NCBI GenBank assembly: GCA_003096535.1
Contig: QEKJ01000015.1
Span: 1-63,031, forward strand
Direction: 5' to 3'
From: Agathobaculum butyriciproducens
GTDB lineage: Bacteria > Bacillota > Clostridia > Oscillospirales > Butyricicoccaceae
Length of the DNA: 63,031 nt
In this document: in pieces, positions 1 through 63,031 of the stretch
Layout: every line of letters starts with the position of its first letter
How positions within the stretch are numbered: the first letter of the stretch is position 1
The notes under the pieces: model-generated
Database searches by the model: none
Seen by the model: only the letters and a program-made list of their open reading frames with translations
Told to the model about the DNA's origin: nothing
Translations under genes and position numbers: made by a program

Positions 1-164
1 GACACATTTCTATCGAAATTCATTTTAATCTCAAACCCATCCCGGAGGTGGAACAGGTCACTGCCTGACCTGTCCCGCCGGGACGGTTCTCTTAACAACA
101 CCATATAGATTTTTTGTACGCCGCCGCCCGCCATCGAGCAGAGTTTTTACACCTAATTGGGGAT
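1..164. repeat. Terminal inverted repeat, left copy
   Basis: Bases 1-164 are the reverse complement of the last 163 bases of the window. The only difference is five versus four T at about 144-148. The identity ends exactly inside the maff2 remnant. It contains two small hairpins: 53-60 with 66-73, and 72-76 with 80-84. The two ICEs diverge immediately beyond the repeat, so it is best read as the end of one repeated inserted element at which assembly stopped. Confidence 0.9.
3..68 (+). CDS. Probable serine recombinase, C-terminal fragment (5' end outside window)
   Basis: Twenty-one codons are open from the window edge to a TGA at 66-68. The peptide contains IEIHFNLKPIP, which resembles the basic/beta C-terminal end of large serine recombinases of the TnpX/TndX kind. 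Such recombinases commonly lie at the very end of the element they mobilise, as here, about 95 bases before the maff2 remnant. Only a few residues are visible, so the family call is an inference. Confidence 0.4.
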   Translation, partial: HISIEIHFNLKPIPEVEQVTA

Positions 165-243
165 GAAACAGTTAATGGCCGGGGGCGGTGTTGCCCTTAT
201 CGGCATGACCCTTGTACCGCTGCTTTCCGGGCTGTTCGGTTAA
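163..243 (+). pseudogene. maff2: maff2 (VirB2-like pilin candidate) 3' remnant of ICE-A
   Basis: Twenty-six codons beginning MKQLMAGGGVALIG match the C-terminus of Maff2-family mobile element proteins, small membrane proteins encoded just before VirB6 in these ICEs. The usual N-terminal half with the first hydrophobic segment is absent. The frame upstream has TAA at 154-156, followed by TTG GGG. The break falls at the codon before the KQL tripeptide, the same place as in ICE-B, which fits site-specific insertion of another element. Confidence 0.7.
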
Positions 244-262
244 GATAAGCGGGTAAAGGCTT

Positions 263-1132
263 ATGCAGAGCATACTTGACGCGATTAACGAATGGATAAA
301 GGAAATTCTTATCGGAGCCATTAACGGTAATCTGTCAACTATGTTCGGGGACGTAAACGAAAAAGTCGGCACTATCGCCGCAGAGGTAGGCAGGACCCCG
401 CAAGCGTGGAACGCAAACGTATTTTCCATGATACGCGCGCTTAGTGAAAACGTGATTGTCCCGATTGCGGGGCTTGTCATTACCTATGTCCTATGCTACG
501 AGCTTATCAGCATGGTAACGGAAAAGAACAATATGCACGATATTGACACGTTCATGTTTTTTAAGTGGGTATTTAAGGCGTTTGTAGCGGTCTATCTTGT
601 TACACACACCTTTGATATTACTATGGCGGTGTTCGATATGGCGCAGCACGTTGTTTCCGGCGCGTCGGGGGTAATCGGCGGCAGCACAAATATAGATGTT
701 GCCGCCGCCCTCGGCTCCATGCAAGACGGGCTTGAAGCAATGGAAATCCCCGAACTGCTCTTACTTGTCATGGAAACAAGCCTTGTGAGCTTGTGCATGA
801 AAATCATGTCCGTACTGATAACCGTTATCCTCTACGGCAGAATGATAGAAATTTACCTTTATTGTTCGGTATCGCCTATCCCGTTTGCAACAATGACAAA
901 TCGAGAGTGGGGACAGATAGGAAACAACTACCTAAAAGCCCTGTTCGCTATCGGTTTTCAAGGCTTTCTGATTATGGTATGCGTCGGCATTTATGCGGTT
1001 TTGGTAAACAGCATGATTATAGCGGATAACCTGCACAGCGCGATTTTCTCCCTTGCAGCTTACACCGTTATTCTCTGCTTCTCTCTGTTCAAATCCGGCG
1101 CACTGGCAAAATCCATATTCAACGCACATTAA
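263..1132 (+). CDS. VirB6/TrbL-like conjugal transfer membrane protein, CD1112 family
   Basis: This 289-residue protein has several long hydrophobic segments (roughly residues 60-90, 105-130, 165-200, 220-255 and 260-285) and an acidic/amphipathic N-terminus with WIKEILIGAINGN. It corresponds to the polytopic VirB6-type inner-membrane component of Gram-positive type IV secretion systems. It starts at ATG 263, 20 bases after the maff2 remnant, and precedes PrgI and VirB4. The ICE-B counterpart at 61841-62710 has the same length and the same C-terminal SIFNAH-type ending, which supports both. Confidence 0.85.
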   Translation: MQSILDAINEWIKEILIGAINGNLSTMFGDVNEKVGTIAAEVGRTPQAWNANVFSMIRALSENVIVPIAGLVITYVLCYELISMVTEKNNMHDIDTFMFFKWVFKAFVAVYLVTHTFDITMAVFDMAQHVVSGASGVIGGSTNIDVAAALGSMQDGLEAMEIPELLLLVMETSLVSLCMKIMSVLITVILYGRMIEIYLYCSVSPIPFATMTNREWGQIGNNYLKALFAIGFQGFLIMVCVGIYAVLVNSMIIADNLHSAIFSLAAYTVILCFSLFKSGALAKSIFNAH

Positions 1133-1173
1133 AAGACACGCGGGGCTTTTCCCCGCAGAAAGGAGGTTTTCGC

Positions 1174-1578
1174 TTGGCGTATGTACCCGTACCGAAAGAC
1201 TTATCCAAAGTCAAGACAAAGGTTGCTTTCAACCTTACAAAACGGCAAATCATTTGTTTTGCGGTTGCCCTTATCTTAGGACTTCCGCTTTTCTTTTTGC
1301 TCAAAGACAGCGCAGGCACAAGCCTTGCGTCGGTGGTAATGATTGCGGTTATGCTGCCCTGTTTCCTGTTCGCCATGTATGAGAAACACGGGCAGCCCCT
1401 TGAAGTGGTGGCAAAGCACATCATACAGACAAAATTCATTGCCCCCAAAGAGCGACCCTATCAGACACAGAATTTATACGCCGTATTGGAACGGCAGAGA
1501 AAATTGGAAAAGGAGGTATCAGCGATTGCAAAAGGAACCTACAAAAAAGGCAGCGGGAAAAAGAAACGCCGGGGCTAA
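1174..1578 (+). CDS. PrgI family mobile element protein
   Basis: A 134-residue protein starts at TTG 1174 behind an AAGGAGG at 1160-1166. It begins AYVPVPKDLSKVKTKV and has two adjacent hydrophobic segments near residues 28-46 and 50-67, followed by a basic tail, as in PrgI-family proteins that accompany VirB4 in Gram-positive conjugation systems. Its 3' end overlaps the VirB4 start by 53 bases, the same arrangement as in ICE-B. It is likely membrane bound and part of the secretion channel; its exact role is not established. Confidence 0.85.
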   Translation: MAYVPVPKDLSKVKTKVAFNLTKRQIICFAVALILGLPLFFLLKDSAGTSLASVVMIAVMLPCFLFAMYEKHGQPLEVVAKHIIQTKFIAPKERPYQTQNLYAVLERQRKLEKEVSAIAKGTYKKGSGKKKRRG

Positions 1579-3967
1579 CCCGCCCCGCAAGCTCTCCCGC
1601 GCCGAAAAAAAGCAGATTGCCGAGGTTATCCGGCAGGCAAAGGGCGACGGGAAAGCCCACACCGCGCAGCAGACAATCCCCTACATTCAAATGTACCCGG
1701 ACGGGATATGCAAGGTATCGGAAAAGAAATACAGTAAATCCATTGCCTTTGAAGATATTAACTATCAGCTTGCACAGGCAGACGATAAGACCGCCATTTT
1801 TGAAAACTGGTGCGATTTTCTAAACTACTTTGACGCTTCCGTTTCGGTGCAGCTTTCTTTCATCAATCAAGGGACGCAGCGGGAACAGGCAGAGAAAGCT
1901 ATCAATATCCCGGCGCAGGACGACGCTTTCAACTCTATCCGCACCGAGTATTCGGATATGCTGAAAAATCAGCTTTCCAAAGGCAACAACGGGCTTGTCA
2001 AGCACAAGTACATCACATTCAGTATCGAAGCAGACAATCCGGCAGCGGCAAAGGCGCGGCTTGCCCGTATTGAAACCGACGTGCTTAACAATTTTAAGGT
2101 ACTGGGCGCGGCGGCGCGTCCTATGACGGGCTATGAACGGCTGAACGTGCTGCATGGCGTATTCCACCCGGAGGGCGAGCCGTTCCGCTTTGATTTTTCA
2201 TGGCTTGCCCCGTCTGGGCTTTCCACAAAGGATTTTATCGCCCCGTCCTCTTTTCAGTTTGGCGAGGGACGTTACTTCCGCATGGGGAGAAAAATAGGCG
2301 CGGTATCATTCCTTGAAATCCTTGCGCCGGAACTGAATGACCGTATGCTTGCCGACATTCTGGACTTGGAAACGGGCGTTATCGTCAATCTGCATATCCG
2401 CAGTATCGACCAGACCGAAGCTATCAAGACTATCAAGCGGAAAATCACTGACCTTGACAAGATGAAGATTGAGGAACAGAAAAAAGCAGTACGCAGCGGC
2501 TACGACATGGATATAATCCCGTCCGACCTTGCCACTTTCGGCAGCGAAGCGAAAAATCTCTTGCAGGATTTACAGAGCAGGAATGAAAGAATGTTCTTAC
2601 TCACGTTCCTTGTCGTCAACATGGCAGACACGAAGCGGAAACTGGAAAATGACATTTTCGCAGCGGCGGGCATTGCACAGAAATATAACTGCGCTTTGAC
2701 GCGCCTTGACTATCAGCAGGAAGCGGGGCTTATGTCCTCTATCCCTCTTGGGGAAAACCTTATCCCTATTCAAAGAGGACTGACGACAAGCAGCACCGCT
2801 ATTTTTATCCCCTTTATCACGCAGGAGCTTTTCCAGACGGGCGCAGCCCTCTATTACGGGCTGAACGCTCTTTCAAACAACATGATACTCTGCGACCGCA
2901 AGCAGCTTAAAAATCCGAATGGGCTTATCTTGGGAACGCCGGGAAGCGGAAAATCCTTTGCGGCGAAACGGGAAATGACAAACGCTTTCCTCATTACCGA
3001 CGACGATATTATCATCTGCGACCCGGAAGCCGAGTATTTCTCCCTTGTGCAACGGCTTAACGGTCAAGTTATCCGTTTGTCGCCTACGGGCAAAGGCATT
3101 GACGGAAAGCCCCAGTACGTCAACCCTATGGACATTAACTTAAATTACAGCGAGGACGACAGCCCCCTTGCGCTGAAATCCGATTTTATCCTGTCCTTGT
3201 GTGAGCTTGTCATTGGCGGCAAGGAGGGCTTGCAGCCGATTGATAAGACGGTCATTGACCGCGCTGTAAGAAATGTGTACCGCCCGTTTTTGGCAGACCC
3301 CGACCCGGCAAATATGCCGATTTTGGGCGACCTCTACGACGAGCTTTTACGGCAGCCGGAGCCGGAAGCGGCGCGGATCGCGTCGGCGTTGGAGCTTTAT
3401 GTATCGGGAAGCCTTAACGTATTCAACCACAGGACGAATGTAGAGCTTTCAAACCGCCTTGTCTGCTTTGATATTAAACAGCTTGGAAAGCAGCTTAAAA
3501 AGTTAGGTATGCTCATTGTGCAGGACCAGGTATGGAACAGGGTAACGGTCAACCGGGCAGAAAAGAAATCCACACGCTACTATATGGACGAATTTCACTT
3601 GCTTCTGAAAGAGGAACAGACCGCCGCTTACTCTGTTGAGATTTGGAAGCGTTTCAGAAAGTGGGGCGGCATACCCACAGCCATTACGCAGAACGTCAAA
3701 GACTTACTTAGCAGCCGCGAAGTGGAAAATATCTTTGAAAACTCTGATTTTGTCCTCATGCTCAATCAAGCTGCCGGAGATAGGGCTATCCTTGCAAAGC
3801 AGCTTAACATTTCCCCGCAGCAGATGAAGTACGTTACCCACACCGAAGCGGGCGAGGGACTTATCTTCTACGGAAACGTGGTGCTGCCCTTTGTAGACCG
3901 CTTCCCGAAAGACACCGAGCTTTACCGGGTAATGACGACGAAGCCGGAGGAAGTGAGCGAAGCATGA
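1526..3967 (+). CDS. VirB4-like type IV secretion ATPase
   Basis: This 813-residue ATPase powers the conjugation channel on the cytoplasmic face. A Walker A motif (GTPGSGKSF) lies near residue 470, and a Walker B-like YYMDEFHLLL near residue 685. The open frame extends upstream to 1343, but TTG 1526 is preceded by AGGAGG at 1511-1516 and gives the family-sized protein. It overlaps PrgI upstream and the methyltransferase downstream by ATGA, indicating a translationally coupled operon. It is highly similar to the ICE-B copy at 58509-60914. Confidence 0.92.
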   Translation: MQKEPTKKAAGKRNAGANPPRKLSRAEKKQIAEVIRQAKGDGKAHTAQQTIPYIQMYPDGICKVSEKKYSKSIAFEDINYQLAQADDKTAIFENWCDFLNYFDASVSVQLSFINQGTQREQAEKAINIPAQDDAFNSIRTEYSDMLKNQLSKGNNGLVKHKYITFSIEADNPAAAKARLARIETDVLNNFKVLGAAARPMTGYERLNVLHGVFHPEGEPFRFDFSWLAPSGLSTKDFIAPSSFQFGEGRYFRMGRKIGAVSFLEILAPELNDRMLADILDLETGVIVNLHIRSIDQTEAIKTIKRKITDLDKMKIEEQKKAVRSGYDMDIIPSDLATFGSEAKNLLQDLQSRNERMFLLTFLVVNMADTKRKLENDIFAAAGIAQKYNCALTRLDYQQEAGLMSSIPLGENLIPIQRGLTTSSTAIFIPFITQELFQTGAALYYGLNALSNNMILCDRKQLKNPNGLILGTPGSGKSFAAKREMTNAFLITDDDIIICDPEAEYFSLVQRLNGQVIRLSPTGKGIDGKPQYVNPMDINLNYSEDDSPLALKSDFILSLCELVIGGKEGLQPIDKTVIDRAVRNVYRPFLADPDPANMPILGDLYDELLRQPEPEAARIASALELYVSGSLNVFNHRTNVELSNRLVCFDIKQLGKQLKKLGMLIVQDQVWNRVTVNRAEKKSTRYYMDEFHLLLKEEQTAAYSVEIWKRFRKWGGIPTAITQNVKDLLSSREVENIFENSDFVLMLNQAAGDRAILAKQLNISPQQMKYVTHTEAGEGLIFYGNVVLPFVDRFPKDTELYRVMTTKPEEVSEA

Positions 3968-4926
3968 CAGAGGGATTAAAGACGGACATTATCATCAACC
4001 GCGACGCGCTCTTTGCTCTTAGGGAACTGCCCGACGAAAGCGTGAATTGCTGCGTTACAAGCCCGCCCTATTATGCACTTAGGGACTACGGGCTTGACGC
4101 GCAGATTGGGCGGGAGGACACGCCGGAGGAATATATCGAAAGGCTTGTTGCCGTATTCCATGAGCTAAAGCGCGTCTTGCGTTCCGACGGTACCTTTTGG
4201 CTGAATATCGCAGACACCTATTGCGGAACAGGGCATAAGGGCTACTATGCCGACCCGAAGAACCCGAAAGGCAGAAACGGACAGCAGACCGCGAAAAATG
4301 CCCGCGTTCCCGGCTGCAAGCAAAAGGATTTAATCGGTATTCCGTGGCTGCTTGCCTTTGCCCTACGCGCTGACGGGTGGTATTTACGGAGTGATATTAT
4401 CTGGCAGAAAGAAAACCCTATGCCGGAAAGCTGCAAAGACCGACCGAGCCGCTGCTATGAACATATCTTTTTGCTTACGAAGTCAAAGAAATACTTTTAT
4501 GACGCTGCCGCCATTGCGGAGCCTATCGCTGCCACAACAGCGGCGCGTTACCGCACCGGGCGGGGCGCGGGACATAAGTACGCTGATGAAGTACCCGGAC
4601 AAGGGAAAGTACAGGGTATCAACCGCACAAGAAGCGGCGGCTACTATGACGAAGCCCTCATACCGACCATGAGGAACAAGCGGGACGTGTGGCTTATCAA
4701 TACTGTACCGTACAGCGGCGGGCATTTCGCCGCCTATCCCCCGAAGTTAGCGGAAACGTGCATACTGGCGGGCTGTCCGAAAGGCGGCGTTGTCATAGAC
4801 CCCTTTTTAGGCAGCGGCACAACGGCGGCAGTCGCAAAAAGCCTTGACCGACACTATATCGGTATCGAACTGAATATTGAGTATTGCGCCCTTGCAAGGG
4901 CGCGGATTGGAGGTGTGCAGCCATAA
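3964..4926 (+). CDS. Solitary site-specific DNA methyltransferase
   Basis: A 320-residue methyltransferase carries the catalytic SPPYY motif near residue 33 and the S-adenosylmethionine-binding DPFLGSGTT near residue 279. Catalytic motif first and FxGxG-like motif last is the order seen in beta-class amino-methyltransferases (N4-cytosine or N6-adenine). No restriction endonuclease is adjacent. It begins with an ATGA overlap with VirB4, so it is expressed with the transfer genes; protecting transferred DNA from host restriction is a plausible but inferred role. Nothing equivalent occupies this position in ICE-B. Confidence 0.88.
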   Translation: MTEGLKTDIIINRDALFALRELPDESVNCCVTSPPYYALRDYGLDAQIGREDTPEEYIERLVAVFHELKRVLRSDGTFWLNIADTYCGTGHKGYYADPKNPKGRNGQQTAKNARVPGCKQKDLIGIPWLLAFALRADGWYLRSDIIWQKENPMPESCKDRPSRCYEHIFLLTKSKKYFYDAAAIAEPIAATTAARYRTGRGAGHKYADEVPGQGKVQGINRTRSGGYYDEALIPTMRNKRDVWLINTVPYSGGHFAAYPPKLAETCILAGCPKGGVVIDPFLGSGTTAAVAKSLDRHYIGIELNIEYCALARARIGGVQP

Positions 4927-4961
4927 GACAATATAAGCCGCGTGATAAAATCACGCAGAAA

Positions 4962-7058
4962 ATGACCCGCGACGGGCTTATCGAGGTCAACGAAACCAAA
5001 GAAACCGCCGAGCGTGTGAGCCGCCGGGAACGGGAAGCGGATTTTTCAAGACCGCAGGAGCAGCCGGAGCCGCAGGCCGCACAGGAAATAGCGGCGCAGA
5101 ACGCGGCAGAGCTACCCCCTGTTTCTCCCGACGCTTCCCCGCTTCCCCTTACGCCGGAGCTTCCCCACAGGCAGGACACCGCCACCGCCGAGCGCGTCAT
5201 AGAACGTATCGACGCAGCCCAGACCCGGAAAGCGAGTAAAAAGGCAGCGCACAAAGCACAGCGCGACGCTACGGTAAAAGAGAAATCTTCCCGCTTGCAG
5301 TTTACCGAGGAAGAACTATCTACCCCGGAGCTTGAAAAGTACATCAGAAAATCCAACGAAGCCGCCGACCGTCTGGACGCAGCAAAGGCAGCTATCCCCA
5401 AAGAAAAGAAACTTGTCAAGGAACGCACCTTTGACGAAGCCACAGGAAAGGCAAAGACCCGCTTACGCTTTACCGAACAGGAAAAGCCGATAAACGGCGG
5501 CAAAGCCCACAGTAACCCGCTATCCCGCCCCGCGCAGGAAGCGGGTATTTTCGTCCACAACAAGATACATTCCGTGGAAAAGGATAATTCCGGCGTGGAG
5601 GGAGCGCATAAATCCGAGGAATTAGCGGAGAAAGGCGCAAAGTACGGGACGCGGAAAATTCGGGAGGGCTACCGCAGCCACAAGCTGAAACCCTACCGGG
5701 CGGCGGCAAAGGCTGAAAAAGCAGCGGAGAAAGCAAACGTCAATTACCTGTACCACAAGACGCTGCATGAGAACCCGCAGCTTACAAGTAACCCCCTATC
5801 CCGTTTCATGCAGAAGCGGCAAATCAAGCGGCAGTATGTTAAGGCAGCAAAGACGGGCGGCACAGCTACCGCGAAGAAAGCCGCCGAGAATACCCGCAAG
5901 GCAGCGAAGAAAACCGCCGAGGAAACAAGGCAAGCGGCGGCGTTTGTGGCAAGGCACCCGGCGGGCGTTTGTATCGCCGTTGCCGCGCTGCTCTTATTCA
6001 TTATGGTATCGGCGGGGCTTTCTTCCTGCGGGGCTATGTTTTCTGGCATGATGAACGGCGTTCTTGGAACGTCCTACACGTCGGAGGATAGCGACCTTGT
6101 GGCGACGGAAAACAACTACGCCGCAAAGGAAACCGAGCTTCAGCAGCGGATTGACAATATCGAGCGCGACAATCCCGGCTATGATGAATACCGCTACGAC
6201 CTTGACAATATCGGGCATAACCCGCATGAACTGGCTTCTTACCTTACCGCCCTTTTACAGAGCTACACGCCCCAAAGCGCACAGGCAGAGCTAAACCGCG
6301 TCTTTGATAAGCAGTACACCTTGACACTGACGGAAGAAATCGAAGTGCGCTACCGCACCGAAACCCGCACCGACACATGGACGGACGAGGACGGGAACAG
6401 CCACAGCGATACCTATACTGTTGAAGTACCCTATAACTATTACATTCTCAATGTCAAGCTGACAAACAAACCGATTAACAGCTTTGTATCGGAGCTTTTG
6501 ACCGTAGAACAGCTTGAAATGTACCGGGTGTACTTAGAAACAAGCGGCAACAAGCCCTTGATTTTCGGCGGCGGTTCTCCCGACGTTTCCGCGTCCGAGG
6601 ATTTAAGCGGCGTACAGTTTGTAAACGGAACGCGCCCCGGCAATACCGCGATTGTAGACCTTGCAAAGCGGCAAGTCGGCAACGTGGGCGGGCAGCCCTA
6701 TTGGAGCTGGTACGGCTTTAATAGCCGCGTGGAGTGGTGCGCCTGCTTTGTGTCATGGTGCTACGGGCAAATGGGCTTATCCGAGCCACGTTTTGCCGCC
6801 TGTCAATCACAGGGTATTCCGTGGTTTACCTCACGCGGGCAATGGGGAGCGCGGGGCTATGAGAATATCGCCCCCGGCGACGCTATCTTTTTCGACTGGG
6901 ACTTAGACGGAAGCGCAGACCATGTAGGGCTTGTTATCGGCACAGACGGAAGCCGCGTTTATACCGTTGAGGGCAATTCCGGCGACGCCTGCAAAATCAA
7001 AAGCTATCCCTTAGACTATGCCTGTATCAAAGGGTACGGGCTGATGAACTGGAACTAA
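4962..7058 (+). CDS. CD1108 family mobile element protein with C-terminal CHAP peptidase
   Basis: This large cell-wall hydrolase is thought to open peptidoglycan for the transfer apparatus. It has a long charged, Ala/Lys-rich N-terminal half, one membrane segment at about residues 330-350 (AVAALLLFIMVSAGL) and an extracellular part. That part ends in a CHAP-like domain with a probable catalytic Cys in WCACFVSWC and His in DHVGLVIG. The frame is open from 4884, and a GGAGGTG at 4909-4915 sits 7 bases before an in-frame ATA at 4923, so translation may begin there; the first ATG after it is 4962. The ICE-B homologue carries NlpC/P60 instead of CHAP. Confidence 0.85.
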   Translation: MTRDGLIEVNETKETAERVSRREREADFSRPQEQPEPQAAQEIAAQNAAELPPVSPDASPLPLTPELPHRQDTATAERVIERIDAAQTRKASKKAAHKAQRDATVKEKSSRLQFTEEELSTPELEKYIRKSNEAADRLDAAKAAIPKEKKLVKERTFDEATGKAKTRLRFTEQEKPINGGKAHSNPLSRPAQEAGIFVHNKIHSVEKDNSGVEGAHKSEELAEKGAKYGTRKIREGYRSHKLKPYRAAAKAEKAAEKANVNYLYHKTLHENPQLTSNPLSRFMQKRQIKRQYVKAAKTGGTATAKKAAENTRKAAKKTAEETRQAAAFVARHPAGVCIAVAALLLFIMVSAGLSSCGAMFSGMMNGVLGTSYTSEDSDLVATENNYAAKETELQQRIDNIERDNPGYDEYRYDLDNIGHNPHELASYLTALLQSYTPQSAQAELNRVFDKQYTLTLTEEIEVRYRTETRTDTWTDEDGNSHSDTYTVEVPYNYYILNVKLTNKPINSFVSELLTVEQLEMYRVYLETSGNKPLIFGGGSPDVSASEDLSGVQFVNGTRPGNTAIVDLAKRQVGNVGGQPYWSWYGFNSRVEWCACFVSWCYGQMGLSEPRFAACQSQGIPWFTSRGQWGARGYENIAPGDAIFFDWDLDGSADHVGLVIGTDGSRVYTVEGNSGDACKIKSYPLDYACIKGYGLMNWN

Positions 7059-7086
7059 CCGCAAAAATGAAAGGAGTATTGACATT

Positions 7087-7356
7087 ATGGCAATGAGTAA
7101 GATTGAACGTATCGACCGGGAAATCCAGAAAACCCGCGAGAAAATCACAGAGTATCAGAACAAGCTGAAAGGACTGGAAGCGCAGAAAACCGAAGCGGAA
7201 AACCTTGAAATCGTACAGCTTGTGCGCTCCATGCGCTTAACCCCCGCAGAGCTTAACGCTATGTTATCCGGCGGCGGTATTCCCGGCATGGCTGCCGCCG
7301 TTCCCGAAGAAACCGCAGACTATGACGAAGAACAGGAGGACACCGAGAATGAATAA
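7087..7356 (+). CDS. DUF4315 family protein
   Basis: An 89-residue soluble protein with a predicted N-terminal coiled coil ([20 protein letters not shown]) and an acidic tail. Its ATG is preceded by AAAGGAG. It lies between CD1108 and CD1107 exactly as in ICE-B (56548-56796), the conserved neighbourhood of DUF4315 proteins. Molecular function is unknown; a role in transfer complex assembly is inferred from position only. Confidence 0.8.
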
Positions 7357-8077
7357 GAAAATCCTTAGAACGCTGACCGCATTTTGCGCCGCCCTTATGC
7401 TCATGGGCGGCTTTTCCGTTACCGCTTTTGCACAAACGCCGGAGCAGCCCGCCGCTGACGCGACCAACGACAGCGGCGTTATCTATGAGGAACCCGAAGA
7501 AACCGCACCCCTTACGCCGGAGGGGAACGCGACCCTTGTTGACGATTTCGGCGGCAATAAGCAGCTTATCACTGTTACTACCAAAGCCGGGAACTATTTT
7601 TATATCCTCATTGACCGGGACGACGAGGGCGAAAACACCGTACATTTCTTAAATCAAGTAGACGACGCAGACCTTTTCGCGCTCTTGGAGGACGGGGAAA
7701 GCACCGAGGCGCAGACACCCGCTGTCTGCACCTGTACGGAGAAATGCGAAACCGGGAAAATCAATACGTCCTGCCCGGTATGCTCTACGAACATGACCGC
7801 TTGCAGCGGCAAAGAAGCCGAGCCGGAGCCGGAGGAAGTAACCGAGCAGCCGCAGGAAAAAAGCAATACGGGCGGGCTTGTGCTTTTCCTTGTCGTGGCA
7901 CTTCTTGGCGGCGGGGGCGCGTTCTATTACTTTAAGTTTGTGAAGAACAAGCCGAGTGTGAAAGGCGGCACCGACCTTGACGACTTTGATTTTGAGGACT
8001 ACGACGAGGACGAGCCGGAGCCGGACGACGCAGACGGGGACGTTTCCGAAGATGAAACGGAGGACGAGGACGCATGA
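7349..8077 (+). CDS. CD1107 family mobile element protein (DUF4366)
   Basis: A 242-residue exported membrane protein. A signal peptide (hydrophobic [15 protein letters not shown] ending near AFA) opens the protein, followed by a domain with [19 protein letters not shown] Cys cluster (CTCTEKC, CPVC) comes next, then one membrane helix near residues 180-200 and a very acidic cytoplasmic tail. It starts at ATG 7349, overlapping the end of DUF4315 by eight bases. The ICE-B homologue has an added SH3-like domain. The exact role in conjugation is unknown. Confidence 0.82.
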
Positions 8078-8277
8078 CCCTGTTTACCGACAATCCCTTT
8101 GAAAAGATGATGATACAACGACCATGCGGGCGGCGCGACAATGCGCCGCCTGTTTTCAAATCCCCGGCCTGCGCTTCCTGCCCCTATAAAGAGCAGACCC
8201 CTTGTGTGGGCTACTGTCTGAAACAGGTACAGGAGAAACAGGGCGCACAGCCGGAACGCGGAAAGGAGGAACTTTAG
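8074..8277 (+). CDS. Small cysteine-rich protein upstream of topB
   Basis: A 67-residue protein overlaps the end of CD1107 by ATGA. It contains [12 protein letters not shown] and a Cys-rich stretch ([16 protein letters not shown]) that could bind a metal. The same kind of protein with NNPLERLMMQKP sits at the same place in ICE-B (55396-55584), so it is a real conserved gene. Function is unknown. Confidence 0.65.
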
Positions 8278-10365
8278 TTGATTTTAGTTATCGCTGAAAA
8301 GCCGAGCGTGGCGCAGACTATCGCCGCCGCGCTTGGGGCAAAGAAGAAACAGGACGGATATATCGAGGGCGACAAATATCTTATTTCGTGGTGCGTCGGG
8401 CATTTGGTACAGCTTGCCGACGCTGCCGCCTATGGGGAGCAGTACAAAAAATGGAGCTATGACAGCTTACCGATTTTGCCGCAGGAATGGCAGTATACCG
8501 TTTCCGCAGATAAGGGAAAGCAATTTGCGACCTTAAAAAACCTCATGCACCGCACCGACATTTCCGAAGTCGTCAACGCCTGCGACGCGGGGCGCGAGGG
8601 AGAACTCATTTTCCGTTTTGTCTATGAAGTCGCCGGGTGCAAGAAGCCTATGCGCCGCTTGTGGATTTCCTCAATGGAAGAAAGCGCAATCAAGGCGGGC
8701 TTTGAGAACTTAAAGGACGGGCGGGACTATGACGCGCTCTTTGCGTCTGCCCTCTGCCGCGCAAAGGCTGACTGGATTATCGGCATTAACGCCACCCGCC
8801 TTTTCTCCTGCCTGTATAACCGCACCTTGAACGTGGGGCGCGTCCAGACACCGACCTTAAAAATGCTTGTAGACCGGGACGCTGCTATCAGCACTTTCAA
8901 GAAAGAAAAATACTACCATGTGCGGCTTAATTTATCCGGCGCAGAAGCCGCAAGCGGGAAGATCTGCGCCGCAGAGGAAGCAAAGGAACTGAAAGCAGCC
9001 TGCGAAGCGTCGCGGGCTGTCTGCACTTCCCTTGTGAGGGAAAAGAAAACCGCAGCCCCGCCGAAGCTCTTTGACCTTACCTCTTTGCAGCGGGAAGCAA
9101 ACCGTATTTTCGGGTATACCGCGAAACAGACCCTTGACCTGGCGCAAGCCCTGTATGAAAAGAAGCTGCTTACTTATCCGAGGACGGACAGCAGCTATCT
9201 GACCGACGACATGGAGGAAACGGCGGCAAAGGTTATCGCTCTGTTATGCGGAAAGCTACCCTTTATGGCGGGTGTGGGATTTTCGCCGGAGATTGCAAGG
9301 GTGCTGAACAGCAAAAAGGTATCAGACCACCATGCAATCATTCCCACTATGGAGCTTGCAAAGACTGACCTTGCCGCGTTGCCGGAAAGCGAAAAGAATA
9401 TCCTTACCCTTGCGGGGGCGCGTCTTTTGTTCGCTACTGCCGCGCCGCACAGTTTTGAAACGGTTACGGCGGTTTTCTCCTGCGCCGGAGCCGACTTTAC
9501 CGCGAGGGGAAAGACGGTGCTTGCGGGCGGTTGGAAAGACCTTGAACGCCGCTACCGGGCAACGCTGAAAGATAAGCCCGAAGCAGACGACGAGGACAGC
9601 GCAGACGGAACGCTGCCGGAGCTTACCGAGGGACAGAGCTTTTCTAATCCCGCAGCAAAGGTAACGGAACACGACACAACGCCCCCGAAGCCCCACAATG
9701 AAGCGTCTTTGCTTTCGGCTATGGAACGCGCCGGAAATGAGGACACCGACCCGGACGCAGAACGGAAAGGGCTTGGAACGCCCGCCACCCGCGCCGCTGT
9801 CATTGAAAAGTTAGTGAGCAGCGGTTTTGTGGAGCGCAAGGGAAAGCAGCTTACCCCCACAAAAGACGGGAATAACCTTGTGTGCATTTTGCCGGACAAT
9901 CTCACTTCCCCGAAGCTGACCGCAGAATGGGAAAACAATCTGACGCAGATAGCAAAGGGAGCAGCCGACCCCGACGAATTTTTATCCGGCATTGAAGCTA
10001 TGGCGCGGGAGCTTGTGAAATCCTATCCGTTCCTTTCCGACAGCGACAAGGAGCGTTTCAAAACGGAAAAGCCGGAAATCGGCAAATGCCCCCGCTGCGG
10101 TTCCCCCGTCCATGAGGGCAAGAAAAACTATTACTGCTCTGACCGGGACTGCGCTTTTGTCATGTGGAAGAATGACCGCTTTTTTGAGGACAGGAAAGTA
10201 ACCTTTTCCCCGAAGATTGCCGCCGCACTTCTGAAATCCGGCAAAGTGAAAGTCAAAGGGCTGTACTCTCCCAAAACAGGCAAAACCTACGACGGAACGG
10301 TTGTTTTAGCCGATACGGGCGGGAAGTACGTCAACTATAAGATTGAGCTACCGAAGAAGAAATAA
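8278..10365 (+). CDS. topB: DNA topoisomerase III (type IA)
   Basis: This 695-residue topoisomerase relaxes or decatenates DNA during element transfer. It opens with the Toprim motif VIAEKPSVAQ and shows DAGREGELIF near residue 105. The active-site tyrosine is in TYPRTDS at about residue 300, and a C-terminal zinc ribbon (CPRCGSPVHEGKKNYYC) ends the protein. Start codon is TTG 8278 directly after the stop of the small Cys-rich gene, with GGAGGA upstream. The length and motif set fit plasmid/ICE TopB enzymes rather than the longer chromosomal TopA. Confidence 0.95.
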   Translation: MILVIAEKPSVAQTIAAALGAKKKQDGYIEGDKYLISWCVGHLVQLADAAAYGEQYKKWSYDSLPILPQEWQYTVSADKGKQFATLKNLMHRTDISEVVNACDAGREGELIFRFVYEVAGCKKPMRRLWISSMEESAIKAGFENLKDGRDYDALFASALCRAKADWIIGINATRLFSCLYNRTLNVGRVQTPTLKMLVDRDAAISTFKKEKYYHVRLNLSGAEAASGKICAAEEAKELKAACEASRAVCTSLVREKKTAAPPKLFDLTSLQREANRIFGYTAKQTLDLAQALYEKKLLTYPRTDSSYLTDDMEETAAKVIALLCGKLPFMAGVGFSPEIARVLNSKKVSDHHAIIPTMELAKTDLAALPESEKNILTLAGARLLFATAAPHSFETVTAVFSCAGADFTARGKTVLAGGWKDLERRYRATLKDKPEADDEDSADGTLPELTEGQSFSNPAAKVTEHDTTPPKPHNEASLLSAMERAGNEDTDPDAERKGLGTPATRAAVIEKLVSSGFVERKGKQLTPTKDGNNLVCILPDNLTSPKLTAEWENNLTQIAKGAADPDEFLSGIEAMARELVKSYPFLSDSDKERFKTEKPEIGKCPRCGSPVHEGKKNYYCSDRDCAFVMWKNDRFFEDRKVTFSPKIAAALLKSGKVKVKGLYSPKTGKTYDGTVVLADTGGKYVNYKIELPKKK

Positions 10366-10370
10366 CTTGA

Positions 10371-10472
10371 ATAGCAAGCATAGGAAGCGGGTACCCACTT
10401 CCGTAAATCCTCCGTTTTCGTCTGACGACGATTGCGGGGGATTTTTCTTGTTGGGAAGTTTCCCAAACCCTC
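10371..10472 (+). other. oriT-like module, copy 1 of ICE-A
   Basis: This lies in the 210-base gap after topB. It consists of a near-palindrome GGAAGCGGGTACCCACTTCC at 10383-10402, a hairpin with arms at 10405-10414 and 10435-10444, then CTTGTTGGG with the inverted repeat TTGGGAA/TTCCCAA at 10451-10466. The same order in inverted orientation occurs before mobC (15360-15460), and a third diverged version is at 27633-27724. An origin of transfer is inferred from the structure and the mobC-linked copy; no nick site is proven. Confidence 0.55.
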
Positions 10473-10576
10473 TACATTTTTTCAAAATCTTTGGCAGAAC
10501 AGGCGGTGCGTTGTATTTAGGAGTGTAACCACCAACGCGCAGCGTTTACGCTGCCATTTCAGAAAGGAGCGAATAC

Positions 10577-11713
10577 ATGAGCGAACAATTTTCCATTCTT
10601 ATCGACAGCCGCACCCGCTTTGAAACAAGCGAACCGGGCGGCGTGTGGCTTTCCATGCCGACCACAAAGGAGCAGCTTCACGAAGCTATGCAGCGTGTCG
10701 GTATTACTGCGGATAACCCGCAGGACTTTCTTATCAACGGTTTTATGAACACCGAGCAGCAGCCCTTTGACGTGCCGCTTCCCGTTATCCAGAGCGCGGG
10801 GCTTGACGAACTGAACTACTTAGGCAATCTGCTTTCCATGCAGCGCGACGAGGACAGGAACAAGTTTACGGCGGCGGTAACTCTTGGGGAACGCGCCGGA
10901 AATATCAAAGACCTTATCAACCTTGCACAAAACCTTGACTGTTACTGGCTTTATCCCACCGTACAGAACGAGGAAGATTACGGCTATTACCTTATCGACG
11001 AACTGGACGAATTAGAACTGCCCGAAGAAGCAAAAAAGTATTTCATGTATGAGGATTACGGGCGGGACGCTGCTATCAATGACGGAGGACGCTTTACCGA
11101 ACAGGGCTATATCTACAACAACAAGAACACCTTTACGGAGTGGTACAACGGCAAGGAAAGCGACATACCGAGGGAATATAAGGTTATGAGCTTCCCGCAG
11201 CCGGAACGCCCCGACCCGTCAAAGGTAGAAATGGACGCAGCCGCGCCGGGACAGAAAACAGCACAGACCGCAGAGCAGCCGCAGGAGCCGCGCCCGGTTA
11301 TCCCTATCGTGCTGACGAGCGAGAAGCCCGCAGAGAAATTGAAAGAGATTACCGACCGTCTGGAACAGGGCATAACGGAACTGTTTGAAAGCGAGCGTTA
11401 CCGGGAATATCTGCGCGTCATGTCAAAATTCCATAATTACAGCTTTAACAATACGCTGCTTATCGCCATGCAGAAGCCGGACGCTTCCCTTGTGGCGGGC
11501 TTTTCCGCATGGAAAAACAATTTTGGACGAAACGTGATGAAAGGGCAAAAGGGAATTAAAATCATTGCCCCGTCGCCTTACAAAGTCAAACAAGAAATGA
11601 AGAAAATCGACCCCCACACGCAGCAGCCGATTATTGGGAAAGACGGAAAGCCGGTTACGGAGGAAAAGGAAATCACGATACCCGCCTACGCGGCCGCGAG
11701 CTTTCCGAACTGA
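10577..11713 (+). pseudogene. Antirestriction ArdA fused to ArdC N-terminus, truncated by internal deletion
   Basis: Residues 1-200 or so form an acidic ArdA-type antirestriction domain (DYGRDAAINDGGRFTEQGYI), a DNA mimic that blocks type I restriction enzymes. From about residue 260 it continues into an ArdC/LtrC-like DNA-binding segment (YSFNNTLLIAMQKPDASLVAGF). After EITIPAY the frame changes and ends at 11713. ICE-B has about 165 more residues here, including the HEIAH metallopeptidase, before sequence homologous to bases 11698 onward resumes. The ArdA part is intact and could still function. Confidence 0.75.
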
Positions 11714-11802
11714 AAAGCTCCCTTGAAACAATCCGCAGCGCAGCCGCCGAGATTATCAATTCCATTGACGAAACATTAGCAGAGCTTTCAAAGGCGCAGG
11801 AT

Positions 11803-12945
11803 ATGGAGCAGACCGCCGGACAGGAGCAGCCGGACAAAGAGGAAACCGCCGCGCCGGAGCAGCCGAAACAGGAAGCCCCCGCACAGGAGAAAGCAGCCTT
11901 TACCCCGGAAACAATTTACCGGGTGCGCCGCAATCCTTACAGCGACAGCAAAGATAACACCTATCTGCTGCAAGCCTATGTAACGCAGGAAAACGGACGG
12001 GCAAAAATGAGCGCGGTACTTTTCACGGGAACGCCCCAGAAATGCCGCGAGCTTATGGGGCAACTCAAAAGCGGCGAACTGACCGAGGGACAGGTCAAGG
12101 AGCTTTACGCAAAGGCACAGGAAACAGCAAAGACCGCCGAACAGGACAAAGACACCTATTCCATTTATCAGCTAAAGCATGGCGACGAAACGCGGGACTT
12201 GCGCTTTGAGCCATACGACCGCCTGCAGGTGACGGGAAATGTGGTTGATAAGGCGAATTATGAGCTTATCTATTCCGCAGAGCTTACGCCGGGGACTTCC
12301 CTTGAAGATATTTATACCCGTTTCAATATCGACCACCCCAAAGACTTTAAGGGACACAGCCTTTCCGTTTCCGACGTGGTTGTGCTTCATCAGGACGGGC
12401 AGGACACCGCCCACTATGTAGACAGCTTCGGCTATAAGAGTGTGCCGGAGTTTTTACAGGAACAAAAGCAGCTTACGCCCGACGAGTTGGAAACAGGCGA
12501 AACAATTAAAACGCCGCGCGGTACTTTCTATGTAACCGATATGAGCCGCGAACAAATGGAAGCCGCCGGATATGGCTTTCATCATCAATCCGACGACGGA
12601 AAATATTTAGTCATGGGAAACGGGACGCGGGCGTTTGCCATAGCCGCAGAACAGGCACAGCGGGAAAATCCCTTGAAAGCAGCCGAGCAGACCACTGAGC
12701 AAAACGAAAACATGATTGACGGGATTATCAACAATACGCCGAGCGTTGACGAACTGGAAGCAAAGGTTAAGGCAGGAGAAACGATTTCCCTTGTTGATTT
12801 GGCTAACGCGGTCAAAGCCGATAAGGAGCGCGGCAAGGGCAAGCAGGAAAAGAAGCCCTCTATCCGGGCGCAGCTTAAAGCGGATAAGGAAAAGGCACAG
12901 AAGAAAGCCGCAGCGAAAACAAAAAATCACGATTTGGAGGTATGA
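11803..12945 (+). pseudogene. YodL / DUF4316-type C-terminal half of the broken ArdC-like gene
   Basis: This open frame continues the gene interrupted at 11690. Bases from about 11692 in this frame encode GRELSELKSSLETI, matching GKELKELRASLETI of ICE-B. Downstream are a YodL-like segment (YSIYQLKHGDETRDLRFEPYDRL; GHSLSVSDVVVLHQDG) and a DUF4316-like C-terminus (NMIDGIINNTPSVDELEAKV). ATG 11803 has no clear ribosome binding site, so separate translation is uncertain. The intact ICE-B homologue is 50660-52840. Confidence 0.65.
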
Positions 12946-13154
12946 GCATGAACAGATTTACCGTTGAGGAAACAAACCTTTTGAGCATTTACCATGAGGG
13001 AAGCAAGGCGCAGCTTACGGAGAACATCAACGCCACGCTGCCCTACATGGACGCGGATATGCGGGAACTGGCAAAGCGCGCCCTTTCCAAAGTGGACGCG
13101 CTGACCGAGGAAGAATTTGCGGAGCTTGCCATTTACGCCGCAGAGGAAGTATGA
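12942..13154 (+). CDS. Transposon-transfer assisting family protein
   Basis: A 70-residue helical acidic protein (FTVEETNLLSIYHEGSK; YMDADMRELAKRALSKVDAL) starts by ATGA overlap with the preceding gene. It has the pattern of the small transposon-transfer assisting family and a positional equivalent in ICE-B at 50428-50658, also next to the ArdC-like gene. Function beyond association with conjugative elements is unknown. Confidence 0.75.
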   Translation: MSMNRFTVEETNLLSIYHEGSKAQLTENINATLPYMDADMRELAKRALSKVDALTEEEFAELAIYAAEEV

Positions 13155-13516
13155 GCAGCATAAAGCGGCTTTCGCCGCCCCAAAGCCGGAAAGTCAATTC
13201 CCTTGTGCGCCGGGAGTGCTGCAACTGCGATAACGGACATTGTATCTTACTTGACGACGGGGACGAGTGCGTATGCCCGCAGCTTATCTCTTATTCGCTG
13301 CTTTGCAAATGGTTTCGGATTGCCGTACTTCCCCTTGATAAGCTCCTGTATGCCGAGCTTTTTAAGACCGAGGATAAAAAGCGTTGTACCGTATGCGGCG
13401 CGTTCTTTGCGTCAAGGTCAAACAGCGTCAAATACTGCCCGGACTGCCGCAAGCGTATCACGAACAGGCAGGCAGCGGAGCGCATGAGGAAACGGCGCGC
13501 CCTTGTTACGCGATAA
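13151..13516 (+). CDS. Cysteine-rich VLP domain protein
   Basis: A 121-residue protein with an N-terminal Cys cluster (CCNCDNGHCILLDDGDECVC), the characteristic VLP-like SLLCKWFRIAVLPLD stretch, and a C-terminal zinc-ribbon-like CTVCGAFF...YCPDC followed by a basic tail. It overlaps the upstream gene by ATGA. The ICE-B homologue is 53008-53373. It probably binds zinc; any nucleic acid role is inferred. Confidence 0.8.
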   Translation: MSSIKRLSPPQSRKVNSLVRRECCNCDNGHCILLDDGDECVCPQLISYSLLCKWFRIAVLPLDKLLYAELFKTEDKKRCTVCGAFFASRSNSVKYCPDCRKRITNRQAAERMRKRRALVTR

Positions 13517-13640
13517 GGCGAAAATAGCCTTGATTTACAGGGCTTGCAGCGCGTGAAAATCACTTAGGCGATACAGAACACCTTTTCCCTCAAAAACAGC
13601 GTTCTACTGCGTAACATACCAAAATCAGCACCCACAAAAA

Positions 13641-13690
13641 GACAGGGCGCGGGAGGTCATTACTGGCTTTCCGCGTCCTGTTCTTTTTTT
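13641..13690. terminator. Terminator between convergent transcription units
   Basis: Arms GACAGGGCGCGG (13641-13652) and CCGCGTCCTGTT (13671-13682) form a 12-base stem with a minor mismatch, followed by seven T at 13684-13690. It lies between the + strand Cys-rich VLP gene and the - strand relaxase. The remaining 13517-13640 stretch shows no gene. Confidence 0.75.
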
Positions 13691-13698
13691 GCGTCTGT

Positions 13699-15048
13699 TT
13701 ATCCGCGCTCTGCTTCCTTGCCCCGTTCCGGCTGCTTTCCTGTCTGCAAAATGCTATCTATGTTCTGTTTGATAACGTCATATTCCCGGACTTTCTTCTT
13801 CAGTTTGCCATAATCGGCGTAAAGGACTTCTTTCTGCGCTTGGAGTGCTTCATATTCTTTTTGCAGCGCGGCGGGATTGGGGAGCTTTGTAATGCCCGCC
13901 GCTTTGAGTGCCTTTGCCGCAGCTTCATGGAGGATAATATCGCGCTCATGTCCGGCGCGGTATCGCTCTTTGCTCTTTGCCTTGCGGTATGCGTCATAGA
14001 CAGGCTTTGTCTTTTGGTAGGTGGCGACGTGCTTCATCAGCACCGCCATATCCGCAAGCCGCTTTTCAACGCTCTTTAATGCGTCGGCGGTCTGTTCGCT
14101 TTCCGCTGTTACTTCCTCAATCCGGCTGACTAAATCCGCGTACTGTTCAATTTTATTTTCCGTCAAGAAATTCATGGTCTTAGCCGCCTGTTTCAGATTG
14201 TGGATTTTCGCCCAGTGTTCATAGCCTTTGCTCTGCGCCGCCTTGATACTGTTTTCAATGTCAATCAGCAGGCTAACGCTGCCGCGATCTGCGCGGGGAG
14301 CTTTCGCAGCGCGGGCGCGTTTGCCCTCTATGCGTTCCCTTATGGCTTCCTCTGTATAGTCTGCGCCGAGGGTTTTAAGACGGGTAAAGCGTTCCTGTCC
14401 GGGAGCGCGGCAGGACACATATTTTCCCGGCTTTATCTCATAGCCCGCAGCTTGCAGCCGTTGTAACAATTCCTCAAAACTGGACACTTGGGGAATGAGT
14501 GCGTCAACGGCGATTTTCAGCTTGCCTTTCCAACTGGTTCCCGTTTTTTCTGCTTGATACTCTGCATAGCTCTTTCCCTTGTTTCCCTTTTTCGGGATAA
14601 CGACGGATAAGCCGTTTTCCCGGCATAGCCTGTCGCTCATGTTCCGTATGCCGTAATAGCTGCGCTTATTGGAATTGTATTTGTGGTGGTCCACAAAATT
14701 GACCGCGCAGAAAATAATGTGATTATGGACGTGCCCTTTGTCAATATGCGTCGTCAATACATACTCATGCTGCCCTTTTGTTACCGCGTCGGCAAGCTGC
14801 TTTCCGATTTTATGGGCGGTTTCGTAATCCACTTCCCCCGGCTCAAAGGACTGTATCAGATGAAAGGCTAAATTGTTCCCCTTTTGGAGAGCTTGCGACA
14901 AGGTATATTCAAACTCAATGTCTGCCGTTTCATAACTGCACCCAAAGGAGGACACAAGCATTTTTCCGTCCGTCTTATCGGGATTTTGGATATAGTCAAG
15001 GGCTTTGTTCAACGTGCTTTTAATAGACTTAATCTTTGTAACCGCCAT
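13699..15048 (-). CDS. Relaxase/mobilization nuclease (MOBP-like) of ICE-A
   Basis: This 449-residue protein nicks oriT and pilots the DNA strand. The N-terminal relaxase domain shows NLAFHLIQSF and the metal-binding triple-histidine motif HIDKGHVHNHIIF near residues 100-112; a probable catalytic Tyr lies early (DYIQNPDKT). The C-terminal half is helical and charged. The start overlaps the 3' end of mobC by 40 bases. The gene is transcribed against the neighbouring transfer genes. It is distinct from, but homologous to, the ICE-B relaxase (35543-36967). Confidence 0.92.
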   Translation of the reverse strand: MAVTKIKSIKSTLNKALDYIQNPDKTDGKMLVSSFGCSYETADIEFEYTLSQALQKGNNLAFHLIQSFEPGEVDYETAHKIGKQLADAVTKGQHEYVLTTHIDKGHVHNHIIFCAVNFVDHHKYNSNKRSYYGIRNMSDRLCRENGLSVVIPKKGNKGKSYAEYQAEKTGTSWKGKLKIAVDALIPQVSSFEELLQRLQAAGYEIKPGKYVSCRAPGQERFTRLKTLGADYTEEAIRERIEGKRARAAKAPRADRGSVSLLIDIENSIKAAQSKGYEHWAKIHNLKQAAKTMNFLTENKIEQYADLVSRIEEVTAESEQTADALKSVEKRLADMAVLMKHVATYQKTKPVYDAYRKAKSKERYRAGHERDIILHEAAAKALKAAGITKLPNPAALQKEYEALQAQKEVLYADYGKLKKKVREYDVIKQNIDSILQTGKQPERGKEAERG

Positions 15049-15338
15049 ATCTCATTAAGCACCCCCTTAATTTCCTCTATGTCCTCTTGATAAACGCTGC
15101 CCGTACTGTTCACGCGCTTTGCAATCTGGTTGACGTTGACACCGATTTTCTGTATCTCCGCTGTCATAGCTTTTATGTCGGTGTGGTCTACTTGGATAAT
15201 GTACCCGTCGATTGCCATTTTCCGCAAATAGGCTTCCATGTTCCGGGTAGGGACGAGCTTCATTTTTTCAAGAATTAAATCCCGTTCCGCTTCTGTTACT
15301 CTAAACTTGATTTGTACCGTTCTTTTTCGTCCGTCCAT
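15009..15338 (-). CDS. mobC: MobC-like relaxosome accessory protein
   Basis: A 109-residue protein beginning DGRKRTVQIKFRVTEAERD with a predicted ribbon-helix-helix fold and the family signature NMEAYLRKMAIDGYI. MobC binds oriT and helps the relaxase. The frame is open up to 15395, but ATG 15338 follows GGAAAGGAGCGAAAGC, giving the expected size. The oriT-like module copy 2 begins 22 bases upstream. ICE-B has its own MobC at 39907-40245. Confidence 0.88.
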   Translation of the reverse strand: MDGRKRTVQIKFRVTEAERDLILEKMKLVPTRNMEAYLRKMAIDGYIIQVDHTDIKAMTAEIQKIGVNVNQIAKRVNSTGSVYQEDIEEIKGVLNEIWRLQRLSLLKAR

Positions 15339-15359
15339 GCTTTCGCTCCTTTCCATTCC

Positions 15360-15460
15360 GAGGGTTTGGGACACTTCCCAACAAGCCATTTTCAACCGAC
15401 GCGCCGCAGCGCAGGAGGGCGAAAATACGGAAGTGGGTACCCGCTTCCTATGCTTGCTAT
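15360..15460 (-). other. oriT-like module, copy 2 of ICE-A, next to mobC
   Basis: Read on the - strand it repeats the order of copy 1. It has a near-palindrome at 15429-15448, a hairpin whose outer arms are ATTTTC (15388-15393) and GAAAAT (15421-15426), and CTTGTTGGG with the inverted repeat at 15365-15380. About 34 bases around GGGTACCC and about 25 around CTTGTTGGG match copy 1, while the hairpin sequence between them is unrelated. Its place directly upstream of mobC is the usual position of oriT. The rest of 15461-15591 shows no gene. Confidence 0.65.
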
Positions 15461-15591
15461 GAAAGTTTTTCCTTATTCCCTACTACAACGGAAAGCCCCG
15501 TTTTGCCAAACTTACGCAAAAGAAAAACGCTGCAACCTCAAAAAAGATTACAACGCTTTCTAAATCCTGTTCAGTTTTAAGTCGGACATTC

Positions 15592-15945
15592 CTATTCGCC
15601 CTCTTTTTCGACTTCGGAAATCTCCTTTGCCGTTGCGGTTACAATCCGTATGCCTGTATCGCTCATACCGTCAAGAAGCGCGTCAAGCTGCCGCCGCTGC
15701 GTGTTCTTCTCCGGCGGCGTTTCTAAAAGGAATTGGTCTACGGATATATGGTAACGCTGTATCAGCTCAAAGAATATCTGTAAACTTGGGTGCTGCCCCT
15801 TGTTCTCAATGTTCGCAAGGTAGCGCGGCGAGATAAACATTTCGTCGCCTACTTTCTTGCGGCTCTCCTTGCATCCCTCACGCGCTGCCTTTATCGCTGC
15901 CCCAAAAGCCTTAAAGTCGTATCGTGGTACTGGTCTTTTTGCCAT
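15592..15945 (-). CDS. XRE-family transcriptional regulator
   Basis: A 117-residue protein whose residues 10-70 form a Cro/C1-type helix-turn-helix (GAAIKAAREGCKESRKKVGDEMFISPRYLANIEN), followed by an acidic tail. It lies between the mobilisation genes and the cargo, divergent from the cargo promoter at 16042. It probably regulates mobilisation or element genes; the target is unknown. Confidence 0.82.
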   Translation of the reverse strand: MAKRPVPRYDFKAFGAAIKAAREGCKESRKKVGDEMFISPRYLANIENKGQHPSLQIFFELIQRYHISVDQFLLETPPEKNTQRRQLDALLDGMSDTGIRIVTATAKEISEVEKEGE

Positions 15946-16041
15946 AGTTATTCACCCTATTACATTTTACTGTTCCCCTTTCTTCTTGGATATGTCTACG
16001 TAGTTCTATCAGTTAGCCAAAATAATTCATATATATATATG

Positions 16042-16069
16042 TTGACAACAAGCTGCTTTTGTATATAAT
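16042..16069 (+). promoter_or_regulatory. Strong sigma-A promoter of the cargo operon
   Basis: TTGACA at 16042-16047 and TATAAT at 16064-16069 are both perfect consensus hexamers, separated by 16 bases in a very AT-rich stretch. Transcription would start near 16076 and run through the leader peptide and attenuator into the KTR and Cfr-like genes. Confidence 0.8.
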
Positions 16070-16094
16070 ATTATATAAAAGGGGGGGAATGTTT

Positions 16095-16121
16095 ATGTTA
16101 CATAGCATGCGTATTCGATAA
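16095..16121 (+). CDS. Leader peptide of the cargo operon (8 codons)
   Basis: An ATG at 16095 opens the peptide MLHSMRIR, ending in TAA 16119-16121, behind a run of seven G at 16081-16087. Very short leaders of this kind precede ribosomal-protection tet genes and other ribosome-targeted resistance genes, where stalling controls downstream termination. The ATAGCAT bases inside the leader can pair with ATGCTAT at 16188-16194 downstream, giving a possible alternative structure. Translation and function are inferred. Confidence 0.6.
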   Translation: MLHSMRIR

Positions 16122-16145
16122 GCATTGAAATCAAAAAAGATTTTT

Positions 16146-16169
16146 CCCATTTTCAATATGGGCTTTTTT
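16146..16169 (+). terminator. Leader hairpin with T-run (attenuator 1)
   Basis: CCCAT (16146-16150) and ATGGG (16158-16162) flank a short loop and are followed by C and six T. It lies 25 bases after the leader peptide stop, and its formation could depend on ribosome position. It is a short stem, so weak alone. Confidence 0.5.
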
Positions 16170-16267
16170 GTCATGCTTATTTTGCGTATGCTATACAACA
16201 AAACTAACGACGTATAGACATAGTATAAAAACTATGCCTTAATTTTGTTGTAGTATTATATGTATAA

Positions 16268-16310
16268 ATGCAGGTCAATGCTCATGTTGAGAATTGACCT
16301 GCATTTTTTT
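16268..16310 (+). terminator. Strong attenuator terminator just before the KTR gene
   Basis: A perfect 12-base stem is formed by ATGCAGGTCAAT (16268-16279) and ATTGACCTGCAT (16293-16304), with T at 16304-16310. It stands only 20 bases before the KTR start codon, so it must be read through for the cargo to be expressed. Between the two terminators are ACAACAAAA and TTTTGTTGT arms and a CATAGT/ACTATG hairpin that could form competing folds. Confidence 0.8.
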
Positions 16311-16329
16311 GCGCAAAAGGAGAAATATT

Positions 16330-16509
16330 ATGCTTGAAAAATATTGGATAAAATGTCCAATTTGTAACGGAAAGACGAGGGTTCAAGTATTTTATAATAC
16401 GGTATTAAGAAATTTTCCTCTTTTCTGCCCTAAATGTAAATTAACGCATATCGTTGATGTTGAAAAACTAGAAATCATAATCAAAAACTCTGAAAAACAA
16501 ACTTTTTAA
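16330..16509 (+). CDS. Cysteine-rich KTR domain protein
   Basis: A 59-residue protein begins MLEKYWIKCPICNGKTR and has a second CPKC pair, making a four-cysteine zinc-ribbon; the KTR tripeptide follows the first pair. Such proteins are known as companions of tetracycline resistance genes in ICE cargo. The frame is open from 16294, but ATG 16330 has AAAGGAG just upstream. The gene is AT-rich, unlike its neighbours, and is followed after 23 bases by the Cfr-like gene, presumably in one transcript. Function is unknown. Confidence 0.8.
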   Translation: MLEKYWIKCPICNGKTRVQVFYNTVLRNFPLFCPKCKLTHIVDVEKLEIIIKNSEKQTF

Positions 16510-16532
16510 TTTTGAAAAGGAAGGATATTTAA

Positions 16533-17522
16533 ATGAAACACTTACCTAAAAGTACACCTACGGAAATATTGAATGACCCATACGGATTTACTTACAAAGA
16601 AATGTCGGAAGTAATTGGAGAGGATAAAGCAAGAGCCTTATATACGGAATTGTATAAACAGCCATTTCACAAAGAAAATCTATCAATATCAACAAAAAAA
16701 GTCTATAAAAGTAGCGATACTGAAAAGTATGTTTATGAATTGAAAGATAACAGGTATATTGAAACGGTTTTTATTAAACGGCGAGATGGTGGGACTGTTT
16801 GCGTAAGTACGCAAGTTGGTTGTTCTGTTGGCTGTATTTTTTGCGAGTCCGGACGCAATGGTTTTGTTCGTAATCTAACACCGTCTGAAATTGTGCAGCA
16901 GGTTGTATTGATACGTCAAAAAGTAAATCGTATCGTTTTTATGGGAATGGGAGAACCTTTATTCAATTACGACAACTTGATTGCAGCAATCCATATTCTT
17001 CGAGATAGAAATGGACTTAACTTTCCAACCGACGGCATTACCGTATCAACAGTTGGTCCAGTTAATCAATTAAAAAAATTGCGCGAAGAACATCTAAAAA
17101 TTCAGTTGACAATATCTTTACATGCAGCAACACAGGCTGCGAGAAACTGTATCATTCCTCATATGCACATGTACGCTATTGAAGATGTTGTTAAGCAAGC
17201 ATTGTCCTATTCTCAAAGGCATAATCGAAAAGTGGTATTTGCGTATTTGCTTTTACCAGGTATAAATGACCGTTCCTCAGATATAAGGCAACTTGCAAAA
17301 TGGTTTAAGGGCAAAAATGTTATGATTAACGTGCTGCAATACAACCCGACGAGTAATTCAAAAATTAGAGCACCACAAAAACAAGAAATGGTTGCGTTCA
17401 AACATCAATTAGAGCAAACAGGACTTGAAGTTACCATGAGAGTTTCTCATGGTAGAGAGATTAAAGCAGCTTGTGGACAGTTAGCTAATACATATAATAA
17501 AGCCAAAAAACAACAGAAATAA
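16533..17522 (+). CDS. Cfr/RlmN-family radical SAM 23S rRNA methyltransferase
   Basis: A 329-residue radical SAM enzyme. The iron-sulfur cluster ligands are C97, C101 and C104 (GCSVGCIFC); C90 matches the catalytic cysteine seven residues before them in RlmN. The SAM-binding GMGEP is at 138-142, and C314 in AACGQL corresponds to the methyl-carrying cysteine. All catalytic cysteines of the family are present. RlmN makes C2-methyl-A2503 in 23S rRNA and Cfr makes C8-methyl-A2503, which confers resistance to several ribosome-targeting drugs. This protein departs clearly from both in my recall, so which carbon it methylates is open. Its attenuated, AT-rich cargo setting favours a resistance role over housekeeping. 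Confidence 0.82.
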   Translation: MKHLPKSTPTEILNDPYGFTYKEMSEVIGEDKARALYTELYKQPFHKENLSISTKKVYKSSDTEKYVYELKDNRYIETVFIKRRDGGTVCVSTQVGCSVGCIFCESGRNGFVRNLTPSEIVQQVVLIRQKVNRIVFMGMGEPLFNYDNLIAAIHILRDRNGLNFPTDGITVSTVGPVNQLKKLREEHLKIQLTISLHAATQAARNCIIPHMHMYAIEDVVKQALSYSQRHNRKVVFAYLLLPGINDRSSDIRQLAKWFKGKNVMINVLQYNPTSNSKIRAPQKQEMVAFKHQLEQTGLEVTMRVSHGREIKAACGQLANTYNKAKKQQK

Positions 17523-17552
17523 TTTAATTAAAAGAGCCAGACGCACAGACGC

Positions 17553-17601
17553 AGAGCCGATAATATGCAGTTTGAAATACTGCTGTTATCGGCTCTTTTT
17601 T
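17553..17601 (+). terminator. Terminator of the cargo operon
   Basis: AGAGCCGATAA (17553-17563) and TTATCGGCTCT (17586-17596) form a perfect 11-base stem with further pairing inside, followed by T at 17596-17601. It lies 30 bases after the Cfr-like gene. The following stretch to 17749 shows no gene. Confidence 0.88.
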
Positions 17602-17749
17602 GATTTTAATTTGTGCCCCTAATAACCATATTGGAGCAAAATCAGAACTGTTGCTTGTCGTTCTTTGATTTCCGCAGCAGCTTTGAAAAATCAAAGCCGC
17701 CGTTTCTTTTTATCTTCTAATGAAATGACGCGGTATCACTGTTAAAAGC

Positions 17750-17772
17750 GGCGGCTAAAGGAGGTAGCCGCC
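17750..17772 (+). promoter_or_regulatory. Hairpin presenting the Shine-Dalgarno sequence in its loop
   Basis: GGCGGCTA (17750-17757) pairs perfectly with TAGCCGCC (17765-17772). The seven-base loop is AAGGAGG, and the ATG of the next small ORF directly follows the stem. A fold that holds the ribosome site in a tight loop beside the start codon suggests translational control, but this is inferred from sequence alone. Confidence 0.6.
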
Positions 17773-17883
17773 ATGAAGCACATACCCTATCGACAAAATC
17801 CGACGGTCATTGACATATCAAAAAAAGCCCGACCACCGCCGGGAACACTTCTACCCTCATATATGAACTGTCAAATCATCTAA
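17773..17883 (+). CDS. Small ORF with structured translation start
   Basis: Thirty-six codons begin MKHIPYRQNPTVIDISKKAR, with a strong AAGGAGG seven to eight bases upstream. The product is short, basic and unrecognised. It lies between the cargo terminator and the sigma-like regulator. Coding status rests on the start signal only. Confidence 0.4.
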   Translation: MKHIPYRQNPTVIDISKKARPPPGTLLPSYMNCQII

Positions 17884-18058
17884 ATACCGCTTACAATTCC
17901 TTTGCGCTTGTCTGCATCTTGCAGACAGGCGCATTTTGCATTTTCGGGAGGTTTTTTCAAAAAAGTTTCGCTTTCATTCGGCGTTTGAAAAAATCGCCTG
18001 TATTATCCCGCGAAAAGGGGAGGTACCGCCACCTTTCAACACGAAAGGAGGTGAGAAC

Positions 18059-18499
18059 ATGGAACCTAATCGCGTGGAATTTCAGAAGCAATGTATCTTT
18101 CAAAGTTTCTGTAAACGGGTGCTGCACAACGAAGCCTGCAACGCCCACGAGGAAATCCGGCGTCGCAGAGCAAAGGAAGTGTCGTTTTCCGACCTTGCCT
18201 TGCATGAGGAACGACAGCTTTATACGCTTGATAAGTATTTTCAAGACGAAGAAGCCGAGCCGAGCTATCAGCAGGCAGGAAAGAAAATCACGCCGAAGCT
18301 GCTGCTTGAAGCAATCCGCACTTTGCCGGAAGAAAAAAGGAAAGCTATCATGCTGTACTATTTCGAGGGCATGACCGACGTGGAGATTGGAAAGTTATTC
18401 AATACGTCGCGCAGCACGATACAGTACAGACGGACAAGCTCTTTTGAAATCTTGAAGAAATATTTGGAGGAACACGCTGATGAATGGGACGAATGGTAA
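18059..18499 (+). CDS. Sigma-70-like regulator (Tn916 Orf7-type)
   Basis: A 146-residue protein with a C-terminal sigma region 4-like helix-turn-helix (LPEEKRKAIMLYYFEGMTDVEIGKLFNTSRSTIQYR). It starts at ATG 18059 behind AAAGGAGGTGAG; the upstream open frame lacks support. It is followed by the Orf8-like gene with a 20-base overlap, the same pair that precedes xis and int in Tn916/Tn1549 elements. It is likely a regulator of excision or transfer genes. Confidence 0.85.
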   Translation: MEPNRVEFQKQCIFQSFCKRVLHNEACNAHEEIRRRRAKEVSFSDLALHEERQLYTLDKYFQDEEAEPSYQQAGKKITPKLLLEAIRTLPEEKRKAIMLYYFEGMTDVEIGKLFNTSRSTIQYRRTSSFEILKKYLEEHADEWDEW

Positions 18500-18737
18500 A
18501 CAATCTGACTTCCCGGACGTTGCCCTTGTTCCCTATCCTGTCATTGTGGCAGCGACAAAGGGCGACCCGGACGCTATGAAAATTGTCTTGCAGCATTTTA
18601 GTGGTTACATAGCGAGCCTTTCCATGCGGAAGCTCTGCGACGAGCGCGGAAACGTCTATTTTGGCGTTGACGAGGATATTCGCCAACGGCTGCAAGCAAG
18701 ACTAATGAGGGCAATCCTCACATTTAGGGTTGAATAA
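18480..18737 (+). CDS. Helix-turn-helix domain protein (Tn916 Orf8-type)
   Basis: An 85-residue protein with the pattern ALVPYPVIVAATKGDPDAMKIVLQHFSGYIASLSMRKLCDE, matching the small helix-turn-helix regulators that follow the sigma-like protein in Tn916-type elements. It ends YFGVDEDIRQRLQARLMRAILTFRV, another conserved feature. It overlaps the upstream gene, so the two are probably translated together. Confidence 0.82.
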   Translation: MNGTNGKQSDFPDVALVPYPVIVAATKGDPDAMKIVLQHFSGYIASLSMRKLCDERGNVYFGVDEDIRQRLQARLMRAILTFRVE

Positions 18738-19164
18738 CTGCACCGATACCGAAACGTCTTAACCCCTTTTCCGTTTCGTATCAATCCGCAGCAGCCCCGT
18801 ATGTTCCTTGACAAAGAAAGCGACGCAAGATAACGGCGACGCAGTATAGGGCAAACCGGGTACGTCCTTTTTGCGCCGAGCCATACGGAGGGTGCGCCAT
18901 GACGCTATTCCTCTATCGGGAAAAGCCGAGCGAGAAACACCGCGACGGGAAGCAAGTTAGCAGCTTGCGGGCGACAACACGCATTGAGGGGAGATAAGCC
19001 TTTACAGCCACAGTCCGAGCGTTCAGAGCGTCGCAGGCAATGGGTAAAGCTGCCTTAAATGAGCAGGGGTGCAATTCCCGCGAGGTTGTGCTAACAGCCG
19101 CCCGGTTAAAGCCCACTTTTTGTAACTTGACTTTTTAGCCATTTATGAAAGGGGGTATTTTCCT
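18738..19164 (+). other. Intergenic region between regulators and xis
   Basis: About 430 bases without a long gene. It contains a possible 32-codon ORF at 18899-18997 (MTLFLYREKPSEKHRDG) with GGAGGG eleven bases before the start, and a GC-rich stretch at about 19010-19115 with several short self-complementary segments. xis starts behind GAAAGGGGG. No promoter is obvious. Any structured RNA here would need covariation support. Confidence 0.35.
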
Positions 19165-19401
19165 ATGGCAAAAAAGGAAACAGCAAGCCCCGCTATCCCT
19201 GTATTCCCTATGTTAAAGACCGTTGAGCAAATGAGCAAGATTAGCGGTATCGGGGAAAATAAACTGCGCGAGCTTATGGATAGTGGCGAGCTTGAATATA
19301 TACAAAATGGAAACCGTCGTTTGATAGCTGACGCTGCAATCTGGGACTGGTACCACAGGGCAAAGACGACAGCGAAGCCCCCGGCACGACAGGGAGGTTA
19401 A
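19165..19401 (+). CDS. xis: Excisionase (Xis) of ICE-A
   Basis: A 78-residue protein with a winged-helix excisionase pattern (TVEQMSKISGIGENKLRELMDSGELEYIQNGNRRLI). Xis binds element ends and directs the integrase toward excision. It lies three bases before the integrase gene, the standard arrangement in Tn916/Tn1549-type elements. Confidence 0.88.
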   Translation: MAKKETASPAIPVFPMLKTVEQMSKISGIGENKLRELMDSGELEYIQNGNRRLIADAAIWDWYHRAKTTAKPPARQGG

Positions 19402-19404
19402 GCT

Positions 19405-20598
19405 ATGGCTATATCAACAAGGCAGGTTAAGAATAAACGCGACAGCAACGGCGTACTGACCGGGCGGCCGGGTACAGTTTACGACGTGAATATAAAGTAC
19501 ACCGCCCCGAATGGGGAAAAGAAAACCTATTCAAAAAAGGGCTTTCCAACAAAAAAGGAAGCAACGCAGCATGAAGCAGAGATGAAAGCAAAGCTCCATA
19601 ATCCGGGACAGATTGCGTCTATCGCTTCACAGCGGAAACAGACCGTTGCAAGCTATCTGAATGAATGGGTAGAAAGCTATGCAAGAGTGAACTTGCGCCC
19701 CTCTACTTACGACGGGTACAAAAGAACGATTGCAAACTACATCACGCCATATATCGGCGGCGTTGCCCTTAATCAGCTTACCCCCGCTATGGTAGACAAA
19801 ATGTTTCAGCAGATTATTGGCAAAGGCTTGAAACCGTCCACCGCAGCCGGGGCAAAGCGTGTTTTGAGCGTGGCGTTGAGCCATGCCCGGAAATACCGCT
19901 ATATCGAAACAAACGCAGCAAAGGACACGCTTACGAAGTTTGGAAAGAGCGACAAGACCCCCGACCCGTACACGCCGGAACAGGTAAAAGCCCTTATGCA
20001 GCGCGTCGAGGGTACCGTTTGGGAAATGCCCGTTATCTTAGGCGGGCTTTACGGTATGCGCCGTTCTGAAATCCTGGGCTTGCGTTGGCGCAATGTGGAT
20101 TTGGAAAACAACACCTTTGACGTTTCCGAGCAGCTACCCTTTAAGGTACCGCCAAAAACAAAAGTCATTGAGGAAATGGCACCGCCGAAATCCAACGGGC
20201 GAAAGCTGCCTATCACAGAGCTTGCCCGCCCGTTCTTTCTCAAACAGTTTGCTATGCAGGAAGCGCAGCGCGAACAGGCAGAAAAGGACGGAAAGCCTTA
20301 CTATGACAATGACCTTGTTGTAGCGAAGCCGGACGGTTCCCCTATCTCCGCGTCGTGGGTATCTTCCCAGTTTGGAAAGCTGCTTGAAGATTTGGATATG
20401 CCGCATATCCGCTTTCACGATTTGCGCCACCCGTATGTCAAGCACATGACAAAAATTTTTAGCTTGCGCTTGATGGATTCTCAAGCGCAGGCTTATCCTG
20501 ATGCTCGGCGAAAAACTCGCGGAGCTTGTCAGCTTCATCGGGGAGGACAAAACCGAAGCTCTGTCCGCCCACTCTGCAATAGAAAGCGATTTTCATGA
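19405..20598 (+). pseudogene. int: Tyrosine integrase, disrupted after the HDLRH box
   Basis: Residues 1-60 form an AP2-like arm-binding domain. A SAM-like core-binding domain follows at about 70-165, and then the catalytic domain with the first Arg in GLYGMRRSEILGLRW and HDLRH ending at base 20430. The family then expects a segment with LGH and the catalytic Tyr about 50-60 residues on; instead the frame reads PYVKHMTKIFSLRL and basic low-similarity sequence to a stop at 20598. Both final catalytic residues are missing, so the enzyme should be inactive. Bases beyond 20430 belong to ICE-B. Confidence 0.8.
20459..20597 (-). CDS. Small ORF downstream of the serine recombinases
   Basis: A 45-codon frame begins MKIAFYCRVGGQ behind GAGGTGG, 10 bases after the stop of the last recombinase. 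The product contains DEADKLREFFAEH and is not recognised. A hairpin (20466-20473 with 20481-20488) overlaps its 3' end and may end transcription of the recombinase operon. On the other strand the same bases form the aberrant tail of the integrase. Confidence 0.45.
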
Positions 20599-20606
20599 CT
20601 GCCACC

Positions 20607-22133
20607 TCAATCAAAAATGTCCTGGATTTTGTATGCGATCTCAATGCGCTTGTCGGGGTACACCAGCACCCTGTCGATCAGCAGCTCGGCCAGCTCGGTG
20701 GTCAGCGTGTCCGCATCGAAAATCGCCTTGGACGCTTCCTTGCGGCTGTCCTGCCGCGCCTGTTCGTCCTGCTTTTGCTTCGCCTGTGCCAATACTGCGG
20801 CATAGGCATTTTTCGTTTTCAAAAGCAGCTCGTCACACGCGGCCTTTTCCGCCTTGTAGGTGTTCAGGTCAATCTCACCCATGAGATAGCGTTCATACAA
20901 GGCGCGCTTACCGTCTTGCAACGCCTCGATCTGCTGCTCATATTCGGCGCGTTCCGGTACGGAGGTATCCACCCGGAGCGAACCGTCCGGGGCAAGCGGT
21001 GTGGCGGCTTCCATCTGCTTTTTCAGCGTCAGGAATACCGCTTGTTCCAGCTCTGCGGCGTTCAGACGCATCTTGTGGCAGCGGCTTTCTACGTCCGCCT
21101 CGGAATGGCGGCAGTGATAATATGAGGTTTTCTGCATGGTGCGGGACAGCGCATGACCGCAGCAGCCACAGAAGGCTTTGCCTTTCAGCGGGTAGTCCCG
21201 CTTCTTCTTGTTGGGCTGGGAAAAGCGGAGCTGACTGGCCTGCGCGGTATCAAACACGGCTTTCTCAACGATGGCCGGGTGGTGGTCGGGGATGATGTAC
21301 CACGATTCTCTGTCCTTCAGGCGGCTTCTGGTGCCGCCTACTTCGAGAACCGCCCGCTTGCCGATTACATATACGCCGGTGTAGCGTTCGTCAGCCAAAA
21401 TGCGGAGAATGGTAGATGTACTCCAAATCCCGTGGCAGCGGGAAATATCATGGGTGTGATTGCCGTGCGCCGCCTTGTATTCTCCGGGTGTCGGAATACC
21501 GCGCCGGAAAAGCTCCCGCGTGATGGCAGCGGCGTTCATGCCACCTGCGGAGAGGCTGAAAATGAGCTGCACAACGGTAGCGGCCTCCGGGTCAGGCTCC
21601 ATTCTGCCATCGGCACTTTTGCGGTAGCCGTAGGGACAAATCTTGCTCTGATACTCACCGCGCTGCATCTTGGCGTACTTGGCACTCTTGGTTTTGATGG
21701 ACATATCGCGGCTGTAATACTCGCTGATGAGATACTTGAACGCCACGTCCATGCCGCCGGTGTCGCCCTTGAATTTGCTGCTGTCAAAATCGTCGCTGAT
21801 GGAAATGAAGCGGGTATGGAACAGCGGGAACACACGCTCGATGAAGTAGCCGGTTTCAATGCTGTTGCGCCCAAAGCGGGAAAAGTCCTTGACGATGATG
21901 CAGTCGATCTGATTGGCCCGCACCAGCTCAATGAGCCTCTGTACCTGCGGACGCTCGAAGTTCGTACCGCTGTACCCGTTGTCGATGAACTCCGTGATCT
22001 CCGCGTTCATGGTTTCGGGCATGGATGCCGCATATTCATGGAGAACAAGGCTCTGATTTTCAATGCTCAGGCTGTCGTACTTGTAGTCCTCGATGGAGAG
22101 GCGGATGTAGAGGGCGATCACATATTTCTGCAT
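20607..22133 (-). CDS. Large serine recombinase 1 of ICE-B
   Basis: A 508-residue recombinase. The catalytic serine is S13 in ALYIRLS, with resolvase-domain motifs VKDFSRFGRN near residue 85 and SISDDFDS near 110. A recombinase domain follows (CPYGYRKS...), then a zinc ribbon (FCGCCGH ... CRH ... CH) and a C-terminal coiled coil. It is the last gene of a three-recombinase operon and overlaps recombinase 2 by 16 bases. Such tandem recombinases integrate and excise the element, possibly together; the division of work is unknown. Confidence 0.92.
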   Translation of the reverse strand: MQKYVIALYIRLSIEDYKYDSLSIENQSLVLHEYAASMPETMNAEITEFIDNGYSGTNFERPQVQRLIELVRANQIDCIIVKDFSRFGRNSIETGYFIERVFPLFHTRFISISDDFDSSKFKGDTGGMDVAFKYLISEYYSRDMSIKTKSAKYAKMQRGEYQSKICPYGYRKSADGRMEPDPEAATVVQLIFSLSAGGMNAAAITRELFRRGIPTPGEYKAAHGNHTHDISRCHGIWSTSTILRILADERYTGVYVIGKRAVLEVGGTRSRLKDRESWYIIPDHHPAIVEKAVFDTAQASQLRFSQPNKKKRDYPLKGKAFCGCCGHALSRTMQKTSYYHCRHSEADVESRCHKMRLNAAELEQAVFLTLKKQMEAATPLAPDGSLRVDTSVPERAEYEQQIEALQDGKRALYERYLMGEIDLNTYKAEKAACDELLLKTKNAYAAVLAQAKQKQDEQARQDSRKEASKAIFDADTLTTELAELLIDRVLVYPDKRIEIAYKIQDIFD

Positions 22134-23776
22134 TGTTCCAGCACCTCCGCATAGGTTTCAAACTCGCTCTGGAAGCGATAGCGCACCGTGATCTGCTTGT
22201 CGTGGGATACCTCGATGCGGTCAATCAGACGGTCAATGAGTACGCCGGTCAGCGTCCGGTCGGTCTTAATTTGTGCGGCATCCTGCTCCAGCGCCCGGTG
22301 CTGCTCAATCTGCGTATCCATCGTTCGCAGGCCGTCCTCCAACTGCTCCATTTCCACGGCGAGGTCGGCAATGCGGCTTTCGTACTTCTCCTTGTAGTCG
22401 AAGTATTCATCCTTGGTGAGAACACCTTGGACGAGGTTTTCATATAAGCTCCGCACGATACCGCGAAGCCGCTGGATTTCCTGCTTGCGGCTGGTGATCT
22501 TCTCCCGCAGCTCAGCGCGGTCAGCGGCCTGCTGGGGCAGCTCCGCAAGGGAGAGGGTGTATTGCCCCAGCGCCGTATCAAGCGCGTCCTGAAGCATATC
22601 TGCCAGCATATCCAGCAGCATATCCTCGCGGATGGTCACGCCGGGGCAGGCATCCTTGCGGATTCGGCTCCTGCTCAGACAATGGTAGAAGTACACATCG
22701 TCAGACTTCTTGCGGATGTTTCTCTGCCGATGCAGGCTGCCGCCGCAATGGGCGCAGAACACCTTGCCTTTGAGAAGATTCGGCGTGAAGGCTTTGACCT
22801 CCCGCGCCTTGGCGCGGCTGGCGGTCTGATTGAGAATTTCCTGCACCGCCGCGAACTGTTCCCGGCTGATGATGGCCTCGTGGGTGTCCCGTACCGCCGT
22901 CCATTCCTCGGCATCGGACTTGACCTGCCGGTGATCCACGGTTTTGGTCTGTCCTTGAACGAGATCTCCGGTGTAGACCTCGGAGCGGAGAATAACGCCG
23001 ACCGTTCGGGTCTGCCACTTGCCGCTGCCAAGCAAATTTTCATGGGTGATCTTGCCCTGCATCTTCTTGTAGTGGCTGGGGGTGAGGATGCCAGCCTCGT
23101 TCAGCCGCACGGCGATGGTATTGAGGCCAGCGCCCTCAGAAGCCCAACGGAACATCCGCTGCACCACGACGGCGGCAACGGGGTCGATGATAAGCTGGTG
23201 GCAATCGTCCTTGGCTTTCAGGTAGCCGTAGGGAGTACGCGCGCCGATGAACTTGCCGTCCTTCATGGCCTGCCGCTGCTGCGCCCTGATCTTGCGCCCA
23301 ATGTCCAAAGCGTAGGCTTCGTTTATCATGTTCCGCAGTGGGATGATGATACCGGAATGGGCATCTTCCGGGTTGGCGGTGTCGAAGTTTTCATTGACCG
23401 CAATGAAGCGGACGCTGCGGATACGGAAATACTGCTCAATGTAGTAGCCGGTGTCGATGGTGTTCCGCCCCAAACGCGAGAGGTCTTTCACAATGACGCA
23501 GTTGACGTGACCGGCCTCAATATCTGATAGCATCTGCTGAAAGCCTGGACGGTGGAAGTTTGTCCCGGTCGCACCGTTGTCGATGTAGGTATCGTACACG
23601 CTGATCTCCGGGTACTGCTCCAGATAGCGGGCAATAATCATCTGCTGGGTTTCAATGGATACGCTGTGCGTGTGGGTATCCTCCACCGAAAGGCGGACGT
23701 AGATCGCGGCGCGGCAAGCGGCGTCGGCCTCTTGCACGGCTACCGCAGCCGTTTCTTTCCTGCTTTTTCTCGCCAT
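22118..23776 (-). CDS. Large serine recombinase 2 of ICE-B
   Basis: A 552-residue recombinase with an Ala-rich N-terminal extension, catalytic S30 in AIYVRLS, VKDLSRLGRN near residue 98, and a zinc ribbon FCAHCGGSL ... YHC ... ACPG. A C-terminal coiled coil (EYFDYKEKYESRIADLAVEMEQLEDGL) follows. It starts two bases after the recombinase 3 stop and overlaps recombinase 1. Sequence similarity to its two neighbours is limited to the family core, so these are old paralogues rather than a recent duplication. Confidence 0.92.
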   Translation of the reverse strand: MARKSRKETAAVAVQEADAACRAAIYVRLSVEDTHTHSVSIETQQMIIARYLEQYPEISVYDTYIDNGATGTNFHRPGFQQMLSDIEAGHVNCVIVKDLSRLGRNTIDTGYYIEQYFRIRSVRFIAVNENFDTANPEDAHSGIIIPLRNMINEAYALDIGRKIRAQQRQAMKDGKFIGARTPYGYLKAKDDCHQLIIDPVAAVVVQRMFRWASEGAGLNTIAVRLNEAGILTPSHYKKMQGKITHENLLGSGKWQTRTVGVILRSEVYTGDLVQGQTKTVDHRQVKSDAEEWTAVRDTHEAIISREQFAAVQEILNQTASRAKAREVKAFTPNLLKGKVFCAHCGGSLHRQRNIRKKSDDVYFYHCLSRSRIRKDACPGVTIREDMLLDMLADMLQDALDTALGQYTLSLAELPQQAADRAELREKITSRKQEIQRLRGIVRSLYENLVQGVLTKDEYFDYKEKYESRIADLAVEMEQLEDGLRTMDTQIEQHRALEQDAAQIKTDRTLTGVLIDRLIDRIEVSHDKQITVRYRFQSEFETYAEVLEQCRNM

Positions 23777-23778
23777 GC

Positions 23779-25413
23779 TCAGCCCACCTTTCTCTGTTCG
23801 TAATCTTTCTGCTGCGCTGCCAGCGCCAGAAGCCGCAACGCCTTTTTGTATTCGTCCTCATGGGTAAAGGTAATATCCAGCTCCTTTTTGCCACGGACGC
23901 GGATGCTCTGTACCATGTGAATGAGCGCCCTGCGGTCTAAGGTTTCCAGCGTGGAGAACTGCGTAAACTGTGAAATCCAGCGGTTGCGCTCACTCCGGTT
24001 TTCCAAAATCTCCGTGAGTTTTTCCTTGAGAACGCGGACACTCTCGCGAATGTCCTCGGCCTGCTTGGTGTACTTTGCCTTATAGGAAGCGTATTCTTCC
24101 TTGGTAAGCATACCTCCCACAAGGCTCTCATAAAGCCGTGCCTTGAACTCCAGCACCTGCTCCAACCGGCGCTCGTTGTCGGTAATGTAGTCGCTGTATT
24201 CCTTGGCAAGCGCCTGATTGATGCTGGACTGGTCAATGCCGGTCAGCAGCGCCTCCAGCGAAGCAATATTGCCGATATAGGCTTTCAGGCTGTCCCGCAC
24301 ACAGTCGATCAGGCTGCTTTCTTTCAGCATGACCGGATGGGCGCAGCCCTTTTTCTTGCCGGTGGGACAATAATAGTAGTGGTACTCCTTGCCGTTTGCA
24401 CGGTTGGTCTTGCGGGTCATGCGGCTTCCGCAGCACCCGCAGATCAGAATACCGGAGAACAGGTACACCGTGTCCTCGTTGGGAGAAGTCCGGGTATCCA
24501 GCCCCTTGATGCGCTGCACCAGCTCAAAATCCTGACGGGCGATCAATGCTTCGTGGGCATCCGGGACACGCACCCACTCGGAGGCAGGGCGCTGCTCCAT
24601 CTGCTTGATCTTATAGTGTGGCGTACCCTGTTTGCCCTGCACCAGTGTTCCGGTATAGGTTTCGTCCTGCAAGATGCGGATGATGGTGGTTGCCGACCAC
24701 TTGCAGTCGGCCTTGTCCGCATAGCCCTTTTTCGCATAGGGCAGGCCGTTGTTCTTCTTGTATGCCAGCGGAGAGAGAATGCCAAGCCGGTTCAGCTCCG
24801 ATGCGATCTTGGAGGCGCTTGCGCCCTCCAGCCGCATACGGAAGATGTCGCAGACAACGCGGGAGGCGTAGGGGTCAGGGACGAGCAAATTCTTGTTGTC
24901 CTCGGCTTTCATGTAGCCGTACACCGGGAACGCGCCGACGAAATCACCGTTGCGCCGCTTCACGTCCAGAGAGGAACGGGTCTTGATGGAAATGTCCCGG
25001 CAGTAGGCTTCGTTCATAATGTTCTTGACCGATACGGTCAGATCATCGCCGCTGTCGTGGGCGGTGTCGATGCTGTCGGTGATAGCGATGAAACGCACCC
25101 CGTAGGCCGGGAATACCCGGCGCAGATACCGGCCGGTTTCAATGTACTCACGTCCCAGCCGGGAGAGGTCTTTTACAATGACGCAGTTGATGTTGCCGTC
25201 GGTGACATCCTGCATCATTTCCTTGAATGCGGGACGGTCAAAGATGATGCCGCTGTATCCATCGTCGATCTTTTCGGAAACAACCTCAATATCCGGGTTG
25301 CGCTCTACAAAGTTTTCAATGAGCTTGCGCTGATTGGAAACGCTGTCGCTTTCGCTGGAATGATCGTCGGTATAGGACAGGCGGATGTAAGCGGTAGCTT
25401 TGTATTTAGGCAT
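23779..25413 (-). CDS. Large serine recombinase 3 of ICE-B
   Basis: A 544-residue recombinase, first in the operon. ATG 25413 follows AGAAAGGAG; the frame is open to 25449 but that start is less likely. Catalytic S13 is in AYIRLSYTDD, with VKDLSRLGRE near residue 85, a zinc ribbon ICGCCGSRM ... YYYCP, and a C-terminal coiled coil. All three recombinases have complete catalytic and DNA-binding parts and look functional. Confidence 0.92.
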   Translation of the reverse strand: MPKYKATAYIRLSYTDDHSSESDSVSNQRKLIENFVERNPDIEVVSEKIDDGYSGIIFDRPAFKEMMQDVTDGNINCVIVKDLSRLGREYIETGRYLRRVFPAYGVRFIAITDSIDTAHDSGDDLTVSVKNIMNEAYCRDISIKTRSSLDVKRRNGDFVGAFPVYGYMKAEDNKNLLVPDPYASRVVCDIFRMRLEGASASKIASELNRLGILSPLAYKKNNGLPYAKKGYADKADCKWSATTIIRILQDETYTGTLVQGKQGTPHYKIKQMEQRPASEWVRVPDAHEALIARQDFELVQRIKGLDTRTSPNEDTVYLFSGILICGCCGSRMTRKTNRANGKEYHYYYCPTGKKKGCAHPVMLKESSLIDCVRDSLKAYIGNIASLEALLTGIDQSSINQALAKEYSDYITDNERRLEQVLEFKARLYESLVGGMLTKEEYASYKAKYTKQAEDIRESVRVLKEKLTEILENRSERNRWISQFTQFSTLETLDRRALIHMVQSIRVRGKKELDITFTHEDEYKKALRLLALAAQQKDYEQRKVG

Positions 25414-25535
25414 GAAAAAGCACTCCTTTCTCCCGGACTGCTCCCGCATGAAAAGAGTGGTTATCTGGCTATTAGGTTTTCATCCTTTTCCACACCGATC
25501 ATAGCACTCCCTGCGGAAAAAAGCGAGGATGTCGC

Positions 25536-25760
25536 TCAGCGCAAAATGCCTTGCAGACATTCCTCTAACGTAACACCGTTCCCGGCAAAGCAGGCGTTTA
25601 CCACGAAATCGCCGCAGCGGAAGCGGTAGGGGTTTTTGATCTGGCGGATAAAGGCGGCAATGCGTTCTTCCTTGGGAAGATTTTTGTCAACAGATACTTC
25701 CCGGATGTCCACCAGCTCATCCGTGGGGACGTGGGATTCGTTCGGTGTCGGCTGCATCAT
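25536..25760 (-). CDS. DUF6870 family small protein
   Basis: A 74-residue protein (MMQPTPNESHVPTDELVDIREVSVD) with ERIAAFIRQIKNPYRFRCGDFVVNACFAGNGVTLEECL, a pattern I associate with DUF6870 proteins of conjugative elements. ATG 25760 follows GAAAGGAGATTGCC. It lies 120 bases upstream of the recombinase operon. Function unknown; it could be a small regulator of the recombinases. Confidence 0.65.
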   Translation of the reverse strand: MMQPTPNESHVPTDELVDIREVSVDKNLPKEERIAAFIRQIKNPYRFRCGDFVVNACFAGNGVTLEECLQGILR

Positions 25761-26339
25761 GGCAATCTCCTTTCTCAGTTTGGTGGGTTTTCTCAAGGTC
25801 ACATGAATGCACTGACAGGGAACCGTCAGTGCATGGTATCTGACTTTGAGAGGCGGCTGCGCGGGCAGAATTGAAGCCACATAACATAATGGCGAATACC
25901 GGCGCAGCCGCTCTGCTTGTCCATTTGAGAAGAACTATCTTATTTGCCACGCGCCCCGGATAGTGGGCATGATGCAGGCCGCCCTTGGCAGGGCTGTCAT
26001 AACTCCACGATACCGCTGCCTCAAAGGGCTGGCGCATACCGCAGGGTTCCCCCTCAAGTCTGTGGGAGGGCGTGAGCAAGTTTCATTATCCACCGCGCTG
26101 TCATCGCGCCCGATTTGCCGAATCGGGTCTAAGGCTGCGTAGATCGCTCGGATGGCTTGTCCGGAAGTATTCCGAACAAGCCACCGTCTTGGCGGCGCGC
26201 CTTATGCCGCTATCACGCGGGTTTTGTGCCTGCATCATGGTCTATTCAGTTTTCAACGTTCAACGAAAGGCTTCGTGGAGAATGTCCCTTCACCTATCGC
26301 CGATTTTGGGCCACTTTTGCAAGGTGTTTTGGAAAAACC
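25761..26339 (-). other. Structured noncoding region upstream of DUF6870
   Basis: No gene is supported here. Three clean inverted repeats are visible: ATGCACTGAC/GTCAGTGCAT at 25807-25834, CCCGATT/AATCGGG at 26109-26127, and GGCTTGT-C-GGAA mirrored by TTCC-G-ACAAGCC at 26154-26182. None is followed by a clear T-run. They may be RNA leader structures or binding sites for the recombinases or regulators encoded nearby. Confidence 0.5.
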
Positions 26340-26810
26340 TCAGAAATATTTTTTGATTTTTCTGATTGCTGCTGTAATGTTGAGAGAAATAGCCTGATGC
26401 GACACGCCTTCGACTTTTCCAATCTCGTCAATCGTCATTCCATCCACGAAATACATCCACATCCTGCGGAACTGAGTGTCCGTCAGGTGCTTCCTGATTT
26501 GCGTAACCTTTTGGGTGCTACGGCGGATTTCCGCCACCCGGTCATGCGCCTGCTCCATGCAGACATCCGCAGCGGGAATAGATGCTGCTTCCTCGGAAAG
26601 CTCATCCAGTGCAAGGGTATGATTAGCGTAGACATGATCCTCTTTCTCGGAAGCATGATAGTCTGCATCCGACAGGGACTTCCATTTCAGAAATTCTTCC
26701 TCGCTGGCAAAGTCCTCGCGGGTCAGGCGGATGATGGCTTCGTTGGCATCCATGTAAACGATAGCGTTGGGGTCTTTCTTGTTCAGCGCATAGCTGCTCT
26801 TTCTGTTAAA
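26340..26810 (-). CDS. Sigma-factor-like helix-turn-helix regulator
   Basis: A 156-residue protein with an N-terminal part ALNKKDPNAIVYMDANEAIIRLT and a C-terminal region 4-like helix-turn-helix (LTDTQFRRMWMYFVDGMTIDEIGKVEGVSHQAISLNI). ATG 26810 is chosen because the conserved part begins there (MFNRKSSYALNK) with GGAGG upstream; the open frame to 26954 has no support. It probably controls the downstream recombinase genes, as such proteins precede integrases in ICEs. Confidence 0.75.
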   Translation of the reverse strand, partial: FNRKSSYALNKKDPNAIVYMDANEAIIRLTREDFASEEEFLKWKSLSDADYHASEKEDHVYANHTLALDELSEEAASIPAADVCMEQAHDRVAEIRRSTQKVTQIRKHLTDTQFRRMWMYFVDGMTIDEIGKVEGVSHQAISLNITAAIRKIKKYF

Positions 26811-27266
26811 CATAATATGTCCTCCGTTTCGGTGTTGGGTGGGTGGTGAACTAGACCAACACCGGCGGAGAACGACAGCCGACAGGAAAACGTAAAAAGG
26901 CGCTCGAACAGGCATGATGACCTGAACGAGCGCCTTGCGTGCGAGTGAAAACATGAGTAACGAATACTGTACCGGGAGGGGCTAAATCACAGATGAACCA
27001 AACCGCATAAAAAGAGAGCTGCAACTCGCTTTCGTGAGTGCAGCTCGTCTGGGGGATAGCCGCGTGCTTTTTGAAGTGGACGGCTAATCGGTGCTTATGC
27101 TTTTTTACATGACCGCGAGCGGCCTTAGCAGTATCTCCTGTTCATCCGTGACATCATAAAATTACCTCCAACTCGCTGAATGTGATTTGCGGCTCATTCA
27201 ATGTGAGCTTCATGTGTATTTAAGTGAATTGAGGCTCACTCTACAATGTAGTAGAGGTGATTTACA
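26811..27266. promoter_or_regulatory. Divergent regulatory region between sigma-like and XRE genes
   Basis: No gene is supported. There is a hairpin GAGCTGCA/TGCAGCTC around 27016-27046. Operator-like repeats precede the XRE gene: CTCTAC AATGTA GTAGAG at 27239-27256, and GCTCA/TGAGC repeats at about 27192-27238. The XRE protein is a likely candidate to bind these sites. Confidence 0.45.
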
Positions 27267-27584
27267 ATGAACTTTCTTGACCTGTTCGCCCAAAAGCTTC
27301 GCGAAAAGCGGGAGCAGAAAAAGATCACGCAGCGCGAATTAGCGGAACGGCTTAATATGTGTACCCGAACTGTCATTGAGATTGAAAAGTGCAAGAGCAA
27401 TCCGAAATTTGAAACGGTTGCGCTGATCTCAGAAGAAATGGACATCAGTCTGGATGGAATCGTGTTCCACGATAGAGCGCCGCAGACCGTTGCCAAGTGC
27501 GTTCTTGATTACTTTGCAGGAAAGGGTGAAGAAGAGTCGCAACGGTACATAGACCTGTGCATGAGCGCAGATAAGCTGAAGTGA
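27267..27584 (+). CDS. XRE-family transcriptional regulator
   Basis: A 105-residue protein with a classical Cro/C1 helix-turn-helix at residues 7-62 (LREKREQKKITQRELAERLNMCTRTVIEIE). ATG 27267 follows AGAGGTGATTT. It is one of few + strand genes in ICE-B and is preceded by an inverted repeat overlapping its own leader, which suggests autoregulation. It may control the divergent sigma-like gene. Confidence 0.85.
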   Translation: MNFLDLFAQKLREKREQKKITQRELAERLNMCTRTVIEIEKCKSNPKFETVALISEEMDISLDGIVFHDRAPQTVAKCVLDYFAGKGEEESQRYIDLCMSADKLK

Positions 27585-27632
27585 TGCACCGTGATTTCAG
27601 TTGGAGCTACGAACGGGAGATAGAAACCGGCA

Positions 27633-27724
27633 AGCAATGCAAAGCGGTACCCACTTTGCGAAAACAGGCGGATTCCGTTCACACGGAATCCGCCTGTTTC
27701 ATGCTTGTTGGGGCGCTGCCCCAA
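27633..27724 (+). other. oriT-like module of ICE-B
   Basis: A near-palindrome GCAAAGCGGTACCCACTTTGC in two parts (27639-27659) comes first. A perfect 17-base stem with a TCAC loop follows (27662-27678 and 27683-27699), then GCTTGTTGGGG with TTGGGGC/GCCCCAA at 27708-27724. The order and key cores match the two ICE-A modules. It lies far from the ICE-B relaxase and mobC because the cargo operon intervenes. An oriT role is inferred; the 17-base hairpin could also end transcription of the XRE gene. Confidence 0.5.
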
Positions 27725-27730
27725 TCCCCG

Positions 27731-27752
27731 CAGAACACAAAATTGTGTTCTG
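27731..27752. repeat. Near-perfect palindrome beside the oriT-like module
   Basis: CAGAACACAA (27731-27740) is the inverted copy of TTGTGTTCTG (27743-27752), separated by AA. It lies between the oriT-like module and the 3' end of the ABC transporter gene. It may be a terminator half for the - strand operon or part of the transfer origin. Confidence 0.5.
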
Positions 27753-27794
27753 AAACGACGGATAAATCCATCGGCTACGCGATTTTGTAAATCG

Positions 27795-29537
27795 CTATAT
27801 ATGAGACAGTTTCCATCCCACCGCCTGCTCACGCCCGCTGATAAAGCGGCGGTAGATGCCGTCCTGTTTCATCAGTTCATCGTGTGTGCCGCGCTGAACG
27901 ATTCTTCCCTTGTCCACCACAAGGATCTGATCTGCGTGGCGGACGGTTTTCAAGCGATGGGCGATCATGATGACGGTTTTCTCCTGCGTCAGTTTTTGAA
28001 TAGCCTCCATCAGCTCCTGCTCGTTCTCCGGGTCCACATTGGCTGTGGCTTCGTCCAGAATAACAATCGGGGCGTCCTTCATCATAGCGCGGGCGATGGA
28101 GAGCCGCTGGCGTTCGCCCCCGGAAAGGGAGCCGCCTGCTTCGCCGATCACCGTATCATACCCTTGCGGCAGTTTCATAATGAAGTCATGGCAGCGGGCT
28201 TTTTTCGCCGCTGCGATGACCTGCTCTATCGGCGCATCCGGCTGGCCGAAGCAGATGTTGTTGGCGATCGTGTCGTGGAATAGATACACATTCTGAAACA
28301 CGAAGCTGAAATTCCGCATCAAGCTGTCCATGTCGTACTCGCGCACATCGTGGCCGCCCAGCGTGACCTGTCCGGCATCCACATCCCAGAAGCGGGAGAG
28401 CAAATGGCAGAGCGTGGTCTTGCCGCCGCCGGAAGGCCCGACGATGGCCGTTGTTGTCCGCTCCGGAATGTCCAGCGTGACTCCGTGGATGATCTGCTTT
28501 TCGCCATAGGAAAACGTAATGTGATCTGCATGAAGATCATGGTGCTCCGGCGTAAGTTCCGCGCCGGAAATATCCATGGCGGGCAGATCCAGAATGTCCG
28601 CTGCCTGATCCACGCAGGTATCCACCACCCGCAAAAGGCTGGACTGTGTGCCGGCTTGTTCCAGCCCTTCCGTGAGCAGGAAGGAGCAGATGCAGAGCAT
28701 GACGCAGTTTAATAGTTCCATTCTGCCGCCGGTATAGAGAATAAGCGACAGCACCACGACACCCATATCAATGAGCTTGGCAACGACATTCTGTGTCAGC
28801 ATCAGCGGCAGAAGCTTCAGCTCCATGTCTGTGTTGGCATTCACATTTTCCTCGATGGTGTCTTCCAGCCTGCGGTTGTACCGGCCGATCAGGGAGTAAG
28901 ACTTCACTTCGGCAATTCCCTTGATAAACTCCAGCACCTGCTCCACCACTGCCGTGTCTCCGGCAAATTTGCGGCGGGTCGTTTGCTCGGATCTGATCTG
29001 CAATGCGTGATTCACGGCGTAGTAGACGGCAAGACCGGCAATAATGAACAGTCCGACACGCCAGTCGAACAGGAACACCGCCAGCGTCATCACTGCCGTG
29101 GAGAAGATGCCTTCCGTGACGAGCATGACCACGCGGGTGGACACGCCGGAGAGGTTATCCATGGTGTTGGTGGTGACGGAGGTGATAGCGCCGAGACTGT
29201 TCTCGTTGAAATAGCCCATGGGCAGATAGCGCAGATGCTCGGCAATCTGTACGCGCTTGTTTGCTGTGGTGGAATAGCCGCCGTCCGTCTGCAAGGCGGT
29301 GGCGCGGTATTTGAGGATCGATGAGCCGATGACGGATATCAGCATGACAGCCAACGAAAGCAAAATCGTTTTTGCGGTCACGCCTTCCACCAAAATTGCT
29401 TGCAGCATTACGCCGATGGCCGGAATTTTCAGCGCTGAAAACAGCGCCGCCAATACGCCAAGAACGATGGAGCGGTAAAACTCGCTGCGCTCCCGTTCAT
29501 CACAGAAGCGGAAGAACTTTCTCAAAATCTCAAGCAC
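27795..29537 (-). CDS. ABC half-transporter, permease-ATPase fusion (second of pair)
   Basis: A 580-residue protein with an N-terminal six-helix exporter-fold membrane domain (residues about 15-310) and a C-terminal ATPase. The ATPase shows Walker A GPSGGGKTT, signature LSGGERQRLS and Walker B IVILDEATANVDPE. GTG 29537 is chosen as start since AAGGAGG lies eight bases upstream and the gene then overlaps the stop of its partner; the frame extends further without a site. With the adjacent half-transporter it should form a heterodimer. Exporter-fold pairs can export drugs or, as in YbtPQ/IrtAB, import siderophores; the substrate is unknown. Confidence 0.88.
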   Translation of the reverse strand: MLEILRKFFRFCDERERSEFYRSIVLGVLAALFSALKIPAIGVMLQAILVEGVTAKTILLSLAVMLISVIGSSILKYRATALQTDGGYSTTANKRVQIAEHLRYLPMGYFNENSLGAITSVTTNTMDNLSGVSTRVVMLVTEGIFSTAVMTLAVFLFDWRVGLFIIAGLAVYYAVNHALQIRSEQTTRRKFAGDTAVVEQVLEFIKGIAEVKSYSLIGRYNRRLEDTIEENVNANTDMELKLLPLMLTQNVVAKLIDMGVVVLSLILYTGGRMELLNCVMLCICSFLLTEGLEQAGTQSSLLRVVDTCVDQAADILDLPAMDISGAELTPEHHDLHADHITFSYGEKQIIHGVTLDIPERTTTAIVGPSGGGKTTLCHLLSRFWDVDAGQVTLGGHDVREYDMDSLMRNFSFVFQNVYLFHDTIANNICFGQPDAPIEQVIAAAKKARCHDFIMKLPQGYDTVIGEAGGSLSGGERQRLSIARAMMKDAPIVILDEATANVDPENEQELMEAIQKLTQEKTVIMIAHRLKTVRHADQILVVDKGRIVQRGTHDELMKQDGIYRRFISGREQAVGWKLSHI

Positions 29538-31290
29538 GGTCCGCACCTCCTTCTGCGCTGTCACGGGATGCAATATGCGCGTTCCAAAGAGTTTCATATA
29601 ACGGACAGGCTTGCAGCAATTCTGCCTGTGTCCCTGTAGCCTCAATGCAGCCGTCATTCACCACGACGATCTGGTCGGCATCCACGATGGTGGAAAGCCG
29701 GTGGGCAATGACAATCAGCGTCTTGCCTCGCACGAGTCGTGCCACGCTCTCCTGAATGATGGCTTCGTTCTCCGGGTCGGTGTAGGCGGTCGCTTCGTCC
29801 AGAATGACGATAGGTGCGTTTTTTAGCATGGCGCGGGCAATGGAGATTCGCTGCTTTTCGCCGCCGGAGAGGTGTCCGCCGCCGCTGCCGACCTGCGTGT
29901 TAAATCCGTTTTCCAAACTCATGATGAAATCATAGCAGCCGCAATCGCGTGCCGCCTGTTCCACCTCGGCGTCCGTCGCATCGGGTCTGCCCATGCGGAT
30001 ATTTTCTCGCACGGTGTTGTCAAACAGGAAGTTATCCTGCGACACATAAGCAACGAGCTTGTTGTAATGCTCTGCGGAAATGCTGCGGATGTCCGCGCCG
30101 CCCACGGTGATGCTGCCGCTGCCCACATCCCAGAAGGAGGCGATGAGCTTGGCAATGGTGGATTTGCCGCTGCCGGAGGGACCGACCAGCGCGTTGACCG
30201 TTCCTTCGGGGAAGACCAGGTCAATGCCGTGCAGCACCTCGGCGTCATTGTAGCCAAAGTGAACGTCACGCAGCTCCACGGTGCTGCCCTGCGGCGATTC
30301 TGTGTCCGTTTCGGGGCGAGACAGCTCCGGGGCGGTTAGAATGTCCGTCACCTGAGAGATGATCGTGCCAACCTTGGCCAGATCATCGGTGAACTTCATG
30401 CAGCCGATGATGGGCGTGATAAGCCCCATGGAGAGAATCACAATGAGAACGAATTTCTCCGGCGTCAGCGTCCCGTTTTTCAGCAGCAGCCCGCCGATGG
30501 GCAGCACGCTCAGGAGTGTCGCGGGCATGATGTTCATGGCAAAGGTGAAGTAGAAGTTGCTCTTGTTCATCCAATCGATGTAGCTTTGGGCACACTCTTT
30601 TGCAGCAATGACGAACTTTTCATAGCTGTTTTTTGCTTTTCCGAACGCCTTGATGACCTCGATGCCGCCGATGTATTCCACCGCTGTATCGTTCAGGGTG
30701 TTGGTGGCCGCAACGGTTCGGGCGTAATTCTTCTCGTATCCGGCCATCATCAGCATAAAGAACACCATACCGAGCGGAAAAGTAATGAGTGAAGCAAGCG
30801 CCATACGCCAGTCGATGACAAAGAGATAAATCAAGGTTGCCAAGGCGACTGCGGCATTGCTGCTCATCTCCGGAATGGCGTGCGCCAGCGTCGGTTCGAT
30901 GCTGTCCACCCGCTCGACGAGGATGTTTTTCAGTTCGCCGGAGCCTTTGGCCTGCACATCCCCCAGCGGCATTTTGGCCAGCTTCGCAAGCCCCTGCTTT
31001 CGGATATTTCCCAGCACGGCGAAAGTTGCCTTGTGGGACTGCGCCGTAGACAGCGAGTGGAACAGTACACGCAAAAGCCAGAACGCCGCCATCAACGCAC
31101 AATCGATCAAATAGCCTGCAAGGTCTTTGTTTCCGGCCAGCAGCTTGCCGATGACCTGCGCCATCACAAAGAACGGCAGAATCTGAAACGCAGCACCGAT
31201 GACAGCCAAGATCACACTAGCAATATAGCCGGACTTCTTCTGTCCGGCGAAGCTGAAAATCCAGCCGAATGTGCTTTTTTTCTCTTTCAC
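29530..31290 (-). CDS. ABC half-transporter, permease-ATPase fusion (first of pair)
   Basis: A 586-residue protein with the same layout: membrane domain about residues 20-310 and ATPase with GPSGSGKST, LSGGEKQRIS and IVILDEATAYTDPE. Its ATG overlaps the ECF ATPase stop by four bases, so the two half-transporters and the ECF importer are translated as one unit. The shared operon with an importer and an AraC regulator points to uptake or export of one common small molecule, by inference. Confidence 0.88.
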   Translation of the reverse strand: MKEKKSTFGWIFSFAGQKKSGYIASVILAVIGAAFQILPFFVMAQVIGKLLAGNKDLAGYLIDCALMAAFWLLRVLFHSLSTAQSHKATFAVLGNIRKQGLAKLAKMPLGDVQAKGSGELKNILVERVDSIEPTLAHAIPEMSSNAAVALATLIYLFVIDWRMALASLITFPLGMVFFMLMMAGYEKNYARTVAATNTLNDTAVEYIGGIEVIKAFGKAKNSYEKFVIAAKECAQSYIDWMNKSNFYFTFAMNIMPATLLSVLPIGGLLLKNGTLTPEKFVLIVILSMGLITPIIGCMKFTDDLAKVGTIISQVTDILTAPELSRPETDTESPQGSTVELRDVHFGYNDAEVLHGIDLVFPEGTVNALVGPSGSGKSTIAKLIASFWDVGSGSITVGGADIRSISAEHYNKLVAYVSQDNFLFDNTVRENIRMGRPDATDAEVEQAARDCGCYDFIMSLENGFNTQVGSGGGHLSGGEKQRISIARAMLKNAPIVILDEATAYTDPENEAIIQESVARLVRGKTLIVIAHRLSTIVDADQIVVVNDGCIEATGTQAELLQACPLYETLWNAHIASRDSAEGGADRA

Positions 31291-32753
31291 TTCGTTCGCC
31301 TCACATCGAAAATTTCCTTTATCATTGGAATCGATTCTTCCGTCACAGGTAGATTATCCTGTATCCGGCCATCGTCCAAATGCAGCACTCTTTTGCAGGT
31401 ACGACAAACGAACTCATAATCGTGGGTCACGATAAAAATAATCTTCCCAAGTTTGGAGAGTCTCTGAATCAGTGCCGCCAGCCGCACCATGCTGTCGAAA
31501 TCCAAGCCGCTGGTTGGCTCATCAAATACCAGCAGATCCTTCCCGCAGACCATTGACGTCGCCGCCGCGAGCCGCTGCTTCTGCCCACCTGAAAGCGTAT
31601 TCGGATGGCGCGCCCGAAATGGAGCAAGTCCTAATTCTTTCAATGTGGTTTCCGCAAGCGTTGCGTCTGGATGCTTAATGCCAAAAGTACACTCTGCTTC
31701 CACGCTTTCAGCAAAGAGTTGATAGTTCACATCCTGCATGACCATATAGGAACTCTTCATGCGCTCCTTCGGCTTCTGCGGATTTCCATTCCACAGATAT
31801 GAGCCGGACGTTTCCTTGTGCAGACCGCAGAGCGCACGGGAAAAGGTGGTTTTCCCCGCGCCGTTGTGTCCGACAATGGCAATGATATCTCCGGGCGCAG
31901 CCTGTAAGGAGAGATTGCGCAGCACGGGCTGCTTTTTATAAGCCAGCGACACATTTTGAAGTTCCAACACCGGCGGCTGTTTTGGCACGGCTGCACATAT
32001 TGGCTTTTCGTCTTGCAGGTCGAGCGCCCGTAGCCCCATACTCTGCCGCTTTTCAGTAGACAGCAAACGGAACTGTTCCGGTGTCCAATCCCCGGCAATA
32101 TGTCCGTTATCAAGATAAACGATGCGGTCAGCTACATCCATCAGATAGTAGAGCCGATGTTCCGCAACAACAATCGTTTTTCCCTGTGACTTGATAAGAC
32201 GCAGATGCGCCCGCAGATCATGAATCGCTGCCATGTCCAGATTGGAGGACGGTTCGTCCAACAGATAGATCTGCGGATTCATCGCATAGACGGAAGCAAA
32301 GGCAATTTTCTGCTTCTCCCCGCCGGAGAGAGCAAAGATATTGCGGCCCAACAGGTTTTCGATACGGAGTGCCTTGGCTGTTTCCACCACACGTTGTCCC
32401 ATCTGTTCCTGCGGCACAGCCTCGTTTTCCATGCCGAATGCGATTTCACTGTCGGTGTCCACATTGAAGAACTGTGTCCGAGGGTTCTGAAATACGCTGC
32501 CGACCTTTTCCGCGATGCGGTACATAGGAAGATCAAACAGATTCTCACCGTCCAACAGTACCTTGCCCGTCAACTCTCCTGCGAAAAACTGCGGGATCAG
32601 GCCGTTGATGAGCCGCGTTAATGTGGTTTTCCCGCAGCCGCTCCGTCCGCAGAGCAGCACGCACTGCTCATCCGGGATGGTGAGGTTTATATTTTTGAGT
32701 CCGCCATCTGCGCTGTCAGGGTAGGAAAACGACACATTCTGCATTTCGATCAT
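31287..32753 (-). CDS. ECF transporter ATPase with two fused nucleotide-binding domains
   Basis: A 488-residue protein made of two ATPase domains. The first has GRSGCGKTT, LSGGEKQK and LLDEPSSNLD, and the second GHNGAGKTT, LSGGQKQRL and VFDEPTSGLD. This is the fused form of the EcfA/EcfA' pair that drives energy-coupling factor importers. The start is ATG 32753, overlapping EcfT by ATGA; the longer open frame is not needed. Confidence 0.9.
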   Translation of the reverse strand: MIEMQNVSFSYPDSADGGLKNINLTIPDEQCVLLCGRSGCGKTTLTRLINGLIPQFFAGELTGKVLLDGENLFDLPMYRIAEKVGSVFQNPRTQFFNVDTDSEIAFGMENEAVPQEQMGQRVVETAKALRIENLLGRNIFALSGGEKQKIAFASVYAMNPQIYLLDEPSSNLDMAAIHDLRAHLRLIKSQGKTIVVAEHRLYYLMDVADRIVYLDNGHIAGDWTPEQFRLLSTEKRQSMGLRALDLQDEKPICAAVPKQPPVLELQNVSLAYKKQPVLRNLSLQAAPGDIIAIVGHNGAGKTTFSRALCGLHKETSGSYLWNGNPQKPKERMKSSYMVMQDVNYQLFAESVEAECTFGIKHPDATLAETTLKELGLAPFRARHPNTLSGGQKQRLAAATSMVCGKDLLVFDEPTSGLDFDSMVRLAALIQRLSKLGKIIFIVTHDYEFVCRTCKRVLHLDDGRIQDNLPVTEESIPMIKEIFDVRRTK

Positions 32754-33451
32754 ATGCCCACCGCCTTCCACACGATCTCAGCGGCAAGAAACGCCGCAAA
32801 AAACACCATTGTCAGAAAGTCCGCTGACCTCATTTGAATTTTTACAAGGCAGGTTCTCGGCTTCGGATTTTCGATGCCTCGGGTCACAGAGGCGATGGAC
32901 AGCTCGTCCGCCGTCTTGCTGGCCGCTGTTAGCAGCGGCACATAGATACAGTTTATTGTCATAGCCGGGGCCTTCAGAAAGCCCCAAGGTGTCGGCGATG
33001 CATCCCGAAGGCGCATGGCGTCCTTGATATAATGCCAGTCCTCCCGGATGGTCGGTAGATACCGCAGCATGACAGCGATGGGAATGGTCAGCTTTTTCGG
33101 AATGTGCAGGTGCGCCATCGCGGAGAGAAATTCCCCCACCTTGGTGGTGGAGATCACAAGTCCCGCCAGCATCCCGCAGGCATAGACCTTATGTACCAAA
33201 CCGAGAAACGCTATGAGCATCGTCCGCCAGGTGCCTGTCAGCACACCCATGCACCAAACGGTAAATACGCAGATGAGCGCATAGGCAATCATGCCGCGCA
33301 GTGCATACTGCCATTTTCCGCTGAATGCCGCCAGCAGACCGATGAGCGTCACCAGTGCAAACTGAAAATACAGATTCGGCGCAAACATGGCGCTCAGGAC
33401 GCAGAGCAGGATAAGAAACAGTTTTGTGCGTGGGTCAAGATGCAGCTTCAT
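32750..33451 (-). CDS. ECF transporter transmembrane (T) component
   Basis: A 233-residue membrane protein beginning KLHLDPRTKLFLILLCVLSA, with about five hydrophobic segments and the cytoplasmic coupling helices with Ala-Arg-Gly-like motifs (DAMRLRDASP; SVTRGIENPKP) typical of EcfT. It overlaps the S component by ATGA upstream and EcfA downstream. It couples ATP hydrolysis to the substrate-binding S protein. Confidence 0.88.
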   Translation of the reverse strand: MKLHLDPRTKLFLILLCVLSAMFAPNLYFQFALVTLIGLLAAFSGKWQYALRGMIAYALICVFTVWCMGVLTGTWRTMLIAFLGLVHKVYACGMLAGLVISTTKVGEFLSAMAHLHIPKKLTIPIAVMLRYLPTIREDWHYIKDAMRLRDASPTPWGFLKAPAMTINCIYVPLLTAASKTADELSIASVTRGIENPKPRTCLVKIQMRSADFLTMVFFAAFLAAEIVWKAVGI

Positions 33452-34050
33452 TTGGTGATACCGGCTTTTTCAAATTGCTTTTTCATCATTTTGCAGCCGA
33501 TAAAAGCGCTGACTGCGGCGGCCAGAATCGTTCCTGCCAGCATGATAACGAGAATCCACGTTGTGCCGGTATTGCGCATGGTGTCGATATACGACTGCTC
33601 CGTGCCGTTGCCGAGCATGGTTTTTGCCCAGCCATCCGGGTCAGCGAAGAACACAAGATAGGAGGCCGTGCCGCCGAGGGAAAGGAGAATGTAGGAAAGC
33701 GAGTTGATCTTCTTGCTCCTATACCGACCCGCTCCTGCAACGAGGTCGGCAACGATGCCCATGATCAGATAACCCAGCGCCATGGCCCAGTGCATCCCGG
33801 TCACGAACCAGATGATGCACATAATTGCACCCAGAATCGTCGCTGCCCAGCGCTTCTGAACCTTGGCCAGCATGAGGAGATAGACAGGGCCGCACAGCAA
33901 TGCGCTGCCCACCGGCATATAAAAGGTCAGGACAGGGTTGGGGGCGAAGAATATGCCGCCGACCAGAGCGAACACGAGAAAGAGTGCGGAAAAGATACCA
34001 ATGGTGACAAGATCCTTTACCGTAAGACCTTTTTTCTGAATGGTTTGCAT
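33448..34050 (-). CDS. ECF transporter S component (MptD/Trep_Strep type)
   Basis: A 200-residue integral membrane protein (KGLTVKDLVTIGIFSALFLVFALVGGIFF) with about six hydrophobic segments, matching the Trep_Strep/MptD-like group of putative substrate-specific components. It is the first gene of the operon; ATG 34050 follows AAAGGAG. This group's substrate is not firmly known. Its pairing with dedicated EcfA/EcfT genes indicates a self-contained importer. Confidence 0.82.
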   Translation of the reverse strand: MQTIQKKGLTVKDLVTIGIFSALFLVFALVGGIFFAPNPVLTFYMPVGSALLCGPVYLLMLAKVQKRWAATILGAIMCIIWFVTGMHWAMALGYLIMGIVADLVAGAGRYRSKKINSLSYILLSLGGTASYLVFFADPDGWAKTMLGNGTEQSYIDTMRNTGTTWILVIMLAGTILAAAVSAFIGCKMMKKQFEKAGITK

Positions 34051-34103
34051 GATTAAAAACTCCTTTGCAATGATAGTCTGCTTGACGGATGCGCCGCCGT
34101 TTG

Positions 34104-34139
34104 CTATACTTCGGTTAGAGCACGCTAACCGAAGTATAG
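34104..34139. promoter_or_regulatory. Perfect 15-base inverted repeat in the divergent AraC/ECF promoter region
   Basis: CTATACTTCGGTTAG (34104-34118) and CTAACCGAAGTATAG (34125-34139) are exact inverted copies with a six-base spacer. They lie midway between the - strand ECF operon and the + strand AraC gene. The position suggests an operator, most simply for the adjacent AraC regulator. Confidence 0.7.
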
Positions 34140-34228
34140 GCTATCATACCACAGCAATTCTTTCAATCACCGGCAGGCGCTTCTGGCTAATCGTTGCAAA
34201 GAATTGCCTGTTCGTTGCAAGGAGCAAT

Positions 34229-35203
34229 ATGAAAAACGATATTTTGTCAGAATACTACCGACCGCTTCTGGAACGGAATAACTTTCTCCCGATTCCATGT
34301 CCGGAGAAATTCAGTCCTGCGGGACAATGCTGGAAAATTGAACCAGAAGTAGGCGGAGGTTATTACTGGGTCTACGGAAAGCAAGACCTGTATGACATCA
34401 AAATTCATGATTTCTTTTTCCACGAGGACTTTGAGCTGGATATGGAGATCCCGGAGTGCATCAGCATTTTGCGCTATGATTCTATTTCCGGCGAAGAACT
34501 GAGTCCATACCGAAGACTTTCGGCAGGCGACATTCAGACCATTGTAGGCGGGAACTATCGCTACCGTGCGCTGATTCATAAACGTATCCCTGTTCATTCC
34601 GTGGGAATTGAAATTCTTCCGGCCTATTATGAGGACTTTCTGAAAAAGCAGTATCCGGACGATTATTTTAATCTGCCCGCTGCGTTTCAGAGCGTAGATC
34701 AGGCAACAGACTTTCCGGCCATGTCCAAACTTCTCTTTGAAGTGGAGAATTATCGCGGCAGCGGGATGGCGGCATCGCTGTTTTTTGACGCCAAGGTGAC
34801 GGAAGCCATTTCTCTGGTGGTGGATGCGTGGAAAAAACAGAGTCAGAAACGAGAAAGACCCCTATCGGCGGAGGACGCAGAAGGCTTACAGAATGTGACC
34901 AGCTATATTGCGGATCACTATGCGTTTGACATTCCGTTAGAACGGCTTGCAAATATCGCCTGCATGAGCGAAAGCAAGCTGAAAAGCTGCTTCAAGCGGC
35001 AGTTCGGATGCAGCGTCACGCAGTATATTCAAGGGCGAAGAATGAGTCAGGCAGAGCATCTGCTCATTGATACAGATTTCACCATGGGGCAGATTGCACA
35101 GATGATCGGCTATACCACCTCCAGCCGGTTTGCGGAGCTGTTCAAGAAAAGTACGGGCATTTTGCCCATCGAATATCGAAGGATTGCAAGAAGTAATCAT
35201 TGA
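34229..35203 (+). CDS. AraC-family transcriptional regulator
   Basis: A 324-residue regulator with an unassigned N-terminal sensor part and a C-terminal double helix-turn-helix (PLERLANIACMSESKLKSCFKRQFG; FTMGQIAQMIGYTTSSRFAELFKKSTGILPIEYRR). ATG 34229 follows AAGGAG; the open frame from 34040 is not supported. It is divergent from the ECF/ABC operon and is its likely ligand-responsive regulator, by the same logic as YbtA with YbtPQ, though no siderophore genes are visible here. Confidence 0.88.
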   Translation: MKNDILSEYYRPLLERNNFLPIPCPEKFSPAGQCWKIEPEVGGGYYWVYGKQDLYDIKIHDFFFHEDFELDMEIPECISILRYDSISGEELSPYRRLSAGDIQTIVGGNYRYRALIHKRIPVHSVGIEILPAYYEDFLKKQYPDDYFNLPAAFQSVDQATDFPAMSKLLFEVENYRGSGMAASLFFDAKVTEAISLVVDAWKKQSQKRERPLSAEDAEGLQNVTSYIADHYAFDIPLERLANIACMSESKLKSCFKRQFGCSVTQYIQGRRMSQAEHLLIDTDFTMGQIAQMIGYTTSSRFAELFKKSTGILPIEYRRIARSNH

Positions 35204-35226
35204 CGAAAAAGCGTGTTAACATGAAA

Positions 35227-35263
35227 AAGGCTCGTATCAGCGATTTGGTTGATACGAGCCTTT
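35227..35263 (+). terminator. Terminator after the AraC gene
   Basis: GGCTCGTATCA (35229-35239) and TGATACGAGCC (35250-35260) form a perfect 11-base stem flanked by A- and T-rich tails, 24 bases after the stop codon. The T-run is short, so termination strength is uncertain. Confidence 0.7.
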
Positions 35264-35379
35264 ATTATGCGAGTGTTTACAGCTTCTAGCCTTCAACTTG
35301 ACAGTGAATCTCGGTAAAGCGCTTATCAAGGCCGTCCTGCGTGGTAAGCTCCTCGCGGGGGGTAGCATGAAGGGCTGCG

Positions 35380-35445
35380 GAACAGGACGGCATTTACCGC
35401 CGCTTCATCGCGGAGCCTCCGCAGACTGCTGCGTGGAAAATGTAA
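35380..35445 (+). pseudogene. Remnant of an ABC half-transporter C-terminus
   Basis: Twenty-one codons on the + strand read EQDGIYRRFIAEPPQ and end WKM-stop, resembling the end of the ABC gene at 27795 (KQDGIYRRFISGREQ then GWK). A stop codon lies in frame 12 bases upstream of the fragment. It is in opposite orientation to the complete gene and marks the far side of the cargo operon, a scar of an earlier duplication, inversion or replaced transporter. The rest of 35264-35542 shows no gene. Confidence 0.55.
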
Positions 35446-35542
35446 CACGGACTTCACACTGTACATGACACTGTATAAGTTGTGGCAGTAGTGGATAGGA
35501 ATTATATCCAGCAGAACAGCGCTGAAAAAGAGAGGGATCAGC

Positions 35543-36967
35543 TCAGCGCTGCTCCGCCTCTTGTTCCCGTCGTTCATTCGATTCCTCCTGCTCCTTGTCC
35601 AGCTCCAGAATACGGTCGATATTGGCCTTGGCCGTCAACAGCTCTTTCATTTTCTCGCGGGCTTTTCGGTAGTCGGCATAGGCGGCTTTCTTTTCCGCCA
35701 GCAGCTCGGCGTACTCGGTATTCAGCGCCTTAATGGTGGGCAGCTTCTTGAGGCCAAGCCCATCAAAATAGTTCTTTGCGGCCTTGTGGATCGTGACCTC
35801 ACTTTCATGCTCCGCAAGAAATTTCTTGGAGTACCCGGCCTTGCGATAGGCAACGTAGGTGTCGCGGGTCTTGGCATAACCCACGATATGCTCCCGCAGC
35901 ACAGCGATCTCAGCCATGCGTGTTTCCGCAGCCTTGATTCTTGCGGAAAGCTCGTTAAAGTGAGCGGATGCTGCCGCCGCTTTCTCCGAGAGAATGGCGT
36001 AATCTAACAGCTCATGGTCTTGCAGATAGGCCACCGTCTGCGCCATCTGTTTCAGGTTAAATAACGTCGCCCAACGCGCATAACCGGCACCCTTGCCCGC
36101 ACGTAATTTGGCCTGAATGTCCACCAGCAGATTCCCGCTGCGCTTTTCCGGTTTGACCGGCACGGCGGCGTTCTTTCTCGGCGTATGCGCCTTTTCACCT
36201 GCAATCACCGTGCGGAGATCTGCGGGAGTATAGCCGTCACCGAGGGTATCCATGCGAATGGACTTTTTCTGTTCGCCGCCCAGCAGGGATGGGACTTTTT
36301 TGTCCTTGACCTCATACCCGGCCTGCCGCAGCAGCTCCAGTAGCGCTTCAAAGCTGTCGGGCTTTTGCGCCAACGCATCGTCAATGGCCGCGCAGATTCG
36401 CTCCCGGTGGGAGGGCTTCTTTTTGTCACCCAGCCACTTGTTGTAGCTCTTGCCGTGGCGCTTCGGATTCTCCACGATGGAGTAGCCGTTCTCGATGCAG
36501 ATGGTATCGTTGAGCCGCCGCACGGCGCGGCTGCTACCCCAAAAGTTTCTGAATTTCCGGGTCTGGCTGAGTGCGGTGGAGTTCCAGATCACATGATTGT
36601 GAATATGGGCTTTGTCGATATGGGTGCAGACGATATAGGCGTGATTGCCCTTGGTGAAGCGCTTGGCCAGCTCACAGCCCAAACGGTTCGCGTCCTCCGG
36701 TGTGATCTCTCCGGGGACAAAGGACTGCCGCAGATGGTAGGCAATCACATCATCCTCGCCGCGCACTCTGCCGGTCTTTTGGATGTACTGATTCTTGGTG
36801 AAAAGAAACTCGGCGTCGGCGATCCGGCTGTCGCATTGCCAGCTCGTAATCAGCCTGCCGCCGTCCGTCTTTTGCGGATTTTCGGTGTAGTCGATGATGG
36901 CGCTGATGGCCTGTCCCACCGTGCGGCCTTTGCCGGTGTGGAGAGGCATCAGGCGCGTGGTTGCCAT
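35543..36967 (-). CDS. Relaxase/mobilization nuclease of ICE-B
   Basis: A 474-residue relaxase with an N-terminal domain containing the DYTENPQKT region (candidate catalytic Tyr at about residue 27), AYHLRQSF, and the metal-binding HIDKAHIHNHVIW near residue 120. The C-terminal half is charged and partly coiled coil. ATG 36967 follows TTGGAGGTG. It is separated from its MobC (39907) by the AbiE locus and small genes, unlike the adjacent pair in ICE-A. Confidence 0.92.
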   Translation of the reverse strand: MATTRLMPLHTGKGRTVGQAISAIIDYTENPQKTDGGRLITSWQCDSRIADAEFLFTKNQYIQKTGRVRGEDDVIAYHLRQSFVPGEITPEDANRLGCELAKRFTKGNHAYIVCTHIDKAHIHNHVIWNSTALSQTRKFRNFWGSSRAVRRLNDTICIENGYSIVENPKRHGKSYNKWLGDKKKPSHRERICAAIDDALAQKPDSFEALLELLRQAGYEVKDKKVPSLLGGEQKKSIRMDTLGDGYTPADLRTVIAGEKAHTPRKNAAVPVKPEKRSGNLLVDIQAKLRAGKGAGYARWATLFNLKQMAQTVAYLQDHELLDYAILSEKAAAASAHFNELSARIKAAETRMAEIAVLREHIVGYAKTRDTYVAYRKAGYSKKFLAEHESEVTIHKAAKNYFDGLGLKKLPTIKALNTEYAELLAEKKAAYADYRKAREKMKELLTAKANIDRILELDKEQEESNERREQEAEQR

Positions 36968-37022
36968 GGGTGTTCACCTCCAAAATGGGAAAACGGCCTG
37001 CCGCAGCAGACCGTTCTGTTCT

Positions 37023-37232
37023 TTATTGGTTGGATTGATAGCGGATAACCGGAACCTGTTTCACCTTTCCTCCAATGGTTCGCCGCTCCAGAGCAAAGAT
37101 CATATCAGGTGTGCGCTCAAAAAAGCCCTCGTCCTTTTTCCAGCTTATGCCGCATTTGCAATGCTGCAAGCCAATGAACTGCTGCTTCATTTTTCTGCCG
37201 CAGTTCGGGCAGACCTTATTACTGTTTCCCAT
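37023..37232 (-). CDS. Small zinc-ribbon protein
   Basis: A 69-residue protein with CPNCGRKM and HCKCG, a four-cysteine zinc-ribbon pattern, followed by a basic region ending VPVIRYQ. The start is one base after the AbiEii stop, so it is probably in the same transcript. The family is not recognised; a DNA-binding or accessory role is speculative. Confidence 0.6.
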   Translation of the reverse strand: MGNSNKVCPNCGRKMKQQFIGLQHCKCGISWKKDEGFFERTPDMIFALERRTIGGKVKQVPVIRYQSNQ

Positions 37233-37233
37233 A

Positions 37234-38079
37234 TTATTCAGCCCGCGCTAATCTATATAGACTGCGGATGGATTCCACGACCGTATGCCACGACAGGTCG
37301 GCAGCATAGGAGAACTTCTTCTGATAAGCCCGCCACAGCTTTTCCATATTTGAGTCGGCCTCGACTTCATCAAAGGCCGCAGGCGCGTCGGCAAGATACT
37401 TCTCTGTACCGCGTTTCTTGGCCGTTGCAATGAGCGCCGCCCGGAGATCAGCAGGAACGATACTCTGTCCGTGGAGCCGGCTCAGAATGTGCAGATCATA
37501 GAAATCTCTCATGCGGGTGTTGGTGGTGGCGCGGGACACGACGGTTTCCAGCTTTTCGGCCAGAACGGTTTCCAGATTGTACGCCCAAATCTCAATGGAG
37601 CGATCCTCCAGCATCAGCTTGAAGCTGTACCGCACTTCGCGGGGCGTGATAGCGTCACCGGTGGAAATGTCGGTTTTGAGCGGCGTTATTACGCCGTCAA
37701 ACTCCGTTTCCATGCTGATGCGGATGCCCGGATACTCGGCTTCGTCCATGATCTCGGAAATGCGCTTCACACGGAACTCCACGCCATCGTCCACCGGAAC
37801 GGAGATGATGGAGGCGATCATATTCTCTACTTCCTCGATGCCGACCGTCGCACCCTTTACGGTTGCGTCAATGTCCATTGTGGAGCGGGCGTCAAGGCCG
37901 ACCATGGCAGCCACCAGCATCCCGCCCTTGAGAATGAACTTGTCCCGGTACTCCGAAAGAGAAATGCGCTCCAGAAAGCGCTCCATCATGTAATTGCGCA
38001 TCAGAATCTGTGCATCTGCGGCTTTGTCCTTGGAGAGATTGCGGATCAGGTCTTTGAGCTGCCGTGCAGTCTTAATCAT
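37234..38079 (-). CDS. abiEii: AbiEii-type toxin (nucleotidyltransferase) of a type IV toxin-antitoxin system
   Basis: A 281-residue nucleotidyltransferase-fold protein with FILKGGMLVAA near residue 49 and the acidic STMDID near 66, the expected glycine pair and metal-binding aspartates. C-terminal motifs LAEKLETVVSR and RMRDFYDL follow. AbiEii toxins stop growth and abort phage infection by transferring nucleotides to RNA. The gene overlaps the antitoxin by ATGA, the usual bicistronic order. On an ICE it may stabilise the element or exclude phages. Confidence 0.88.
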   Translation of the reverse strand: MIKTARQLKDLIRNLSKDKAADAQILMRNYMMERFLERISLSEYRDKFILKGGMLVAAMVGLDARSTMDIDATVKGATVGIEEVENMIASIISVPVDDGVEFRVKRISEIMDEAEYPGIRISMETEFDGVITPLKTDISTGDAITPREVRYSFKLMLEDRSIEIWAYNLETVLAEKLETVVSRATTNTRMRDFYDLHILSRLHGQSIVPADLRAALIATAKKRGTEKYLADAPAAFDEVEADSNMEKLWRAYQKKFSYAADLSWHTVVESIRSLYRLARAE

Positions 38080-38669
38080 AAGAGTACCTCCAAATACTGC
38101 CGAAGCAGTTTTTCAACACGGAACATCTGCGCATAGCGCATCAGTTTCCGTAAGTTCTTGTCTTTTCGTTTTGCGTATTGCTTGAGTGCATCCTGAAAGG
38201 TCTGCGTCTCGATCCCGCTGCGGCTGCGGATCAGATCGCAGATGGTACGCTCCATATCATAGACAGGAACGGGATTCCCGAACGGCGTGTTCATCGTGAC
38301 GATCCCCACGTCATGCAATTCTTTCTTGATGGTGTAGACCTTGATGCCATCCGCTTGCAGACTGGCGGGATTGTAGCCAGTCTTGACCGTGATGGAATAC
38401 GGACTCGGCTCCCGGTCGGTCAGGTCATGGAAAAACAATGCGCTTTCATGGGAGAATACGGCCTGCGCACAGCGAAGGTGCAGCAGGTACATGGCGTCCG
38501 TCCATGCGTCGGGCGAAACATAAACGCCGTGCGCTGCCTGCTCCACGCCGCGCTGCTTAGCGTAGGCGTAAAACGTGGACTTGGCAATACCGATTTCCAA
38601 AACCTGCGCGGTTTTGACGATCCCATTGTTTTGCTGAAAAAGCAGATCAAGCCGGTCGTAGGCGGTCAT
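38076..38669 (-). CDS. abiEi: AbiEi-type antitoxin of a type IV toxin-antitoxin system
   Basis: A 197-residue protein with an N-terminal winged helix (RLDLLFQQNNGIVKTAQVLEIGIAKSTFYAYAKQRG) and a C-terminal antitoxin domain (SHESALFFHDLTDREP; VYDMERTICDLIRSR). AbiEi represses its own promoter through inverted repeats and counters the toxin. An 11-base inverted repeat overlapping the promoter lies just upstream. Confidence 0.88.
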   Translation of the reverse strand: MTAYDRLDLLFQQNNGIVKTAQVLEIGIAKSTFYAYAKQRGVEQAAHGVYVSPDAWTDAMYLLHLRCAQAVFSHESALFFHDLTDREPSPYSITVKTGYNPASLQADGIKVYTIKKELHDVGIVTMNTPFGNPVPVYDMERTICDLIRSRSGIETQTFQDALKQYAKRKDKNLRKLMRYAQMFRVEKLLRQYLEVLL

Positions 38670-38681
38670 GTTATCACTTCC

Positions 38682-38721
38682 TTCTTGCTAATATTATATC
38701 CGAGATTAGCAAGAAAGTAAA
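38682..38721 (-). promoter_or_regulatory. AbiE promoter and operator
   Basis: TTCTTGCTAAT (38682-38692) and ATTAGCAAGAA (38705-38715) are perfect 11-base inverted repeats. On the - strand a TATAAT lies between them with TTTACT 17 bases upstream, so the operator brackets the -10 box. The ATG of abiEi follows a short leader with GAAGGAAG. This fits negative autoregulation by AbiEi. Confidence 0.75.
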
Positions 38722-38737
38722 CAGGGATTTTAGAAAA

Positions 38738-38765
38738 GCAAGCCGAGGCGTTCGCCCCGGCTTGC
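38738..38765 (-). terminator. Terminator after the CD1845-like gene
   Basis: GCAAGCCG pairs with CGGCTTGC across a GC-rich inner part; on the - strand it is followed by TTTTC. It separates the CD1845-like gene from the AbiE promoter. Confidence 0.7.
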
Positions 38766-38768
38766 ACT

Positions 38769-39056
38769 TTAACTATGAATGAAGTTTTTCATGGCAGAGT
38801 TCACGTCTTGCAGCTTGCCAAGTCCCTGCACAGCCAGCATCGGAAGTCCCATCGGGCTGATCAGAAACGCCAGCACAAGGAGGATGATGCCGTTCTTTAC
38901 GGAGTAGGTAATCAGCACGGCGAAAGCCAGCAGGGAGAGCAGTCCGCTTGCCAGCTTGAACACGAAGCCGGAACAGGACAGCAGCCCCGCGCACAGCCAA
39001 ACGAACAGGGACAGGATAAGCGACAGCGGCGCAAAGAGAATTTTCAGGATGAACAT
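38769..39056 (-). CDS. CD1845 family membrane protein
   Basis: A 95-residue protein with three hydrophobic segments (LFAPLSLILSLFVWLCAGLL; LASGLLSLLAFAVLI; GIILLVLAFLISPMGLPML), matching the small CD1845-type membrane proteins of conjugative elements. It overlaps the upstream gene by 13 bases. Function unknown. Confidence 0.75.
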   Translation of the reverse strand: MFILKILFAPLSLILSLFVWLCAGLLSCSGFVFKLASGLLSLLAFAVLITYSVKNGIILLVLAFLISPMGLPMLAVQGLGKLQDVNSAMKNFIHS

Positions 39057-39361
39057 TTTGCGGCCTCCTTTTCACAAAGTGCGGTCAGCGCATCACGCTC
39101 TTTGGCAAGCTTTGCTTCTTCCTTTTCGGTCAAATCACGATCACCGCCCGTGATCTCCAGCTCGCGGAAGCTCTCATAGGCGTTTAACAAAGAATCCCGC
39201 AGCGCTTCGGGCGTAGGGCAATAGTCCACGGTGTTCCAGTCCTGACGGTGGTTGTCAAAACCCATGACCGTGTAGCCTCTGCTGGTCAGGACAACTTCAA
39301 AATCCGTATCGCGGTTGAGGTAGTCAGAAAATACCTTCAGCACAATTTCGTTTGTCAGCAT
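39044..39361 (-). CDS. Conserved hypothetical protein of conjugative elements
   Basis: A 105-residue soluble protein (MLTNEIVLKVFSDYLNRD; SRGYTVMGFDNHRQDW) with a charged helical C-terminus. ATG 39361 follows GGAGCTGCGG; the open frame to 39391 is less likely. I do not recognise a family. It forms a unit with the CD1845-like gene. Confidence 0.6.
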   Translation of the reverse strand: MLTNEIVLKVFSDYLNRDTDFEVVLTSRGYTVMGFDNHRQDWNTVDYCPTPEALRDSLLNAYESFRELEITGGDRDLTEKEEAKLAKERDALTALCEKEAAKCSS

Positions 39362-39587
39362 ACGTTCCGCAGCTCCTTTCCAAGCGGTCAAATTTCTTTT
39401 CTGATATTAGAATACTTTGCCTATTGGTGTTTTGCAAGGATGCGGCAAAGTCCCACGAATAGCTTTTGCTGTCTACCCGACATCTAACCATATCACATAA
39501 TCCTTCTTTAGTACAGCTACCTGAACTAATTTTCTCCAGATGGGAAATATAATGTTGGTACAGTTACAGGGACGGGAGGTGTGGTAC

Positions 39588-39827
39588 TTGCAGTTGAATG
39601 AAGCCGTCAGCAGGCGTTTGGTTGAGCTGATGCAGGAGCGTGGCATGACGCAGTATCAGCTTTATATGAGAAGCGGCGTACCGAAGTCCACCATCGGTAA
39701 TCTTGTGAACTGCGCATACCCGTCTATGAAGCTGCGGATCATCCACGAGCTTTGTCAGGGATTGGAGATCGACCTGAGCAGCTTTTTCACCTCGCCGCTG
39801 TTCGATGAAAATAATCTGGAACCGTAG
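39588..39827 (+). CDS. XRE-family transcriptional regulator
   Basis: A 79-residue protein with a helix-turn-helix (LVELMQERGMTQYQLYMRSGVPKSTIGNLVNC) and a short tail. TTG 39588 is preferred because GGGAGGTG lies seven bases upstream; a TATAAT at 39548-39553 may be its -10 box, which would rule out the ATG at 39540. It is divergent from the 39361 gene and may regulate it. Confidence 0.8.
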   Translation: MQLNEAVSRRLVELMQERGMTQYQLYMRSGVPKSTIGNLVNCAYPSMKLRIIHELCQGLEIDLSSFFTSPLFDENNLEP

Positions 39828-39829
39828 AA

Positions 39830-39906
39830 GCTCCGATGCTGTTTTGCGTCGGGGCTTTTGCTTTTATGTGGGCAAGGGGCGGCGGAGTGGCCGCCGCCCC
39901 TGCGAC
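39830..39906. terminator. Bidirectional terminator region between XRE gene and mobC
   Basis: Two hairpins are visible. AAGCTCCGA/TCGGGGCTTTTG ends the XRE gene on the + strand; GGGGCGGCGG/CCGCCGCCCC sits just after the mobC stop for the - strand. Confidence 0.6.
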
Positions 39907-40245
39907 TTATTTCAGCGCCGCCAGCGAGGAAACAATTTTCTCTGCCGCCGTCCATATCCGTTCCTGACTTTGCTGAATGTCCTCTAAATCGGCCTCATAG
40001 ATGCGGCCTGTTTCGTGAGCGCGGCGGGTAAGCTGGTTGAGGTTGTTGCTGGAATACCGAAGCAGGGACACCAGCTCCCGCAGCTCCGGAAGATCGAGCT
40101 TTACCACATATCCGTCAATCGCCATCTTGCGGAGATACGCGGCCATGTTGGTGGTGCCGAACTGAGCCATCTTCGTTTCAATCATTTCCCGTTCCTGCGG
40201 CGTGACGCGGAATTTGAGCTGAATGTCCCGTTTGCGCTTTGCCAT
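39907..40245 (-). CDS. mobC: MobC-like relaxosome accessory protein of ICE-B
   Basis: A 112-residue ribbon-helix-helix protein (RKRDIQLKFRVTPQEREMIETKM; NMAAYLRKMAIDGYVV) homologous to the ICE-A MobC. It should bind oriT together with the relaxase at 35543. It starts three bases after DUF3849 and shares that transcript, rather than sitting beside the relaxase or the oriT-like site. Confidence 0.88.
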   Translation of the reverse strand: MAKRKRDIQLKFRVTPQEREMIETKMAQFGTTNMAAYLRKMAIDGYVVKLDLPELRELVSLLRYSSNNLNQLTRRAHETGRIYEADLEDIQQSQERIWTAAEKIVSSLAALK

Positions 40246-40248
40246 CGC

Positions 40249-40749
40249 TCAGCGCTCCGGGGCTTTGGACTTCGCCGAAATTTTCGGCGAAGTTGTTTCG
40301 GGCGGCTTTTTCAGCTTATCCCGGACAGAGGTTTTCTGCCGCTCCTGCGCGTAGGCTTTGCGGGTCTGGCTGAGAAACAGATTGACAAGGCCGGGATGAC
40401 TGTTGACGGCCAGATAGCAGTTGCGGTCAGTACCCCATGCGTCAGGATTGGCGGGGATGGACATGGCGTTGGCCCAAGCCCTGTTGTCGGGAGAATACCG
40501 TCTGTCCCAATCTGCTTGACAGACGGTAATGGCAAGGACATGGAACGTGCGGTCATAGCCGAACTGCTGCACCACCTGATTGACTGCCACTGTATCCAGC
40601 CGGTTATCCCGGTAGTGGTCGCGGATGGTGGCTTCGATAGCTTCCTTGCAGGCCGTGTTCGCCTGATTGGAAGCGCGGTAGGCCGCAAGCTCGTCATGCT
40701 CTCTGGCGTAGGCCGCCGTGTGCTTGTAAACAGGAATATTTTTCATCAT
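40249..40749 (-). CDS. DUF3849 domain protein
   Basis: A 166-residue protein containing PVYKHTAAYAREHDELAAYRASNQANTACKEAI and NPDAWGTDRNCYLAVNSHPGLVNLF, the pattern I associate with DUF3849 proteins next to large helicase genes in ICEs. It overlaps the helicase stop by ATGA. Function unknown. Confidence 0.75.
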   Translation of the reverse strand: MMKNIPVYKHTAAYAREHDELAAYRASNQANTACKEAIEATIRDHYRDNRLDTVAVNQVVQQFGYDRTFHVLAITVCQADWDRRYSPDNRAWANAMSIPANPDAWGTDRNCYLAVNSHPGLVNLFLSQTRKAYAQERQKTSVRDKLKKPPETTSPKISAKSKAPER

Positions 40750-43700
40750 CGTGCCTCCATTTCTTTCTTGTGGGGCTTTTCCGGTGTGCCATGAACAGGC
40801 GGCGCTTTCAACCTGTCCAGAACGGAAGGCCGCGCCGATTTTGCAATCGCCTGCTCAGGCTGTGGCTGTCCCTTGCCGTCCAGATTCAGCTCCATATCCA
40901 ACTCAATGAGCCGCGCCGTTTTCGCGGCCAGCTCCTGCTCCTGCGGGAACGGCTTACCGACCTCGGCCTTTGCCGCTGCCTGCTGGTTATAGAGGTTTTC
41001 AAGCTGCTCCTGAACGCTGCGCAAACGCTCCGGCATTTTATCCAGCGCATTCTCGATGCGGACAAGGTTGCCTCTGGCATCCGAACCGAGTTCAACGCGA
41101 TGGGTCATCTGGCCTTTCAGCGTCAGCATGTACGTTTTCCACATGGAATCAAAAGCAACGGACATGGTAAAGCCGCGATAGCTGCCGATCTGTACCGGGT
41201 CTTTGCCCTTGACCTCCTTGCAGGTGTCCAGCAGCGCGGCACCGGCGTTTTCCTTATCGGTGAGCCGGTCGCCGCGAATCTCCATGCCGACAAAGCCCTC
41301 TGCCGGGAGCGGATGCGCCGCGAGGGTCTGCATATCCGCCTCCAGCCCACGAACAAAGCCCTTGTGTTCTTCTATCTTTTCCGGGAAGTATTTCAGCAGA
41401 CTGTCCTCCAAGCGGAATTGCTTGCTGTTGTGGTCTGCCTTCATAATTTTGAGCTTAGACACCTCAATGTCCAAATCCATACGCTCCTTAATGCGGGGAT
41501 CACCGGCGCATAGCGCCTTGATCTCCGCAAAGGACAGCGCTGTGGCGTCCACGTCCTCACAGGAGCGAACCGGGGATTTTGAGGTCATGATCTGAGAGAT
41601 GAATTTCTGCTTGTTCTCAACGGTCTGCCAGAGGTAGGCGTCAAACGTCCCTTCGGTCACATAGCGGCAGACATGAACGAGCTTGTTCTGATTGCCCTGA
41701 CGCTCGATGCGGCCTTTTCTCTGCGTGAGATCACGGGGACGCCACGGGCAATCCAAATCGTGAAGTGCGACCAAACGATCCTGCACGTTGGTGCCCGCGC
41801 CCATCTTGGCCGTGCTGCCCATCAGGACGCGCACTTGACCGCTGCGTACCTTTGCGAACAGTTCCCGCTTTTTGACCTCCGTATTGGCATCGTGGATGAA
41901 CGCGATCTGTTCCGGGGGCATACCGGCGTCAATGAGCTTTTGACGCACATCCTCATAGACCGTGAACGGTGTGTCAGAGCTTTCCTCCAATGAAATCGCG
42001 CTCTCCAGCGCATGGATTTCCGGGCTGTCCAGCGTACCGGGGGAAGCCTTTGCCGCCCGCTGTGAGGGCGTGGTCTTTGGCGTAGAAATGTCGCAGAACA
42101 CAAGCTGTGTCAGTTTTTCCTCCTCGCCGTCACGCCAGTATTGGAGAATGTTCGCCACGCACTGATTGACCTTGGTGGTTTCCTCGTCGGGGAGCATGGG
42201 ATTGATGATGCGCTGGTCAAGCCCCAGCTTGCGTCCGTCCGAGGTGATTTTGAGCATATTGTCCACATCTGGGCTGACCGCACCGCTGTGTACCTTGGAC
42301 GCTCGTTCCGAGAGGGCTTTCACCATGTCCTGCTGGATCTGTGTGGGTTTGGTGGCGATGGTGTGATACGCAACCTCCGGCGTGGGCAAGTGGAGCTGAT
42401 CCGCCGTTTTGATGTCGGCGACCTCTTTGAACAGATTCATCAATTCGGGCAAGTTGAAAAACTTTGCAAAGCGCGTCCTTGCCCGGTAGCCGGTTCCCTC
42501 CGGGGCAAGCTCCAGCGCGGTGGTGGTTTCACCAAAGCGGCTTGCCCAGCAATCGAAGTGGCCCATACCCATCTCTTGCAGCCGGTCATGCTGCAAATAG
42601 CGCTGAATGGTGTAAAGCTCTGTCATGGAGTTGGAAACCGGGGTGCCGGTGGCAAACACCACGCCGCGCCCGCCGGTCAGCTCATCCATGTAGCGGCACT
42701 TTGAGAACATATCCGAGGATTTCTGCGCATCGGTGGTGGAAAGCCCTGCCACGTTGCGCATCTTCGTATAGAGGAAAAGGTTTTTGTAATTGTCCGACTC
42801 GTCCACGAACATCCTGTCTACGCCGAGCTGTTCAAAGTAAATCACATCATCCTTGCGGTCGCTGGCTTGCAGCTTTTTCAGCCGCGCCTCCAGCCCCTTT
42901 TTCGTGCGCTCCAAGCTCTTGATGGTAAAGCTGTTGCCGCCTGCGAGCTTGGTATCCTGAATGCCATCGGTGATTTCCTCAATCTGTTGGTGAAGGAGCC
43001 GTTCCTGCCGCTCCGGGCTGATGGGGATACGCTCAAACTGGCTGTGGCCGATGATAACGGCGTCATAGTCGCCGGTGGCGATACGGGCGCAGAATTTCTT
43101 GCGGTTGTGGGTTTCAAAGTCCTTCTTGGTAGTGACAAGGATGTTGGCCGAAGGGTAGAGCCGCAGAAACTCGGATGCCCACTGTTCCGTCAGATGGTTC
43201 GGCACGACAAAAATGGATTTCTGGCACAGTCCCAACCTCTTGGATTCCATCGCAGAGGCTACCATTTCAAAGGTTTTTCCCGCGCCAACTTCGTGTGCCA
43301 GCAGCGTATTCCCGCCGTACAGCACATGGGCGATGGCGTTTTTCTGATGCTCCCGGAGGGAGATTTCCGGGTTCATCCCAGAGAAAACGATGTGGCTGCC
43401 GTCATACTCGCGGGGACGAGTGCTGTTCATTTCCTCGTTGTATTGCCGTACCAGCGTTTCGCGCCGATCCGGGTCTTTCCAAATCCAGTCCTTGAACGCA
43501 TCCCGGATAAGCTGCTGCTTCTGCGCGGCAAGGGTGGTTTCCTTGGCGTTGAGGACACGGCGCTCCCGTCCGTCTGCATCCTCAATGGTATCGTAGATAC
43601 GAATGTCGCGGAGGTTCAGCGCATCCTCCAGCAGCCGGTAGGCGCTGGCGCGGTCTGTGCCGTAGGTGGTGAATGCCGCCACATCGTTGTAGCGCACCAT

Positions 43701-46700
43701 GCTCTTGCGGGAAACCTGCCATTCTGCGGTGTATGGGACATAGCTAATCTCGATCTGTCCGCGCAGATAGCGGGGCGTATCAAAGGTTTCGTACATGAAT
43801 TGCTCGATGTACTTCTTATCAAGCCATGTCGCACCCAGCCGCACCTCAATTTCACTGGCCTCCAAGTCCTTCGGCTGGGCAGCAATCAGGGCATCCACAT
43901 TCCCGGCGAAGAATGGGTCGCGCGCTGCTACACGCTGCGCGGTGCGGAGCTTCTGCCGGACGTTGCCGGAGAGATATTCGTCCGCCGTCTGCCAGCCCTT
44001 CGCCCAATGCTCGCCGCCGTCCTGCAAGTCAAACGGGCCGCTGTTGGGTTCCTTGTAAATGACACCCTTCAAATCCTCAACGATCTGCGGGATTTTCTCG
44101 CTGCCGCCCATGAGGGAGGCCATAAAGTCGAGATCGACGCAGGCTTTTTCTCCGATGCAGACAGCAAGGGCTTCGCTGGCGGTATCCACAGAATCTACGC
44201 TGCGCTGCTGCTTGATAGTGCGCTTGTGGAACATATCCGCCTTGCGCTCCAGCTTTCCGTCGTCGTCCAGCACTTCCAGTGAACACAGGAGGTAGTAAGA
44301 GGAATCGTCAGAGAACGCAAGACGGTTCGCACGGTCATTGATTAGGCCATGTTTTGCGGAGAACGCATCATAGAGGCGGTTTAGCTCGGCCTGCGCTTCC
44401 TGAATCCGGCTTTCTGCGCTGTACTCGTCCATTTGCAGGGCAATCAGCTCATTCACGCAATCCCGCAACGCGACCATGCCCTTGACACGCTCGGCGGCGG
44501 TGGCGTTCAGCTCCGGCTTGACCATGCGGCTGTTTTCCCGGTAGTACACCTCGCCGCCCACCACGGTGTAGGAGTAGTTTTTCACATTGGGGTCTGCGGG
44601 GATGGACGTGTCGATCTGTTCGCCCTCGCCCAGCTCTGGCAGTTCCGCCTCCTGATAGGTGCCGCGAATATTTTTCACGGCATCATGGAGCTGATCTGCA
44701 AGCGCCAGCCCCTCAATGGGGACAACGGTGAAATCCTGTTTGCCGTATTGGGTGCTTTCGGAGGTCTGCCTGCCTAAAATCATCTCCGGGTGGTCAACAA
44801 AATAGCGGTTGATGGCAAAGCCGTCCTCGTTCTGGCCGAGGTGTACCCAATCCGGTTCGATCTCAATGGGACGGTCACGCTTTTGGAGAAAGAGAATGTC
44901 CGAAACCACATCCGTACCAGCGTTGGCGCGGAACGCATTGTTGGGCAGACGAATGGCACCCAGCAGCTCCGCCCGCTGCGCGATGTACCTGCGGACTTCG
45001 GGTGATTGCTTGTCCATCGTGTAGCGGGAGGTCACAAACGCGATCACGCCGCCAGGACGCACTTGGTCGAGGGTTTTGGCAAAGAAGTAGTCGTGAATGG
45101 AAAAACCGAGCTTGTTATAAGCCCGGTCATCTACCTGATATTGTCCGAACGGGACGTTGCCCACGGCGAGGTCATAGAAGTCTTTTCTGTCCGTTGTCTC
45201 AAAGCCTGCGATGGTAATGTCCGCCTTGGGATAAAGCTGCTTGGCAATACGTCCGGTGATGCTGTCCAGCTCCACGCCGTAGAGCTTGCTGCCCTGCATC
45301 GGCTCCGGCAGCAGGCCAAAGAAGTTGCCGACGCCCATAGACGGCTCTAAAATATTGCCGGTCTGGAAGCCCATGTTGCCGACCGCTTCATAGATTGCCT
45401 TGATGACGGTGGGGCTGGTGTAGTGGGCGTTCAGCGTGGACGCTCTGGCCGCAGCGTATTCCTCCGGGGAGAGTGTGGCATACAGCTCTGCAAACTCGTC
45501 CGACCAGTTTGGCTTATTTTCATCGAACGCATCTGCCAAACCGCCCCAGCCCACATAGCGGGAGAGAATTTCCTGCTGCTCCGGGCTGGCCTGTATGCCC
45601 TCAAGCTCCAGCTCTTGCAGGAGTTGGATAGCCGCCATATTTGCCCGAAACTTTACTTTTGCGCCGCCGACGCCGAGGGCATCATCGGTGATGTGGAAAT
45701 TCTGCGCGTCGCGGTGGCTTGCCGCCTTGAAGTCAGCGTAAGCGGCCTGCTCCGCAGCGGCAACGCTGGGAAAGCCCTGCCACTCGCCGTCAACGGGGAT
45801 AGATACCGCAGGACGGTGTGCGGGAGGCTCGTCGATCTCGGCCTGAGAGATGGCATCATCAAAATCAGGCACAAACTCTCCCATTTCCGAAAGTGCCGCG
45901 CGCCCTTCCTGCTCCAGAATCAGAGCTTCTTCCTCGCTCATGGCAGGCGGTTCAGGCTTGGCGGGTTCCGCAGAGGGCGGGTCATGCTCCGGTTCCGGGA
46001 TGTGCAGCGTTTGGATTTCTATGTCGTAGGGCAAGTGCGTTTTCTCGGCAGGATAGAACGCGACGGGTTTGGTGACAGGCTGCGGCTGCTCCCATTCCTG
46101 CTCTTCAACAAACGAGCGTATAAACGCAATGTGTTCAGCGCGGAAGATGGGAAAGCCCTGCCTGTTTTGAAAAGTCACATCGCGCAGAGATACTTCATCC
46201 GTGCCGAAATTTACGCTGTCAATGACAAACTTCCGTCCGTCAATCTCCAGCTCCATGCCAATGGGGATATACTCCTTGGCATCGGCCTCGTTGATAACAT
46301 CATAGCCGTCGGTTTCATTTGGCTGCGCAAACACGAAGCTGTGTCCATGCTCCAGCAGCCGCTTTGCGGCGCTTGCCCATTGTCCAAAATCATAGCCGGT
46401 CACAGCGGTTTCGCCCATACCGGGAATATCGCGTTGCAGCAGGCGGCGATTCAAAGCGCTGGCGGCTCGTTTTGCATCCGCGCCATAAAAAAGCAGCCGT
46501 TCTCCGACACGGACACCGATGAGCTTTTCGGGATGCTCTGCACGAAGCGCCTGATATGCCGAAATATTCGGCGCAAGCTCACGACCCTGATCTGCAATTC
46601 GTGTGAGGACAGCAGAAACCGGTTCGGTTCTGTGTTCTGGATCGTGATTGCTCTCGCTGGAGGATGAAACGCCGCTGAGATGCGCGACAGTTTCATCTGC

Positions 46701-49700
46701 GGAATCAACATTATAGAGCTTACCATCAATTTCCACGCGCTGCCCCATAAGGTTTTGAACCGCTTGCGGCGTCTCCGGGATTGGCTGTTCTGTGTGCTGC
46801 GCCGCAATGACGCGCTGCGGCTCTGGTTCAGAAACCTCGAAATATCTGGTGTCGAGGTAGCGTTCAAAGGAATTGCGGTCGATGCTGACAGGTTCCTGTC
46901 CGGGTACGTTCGGTAACGTGTGCCAGACGTGATCTTCATCTACACGCGCGATAACGCCGACTGCTGCTATGTGGTCTAACTCTATGGATGAAATGCGATC
47001 TCCAATATGATAGGTATAGCCAAGCGGTGTTGTAAACGCCGGAGGGGATAGCTCAATTCCCATATCCCGTTTGATGCCATCCAAGTAAGCAATGGCGTTA
47101 TTCTGTTCTGCAAAGCGGAGCGTTTGTTCCCCATCTCCGCAGAACCGTTCCAACACCTCATCCCAAATGCCGGTAATTCCACCCTCGCCGGGATGCAGAC
47201 GAATGGAGTATCGGTCAGGTGAAAATAACCGCAGTCGCTCATTCTCGTCGTAAAATTTATTCTCTCGGATGAGCTGTGCCAACCGCCGCTGTACCTGCGC
47301 CCATGTGAGCGTCACCGGCTCGGCGTTTCCTACATGGATATACATGGGAGTTTTGCTATCTTCCCAGCCATATTTTGCAGCCAGCCATGCGGCGGTGCTG
47401 CGTTCTCGCCCATGCGCCTGCATATATAGTGCGACTTCCTGCTTGCCCTTTAGGTTGTTGTGCCAATCCAGAAGCGCGTTGTCAATGTCCTCCTGTGTGA
47501 TCTGATAGGGAGAGGGTGCGACCGTCGCTGCCAGCGTGGGATACAGTTCCTCCAAAAGCTCCTGATGCAGCCGGTTATGGAACGCGGGCATATCAAAGTA
47601 CAGGCGGACAAGCTGGAGATCATCAGATACCGTGACAATACGACGGATAGCGTCCGCACCCTCCAGATAAGCGTTCTGGCGGTCTGAATTGCGGCAGGCA
47701 TTGACAAAAGCCGTATCTTTGGAAAGCGCGTTGCCAACGGTCAGCTTGTACCCGTCAAACAGCTCCTGCACCGTGGGCTGAACTTGCTCTGCGGCGGGGT
47801 CGCGGAACACCCTCGTGCCGTCCGCGCCGAACTCTGCTTCATAAGCATTGATGGCGGCTTCTGCTTCATGGTCGATAGAGCGCAGCGTGTAAATGTGGCG
47901 CTCACTTCTAAAGTCTGGCGCTTCGGCAATCGTCACATCATACTTATCGCGCAATTTCTCTACATACATCTCTAAATTGTGCGCCGGAACGCCGCACATT
48001 TCCACACGGCCAGCGCCGGGGATATTGCGGGTGGTCAGGTTCATATCCAGTAGCTCCACCGCCTGTTTTGCGTCCCCGCCATACATCTCAAAGAAATCGC
48101 CCACCTGAAACAGCACGATGTTGTCCGGGTGGGCTTCCTTGATGGCGTTATAGCTGTCGTAGGCGGTGTTTCGCACCACATCCTGTGCCTGCGCCTTATC
48201 ATAAAGCGCCTGTTCGTCTGGTGTAAAATAGCGGTTCATCCGAATCAGCTCAGAGATACGCGAAGCGACCTTGTTCCAATTCATCTGAACATCTGCACAG
48301 CCCGCTTTTTTCAGCGTGATGCCTTTGCTGCCGTGATCTTCATAGCTGCCGCTTTCTCTGGATACAGCATGGGTGCGTCCTCCGATGCCATACTCTTTTT
48401 TCAAAAAATCAGCGCTCTCTTTTGTCGTGTGCGGAGTCTGGAAAAACTCATAGATGCGGGTCTTTCCACCCTCAAAGCTGCTCCCGTTTGCAAGAGAAGC
48501 CGCAATTTCATCTTCGGTGATAAACCGGCCCGTCTTCGGAACAGCCGCCATATCGGAGTGATATTCTTTGCGCGGCAATGACAGATCTTCCAAACGTGTG
48601 AGAAGTGCCTGCGGCCGGTGGTAATGGAAGCGCAGCAGCGCACGGTTTTCGCGGTAGGCGTCCATGAATACCTTGTATTCTGACAGGAGCCTATCCCGGA
48701 ACGCCGGATTCAGCAGATCGTCCGTCAGACGCTCCGTTTCCTCTGGAAAGCTGGTGCTATGGATATTACCCAAGCAGGACAGATACCCCAGCGACTTTGC
48801 TTCATCCGAGAAATCGTGATAAAGGTTCCAGACATCCACAGCAATACCCAGCCGCTCATAGCGCGGGGCTTCCGTGACCTCAAGATTGGTGGCAAATGCG
48901 CCGCCGTCCAGAAGTTCCTCAATATGCTCCGCCGCATCTGCCCAGCCTATCACTTGGGCAGAACGAAGATAGCGAGAGGTATCTCCGGTTGCAATATGGA
49001 TACCATCGTCCCCGTACCATGCGGAAAACCTGCCGTTATCCGTAATCAGGCCGTTGCCGCCGTGGTAAAGAGCTTTCAGAAATGCCGCGCGATCCTCTAA
49101 AGGTTTTTGCTTGGAGAATTCCGCAGCAATTTTCATCCGCGCTGCATCCGCATTACCGCCCGCGCGCAGGATGTGGTCAATATCATCCTGAGAAATGAAC
49201 ATAGAAAAAGCGGAGGGTGTTACACTCTCCGCTTCTGCGATGGATTGAATTTGTTCTGCCTCTGAGGGGAAGAAGGACATCTGCGCCCCAGCAGGGGCAT
49301 CGAACATATTTAGCTGAACACCAGTTCCGTGAGGATCGTTTCCTCGGCCTGCGCTTTCAGCATGTTCATCAGCCCTACCCACTTCATCGGGTCGCTGGCT
49401 TTCAGCGATTCCGTCACGCCCGCCGACTTCATCAGCTCCGGCATCATCTGTTCCAGCCGGTTGTCCGCCGCCTCGTCGATCTCCCGCAGATGGGGGTACA
49501 GCCTCTCGGACAGCAGCAGGCTGTTCCACAGCACCGGACGATGCTCCTTCAGGTAATCCTTCCGCATCCTGCCGTACTTGCCCAGCGGGGCTTGCGGCTG
49601 CTCTGTCAGGCTCAGGTCGGGAATCAGATAATCCCCGCTGCGGGTGTAGGTCAGTTCGCTCATGGCTTTCGCTCCTTTCCGCGATTTTCTCGCGCTCATA

Positions 49701-50438
49701 ATTCTTGATGGTGACTTCGATCTGCCGCAACACCAGCTCGCTGGACTGGCTGATGGCCGTTCCAAGAGCGGCGACGGTCTGAGGGGTGTTGAAATCAAAG
49801 ATGTTCAGAAAATCCTCATGCTCGAAGTAATCTCCCGGCTGCATCCCGCAGCGGGACAGCAGCGCATAGGTGGTGCTGACAACGGCGGCGTTCCGAAAAG
49901 CGGCTCCGATGTTGAAATCATCATAACCTTCCAGAAAGGAACCGTCAACGATGCCGACAATATCGCGCCAGTTATCGTGCCAGTATTCATCTACAAGCTG
50001 CGCCGCCACACGCTCCATCTGATCGGCAAGTCCGTTTTCACCGGAAACGTCGAAGCGCTGCTCCAGCGCCGCAGATACCACCTCACGATGCTCCTGCCGG
50101 TATTCCCAAAGATAAGGGCGGCGAGAGTTCTCGCCGCCGCTGGTATCGGAAACATCGAATACATATCGAAGTTTGGGTTGGTCGCTGCTGGTATCCACAA
50201 GGGCGATGCCCTTGCTGCCTCGCCGCACATAGCGGCGCATCTGCTTATTCCAAAGGTCGTATCCCGCGCAGGCCGTGGCTTCCGGGCGCTGGGCGAAAAT
50301 CATGAGCTGCTCGTTGTAGGGGTACTTATACAGCCTTGCGGCGGTGGTCAGAAATGCCGTCCACTTCTGGTAGCTTCCCGTGATCTGCTCCGCCGTGCGG
50401 TCTGCCATCTGCGCATAGAGCTGTGCTTTACTCGGCAT
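40746..50438 (-). CDS. Giant methylase-SNF2 helicase polyprotein
   Basis: A 3230-residue protein starting MPSKAQLYAQMADR (ATG 50438); the upstream 15 codons have no support. An N-terminal region of about 260 residues is followed by a low-complexity Arg/Gly/Ala/Glu linker (about 260-380). A MutS domain I-like segment (LFQVGDFFEMYGGDAKQAVELL) is near 772, and a weaker copy (GVRVGERLLFYGADAKRAA) near 1305. An N6-adenine methylase (EPSMGVGNFFG; NVPFG near 1757) and an SNF2/DEAD helicase follow; the latter has Walker A HEVGAGKTF near 2377, DESDNYKNL near 2545 and motif VI-like RKGRIERQG near 2880. It likely protects or processes incoming DNA during transfer. No ICE-A counterpart is seen. Confidence 0.85.
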   Translation of the reverse strand: MPSKAQLYAQMADRTAEQITGSYQKWTAFLTTAARLYKYPYNEQLMIFAQRPEATACAGYDLWNKQMRRYVRRGSKGIALVDTSSDQPKLRYVFDVSDTSGGENSRRPYLWEYRQEHREVVSAALEQRFDVSGENGLADQMERVAAQLVDEYWHDNWRDIVGIVDGSFLEGYDDFNIGAAFRNAAVVSTTYALLSRCGMQPGDYFEHEDFLNIFDFNTPQTVAALGTAISQSSELVLRQIEVTIKNYEREKIAERSESHERTDLHPQRGLSDSRPEPDRAAASPAGQVRQDAEGLPEGASSGAVEQPAAVREAVPPSAGDRRGGGQPAGTDDAGADEVGGRDGIAESQRPDEVGRADEHAESAGRGNDPHGTGVQLNMFDAPAGAQMSFFPSEAEQIQSIAEAESVTPSAFSMFISQDDIDHILRAGGNADAARMKIAAEFSKQKPLEDRAAFLKALYHGGNGLITDNGRFSAWYGDDGIHIATGDTSRYLRSAQVIGWADAAEHIEELLDGGAFATNLEVTEAPRYERLGIAVDVWNLYHDFSDEAKSLGYLSCLGNIHSTSFPEETERLTDDLLNPAFRDRLLSEYKVFMDAYRENRALLRFHYHRPQALLTRLEDLSLPRKEYHSDMAAVPKTGRFITEDEIAASLANGSSFEGGKTRIYEFFQTPHTTKESADFLKKEYGIGGRTHAVSRESGSYEDHGSKGITLKKAGCADVQMNWNKVASRISELIRMNRYFTPDEQALYDKAQAQDVVRNTAYDSYNAIKEAHPDNIVLFQVGDFFEMYGGDAKQAVELLDMNLTTRNIPGAGRVEMCGVPAHNLEMYVEKLRDKYDVTIAEAPDFRSERHIYTLRSIDHEAEAAINAYEAEFGADGTRVFRDPAAEQVQPTVQELFDGYKLTVGNALSKDTAFVNACRNSDRQNAYLEGADAIRRIVTVSDDLQLVRLYFDMPAFHNRLHQELLEELYPTLAATVAPSPYQITQEDIDNALLDWHNNLKGKQEVALYMQAHGRERSTAAWLAAKYGWEDSKTPMYIHVGNAEPVTLTWAQVQRRLAQLIRENKFYDENERLRLFSPDRYSIRLHPGEGGITGIWDEVLERFCGDGEQTLRFAEQNNAIAYLDGIKRDMGIELSPPAFTTPLGYTYHIGDRISSIELDHIAAVGVIARVDEDHVWHTLPNVPGQEPVSIDRNSFERYLDTRYFEVSEPEPQRVIAAQHTEQPIPETPQAVQNLMGQRVEIDGKLYNVDSADETVAHLSGVSSSSESNHDPEHRTEPVSAVLTRIADQGRELAPNISAYQALRAEHPEKLIGVRVGERLLFYGADAKRAASALNRRLLQRDIPGMGETAVTGYDFGQWASAAKRLLEHGHSFVFAQPNETDGYDVINEADAKEYIPIGMELEIDGRKFVIDSVNFGTDEVSLRDVTFQNRQGFPIFRAEHIAFIRSFVEEQEWEQPQPVTKPVAFYPAEKTHLPYDIEIQTLHIPEPEHDPPSAEPAKPEPPAMSEEEALILEQEGRAALSEMGEFVPDFDDAISQAEIDEPPAHRPAVSIPVDGEWQGFPSVAAAEQAAYADFKAASHRDAQNFHITDDALGVGGAKVKFRANMAAIQLLQELELEGIQASPEQQEILSRYVGWGGLADAFDENKPNWSDEFAELYATLSPEEYAAARASTLNAHYTSPTVIKAIYEAVGNMGFQTGNILEPSMGVGNFFGLLPEPMQGSKLYGVELDSITGRIAKQLYPKADITIAGFETTDRKDFYDLAVGNVPFGQYQVDDRAYNKLGFSIHDYFFAKTLDQVRPGGVIAFVTSRYTMDKQSPEVRRYIAQRAELLGAIRLPNNAFRANAGTDVVSDILFLQKRDRPIEIEPDWVHLGQNEDGFAINRYFVDHPEMILGRQTSESTQYGKQDFTVVPIEGLALADQLHDAVKNIRGTYQEAELPELGEGEQIDTSIPADPNVKNYSYTVVGGEVYYRENSRMVKPELNATAAERVKGMVALRDCVNELIALQMDEYSAESRIQEAQAELNRLYDAFSAKHGLINDRANRLAFSDDSSYYLLCSLEVLDDDGKLERKADMFHKRTIKQQRSVDSVDTASEALAVCIGEKACVDLDFMASLMGGSEKIPQIVEDLKGVIYKEPNSGPFDLQDGGEHWAKGWQTADEYLSGNVRQKLRTAQRVAARDPFFAGNVDALIAAQPKDLEASEIEVRLGATWLDKKYIEQFMYETFDTPRYLRGQIEISYVPYTAEWQVSRKSMVRYNDVAAFTTYGTDRASAYRLLEDALNLRDIRIYDTIEDADGRERRVLNAKETTLAAQKQQLIRDAFKDWIWKDPDRRETLVRQYNEEMNSTRPREYDGSHIVFSGMNPEISLREHQKNAIAHVLYGGNTLLAHEVGAGKTFEMVASAMESKRLGLCQKSIFVVPNHLTEQWASEFLRLYPSANILVTTKKDFETHNRKKFCARIATGDYDAVIIGHSQFERIPISPERQERLLHQQIEEITDGIQDTKLAGGNSFTIKSLERTKKGLEARLKKLQASDRKDDVIYFEQLGVDRMFVDESDNYKNLFLYTKMRNVAGLSTTDAQKSSDMFSKCRYMDELTGGRGVVFATGTPVSNSMTELYTIQRYLQHDRLQEMGMGHFDCWASRFGETTTALELAPEGTGYRARTRFAKFFNLPELMNLFKEVADIKTADQLHLPTPEVAYHTIATKPTQIQQDMVKALSERASKVHSGAVSPDVDNMLKITSDGRKLGLDQRIINPMLPDEETTKVNQCVANILQYWRDGEEEKLTQLVFCDISTPKTTPSQRAAKASPGTLDSPEIHALESAISLEESSDTPFTVYEDVRQKLIDAGMPPEQIAFIHDANTEVKKRELFAKVRSGQVRVLMGSTAKMGAGTNVQDRLVALHDLDCPWRPRDLTQRKGRIERQGNQNKLVHVCRYVTEGTFDAYLWQTVENKQKFISQIMTSKSPVRSCEDVDATALSFAEIKALCAGDPRIKERMDLDIEVSKLKIMKADHNSKQFRLEDSLLKYFPEKIEEHKGFVRGLEADMQTLAAHPLPAEGFVGMEIRGDRLTDKENAGAALLDTCKEVKGKDPVQIGSYRGFTMSVAFDSMWKTYMLTLKGQMTHRVELGSDARGNLVRIENALDKMPERLRSVQEQLENLYNQQAAAKAEVGKPFPQEQELAAKTARLIELDMELNLDGKGQPQPEQAIAKSARPSVLDRLKAPPVHGTPEKPHKKEMEAR
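49310..49663 (-). CDS. tnpV: TnpV, wholly overlapped by the giant helicase gene in another frame
   Basis: A 117-residue protein (SELTYTRSGDYLIPDLSLTEQ; LGKYGRMRKDYLKEHRP; KWVGLMNMLKAQAEE) matches TnpV proteins of Tn4451-like and conjugative elements. ATG 49663 follows GGAAAGGAGCGAAAGCC. It is on the same strand as the giant gene but in a different frame, and lies entirely within codons 258-376, where the giant product is low complexity. Both frames are fully open, so this appears to be a true overlapping gene. TnpV function is unknown. Confidence 0.8.
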   Translation of the reverse strand: MSELTYTRSGDYLIPDLSLTEQPQAPLGKYGRMRKDYLKEHRPVLWNSLLLSERLYPHLREIDEAADNRLEQMMPELMKSAGVTESLKASDPMKWVGLMNMLKAQAEETILTELVFS

Positions 50439-50658
50439 CCATATCCTCCTTTTCAAAATCGGGGAACAGGTCGAGCGCGTCATATTCCGCGTCGCTCATC
50501 CTGCGCAGCTTTGCGATGGCGCTGTCCGTCAGCTCCCGCAGCTCCGTTTCATCCGCAGCGAGGTAGCCGCGCATTTCCTCCAGCGCCGCGATCAAGCCCG
50601 TGCGGGTGCCGGTGTTGTAGAGGCTCATAAGCTGCTGTTCTTCAAAGGTGATGTTCAT
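50428..50658 (-). CDS. Transposon-transfer assisting family protein
   Basis: A 76-residue acidic helical protein (ITFEEQQLMSLYNTGTRTGLIAALEEMRGYL; DAEYDALDLF), homologous in pattern and position to the ICE-A gene at 12942. It overlaps the start of the giant gene by eleven bases. Function unknown. Confidence 0.75.
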   Translation of the reverse strand: MNITFEEQQLMSLYNTGTRTGLIAALEEMRGYLAADETELRELTDSAIAKLRRMSDAEYDALDLFPDFEKEDMDAE

Positions 50659-50659
50659 A

Positions 50660-52840
50660 TCAAAGCTCCTTTTCCGCGCTCTTTTTGGGCGCTGTTTTGT
50701 GTGGACGTTCTTGGGCCGGTTGGCTTTTGAGCTGCTCCAGCACAGATTTCTTCTTTTCCCGGTGTGCCGCCTCTGCCAAATCCATCAAGGAGATGGACAT
50801 ACCGGCCTTGACCTGTGCTTCAAGGTCGGCGACGGTGGGCTGTTTGGGGCCGTTGTTGATAATGCCGTCGATCATGCCGTAATCGTCCTCCATCGACATT
50901 TCGGCGGCTTTCAGGTAATTCTCCGGTTTCTGAAAGGCGGGCAGCTCCTGAAATCCCATGCTGTCACAGTAGTGATAGGATACCTTGCCGTCCTGTTTCA
51001 GCGCAACGATGTCACTGACGGAGAGGCTGTGTCCCACAAAATCACCGGGGCGCTCGTCGTTGAAAATGTAGAAGAAGTTTTCAAGAATTCTGCCGGTATC
51101 ATCGTCCGGGTACACTTCACGGGTATAGACAGCTTCATAGTTGGCCGGATCAGGCGGGGCGCTCAGACGGTCAAGACTGGCAAAACGCAGCTCGACCGGC
51201 GCATCCCGGCGCAGTTGGTAGATCGCCATAGCATCGGTGGGGCTGTTCAAAAAACGCTGCTCCACATCGCGGGGCGGGATATGGCCTTTGACCGCATCCC
51301 AATCCGGTCTTGTGACGCCGAACATTCCGTCGTGCTTGATGATGTCCTCGGCTTCAAAGACCATTTCCTCGGCGTTGTCGGGATAGAGCATATAAACCGT
51401 GATGTCATGTTCCAGCAGCTCCAGTGCCCGATCCTTGGAAAGCGGGAGCATATCACTATCCAGATACCCATAGCTGCGCATATCGTCCACCGTCAGCGTG
51501 GGGTCAGGCATCGGGGTGGCCTGTTCCAGCTCCGGGAGCATGGTATCTGTATCATCGGTGGGAACAACGACTGCGCCGGTGATCTGTTCGCTGTCCAAGG
51601 GCGGCGTAATCTGCGCCTCCTGCAAGTCCTCCAGAATTTTCATATCTGCAAAGGTCACCTTGGTTGGTGTCATGCCCTGAATGGCAAATACCTCCGTTCG
51701 GACAGCCCCGGCAACAGATGCAACCGGCGAATCTTCAATGGCGCTGCTGTCAATAACACCGCCATCCAGCAGCTTTTTGCTTTCCTTGTCGTAGAGCGAA
51801 TAGTCCCAACCGCCGTCTGTATGCTGCACATGGAGATATACCGAGCCATCCACAAGATAAAGCGCTTCGTCTGTTTGTGTGGCGCTCACTTCTTCACGAT
51901 TGATGCCGCGCTCCTTGCAAATCTCCGCAAAATGCCGGTCAATGTCCGTAATCAGCTCGGAGGCAGTCTTGTTGATGGTTTCCAGACTGGCGCGAAGCTC
52001 TTTCAACTCCTTGCCCTTTGACCATGTGGCGATATAGCCGAAGCTGTTTTCGCCCGTTTCAATGCCGTAATACTGGCAGACCGCATAGGAGATGCTTTCG
52101 GCCTCGACCTCCTCGGTGTTGCGGCTCTTTTCGCCGGGGACAAGGATCGTCTCACCATCGTCCGCAAGCTCCGTCATGTGTTCGTAGTCGTGGAGCTTGG
52201 CGTGGGCAATCTCATGGACGGCGGCGCATACCGTCTGCACCTCACTCATACCGGCGCGGATGGTGATGCTCTGCGCCTTAATGCTGAAAAAGCCGTCCGT
52301 ATCCCGCGCAACGGGCTTTATCTCCATCGGAACGGGAGAAGCACGGCGCAGCGCCTCTATGAAAACCTCATACTGCTGCACATTGCCGCTCAGATCGGCG
52401 GCAAGCTGGGGCAAGGGCTTTCCCGCAGTCTGTGACACATCAAAGACGGACACCACCTTGAACATAGGGATACGGATTTCCTTTTCCTCAATGATGGCCT
52501 TGCCGTCTGCATCCAGTATCGGCGCGTTGGTTTCCGGGTCGGTCTTGATTTCCTCGACCTTTTTCTTATAGGGAGTGGGAGCGATGATGCGGATACCTTT
52601 TTCGCCTTTCAGGACGTTCCTGCCGAACTGATCGCGCCACTTGTTGAAGCCCGCCACATGGGTTGCGTCGGGGCGCTGCATATAGATGAGCATGGTATTA
52701 TTGACCGAGTAGCGGTGAAAGCGGCTCATGGTGGCAAGGTACTTCCGGTACTTATCGCTCTCGAACAGCTCCTTGATGCCATTTTCGATACTGTCAACGA
52801 TCTCCCGCATCCGGTCTTTGCTGGTTTGTTTTTCAGCCAT
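50660..52840 (-). CDS. ArdC-like antirestriction/metallopeptidase protein with YodL and DUF4316 domains
   Basis: A 726-residue protein. Residues 1-110 are an ArdC N-terminal ssDNA-binding-like domain (YSVNNTMLIYMQRPDATHVAGF). A zincin-type HEIAHAKLH lies near residue 216, a YodL-like part (ITVYMLYPDNAEEM; IYQLRRDAPVELRFASLDRL; GHSLSVSDIVALKQDG) at about 490-640, and a DUF4316 C-terminus (MIDGIINNGPKQPTVADLEAQV). ArdC-type proteins protect entering single-stranded DNA from restriction. It is the intact form of the broken ICE-A gene at 10577-12945, without the ArdA fusion. Confidence 0.82.
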   Translation of the reverse strand: MAEKQTSKDRMREIVDSIENGIKELFESDKYRKYLATMSRFHRYSVNNTMLIYMQRPDATHVAGFNKWRDQFGRNVLKGEKGIRIIAPTPYKKKVEEIKTDPETNAPILDADGKAIIEEKEIRIPMFKVVSVFDVSQTAGKPLPQLAADLSGNVQQYEVFIEALRRASPVPMEIKPVARDTDGFFSIKAQSITIRAGMSEVQTVCAAVHEIAHAKLHDYEHMTELADDGETILVPGEKSRNTEEVEAESISYAVCQYYGIETGENSFGYIATWSKGKELKELRASLETINKTASELITDIDRHFAEICKERGINREEVSATQTDEALYLVDGSVYLHVQHTDGGWDYSLYDKESKKLLDGGVIDSSAIEDSPVASVAGAVRTEVFAIQGMTPTKVTFADMKILEDLQEAQITPPLDSEQITGAVVVPTDDTDTMLPELEQATPMPDPTLTVDDMRSYGYLDSDMLPLSKDRALELLEHDITVYMLYPDNAEEMVFEAEDIIKHDGMFGVTRPDWDAVKGHIPPRDVEQRFLNSPTDAMAIYQLRRDAPVELRFASLDRLSAPPDPANYEAVYTREVYPDDDTGRILENFFYIFNDERPGDFVGHSLSVSDIVALKQDGKVSYHYCDSMGFQELPAFQKPENYLKAAEMSMEDDYGMIDGIINNGPKQPTVADLEAQVKAGMSISLMDLAEAAHREKKKSVLEQLKSQPAQERPHKTAPKKSAEKEL

Positions 52841-52856
52841 GATGATCTCCTTTCAG

Positions 52857-52903
52857 AAAAAATAGCGCCCCTGCGCAGAAGAAAACACATCCTGCACAGG
52901 GGC
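52857..52903 (-). terminator. Terminator after the Cys-rich VLP gene
   Basis: GCCCCTGCGCAG (52866-52877) pairs with CTGCACAGGGGC (52892-52903), one mismatch; on the - strand it is followed by a T-rich tail from 52863 down. It lies between the Cys-rich VLP gene and the ArdC-like gene. Nothing else is seen in 52904-53007. Confidence 0.7.
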
Positions 52904-53007
52904 AATTCTCCGCAGATAGAGGCCGTTTTTGCGCTTGCGGATAGAATGACGCAGCCACTTGCAATCCGGCATGGAAAAAGCCTTGCGGCACGGGGCTTTC
53001 CCAGTCT

Positions 53008-53373
53008 CTATTTGCGGAGGTTCCAGTATTGTTTACGCTTCCGTTTGGCGTCCTGCTTTCGACGCTCCTGCTTGGCGCAGGCGGGGCAATATTTGGTGCG
53101 ATTGGAGGAAGAATAGACCGGCTTACCGCAGACGGCGCAGCGCTTTCCCGGCCTTTCCCGCATCACGTCGGCCAGCAGCTCATGGTCGGCGGGAAGTACC
53201 GCGTTTCGGAACCAGTTGCACAGCAGCGAGTAGGAAATACCCTGTACGCAGACGCAAGGCTCTCCATCATCCAGCGCGAGGCAGTTGCCGTGATCGTAAT
53301 TACAGCAGAGCTTCCGAATGAGCTTCTTGGAGCGGCGGAGCTGCTTGTGATCCATACGCGGCGCATCAGCCAT
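53008..53373 (-). CDS. Cysteine-rich VLP domain protein of ICE-B
   Basis: A 121-residue protein with CCNYDHGNCLALDDGEPCVC, SLLCNWFRNAVLPAD and a zinc-ribbon CAVCGKPV...YCPAC followed by a basic tail, homologous to ICE-A 13151-13516. ATG 53373 overlaps the topB stop; the longer open frame is not needed. In ICE-B it follows topB directly, whereas in ICE-A the ArdA/ArdC genes lie between. Confidence 0.8.
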   Translation of the reverse strand: MADAPRMDHKQLRRSKKLIRKLCCNYDHGNCLALDDGEPCVCVQGISYSLLCNWFRNAVLPADHELLADVMRERPGKRCAVCGKPVYSSSNRTKYCPACAKQERRKQDAKRKRKQYWNLRK

Positions 53374-55408
53374 TGTCGAACACCAGCTTATAGCCCGTGT
53401 GCTGCCCATCATCCTCCAGAAGAACGACGGCATCATAGGTTTTCCCGGTTTTTTCCGAGTAGCAGCCTTTCAGCGGGGCGCGGCCATTTTTCAAAAGTGC
53501 GGCGGCAAGGGATTTTGTCAGCGCTTTTTTCTTGGCGGTGAAAAAGCGGCTATTTTTCCAGAGAACAAAGGAACAGGCACGGTTCTCGCAGAAAAAGCCC
53601 TTCTGCAATTCCGTTACCTCGGCCCCGCAGCGGGGACACTTGCCGACCACCTCGCGCCCGGAGGGGAACAGGACTTCCGCACCGGGGATGGGCTTGTAAG
53701 TCTGCACCAGCTCATGTAGCATGGCGGCGATCCCATCCATGAAGCTGTCCGGGAGAATTTCACCGCGCTCGATCTCTTTCAGGCGGTGCTCCCATTCAGC
53801 GGTGAGCTGCGGAGACTGGAGCTGTTCGGGCAGAACGGTGATAAGCGCCGTGCCGGTGGAGGTGGGCAGCAGATTTGTGATCTTCTTAGACTTCCTGCGC
53901 TCCACAAAACCGGAGGACACCAGCTTTTCAATGATACCGGAACGGGTCGCCGGGGTGCCAATGCCCTTGCGCTCGGCATCATCTGGCATATCCTCCTTGC
54001 CCGCGTTCTCCATCGCAGCCAGCAGCGTATCCTCGGTGAAGTGCTTGGGCGGCGTGGTTTTTCCGGTCTTGACCGACGCGGCAGATACGGAAAGCGTCTG
54101 ATTCTCCGTTACCACCGGCAGCGCGGGCGCTGCCTCCGTCTGCTCCTGCTCATAGCGCTTCCAGCCGGGAGCAAGAACGGTTTTTCCCTTGGCGGTGAAG
54201 CTCTGACCGGCACATTCCACCGTAATGACCGTTTCTGCATAGCGGTGGGGTTCATCCACGGCACGAAGCAAGCCCCTTGCCGCCAGCTTCAGCACCTCGC
54301 ATTCGCCCAGCGGCAGAGAGGCCATATCTACCTTTTCCGCGCTGATGGTGGGAACAATGGCGTGGTGATCGGTGACTTTTTGGCTGCTGCATACCTGCTT
54401 GGCGCAGATGGTCGGCGGCTTCTCCGTGCCGCAGACAGCGGCAGCAGCGGCAACAAGGCCGGGGACGCTGCCCTCCATATCGTCGGTCAGGAAGCGGCTG
54501 TCGGTGCGCGGGTAGGTACAGAGCTTCTTTTCATAGAGCGCTTGGAGATAGTCGAGGGTCTGCTGAGAGGTGTAGCCGAGAACGCGGTTGGCGTCGCGCT
54601 GGAGGGAGGTCAAATCGTAGAGCGCGGGCGCTTTCTCGGACTTTTCCTTGCGCTCCACGCTTTTGACGGTTACTGTCTTGCCCTTGCAGGCGTTAGCGAT
54701 GGCATCGGCATCCTTTCTGTCTTTCATTCGGTCTGTCGCGGCGGGAAAGCCGCAATCAAGCTGGACGGTGTAGAACGGCTCTGCCACAAATGCGGAGATC
54801 TCCGCCTCACGCTGTACCAGCAGCGCCAGCGTGGGCGACATGACGCGCCCGATGTTCAATGTGCGTCCATACGTCAGGGAGAAATACCGCGTGGCGTTGA
54901 TGCCCACCAGCCAATCGGCCTTGGCACGGCACAGGGCAGATTGATGCAGGCCATCATAGTCGCGCCCAGACCTAAGCTGCTGGAAGCCGCTGCGGATGGC
55001 ATCATCCTCCATTGAAGAAATCCAAAGCCGCAGAATCGGCTTGGAGCATCCCGCAAGGCAGTAAACCGTGCGGAAGATCAGCTCACCCTCGCGCCCAGCG
55101 TCGCAGGCGTTGACCACCTCGGTCATATCCCCCCGGCGCATCAGCTCCCGCAGAATGTCAAACTGCTTCTGCTTTTCAGAGCGGACGATGAAGCGGAACG
55201 AGGTAGGAATGATGGGCAGCGCCGCCAGCGTCCATTTGGCATCATCGGCATTGTAAACGGCGGCGTCGGCCAGCTCTGCCAGATGCCCAAAGCACCACGA
55301 CACGATGTACCCGCCGCCCTCCAGATACCCGTCATGCCGTGACTTTGCGCCCAGCACGGCGGCGATGCTCTGCGCCACGGAGGGTTTTTCGGCAATCACA
55401 AGGCGCAT
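53366..55408 (-). CDS. topB: DNA topoisomerase III of ICE-B
   Basis: A 680-residue type IA topoisomerase with RLVIAEKPSVAQ, DAGREGELIF, the active-site tyrosine in TYPRTDS near residue 295, and a C-terminal zinc ribbon (CPRCGAEVTELQKGFFC). It shares domain order with ICE-A TopB but is clearly diverged. It overlaps the upstream small Cys-rich gene by 13 bases. Confidence 0.95.
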   Translation of the reverse strand: MRLVIAEKPSVAQSIAAVLGAKSRHDGYLEGGGYIVSWCFGHLAELADAAVYNADDAKWTLAALPIIPTSFRFIVRSEKQKQFDILRELMRRGDMTEVVNACDAGREGELIFRTVYCLAGCSKPILRLWISSMEDDAIRSGFQQLRSGRDYDGLHQSALCRAKADWLVGINATRYFSLTYGRTLNIGRVMSPTLALLVQREAEISAFVAEPFYTVQLDCGFPAATDRMKDRKDADAIANACKGKTVTVKSVERKEKSEKAPALYDLTSLQRDANRVLGYTSQQTLDYLQALYEKKLCTYPRTDSRFLTDDMEGSVPGLVAAAAAVCGTEKPPTICAKQVCSSQKVTDHHAIVPTISAEKVDMASLPLGECEVLKLAARGLLRAVDEPHRYAETVITVECAGQSFTAKGKTVLAPGWKRYEQEQTEAAPALPVVTENQTLSVSAASVKTGKTTPPKHFTEDTLLAAMENAGKEDMPDDAERKGIGTPATRSGIIEKLVSSGFVERRKSKKITNLLPTSTGTALITVLPEQLQSPQLTAEWEHRLKEIERGEILPDSFMDGIAAMLHELVQTYKPIPGAEVLFPSGREVVGKCPRCGAEVTELQKGFFCENRACSFVLWKNSRFFTAKKKALTKSLAAALLKNGRAPLKGCYSEKTGKTYDAVVLLEDDGQHTGYKLVFDNG

Positions 55409-55584
55409 GGTGCAGCCTCCATTCTCTTTACGTCACGGTAGCAGGGGTGAACGCAGCTCTGTCCGAAGCGCTTGCAGCCATAGCAGAAGTGTTCCTTGGC
55501 AGCGGCGGGAGGGCTGTCCTCCCGCGCTGCTTTCGGCTTCTGCATCATCAGGCGTTCCAGCGGATTGTTGGTGAAATATCTCAT
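55396..55584 (-). CDS. Small cysteine-containing protein upstream of topB
   Basis: A 62-residue protein beginning RYFTNNPLERLMMQKP, with CYGCKRFGQSCVHPCY, a possible metal site. It overlaps CD1107 by ATGA and matches the position of ICE-A 8074-8277. Function unknown. Confidence 0.65.
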   Translation of the reverse strand: MRYFTNNPLERLMMQKPKAAREDSPPAAAKEHFCYGCKRFGQSCVHPCYRDVKRMEAAPCAL

Positions 55585-56555
55585 ACGTCTGTATCCTCCG
55601 TAGTATCCTGTTCCGGTTCGTCCTCATACGGCTCAAACTCGTATTCGTCCTCATCCTCACCGTAGTCATAATCGTCCAGATCGGCGCTGCCCTTGGTCTG
55701 CGGCTTGGCCTTTTTCTGCTTGAAGATGTAGAACGCTGCACCGCCGCCCAGCGCGACAATCAGCAGGACGACGAGGATGCCGCCCACGCCGCTCTTTTTC
55801 TCCGGTTCCTCGGCGGCGGGTTCTGTCGGCTCAGCGGGGACTTCGGGCTTTGCCTCCTTGCCCACGCACTCGGTCATGTTGACCGCGCAGACGGGGCAGG
55901 ATGTATTGACCGTACCGGCCACGCATTTGGTGGTGCAGGAGCAGACGGAAGGCGTTTCTTCCTCGCCGGTCAGCGCCATCAGGTCAGCCTCATCCACCTG
56001 ATTCAAGAAATGGACGGTTTCTTCGCCCTCATCGTCGCGGTCAATAATCATGTAAAACACATTGCCGTTCTTGCTTTCCAGCGTAATGAACTGTTTCCCT
56101 GCCTTGGTGCTGGTGCCAATATCATCGATCAGCGTCAGGTTGCCGTCCGGTGTCAGCGCGTCGCTGCCGCCCGTCATGCCGCCGATGCTCGCGGTACTGT
56201 CAACGGCATCGGTAACGGTGAGATAGCTGCCGTACACATAGCCAACTCTTGCGGGCAGCAGGATCTTCACCCAATCGCCGTCCCTGCCGATCACATCGAC
56301 CACCGTGCCGTTGGGTAGCTGTGTAAACGCGGTGTTGTCCAGTCCCGCGCCGGTGCGGACGTTCAGGTTGCCGCCGTTGGTCGTGACCGTGCCGATCTGT
56401 TTTGTTTCCTGTGCGTCTGCGGCGCTGCTTTCGGCGGTGGGCAGCGCATTATCGGGATAGTCGCCGCCGCTGGCAAAGGCGGAAACGGGGAGAATCCCGA
56501 TACACAGGAGCATCAGCAGCAGGCTGATAAAAATGCGCGGTGTGTTTTTAGTCAT
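55581..56555 (-). CDS. CD1107 family mobile element protein with SH3-like domain (DUF4366)
   Basis: A 324-residue exported protein with a signal peptide (IFISLLLMLLCIGILPVSAFA), an SH3b-like domain at about residues 55-112 (NLNVRTGAGLDNTAF; VDVIGRDGDWVKI), and the DUF4366 core ([18 protein letters not shown]). A Cys cluster, a membrane helix near 262-282 and a highly acidic tail follow. The SH3b domain, absent from the ICE-A version, may anchor the protein to peptidoglycan. Confidence 0.82.
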   Translation of the reverse strand: MTKNTPRIFISLLLMLLCIGILPVSAFASGGDYPDNALPTAESSAADAQETKQIGTVTTNGGNLNVRTGAGLDNTAFTQLPNGTVVDVIGRDGDWVKILLPARVGYVYGSYLTVTDAVDSTASIGGMTGGSDALTPDGNLTLIDDIGTSTKAGKQFITLESKNGNVFYMIIDRDDEGEETVHFLNQVDEADLMALTGEEETPSVCSCTTKCVAGTVNTSCPVCAVNMTECVGKEAKPEVPAEPTEPAAEEPEKKSGVGGILVVLLIVALGGGAAFYIFKQKKAKPQTKGSADLDDYDYGEDEDEYEFEPYEDEPEQDTTEDTDV

Positions 56556-56796
56556 GGTTCAACGCCTCCTTTTCCGAAGTGGCCGGTGCAGGCGCGGCCT
56601 GCATACGGCGGAACAGCTCGGCAAGCTGCTCCATCGTTATGCCGTTCTCACGCACCATGCCGATGATGTCGGTGTCCTCCAGCTCACGAATCTGCTTTTC
56701 CAGCTCGCGGTTGCGGCCTTGCAGATCAGAGATTTTGCCTTTGTTCTTCTCCAGCTCCCCACGGAGCTTCATAATTTTCGGGTTCATATCGTTCAC
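56548..56796 (-). CDS. DUF4315 family protein of ICE-B
   Basis: An 82-residue coiled-coil protein (PKIMKLRGELEKNKGKISDLQGRNRELEKQIRELE) overlapping CD1107 by eight bases. It is equivalent to ICE-A 7087-7356. Function unknown. Confidence 0.8.
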   Translation of the reverse strand: MNDMNPKIMKLRGELEKNKGKISDLQGRNRELEKQIRELEDTDIIGMVRENGITMEQLAELFRRMQAAPAPATSEKEALNHD

Positions 56797-56802
56797 TCTC
56801 CT

Positions 56803-58512
56803 TTACGGCAAGCGCCCATAACGGTAGAAATGGGACTGCCAATAGTTTGAATTTAAGTTTGCATAAGAGATCGGATCTCCGCAGTGGATCATTATATTGT
56901 TGCCGACGTAGATACCCACATGGCTGACACCGGGGGTATCATAGGTTCCGGTGAAAAACACCAGATCGCCCGGTTTGACGTTGGCAGAGGATACGGGCGT
57001 ACAGATGTTGCAAAGCCCCTGCGCGCCCAGCCTGCCCACATCCCAACCGGAATGATTGATGACCCAACTGACGAAGCCCGAACAGTCAAACGAGGTGGAG
57101 GGGCTGCTGCCGCCCCAAACGTAGGGGTAGCCGAGATATTTTTCCGCTTCCTTGATGATGGCGGCAAATACCTCATCGTCCAGTGCCTCCGGGGGAATGT
57201 CGTAGTCGGTATAGCTGCCCTCCACATACTTGCCGATGTAGCCTGAACCGGGGAACAGGTCGGGACGGTTGCCGAGGGTGGCCATATAGGTGGCGTACAT
57301 TCCGAGCTGTTCTTCGCTCATAATGTAAACGGGAACATGGGAGAGATTGAAGTTTTCCAGCGTGACCGTGCAGATGTAGTAGTCATACGGCACCTGATAG
57401 GTGTCCGTATGGGTGTTGCCGTCCGCGTCCGTCCATGTGTCGGTTTCTGTGCGGTAGCGGGTTTCCACCACCACATCCTCGGTCAAAATGTACTGGCGGT
57501 CAAAGAGCATTTGGAGCGTACCCTGCACCTCATCCAGCGTCCATTCCCCTTGATGCAGCGCCGTAATCATGGAAATGAGTACATAGGGGTCATGCTCGAT
57601 GGTGTCCAGATCAAAGTGGTACTCATCGTAGTCATGGGTACTTTCATAGGTGTCGAGGTAGCGCTGAAGCTCTGCCTCCATTTCGCAATACTGCGCCTCT
57701 GCGCCCAACATATCGGCATCCTGCGACGGATAAGTGCTGGCCGCGATCCCGGAGCCGACACCATCCATTATCACCGAGCAGGAGGACAGGCCGTTGAGCA
57801 GAAATGCCAGCATCAGCAGAATTGCGGCGGCAATGGCAAAGCCGCGCCGGTGTTCCCACACATATTTGCCCGCTTTCTCAGCCTTTTCAGCGGCTTTTTT
57901 CGCGGCCTTGGCGGTATTCTCTGCCGCCTTTGCCGTAGTCTGCGCCGCCTGATTGTGCTTGGCAGCGGCATACTGCTTCTTAATTGCCTGCTTCTGCTGC
58001 CATTTGGAAACGGGATTGCTGGTGGGGCTGTCGATCTCTGCTTTCTTCTGGAGCGCGTCAAGATTGGCTCGTTCCAGCTTTTTCTCTGCACGGATGGCAG
58101 CACGATAAGGCTTGAGCTGATGGGCGCGGTGGGCAGACTGCACCAGCCGCCCGCCGCTCTCCACGGCTTGCTCTACCTTGTGCGCGGCCTCTACGCCTAC
58201 ATTGTCATCCTCGCTCTGCCGCACCTCCCGATGAACCTGAGAGAGAATGAGGTTGGCGGGGGTATCCTGCACGGCATGGGTCAGCTTTGAGGGCGGCTTT
58301 TTCTTATCCACTTCCTCAAAACGGAGCTGCGTTTTGACCTTGCCGGTGGCCGGATCAAAGCCGCGCTCCTTTTTGACCACGGTTTTCTTGGGGATTTTGG
58401 CCTGCGCCTTATCCGCCTTGGCCTCTGCTTTTTTCACCCGCTTGATGGGCTTTTCCAGCTTCGGCTCGGCAAGATCGGCGTCGGAAAACTGCAAACGCGG
58501 TTCTCTTTTCAT
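56803..58512 (-). CDS. CD1108 family mobile element protein with C-terminal NlpC/P60 peptidase
   Basis: A 569-residue membrane-anchored cell-wall hydrolase. It has a charged N-terminal half, a membrane segment at about residues 222-242 (AAAILLMLAFLLNGLSS) and a conserved extracellular region with TETDTWTDADGNTHTDTY. The C-terminal NlpC/P60 domain has catalytic Cys in FDCSGF and His in SHVGIYVG. The start overlaps the VirB4 stop by ATGA. The homologous ICE-A protein has the same middle region but a CHAP domain at the end. Confidence 0.88.
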   Translation of the reverse strand: MKREPRLQFSDADLAEPKLEKPIKRVKKAEAKADKAQAKIPKKTVVKKERGFDPATGKVKTQLRFEEVDKKKPPSKLTHAVQDTPANLILSQVHREVRQSEDDNVGVEAAHKVEQAVESGGRLVQSAHRAHQLKPYRAAIRAEKKLERANLDALQKKAEIDSPTSNPVSKWQQKQAIKKQYAAAKHNQAAQTTAKAAENTAKAAKKAAEKAEKAGKYVWEHRRGFAIAAAILLMLAFLLNGLSSCSVIMDGVGSGIAASTYPSQDADMLGAEAQYCEMEAELQRYLDTYESTHDYDEYHFDLDTIEHDPYVLISMITALHQGEWTLDEVQGTLQMLFDRQYILTEDVVVETRYRTETDTWTDADGNTHTDTYQVPYDYYICTVTLENFNLSHVPVYIMSEEQLGMYATYMATLGNRPDLFPGSGYIGKYVEGSYTDYDIPPEALDDEVFAAIIKEAEKYLGYPYVWGGSSPSTSFDCSGFVSWVINHSGWDVGRLGAQGLCNICTPVSSANVKPGDLVFFTGTYDTPGVSHVGIYVGNNIMIHCGDPISYANLNSNYWQSHFYRYGRLP

Positions 58513-60914
58513 GCCGACGCCACCTCTTGCGGTTTGGTGGTCATGACGCGGTACAGCTCGGTGTCCTTCGGGAAGTGGTCAATGAAGGGCAGGATCGTGT
58601 TGCCGTAGAACAGCAGCCCCTCGCCCTCGCCGGAGTGGGTCACATAAGAAAGCTGATGCGGCGAAATGTTGAGCTGCTTTGCGAGAATCTGCCGGTCGCC
58701 AGCGGCCTGATTGAGCATATAGATGAAATCGCTGTTCTCAAAAATGTTCTCAACCTCGCGGCTGGATAACAGGTCTTTGACATTTTGCGTGATCCCGGTG
58801 GGGATGCCGCCCCATTTGCGATAGCGTTTCCAGATTTCGACACTGTACGAAGCCGTCTGTTCCTCCTTCAAAAGAAGATGGAACTCGTCAAGATAGTAGC
58901 GGGTCGTTTTATGGGCGGCGCGGTTGATGGTCACGCGGTTCCACACTTGGTCTTGGACAACGAGCATCCCAATTTTCTTAAGCTGCTTGCCCAGCTCCTT
59001 GATGTCGTAGCAGACAATGCGGCTGTTCACATCCACGTTCGTGTGATGGTTGAACACATTCAGAGAACCGGTGACGTAGATTTCCAAAGCGGTGGCGATG
59101 TACTGCGCTTCCTTTTCATCCTGCGCACGGAGGGCGTTATACAAGTCCTCCAGCAGCGGCATATTCTCCGGTTTCGGGTCGTTGAGGTAATCCCGGTAGA
59201 CGATGCGCACACAGCGGTCGATGATGGTCTTTTCCACAGGGGCAAGCCCATCCTTGCCGCCGACGATCAACTCGCACAGCGACAGAATGAAGTCGGATTT
59301 CAGGCTCAGCGGGTTATCATCGTCGCTGTAATCCAGATTCAAGTCCATCGGATTGATGTAGCAGGGCGAACCGTCGTAGCCCTTGCCGGTGGGCGACAGC
59401 TTAATGACCTGACCGTGCAGGCGCTCCACCAGCGGTGTATATTCACCCTCCGGGTCACAGATGATGATGTCATCCTTGGGGCAGATGAGAAACGCATTGG
59501 TGATCTCACGTTTTGCCGAAAACGACTTACCGCTGCCGGGAGTGCCTAAAATCAGGCCGTTGGGATTTTTCAGCAGTTTCCGGTCTACCATGATGAGGTT
59601 GTTGGAAAGAGCGTTGATGCCGTAGTACAGCGCCTCCGAACCGTTCTGAAATAGCTCCTGCGTGGTGAAGGGAACGAAGATCGCTACGCTGGAGGTGGTT
59701 AAGCCCCGCTGAATCTCGATCTGATTCAGCCCCAGAGGGAGGCTGCTCATCAGTCCTTCCTCCTGCTGAAAGTCCAGCCGGGTCAGCGCACAGTTATACT
59801 TCTGCGCAATGCTGGAGGTCTGGAAGATGTTGTTGTCGAGCTGCCGGGGTGTGTCCGCCGTGTTGAGAATGAGGAAGGTCAGCAGGAACATTCGCTCATT
59901 GCGGGACTGCAAATCCTGCAACAGCTTCTTGGCCTCCGCGCCGTAGGTGGCAAGGTCGCTTGGAATGATGTCCATGTCGTACCCTGCACGGACGGCCTTC
60001 TTCTGTTCCTCGATTTTGGACTTGTCGAGATCGGTGATCTTGCGCTTGACGGTCTTGATGGCGTTGACCTGATCCACAGACTGCACATGGAGATTGACGA
60101 GGACGCTGCTCTCCATATCCAGAAAATCCGCCAGCATCCGGTCATTCAGCTCCGGTGCCAGAATCTGCACGAAGCTGATCGCACCCAGCTTTTTGCCCAT
60201 GCGGAACATCCTGCCGGTCTTGAACTCAAAGGAGCTGGGCGCGATAAAGTCCTTGGTGGACAGCCCGGAGGGAGCCAGCCAGTCCCACGAAAAGCGGAAC
60301 GGCTCCTGCTCGTCCATCCGCAGAATGTCGTGCATGACGTGCAAGCGCTCAAAGCCGTTCAGCGGCGCAGTCACAACGCCCAACCGCTTGAAGTTGTTCA
60401 GAAGGTCGGTTTCGATGCGCTCCAAACGGGGCTTGGCGGCGCGGAGGTTGTCCGCCTCAATGCCAAACGTGAGATACTTGGTCTTAATCAGGCCGTTGTT
60501 GCCGCGGGCAAGCTGATTTTGCAGCATACCGGCGTACTCGGCGCGGATGCCGTCAAACTCGTCCCCGCAGGGCGGAATGGAAATGCTCCGTGCAAAGGTT
60601 TCCTGCGAAGCCGAGAGGTTCACAAAGGAAAGCTGAAACTGCACGGAGCTGTCAAAGTAGTTCAGGAAATCGCACCACGCCTCAAAGATGGCGGTCTTGT
60701 CCTCGTTCTGCGAAAGCTGGTAGTTGATGTCCTGATATTGGATCGTTTTGGTGTAGCGCGTGTCGGTCACACGACAGATGCCGTCCGGCCACATACGCTG
60801 ATACGGGATGCTGTCCTGCGCCGATTTTTCTTTCTTATCCGTTCGGTTCGCTCTTGCGATGGCGGCTTCGATCTGTTTTCGTTCGGCGCGGGTCAGCTTT
60901 TTCTTTTCGGACAA
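58509..60914 (-). CDS. VirB4-like type IV secretion ATPase of ICE-B
   Basis: An 801-residue ATPase with Walker A GTPGSGKSF near residue 460 and YYLDEFHLLLK near 675, very similar to the ICE-A VirB4 over its length. TTG 60914 follows GGGAGGTG. It overlaps PrgI by 80 bases, the same nested arrangement as in ICE-A. Confidence 0.93.
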   Translation of the reverse strand: MSEKKKLTRAERKQIEAAIARANRTDKKEKSAQDSIPYQRMWPDGICRVTDTRYTKTIQYQDINYQLSQNEDKTAIFEAWCDFLNYFDSSVQFQLSFVNLSASQETFARSISIPPCGDEFDGIRAEYAGMLQNQLARGNNGLIKTKYLTFGIEADNLRAAKPRLERIETDLLNNFKRLGVVTAPLNGFERLHVMHDILRMDEQEPFRFSWDWLAPSGLSTKDFIAPSSFEFKTGRMFRMGKKLGAISFVQILAPELNDRMLADFLDMESSVLVNLHVQSVDQVNAIKTVKRKITDLDKSKIEEQKKAVRAGYDMDIIPSDLATYGAEAKKLLQDLQSRNERMFLLTFLILNTADTPRQLDNNIFQTSSIAQKYNCALTRLDFQQEEGLMSSLPLGLNQIEIQRGLTTSSVAIFVPFTTQELFQNGSEALYYGINALSNNLIMVDRKLLKNPNGLILGTPGSGKSFSAKREITNAFLICPKDDIIICDPEGEYTPLVERLHGQVIKLSPTGKGYDGSPCYINPMDLNLDYSDDDNPLSLKSDFILSLCELIVGGKDGLAPVEKTIIDRCVRIVYRDYLNDPKPENMPLLEDLYNALRAQDEKEAQYIATALEIYVTGSLNVFNHHTNVDVNSRIVCYDIKELGKQLKKIGMLVVQDQVWNRVTINRAAHKTTRYYLDEFHLLLKEEQTASYSVEIWKRYRKWGGIPTGITQNVKDLLSSREVENIFENSDFIYMLNQAAGDRQILAKQLNISPHQLSYVTHSGEGEGLLFYGNTILPFIDHFPKDTELYRVMTTKPQEVASA

Positions 60915-61266
60915 TTTGATACACCTCCCGGTCTAACTGGTTTTGCCGCTCCAGAACGGCATAAAAATTGTTGGTCTTATACGGGCGCTGCTTCGGCCTC
61001 TGGAAGCACACGCGGTAGATGTTGCGGATGACGACCTCCAACGGCTGACCGTTTTTTTCATACATGGCGAACAGCATAGCCGGGATCATCACCACCATCA
61101 TCACCATGGCGGCGGGGCTGGTGCCGATGCTGCCCTTGAGCAAGAAGAAAAGCGGTACGCCGATGAGCGCGCCGCTTCCGAAGCAGATGAGCTGTCGTTT
61201 CGTGAGGTTGAACAACACCTTGGTTTTTACTTTGGTTAAGTCCTTCGGGACGTTGACATAGGCCAT
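60835..61266 (-). CDS. PrgI family mobile element protein of ICE-B
   Basis: A 143-residue protein (AYVNVPKDLTKVKTKVLFNLTKRQLICF) with two hydrophobic segments and a basic C-terminal tail, homologous to ICE-A PrgI. It is a membrane component of the secretion channel by family association. Confidence 0.87.
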   Translation of the reverse strand: MAYVNVPKDLTKVKTKVLFNLTKRQLICFGSGALIGVPLFFLLKGSIGTSPAAMVMMVVMIPAMLFAMYEKNGQPLEVVIRNIYRVCFQRPKQRPYKTNNFYAVLERQNQLDREVYQIVRKEKADPRRTKTDRSRHRKSEPNG

Positions 61267-61281
61267 TGTGTTTTACCTCCG

Positions 61282-61827
61282 TTATGGGAACTGAATGGAG
61301 CAGTCTACTTCGTTGCCCCATACATCCCAGCCAGTGGGAGACTGTCGGGCAAATAGCTCGATACGAGGCAGATCGCCTGCCAGCTCCACAATTTTCTCCC
61401 GGATAATATCGGGCTTTTTGCTGTGTTCCGCTATGGGTGCAAAGACCACCTGATGAACATTTGCAGAGTGGCGCTTCGGCGAGCCTTTCGTTGCAAGCAA
61501 GCAAAGCTCTACATTTGCGCGTGTCCAGTAGCCCATGCCCCAAAACAGAGAAGATGTCTTTTTGTTTTGCTTTACCCATGCGAAAGCGACTGTTTTATAG
61601 GTGAAGCCCCAAGCATCAATGACGGAAAATGCTTCGCGCAAAGTCGGGAATGTTACCCACATAAACAGGATGCAGTTTTTATCTGCCAGTTCTCTGACCG
61701 GGAGATTTCTGATGTCATCTATGCTCATGGTCGGGTAGTGAGATTCGGCGGAACGTCCAGAACCTTTCTTTGACCATACGCGATATGCCCAAGGTGGATC
61801 AGCAAGGATGATTTGATACTTTTTCAA
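61282..61827 (-). CDS. MT-A70 family DNA N6-adenine methyltransferase
   Basis: A 181-residue enzyme beginning KKYQIILADPPWAYRVW; DPPW is the catalytic motif of MT-A70 methyltransferases. The family ending RIELFARQSPTGWDVWGNEV is present. The start is taken as TTG 61827 behind GGGGGTGATG, since no ATG fits. It is inserted between VirB6 and PrgI, genes that are adjacent in ICE-A. No restriction partner is visible. Modification of element DNA is inferred. Confidence 0.87.
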   Translation of the reverse strand: MKKYQIILADPPWAYRVWSKKGSGRSAESHYPTMSIDDIRNLPVRELADKNCILFMWVTFPTLREAFSVIDAWGFTYKTVAFAWVKQNKKTSSLFWGMGYWTRANVELCLLATKGSPKRHSANVHQVVFAPIAEHSKKPDIIREKIVELAGDLPRIELFARQSPTGWDVWGNEVDCSIQFP

Positions 61828-61840
61828 TTCATCACCCCCG

Positions 61841-62710
61841 TTAATGTGCGTTGAACACGGACTTGGCAAGGCTGCTCGTTTTGAACAGGCAGAAGCACAG
61901 CAGCACCGTGTAACCCATGCAAGTCCAGATGGCGTAGATGATGTCATCCACAAGCGCGATGTTCTGCACCAAAACCGCGTAAATGGCAACGCAGACAATA
62001 ATCAAAAACGCTTGGAAGCCCAGTGCCAGCAGGGAACGGATGTAGTTCTGCCCCATGCCGCCCCATTCCTTGCCCATCATGGTCGCCATCGGAATGGGCG
62101 CGACAGAGGTGACGAGATATATTTCAATCATTCTTCCGAATGTGATAATGAAAATGCAGATGGTCAGCGCCCACATGGTAATGCCAACGAACAGCGATTG
62201 GAACCACAGGCCGAACAGTGGCCCCAGCTCCATTTCCATCAGCCGATCCTCGATGCCCACCATGACACTTGAAATGTTGATGCTGGTGTCGCCGATAATC
62301 AGCCCGGAGGCGCTGGCAACGACGCTTTGGGCAGCGTCAAACACGCCCGTCACAATCGTCCATGTGTTTGTTACAATCAGGACAGCGGCAGCGGACTTGA
62401 ACGCCCACTTGAAGAATATCCATGTGTCCATGTCGTTGAGGTTATTTTTGTCGGTAATGAGCTGGATCAGTTCCAGCGTCATCACAAAGGCGAGAATTGC
62501 GCCTGCGATGGGGACGATCACGGTTTCCGACAGGTTTTGTATCATGCTGAAAATGCTGCCGTTCCATGCCTGCGGCGATAAGCCCACCTGACCGGAGATC
62601 TCGGCAACCTTTTGATTGGTCGCATCGAACATCCCGGACAGATTGCTCACGATACCGCCGATGAGCATTTCTTTCAGCCATTCCGTGATCTTATCCCATA
62701 AGAAATCCAT
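61841..62710 (-). CDS. VirB6/TrbL-like conjugal transfer membrane protein of ICE-B, CD1112 family
   Basis: A 289-residue polytopic protein, the same length as ICE-A VirB6, sharing IT/NEWLKEMLIGGI-type N-terminus, FSMIQNLSETVIVPIAG, PIPMATM and the C-terminal SVFNAH. ATG 62710 follows GGAGGGC. It lies between the maff2 remnant and the MT-A70 gene. Confidence 0.87.
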   Translation of the reverse strand: MDFLWDKITEWLKEMLIGGIVSNLSGMFDATNQKVAEISGQVGLSPQAWNGSIFSMIQNLSETVIVPIAGAILAFVMTLELIQLITDKNNLNDMDTWIFFKWAFKSAAAVLIVTNTWTIVTGVFDAAQSVVASASGLIIGDTSINISSVMVGIEDRLMEMELGPLFGLWFQSLFVGITMWALTICIFIITFGRMIEIYLVTSVAPIPMATMMGKEWGGMGQNYIRSLLALGFQAFLIIVCVAIYAVLVQNIALVDDIIYAIWTCMGYTVLLCFCLFKTSSLAKSVFNAH

Positions 62711-62789
62711 AGGGTTGCCCTCCTTTCGGGAGGATGCCGCCCGAAAGCGGCACCCTCCGTGGATTTATGGGAAGCAAACGAGCTGCCGA

Positions 62790-62870
62790 TTAGCCGAACA
62801 GACCGGACAGCAGCGGCACGAGGGTAATGCCAATCAGCGCCACGCCGCCGCCCGCCATCAGCTGTTTTAT
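62790..62870 (-). pseudogene. maff2: maff2 3' remnant of ICE-B
   Basis: Twenty-six codons plus stop (IKQLMAGGGVALIGITLVPL) correspond to the Maff2 C-terminus. The N-terminal half is missing and the upstream frame meets TAA three codons before. The break is at the same codon as in ICE-A, although the two maff2 remnants differ at many third positions, showing two independent genes interrupted at the same site. Confidence 0.7.
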
Positions 62871-63031
62871 CCCCAATTAGGTGTAAAACTCTGCTCGATG
62901 GCGGGCGGCGGCGTACAAAAAATCTATATGGTGTTGTTAAGAGAACCGTCCCGGCGGGACAGGTCAGGCAGTGACCTGTTCCACCTCCGGGATGGGTTTG
63001 AGATTAAAATGAATTTCGATAGAAATGTGTC
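62869..63031. repeat. Terminal inverted repeat, right copy
   Basis: The reverse complement matches bases 1-164 except for one T. It includes the putative recombinase tail and the spacer before maff2. A 17-base segment at 62898-62914 is the exact inverted copy of a maff2 segment at 62842-62858, so possible half-sites lie on both sides of the junction. Confidence 0.9.
62964..63029 (-). CDS. Probable serine recombinase, C-terminal fragment (mirror copy)
   Basis: Identical in sequence to the fragment at 3-68: 21 codons with IEIHFNLKPIP and a TGA stop, running in from the window edge toward maff2. It supports one element type inserted in both ICEs in the same orientation relative to maff2. Confidence 0.4.
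   Translation of the reverse strand, partial: HISIEIHFNLKPIPEVEQVTA

Follow-up and report, generated by a model that had tools for sequence, protein, structure and literature searches.

A mobile, probably macrolide-inducible attenuator module with a predicted MrmA-type methylase gene in Agathobaculum butyriciproducens

Organization of the module and its surroundings

The window, i.e., the whole analyzed stretch of 63,031 nucleotides of Agathobaculum butyriciproducens DNA, contains a compact block (16042-17601) of low GC content (0.34 vs. 0.539 in the rest of the window), all parts of which lie on the + strand. The block starts with a sigma-70 type promoter (16042..16069), TTGACA-N16-TATAAT, identical with the consensus at 12 of 12 positions. 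Weaker promoter-like sites are uninformative, because 11 promoter-like sites were seen in 2901 bases and 7.3 were expected. Downstream is an 8-codon leader ORF, MLHSMRIR* (16095..16121), preceded by GGGGGGG. The leader codons are part of a long hairpin predicted by folding (16102..16194), in which 16102-16113 of the ORF is paired with 16183-16194 and which encloses T1, a weak terminator-like hairpin with a U run (16146..16169; core 16146-16162, 5 bp, −5.2 kcal). Directly 5′ of the first gene lies T2 (16268..16310), a strong intrinsic terminator whose 12-bp stem (16268-16279/16293-16304) is perfectly paired; it also has an inner stem of 4 bp and 7 T. The first gene encodes a cysteine-rich KTR protein of 59 aa (16330..16509; CPIC...CPKC; PF14205, E = 5.4e-21) and the second a predicted MrmA-type radical SAM 23S rRNA methylase of 329 aa (16533..17522), and the module ends with another intrinsic terminator (17553..17602; 17553-17596 in a narrower delimitation). 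A simple terminator pattern scan reported T1 but missed T2 and the closing terminator, for which the evidence is folding. Folding of the 256-nt leader gives −78 kcal, compared with −49.3 ± 4.35 in 200 shuffles (z = −6.6). The initial annotation had listed a consensus promoter, an 8-codon leader peptide, two leader terminators with a perfect 12-base stem before the KTR gene, a cysteine-rich KTR gene, a radical SAM gene with C90, C97, C101, C104 and C314, a terminator of its own behind that gene, and an AT-rich setting within GC-richer ICE DNA, and every one of these parts was recovered here.

The 5′ side of the block is occupied by ICE genes on the − strand, which encode a relaxase-like protein (13699-15048), a MobC-like protein (15009-15395) and an HTH regulator (15592..15945), and the 3′ side by a sigma-like regulator (18059..18499) and a tyrosine-type integrase (19405..20598), both on the + strand. 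The relaxase-like protein scores below its family cut-off and takes its annotation from a 98.8% relative, in which it is named relaxase, and the integrase was recognized by eye, having no family match at E ≤ 1e-8. Three proteins near the module, a VirB4-like CD1110-family ATPase, a CD1108-family protein and topoisomerase III, score above their family cut-offs. We take the location of the cargo between the HTH and sigma-like genes, with relaxase and MobC adjoining, to resemble the cargo sites of Tn916/Tn1549-type ICEs, from which the carriers of this module differ in that their integration genes vary between copies. Because the window integrase was matched at just 4 of the 80 genome-contig loci among the matches listed, at 22-25% identity, a single cargo site is carried by elements with unlike integration genes.

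No KTR gene was detected in 7 of the 80 listed genome-contig relatives (2 of the 7 at a contig end) or in 5 of the 77 listed copies with enough upstream sequence; it was partial in 2 more of the 80, and was not found adjoining the methylase in the 61-63% relatives L009, L006 and L020. Both the KTR and the HTH gene are present in 64 of the 66 loci that have 3.5 kb of flanking sequence at either end, and KTR-annotated genes occur on many plasmids without the methylase. The proposal that KTR is a partner of the methylase was thus not borne out: an obligate partnership was rejected, as KTR was not found at L006, L009, L020 and some close copies, and KTR looks like a passenger.

The leader peptide is of the macrolide-arrest class

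MLHSMRIR falls into one class with MefAL (MTASMRLR), Msr(A)L, ErmDL and ErmKL (PMC4335068, Table 3), and peptides of the MefAL/ErmDL class bear the “+x+” macrolide-arrest motif (PMC10314930). In the window leader, the motif (RIR) stands behind a ribosome-binding site as in mef/msr-type attenuators. Such an arrangement is rarely met by chance. When 16070-16329 was shuffled 3000 times with dinucleotides preserved, a 5-12-codon ORF ending with [RK]x[RK]* and having a Shine-Dalgarno sequence was observed in 0.2%, and an ORF ending with MR[IL]R* in none (0/3000).

The leader peptide is also conserved. MLHSMRIR precedes the methylase gene in 73 of the 80 genome-contig relatives among the matches listed, 77 of which had room for it, and leader, T2 and KTR occur together in 68 of the 80. 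Among the 7 relatives without the peptide, 3 are cut by the contig end, and in the other four (L028, L058, L062 and L087) it is absent despite upstream sequence, as it is in the close copies L003, L005, L013 and L019 from other collections. Between the two allele groups of the methylase described below, the leader codons differ by two synonymous changes only (TTA/TTG and CGA/AGA). In a sample of 394 genomes of the order, the methylase was matched at E ≤ 1e-90 in 10, the own genome included, and strong leader matches were found in 7 of these 10; all strong leader matches in the 394 genomes adjoin the methylase gene. Short, weak leader matches were seen in 7 further genomes, where no MRxR* leader was found. 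Among the more distant relatives, L009 has a different leader, MIINFMRIR*, 110 nt upstream of its methylase gene; in a scan for +x+ leaders upstream of four distant relatives, none was found at L006, L146 and L010. MLHSMRIR and HSMRIR were not found among the matches listed from the literature searched, most subscription journals being outside it, and the listed matches to SMRIR are unrelated by title; a description of this leader was likewise not found there.

The leader RNA is homologous to mef/msr-type attenuators

The leader RNA (16100..16311) matches the covariance model of Rfam RF02862 (sRNA_1300; a mef(A)/msr(D)-type leader) at 50.1 bits, just over the gathering score of 48.8 (E = 1.3e-9), and the four close copies tested score 50.1 or 49.5 bits. 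The same scan gave no match in L009, L006 or L146. A match to RF01263 (snR191) in the leader was set aside as chance (19.3 of 46 bits). RF02862, filed as “Enterococcus sRNA 1300”, comes from an E. faecium genomic island of 60 kb, and the main text of its source paper (PMC5593968) does not contain the word macrolide. The RF02862 consensus encodes ...TASMRLR* and has two 12-base repeats with four-base spacing, an arrangement also known from the mef(E) leader (PMC4335068). A search with the RF02862 consensus matched 18 plasmid records, the neighborhood was examined in 4 of them, and in each of these the start of a mef(A) or msr-type gene lies some 40-60 bases 3′ of the match. RF02862 appears to be a macrolide attenuator.

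The window leader shares with the attenuators of mef(A)/msr(D) and erm(D)/erm(K) an 8-codon ...MRxR* leader within a long hairpin and a second stem, followed by a terminal hairpin and U run before the first gene. It differs from the mef(A) attenuator in its peptide, MLHSMRIR rather than MTASMRLR, and in its cargo, since it precedes KTR and the methylase, whereas the mef/msr attenuator precedes a pump and an ABC-F gene. When a ribosome-sized footprint was blocked over the leader in silico, static folding lost the long hairpin, and T1 remained paired at a probability of 0.95-0.99, falling to 0.34 only when the longest footprint was applied to the full leader. The pairing probability of T2 was 0.91-0.92, compared with 0.93 for the free leader. 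The antitermination step is not seen here because T2 persists at this level, and static folding detected no antiterminator or distal inverted repeat that unpairs T2. In mef(E), antitermination is proposed to act via distal repeats (PMC4335068).

We propose the following mode of action. In the absence of drug, the transcript from 16042 would stop mostly at T2 (and T1) within the leader. A macrolide-bound ribosome would stall while making M-L-H-S-M-R-I-R, the stalling would break the hairpin of the leader codons, and RNA polymerase would then continue into KTR and the methylase gene.

An opposing possibility is that an MrmA-type methylase lies behind a leader that is either constitutive or responsive to a signal other than macrolides, with KTR and the leader being generic ICE parts. 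It would agree with the persistence of T2 in static folding, with the many methylase-free plasmids bearing KTR-annotated genes and with the eight close copies lacking the leader, but it is unlikely, since both the peptide and the RNA resemble macrolide attenuators, the strong leader matches in the 394 genomes (7 genomes) are all beside the methylase, and a different MRIR* leader precedes the methylase at L009.

The methylase is neither RlmN nor Cfr

The methylase has cysteines at C90, C97, C101, C104 and C314, and also at C206. By analogy with RlmN/Cfr, C97/C101/C104 are presumably the radical SAM [4Fe-4S] triad, and C90 and C314 the catalytic cysteines. The best curated model is TIGR00048 (RlmN), whose cut-off of 290 bits is missed at 270.3 bits. 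The Cfr models are all missed as well, CfrAB at 197.5 of 530 bits, TIGR04432 at 191.1 of 550 and another one at 194.4 of 468, and identity to Cfr A/B/C is 29.5-32.2%. The predicted fold (mean pLDDT 73.9) has RlmN structures as its best PDB matches (6fz6, 5hr7 and 3rfa), with Cfr (9p0p) in eleventh place. The N-terminus is shorter than in RlmN, with 76 residues before E77 versus 92-105 in the three RlmN measured.

A tree was built from 42 proteins, including 31 RlmN and Cfr A/B/C, with Cfr(D) and Cfr(E) left out and the bootstrap not fully settled. L135 (like L134), L138 (an over-long frame) and the 76% copy L110 (an internal stop) were not included, and L108 and L109, chosen from the phylum with TIGR04432 (307 and 290 bits, below the cut-off of 550), came out on the RlmN side of the tree and so did not serve as Cfr references. 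The window protein groups with its 85% relative (100/99), this pair with three 61-63% relatives (100/99), and this clade of five (100/99) with a protein from a Rhodobacter plasmid. A branch of their own (100/100) holds Cfr A, B and C, and all 31 RlmN are elsewhere. A node that unites Cfr with the MrmA clade to the exclusion of RlmN (92/83) has a branch of 0.02 and was not relied on. The phylogeny with Cfr and RlmN references that the initial annotation had called for, built here with Cfr A/B/C, does not nest the methylase in RlmN. In the clade of five, ten columns are invariant and unlike the residue that 27 or more of the 31 RlmN retain. Among these, position 237 is Ala in the MrmA clade versus Glu in 31/31 RlmN, position 269 is Gln in the MrmA clade versus Pro in 30/31, and position 233 is Lys in the window methylase versus Arg in 30/31. 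At columns 233 and 237 the clade residue is common to all three Cfr, and at column 193 it is found in some Cfr.

It could be argued that the methylase is a mobile second RlmN, which makes m2A2503 (and m2A37 in tRNA) and has no role in resistance. RlmN does give the best family model (270 bits) and the best PDB matches, and the record of the 98.8% relative names the gene RlmN. Yet the cut-off is missed, the protein is in a separate clade outside the 31 RlmN, and it has lost the Glu kept in 31/31 and the Pro kept in 30/31, on which grounds membership in RlmN was rejected. Furthermore, RlmN is a single chromosomal housekeeping gene; here, a separate RlmN, 35% identical to the window methylase, is already encoded in the own genome (C1:94877-95698), and the methylase is found in 10 of the 394 genomes. 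A drug-type leader would also be unexpected for RlmN. All this makes a second RlmN very unlikely. A Cfr-like enzyme, which the initial annotation had favored as conferring multi-drug resistance via A2503-C8, is highly improbable: the fold, the catalytic cysteines, mobility, the 92/83 grouping and the residues A237 and K233 are common ground with Cfr A/B/C, but the scores far under the Cfr cut-offs, the low identity and the position outside the Cfr clade (in a tree without Cfr(D) and Cfr(E)) led us to reject membership, and the 85% relative MrmA, described below, leaves the MICs of linezolid, chloramphenicol, clindamycin, tiamulin and pristinamycin IIA unchanged.

The window gene belongs to a second allele group of the MrmA kind

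MrmA (macrolide resistance methyltransferase A, WP_002584956.1) was described from C. difficile Tn6105 in Tn6110/Tn7806 (PMC11983580), the sole on-topic paper among the literature matches listed. In E. coli delta-tolC, mrmA raised the erythromycin MIC 512-fold and gave a small MIC rise for streptogramin B and quinupristin/dalfopristin, and the MIC of tylosin, clindamycin, pristinamycin IIA, tiamulin, chloramphenicol and linezolid was unchanged; its authors suggest methylation of an adenine other than A2503 (PMC11983580). The main text of that paper mentions no leader peptide, attenuation, KTR or cysteine-rich protein, and the parts of the further literature on Tn6105/Tn6110 that were covered do not name the methylase.

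We compared the published mrmA primers with 108 sequences, namely the window plus 107 loci, among which are copies of one and the same contig. Both annealing parts were found without mismatch and at a constant spacing in 48 of these sequences, all in the group at 85-86% identity to the window methylase. At four further loci of this group the forward primer is exact and the reverse has 4 mismatches, and at L087, also of this group, the forward is exact and the reverse has 6 mismatches; the window gene has 4 and 6 mismatches. Because both primer sites match exactly, MrmA very probably is a member of the 85% group, an assignment in which the primers cover the gene ends and not the interior of WP_002584956.1. 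The window methylase has 85.3% amino acid identity to this group (dN/dS = 0.16), is in a clade with it apart from Cfr and RlmN, and has the triad and the two catalytic cysteines. A limit of 80% identity is usual for macrolide gene classes. The two are alike in length, cysteines and location in mobile DNA, and most copies in the MrmA-primer group likewise carry MLHSMRIR together with T2 and KTR (36 of 43 listed genome-contig copies). By sequence comparison, the window gene belongs to a second allele group, whose proteins are 97-100% identical to that of the window in 37 listed genome-contig copies.

The methylase was found at no fewer than 80 genome-contig loci, and all the listed ones have at least 85% identity, 37 at 97-100% and 43 at 85-86%. 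The 80 listed loci belong to Bacillota (72), Actinomycetota (4), Kiritimatiellota (1), Thermodesulfobacteriota (1) and no assigned phylum (2). The Kiritimatiellota and Thermodesulfobacteriota loci are MAGs and may be misbinned.

Mef-like pumps are encoded near two of the three 61-63% relatives. L009 is a 63% relative from a Paraclostridium plasmid, on which the methylase is preceded by a Mef(A)-like pump (351 bits, below the cut-off of 675) and HflX, with tetB(P) further on. At L146 (63%, genome G085), the methylase follows a Mef(A)-like pump (542 bits, likewise under the cut-off) and precedes an RlmA/TlrB-like 23S guanine-N1 methylase (PRK11088 at 157 bits, with a cut-off of 303). No resistance gene was recognized next to the methylase at L006. 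The Rhodobacter plasmid (L010) has floR and tet(G) nearby, which are not macrolide genes.

Implications for resistance in gut Clostridia

Taken together, the module in the window is most likely a macrolide-inducible transcription attenuator joined to an MrmA-type methylase on an ICE. The methylase, with its RlmN/Cfr fold, [4Fe-4S] triad and both catalytic cysteines, would methylate an adenine of 23S rRNA, probably other than A2503, and the methylation would weaken the action of erythromycin and streptogramin B, a spectrum that for the window allele we infer from its 85% relative. The idea of a mobile, probably drug-inducible resistance module is thereby upheld, with a peptide and an RNA of the macrolide-attenuator type and ICE neighbors. 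It had been called possibly undescribed, which does not apply to the kind, MrmA being known, and applies to the 85%-identical allele group and, within our searches, to the leader. On present evidence, what is new here is an allele group of the MrmA kind, with a leader that makes it a macrolide-inducible attenuator module.

The annotated records examined name the gene RlmN and their resistance predictions do not mark it, and a mobile resistance gene present at 80 or more loci would thus have been overlooked. We see about an even chance that the MrmA group represents a third specificity of the RlmN/Cfr fold, namely drug-inducible radical-SAM C-methylation of an exit-tunnel adenine other than A2503. 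It would comprise several classes (the window allele group, MrmA, the three 61-63% relatives and perhaps the 40-47% Rhodobacter plasmid protein) and be a macrolide resistance gene commonly found in gut Clostridia, which the searched curated models file as RlmN. The class of the leader indicates which drugs should induce the module and makes induction testable, and the target base of the methylase would add a new site to the rRNA modifications made by the RlmN/Cfr fold.

Natural variants of the module and its closing terminator

Part of the leader region, the terminator T2 or the cysteine-rich KTR gene is absent from five natural copies of the module with the MrmA-type radical SAM methylase (loci L054, L055, L036, L070 and L100), all of which retain a full-length methylase match. 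One methylase locus, L035, belongs to Agathobaculum massiliense, and a 76% methylase copy, L110 (G426:C52:31567-32547), carries one internal stop codon. The sequence at 17531-17600, which holds the closing terminator of the module, matches plasmid DNA with 81-83% identity over about 70 bases. This plasmid DNA lies under features named cysteine-rich KTR and is found in many plasmids of Enterococcus, Staphylococcus and enterobacteria.

Gene neighborhoods of MrmA relatives

At locus L146, the minus strand (7208-10769) encodes a Mef(A)-like pump, then an MrmA relative at 63% and then an RlmA/TlrB-like 23S guanine-N1 methylase, possibly as a three-gene macrolide resistance cluster. Within 5802-9380 of L146, the MrmA relative is followed, beyond the RlmA-like gene, by genes for MurA-like and PHP-like proteins. 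At L006, the stretch 5980-9808 holds another 63% relative and, behind it, genes for a PHP protein resembling HisJ, a carbamoyltransferase-like fragment (recognized by visual inspection) and a protein similar to asparagine synthase. With the genes behind them, these MrmA relatives might form a small biosynthetic cluster that includes self-resistance. Two RNA motifs in L146, a c-di-GMP-I riboswitch and pemK, also exceed the gathering score (15014-15089 and 17482-17539).

A protein with 40-47% identity to the window methylase is encoded by a Rhodobacter xanthinilyticus plasmid (L010, 4767-5837), where it is flanked by a TetR gene and a LysR gene, followed by floR and tet(G). It possibly represents a further class.

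RF02862 and macrolide resistance genes

RF02862, the Rfam family matched by the window leader RNA, is filed as "Enterococcus sRNA 1300" and encodes a TASMRLR* leader. In all four records examined (L167-L170), out of the 18 matched, the RF02862 match (2501-2731) lies a short distance 5′ of mef(A)/msr-type genes. RF02862 seems to represent a macrolide attenuator's leader transcript that has been terminated, rather than a stand-alone sRNA.
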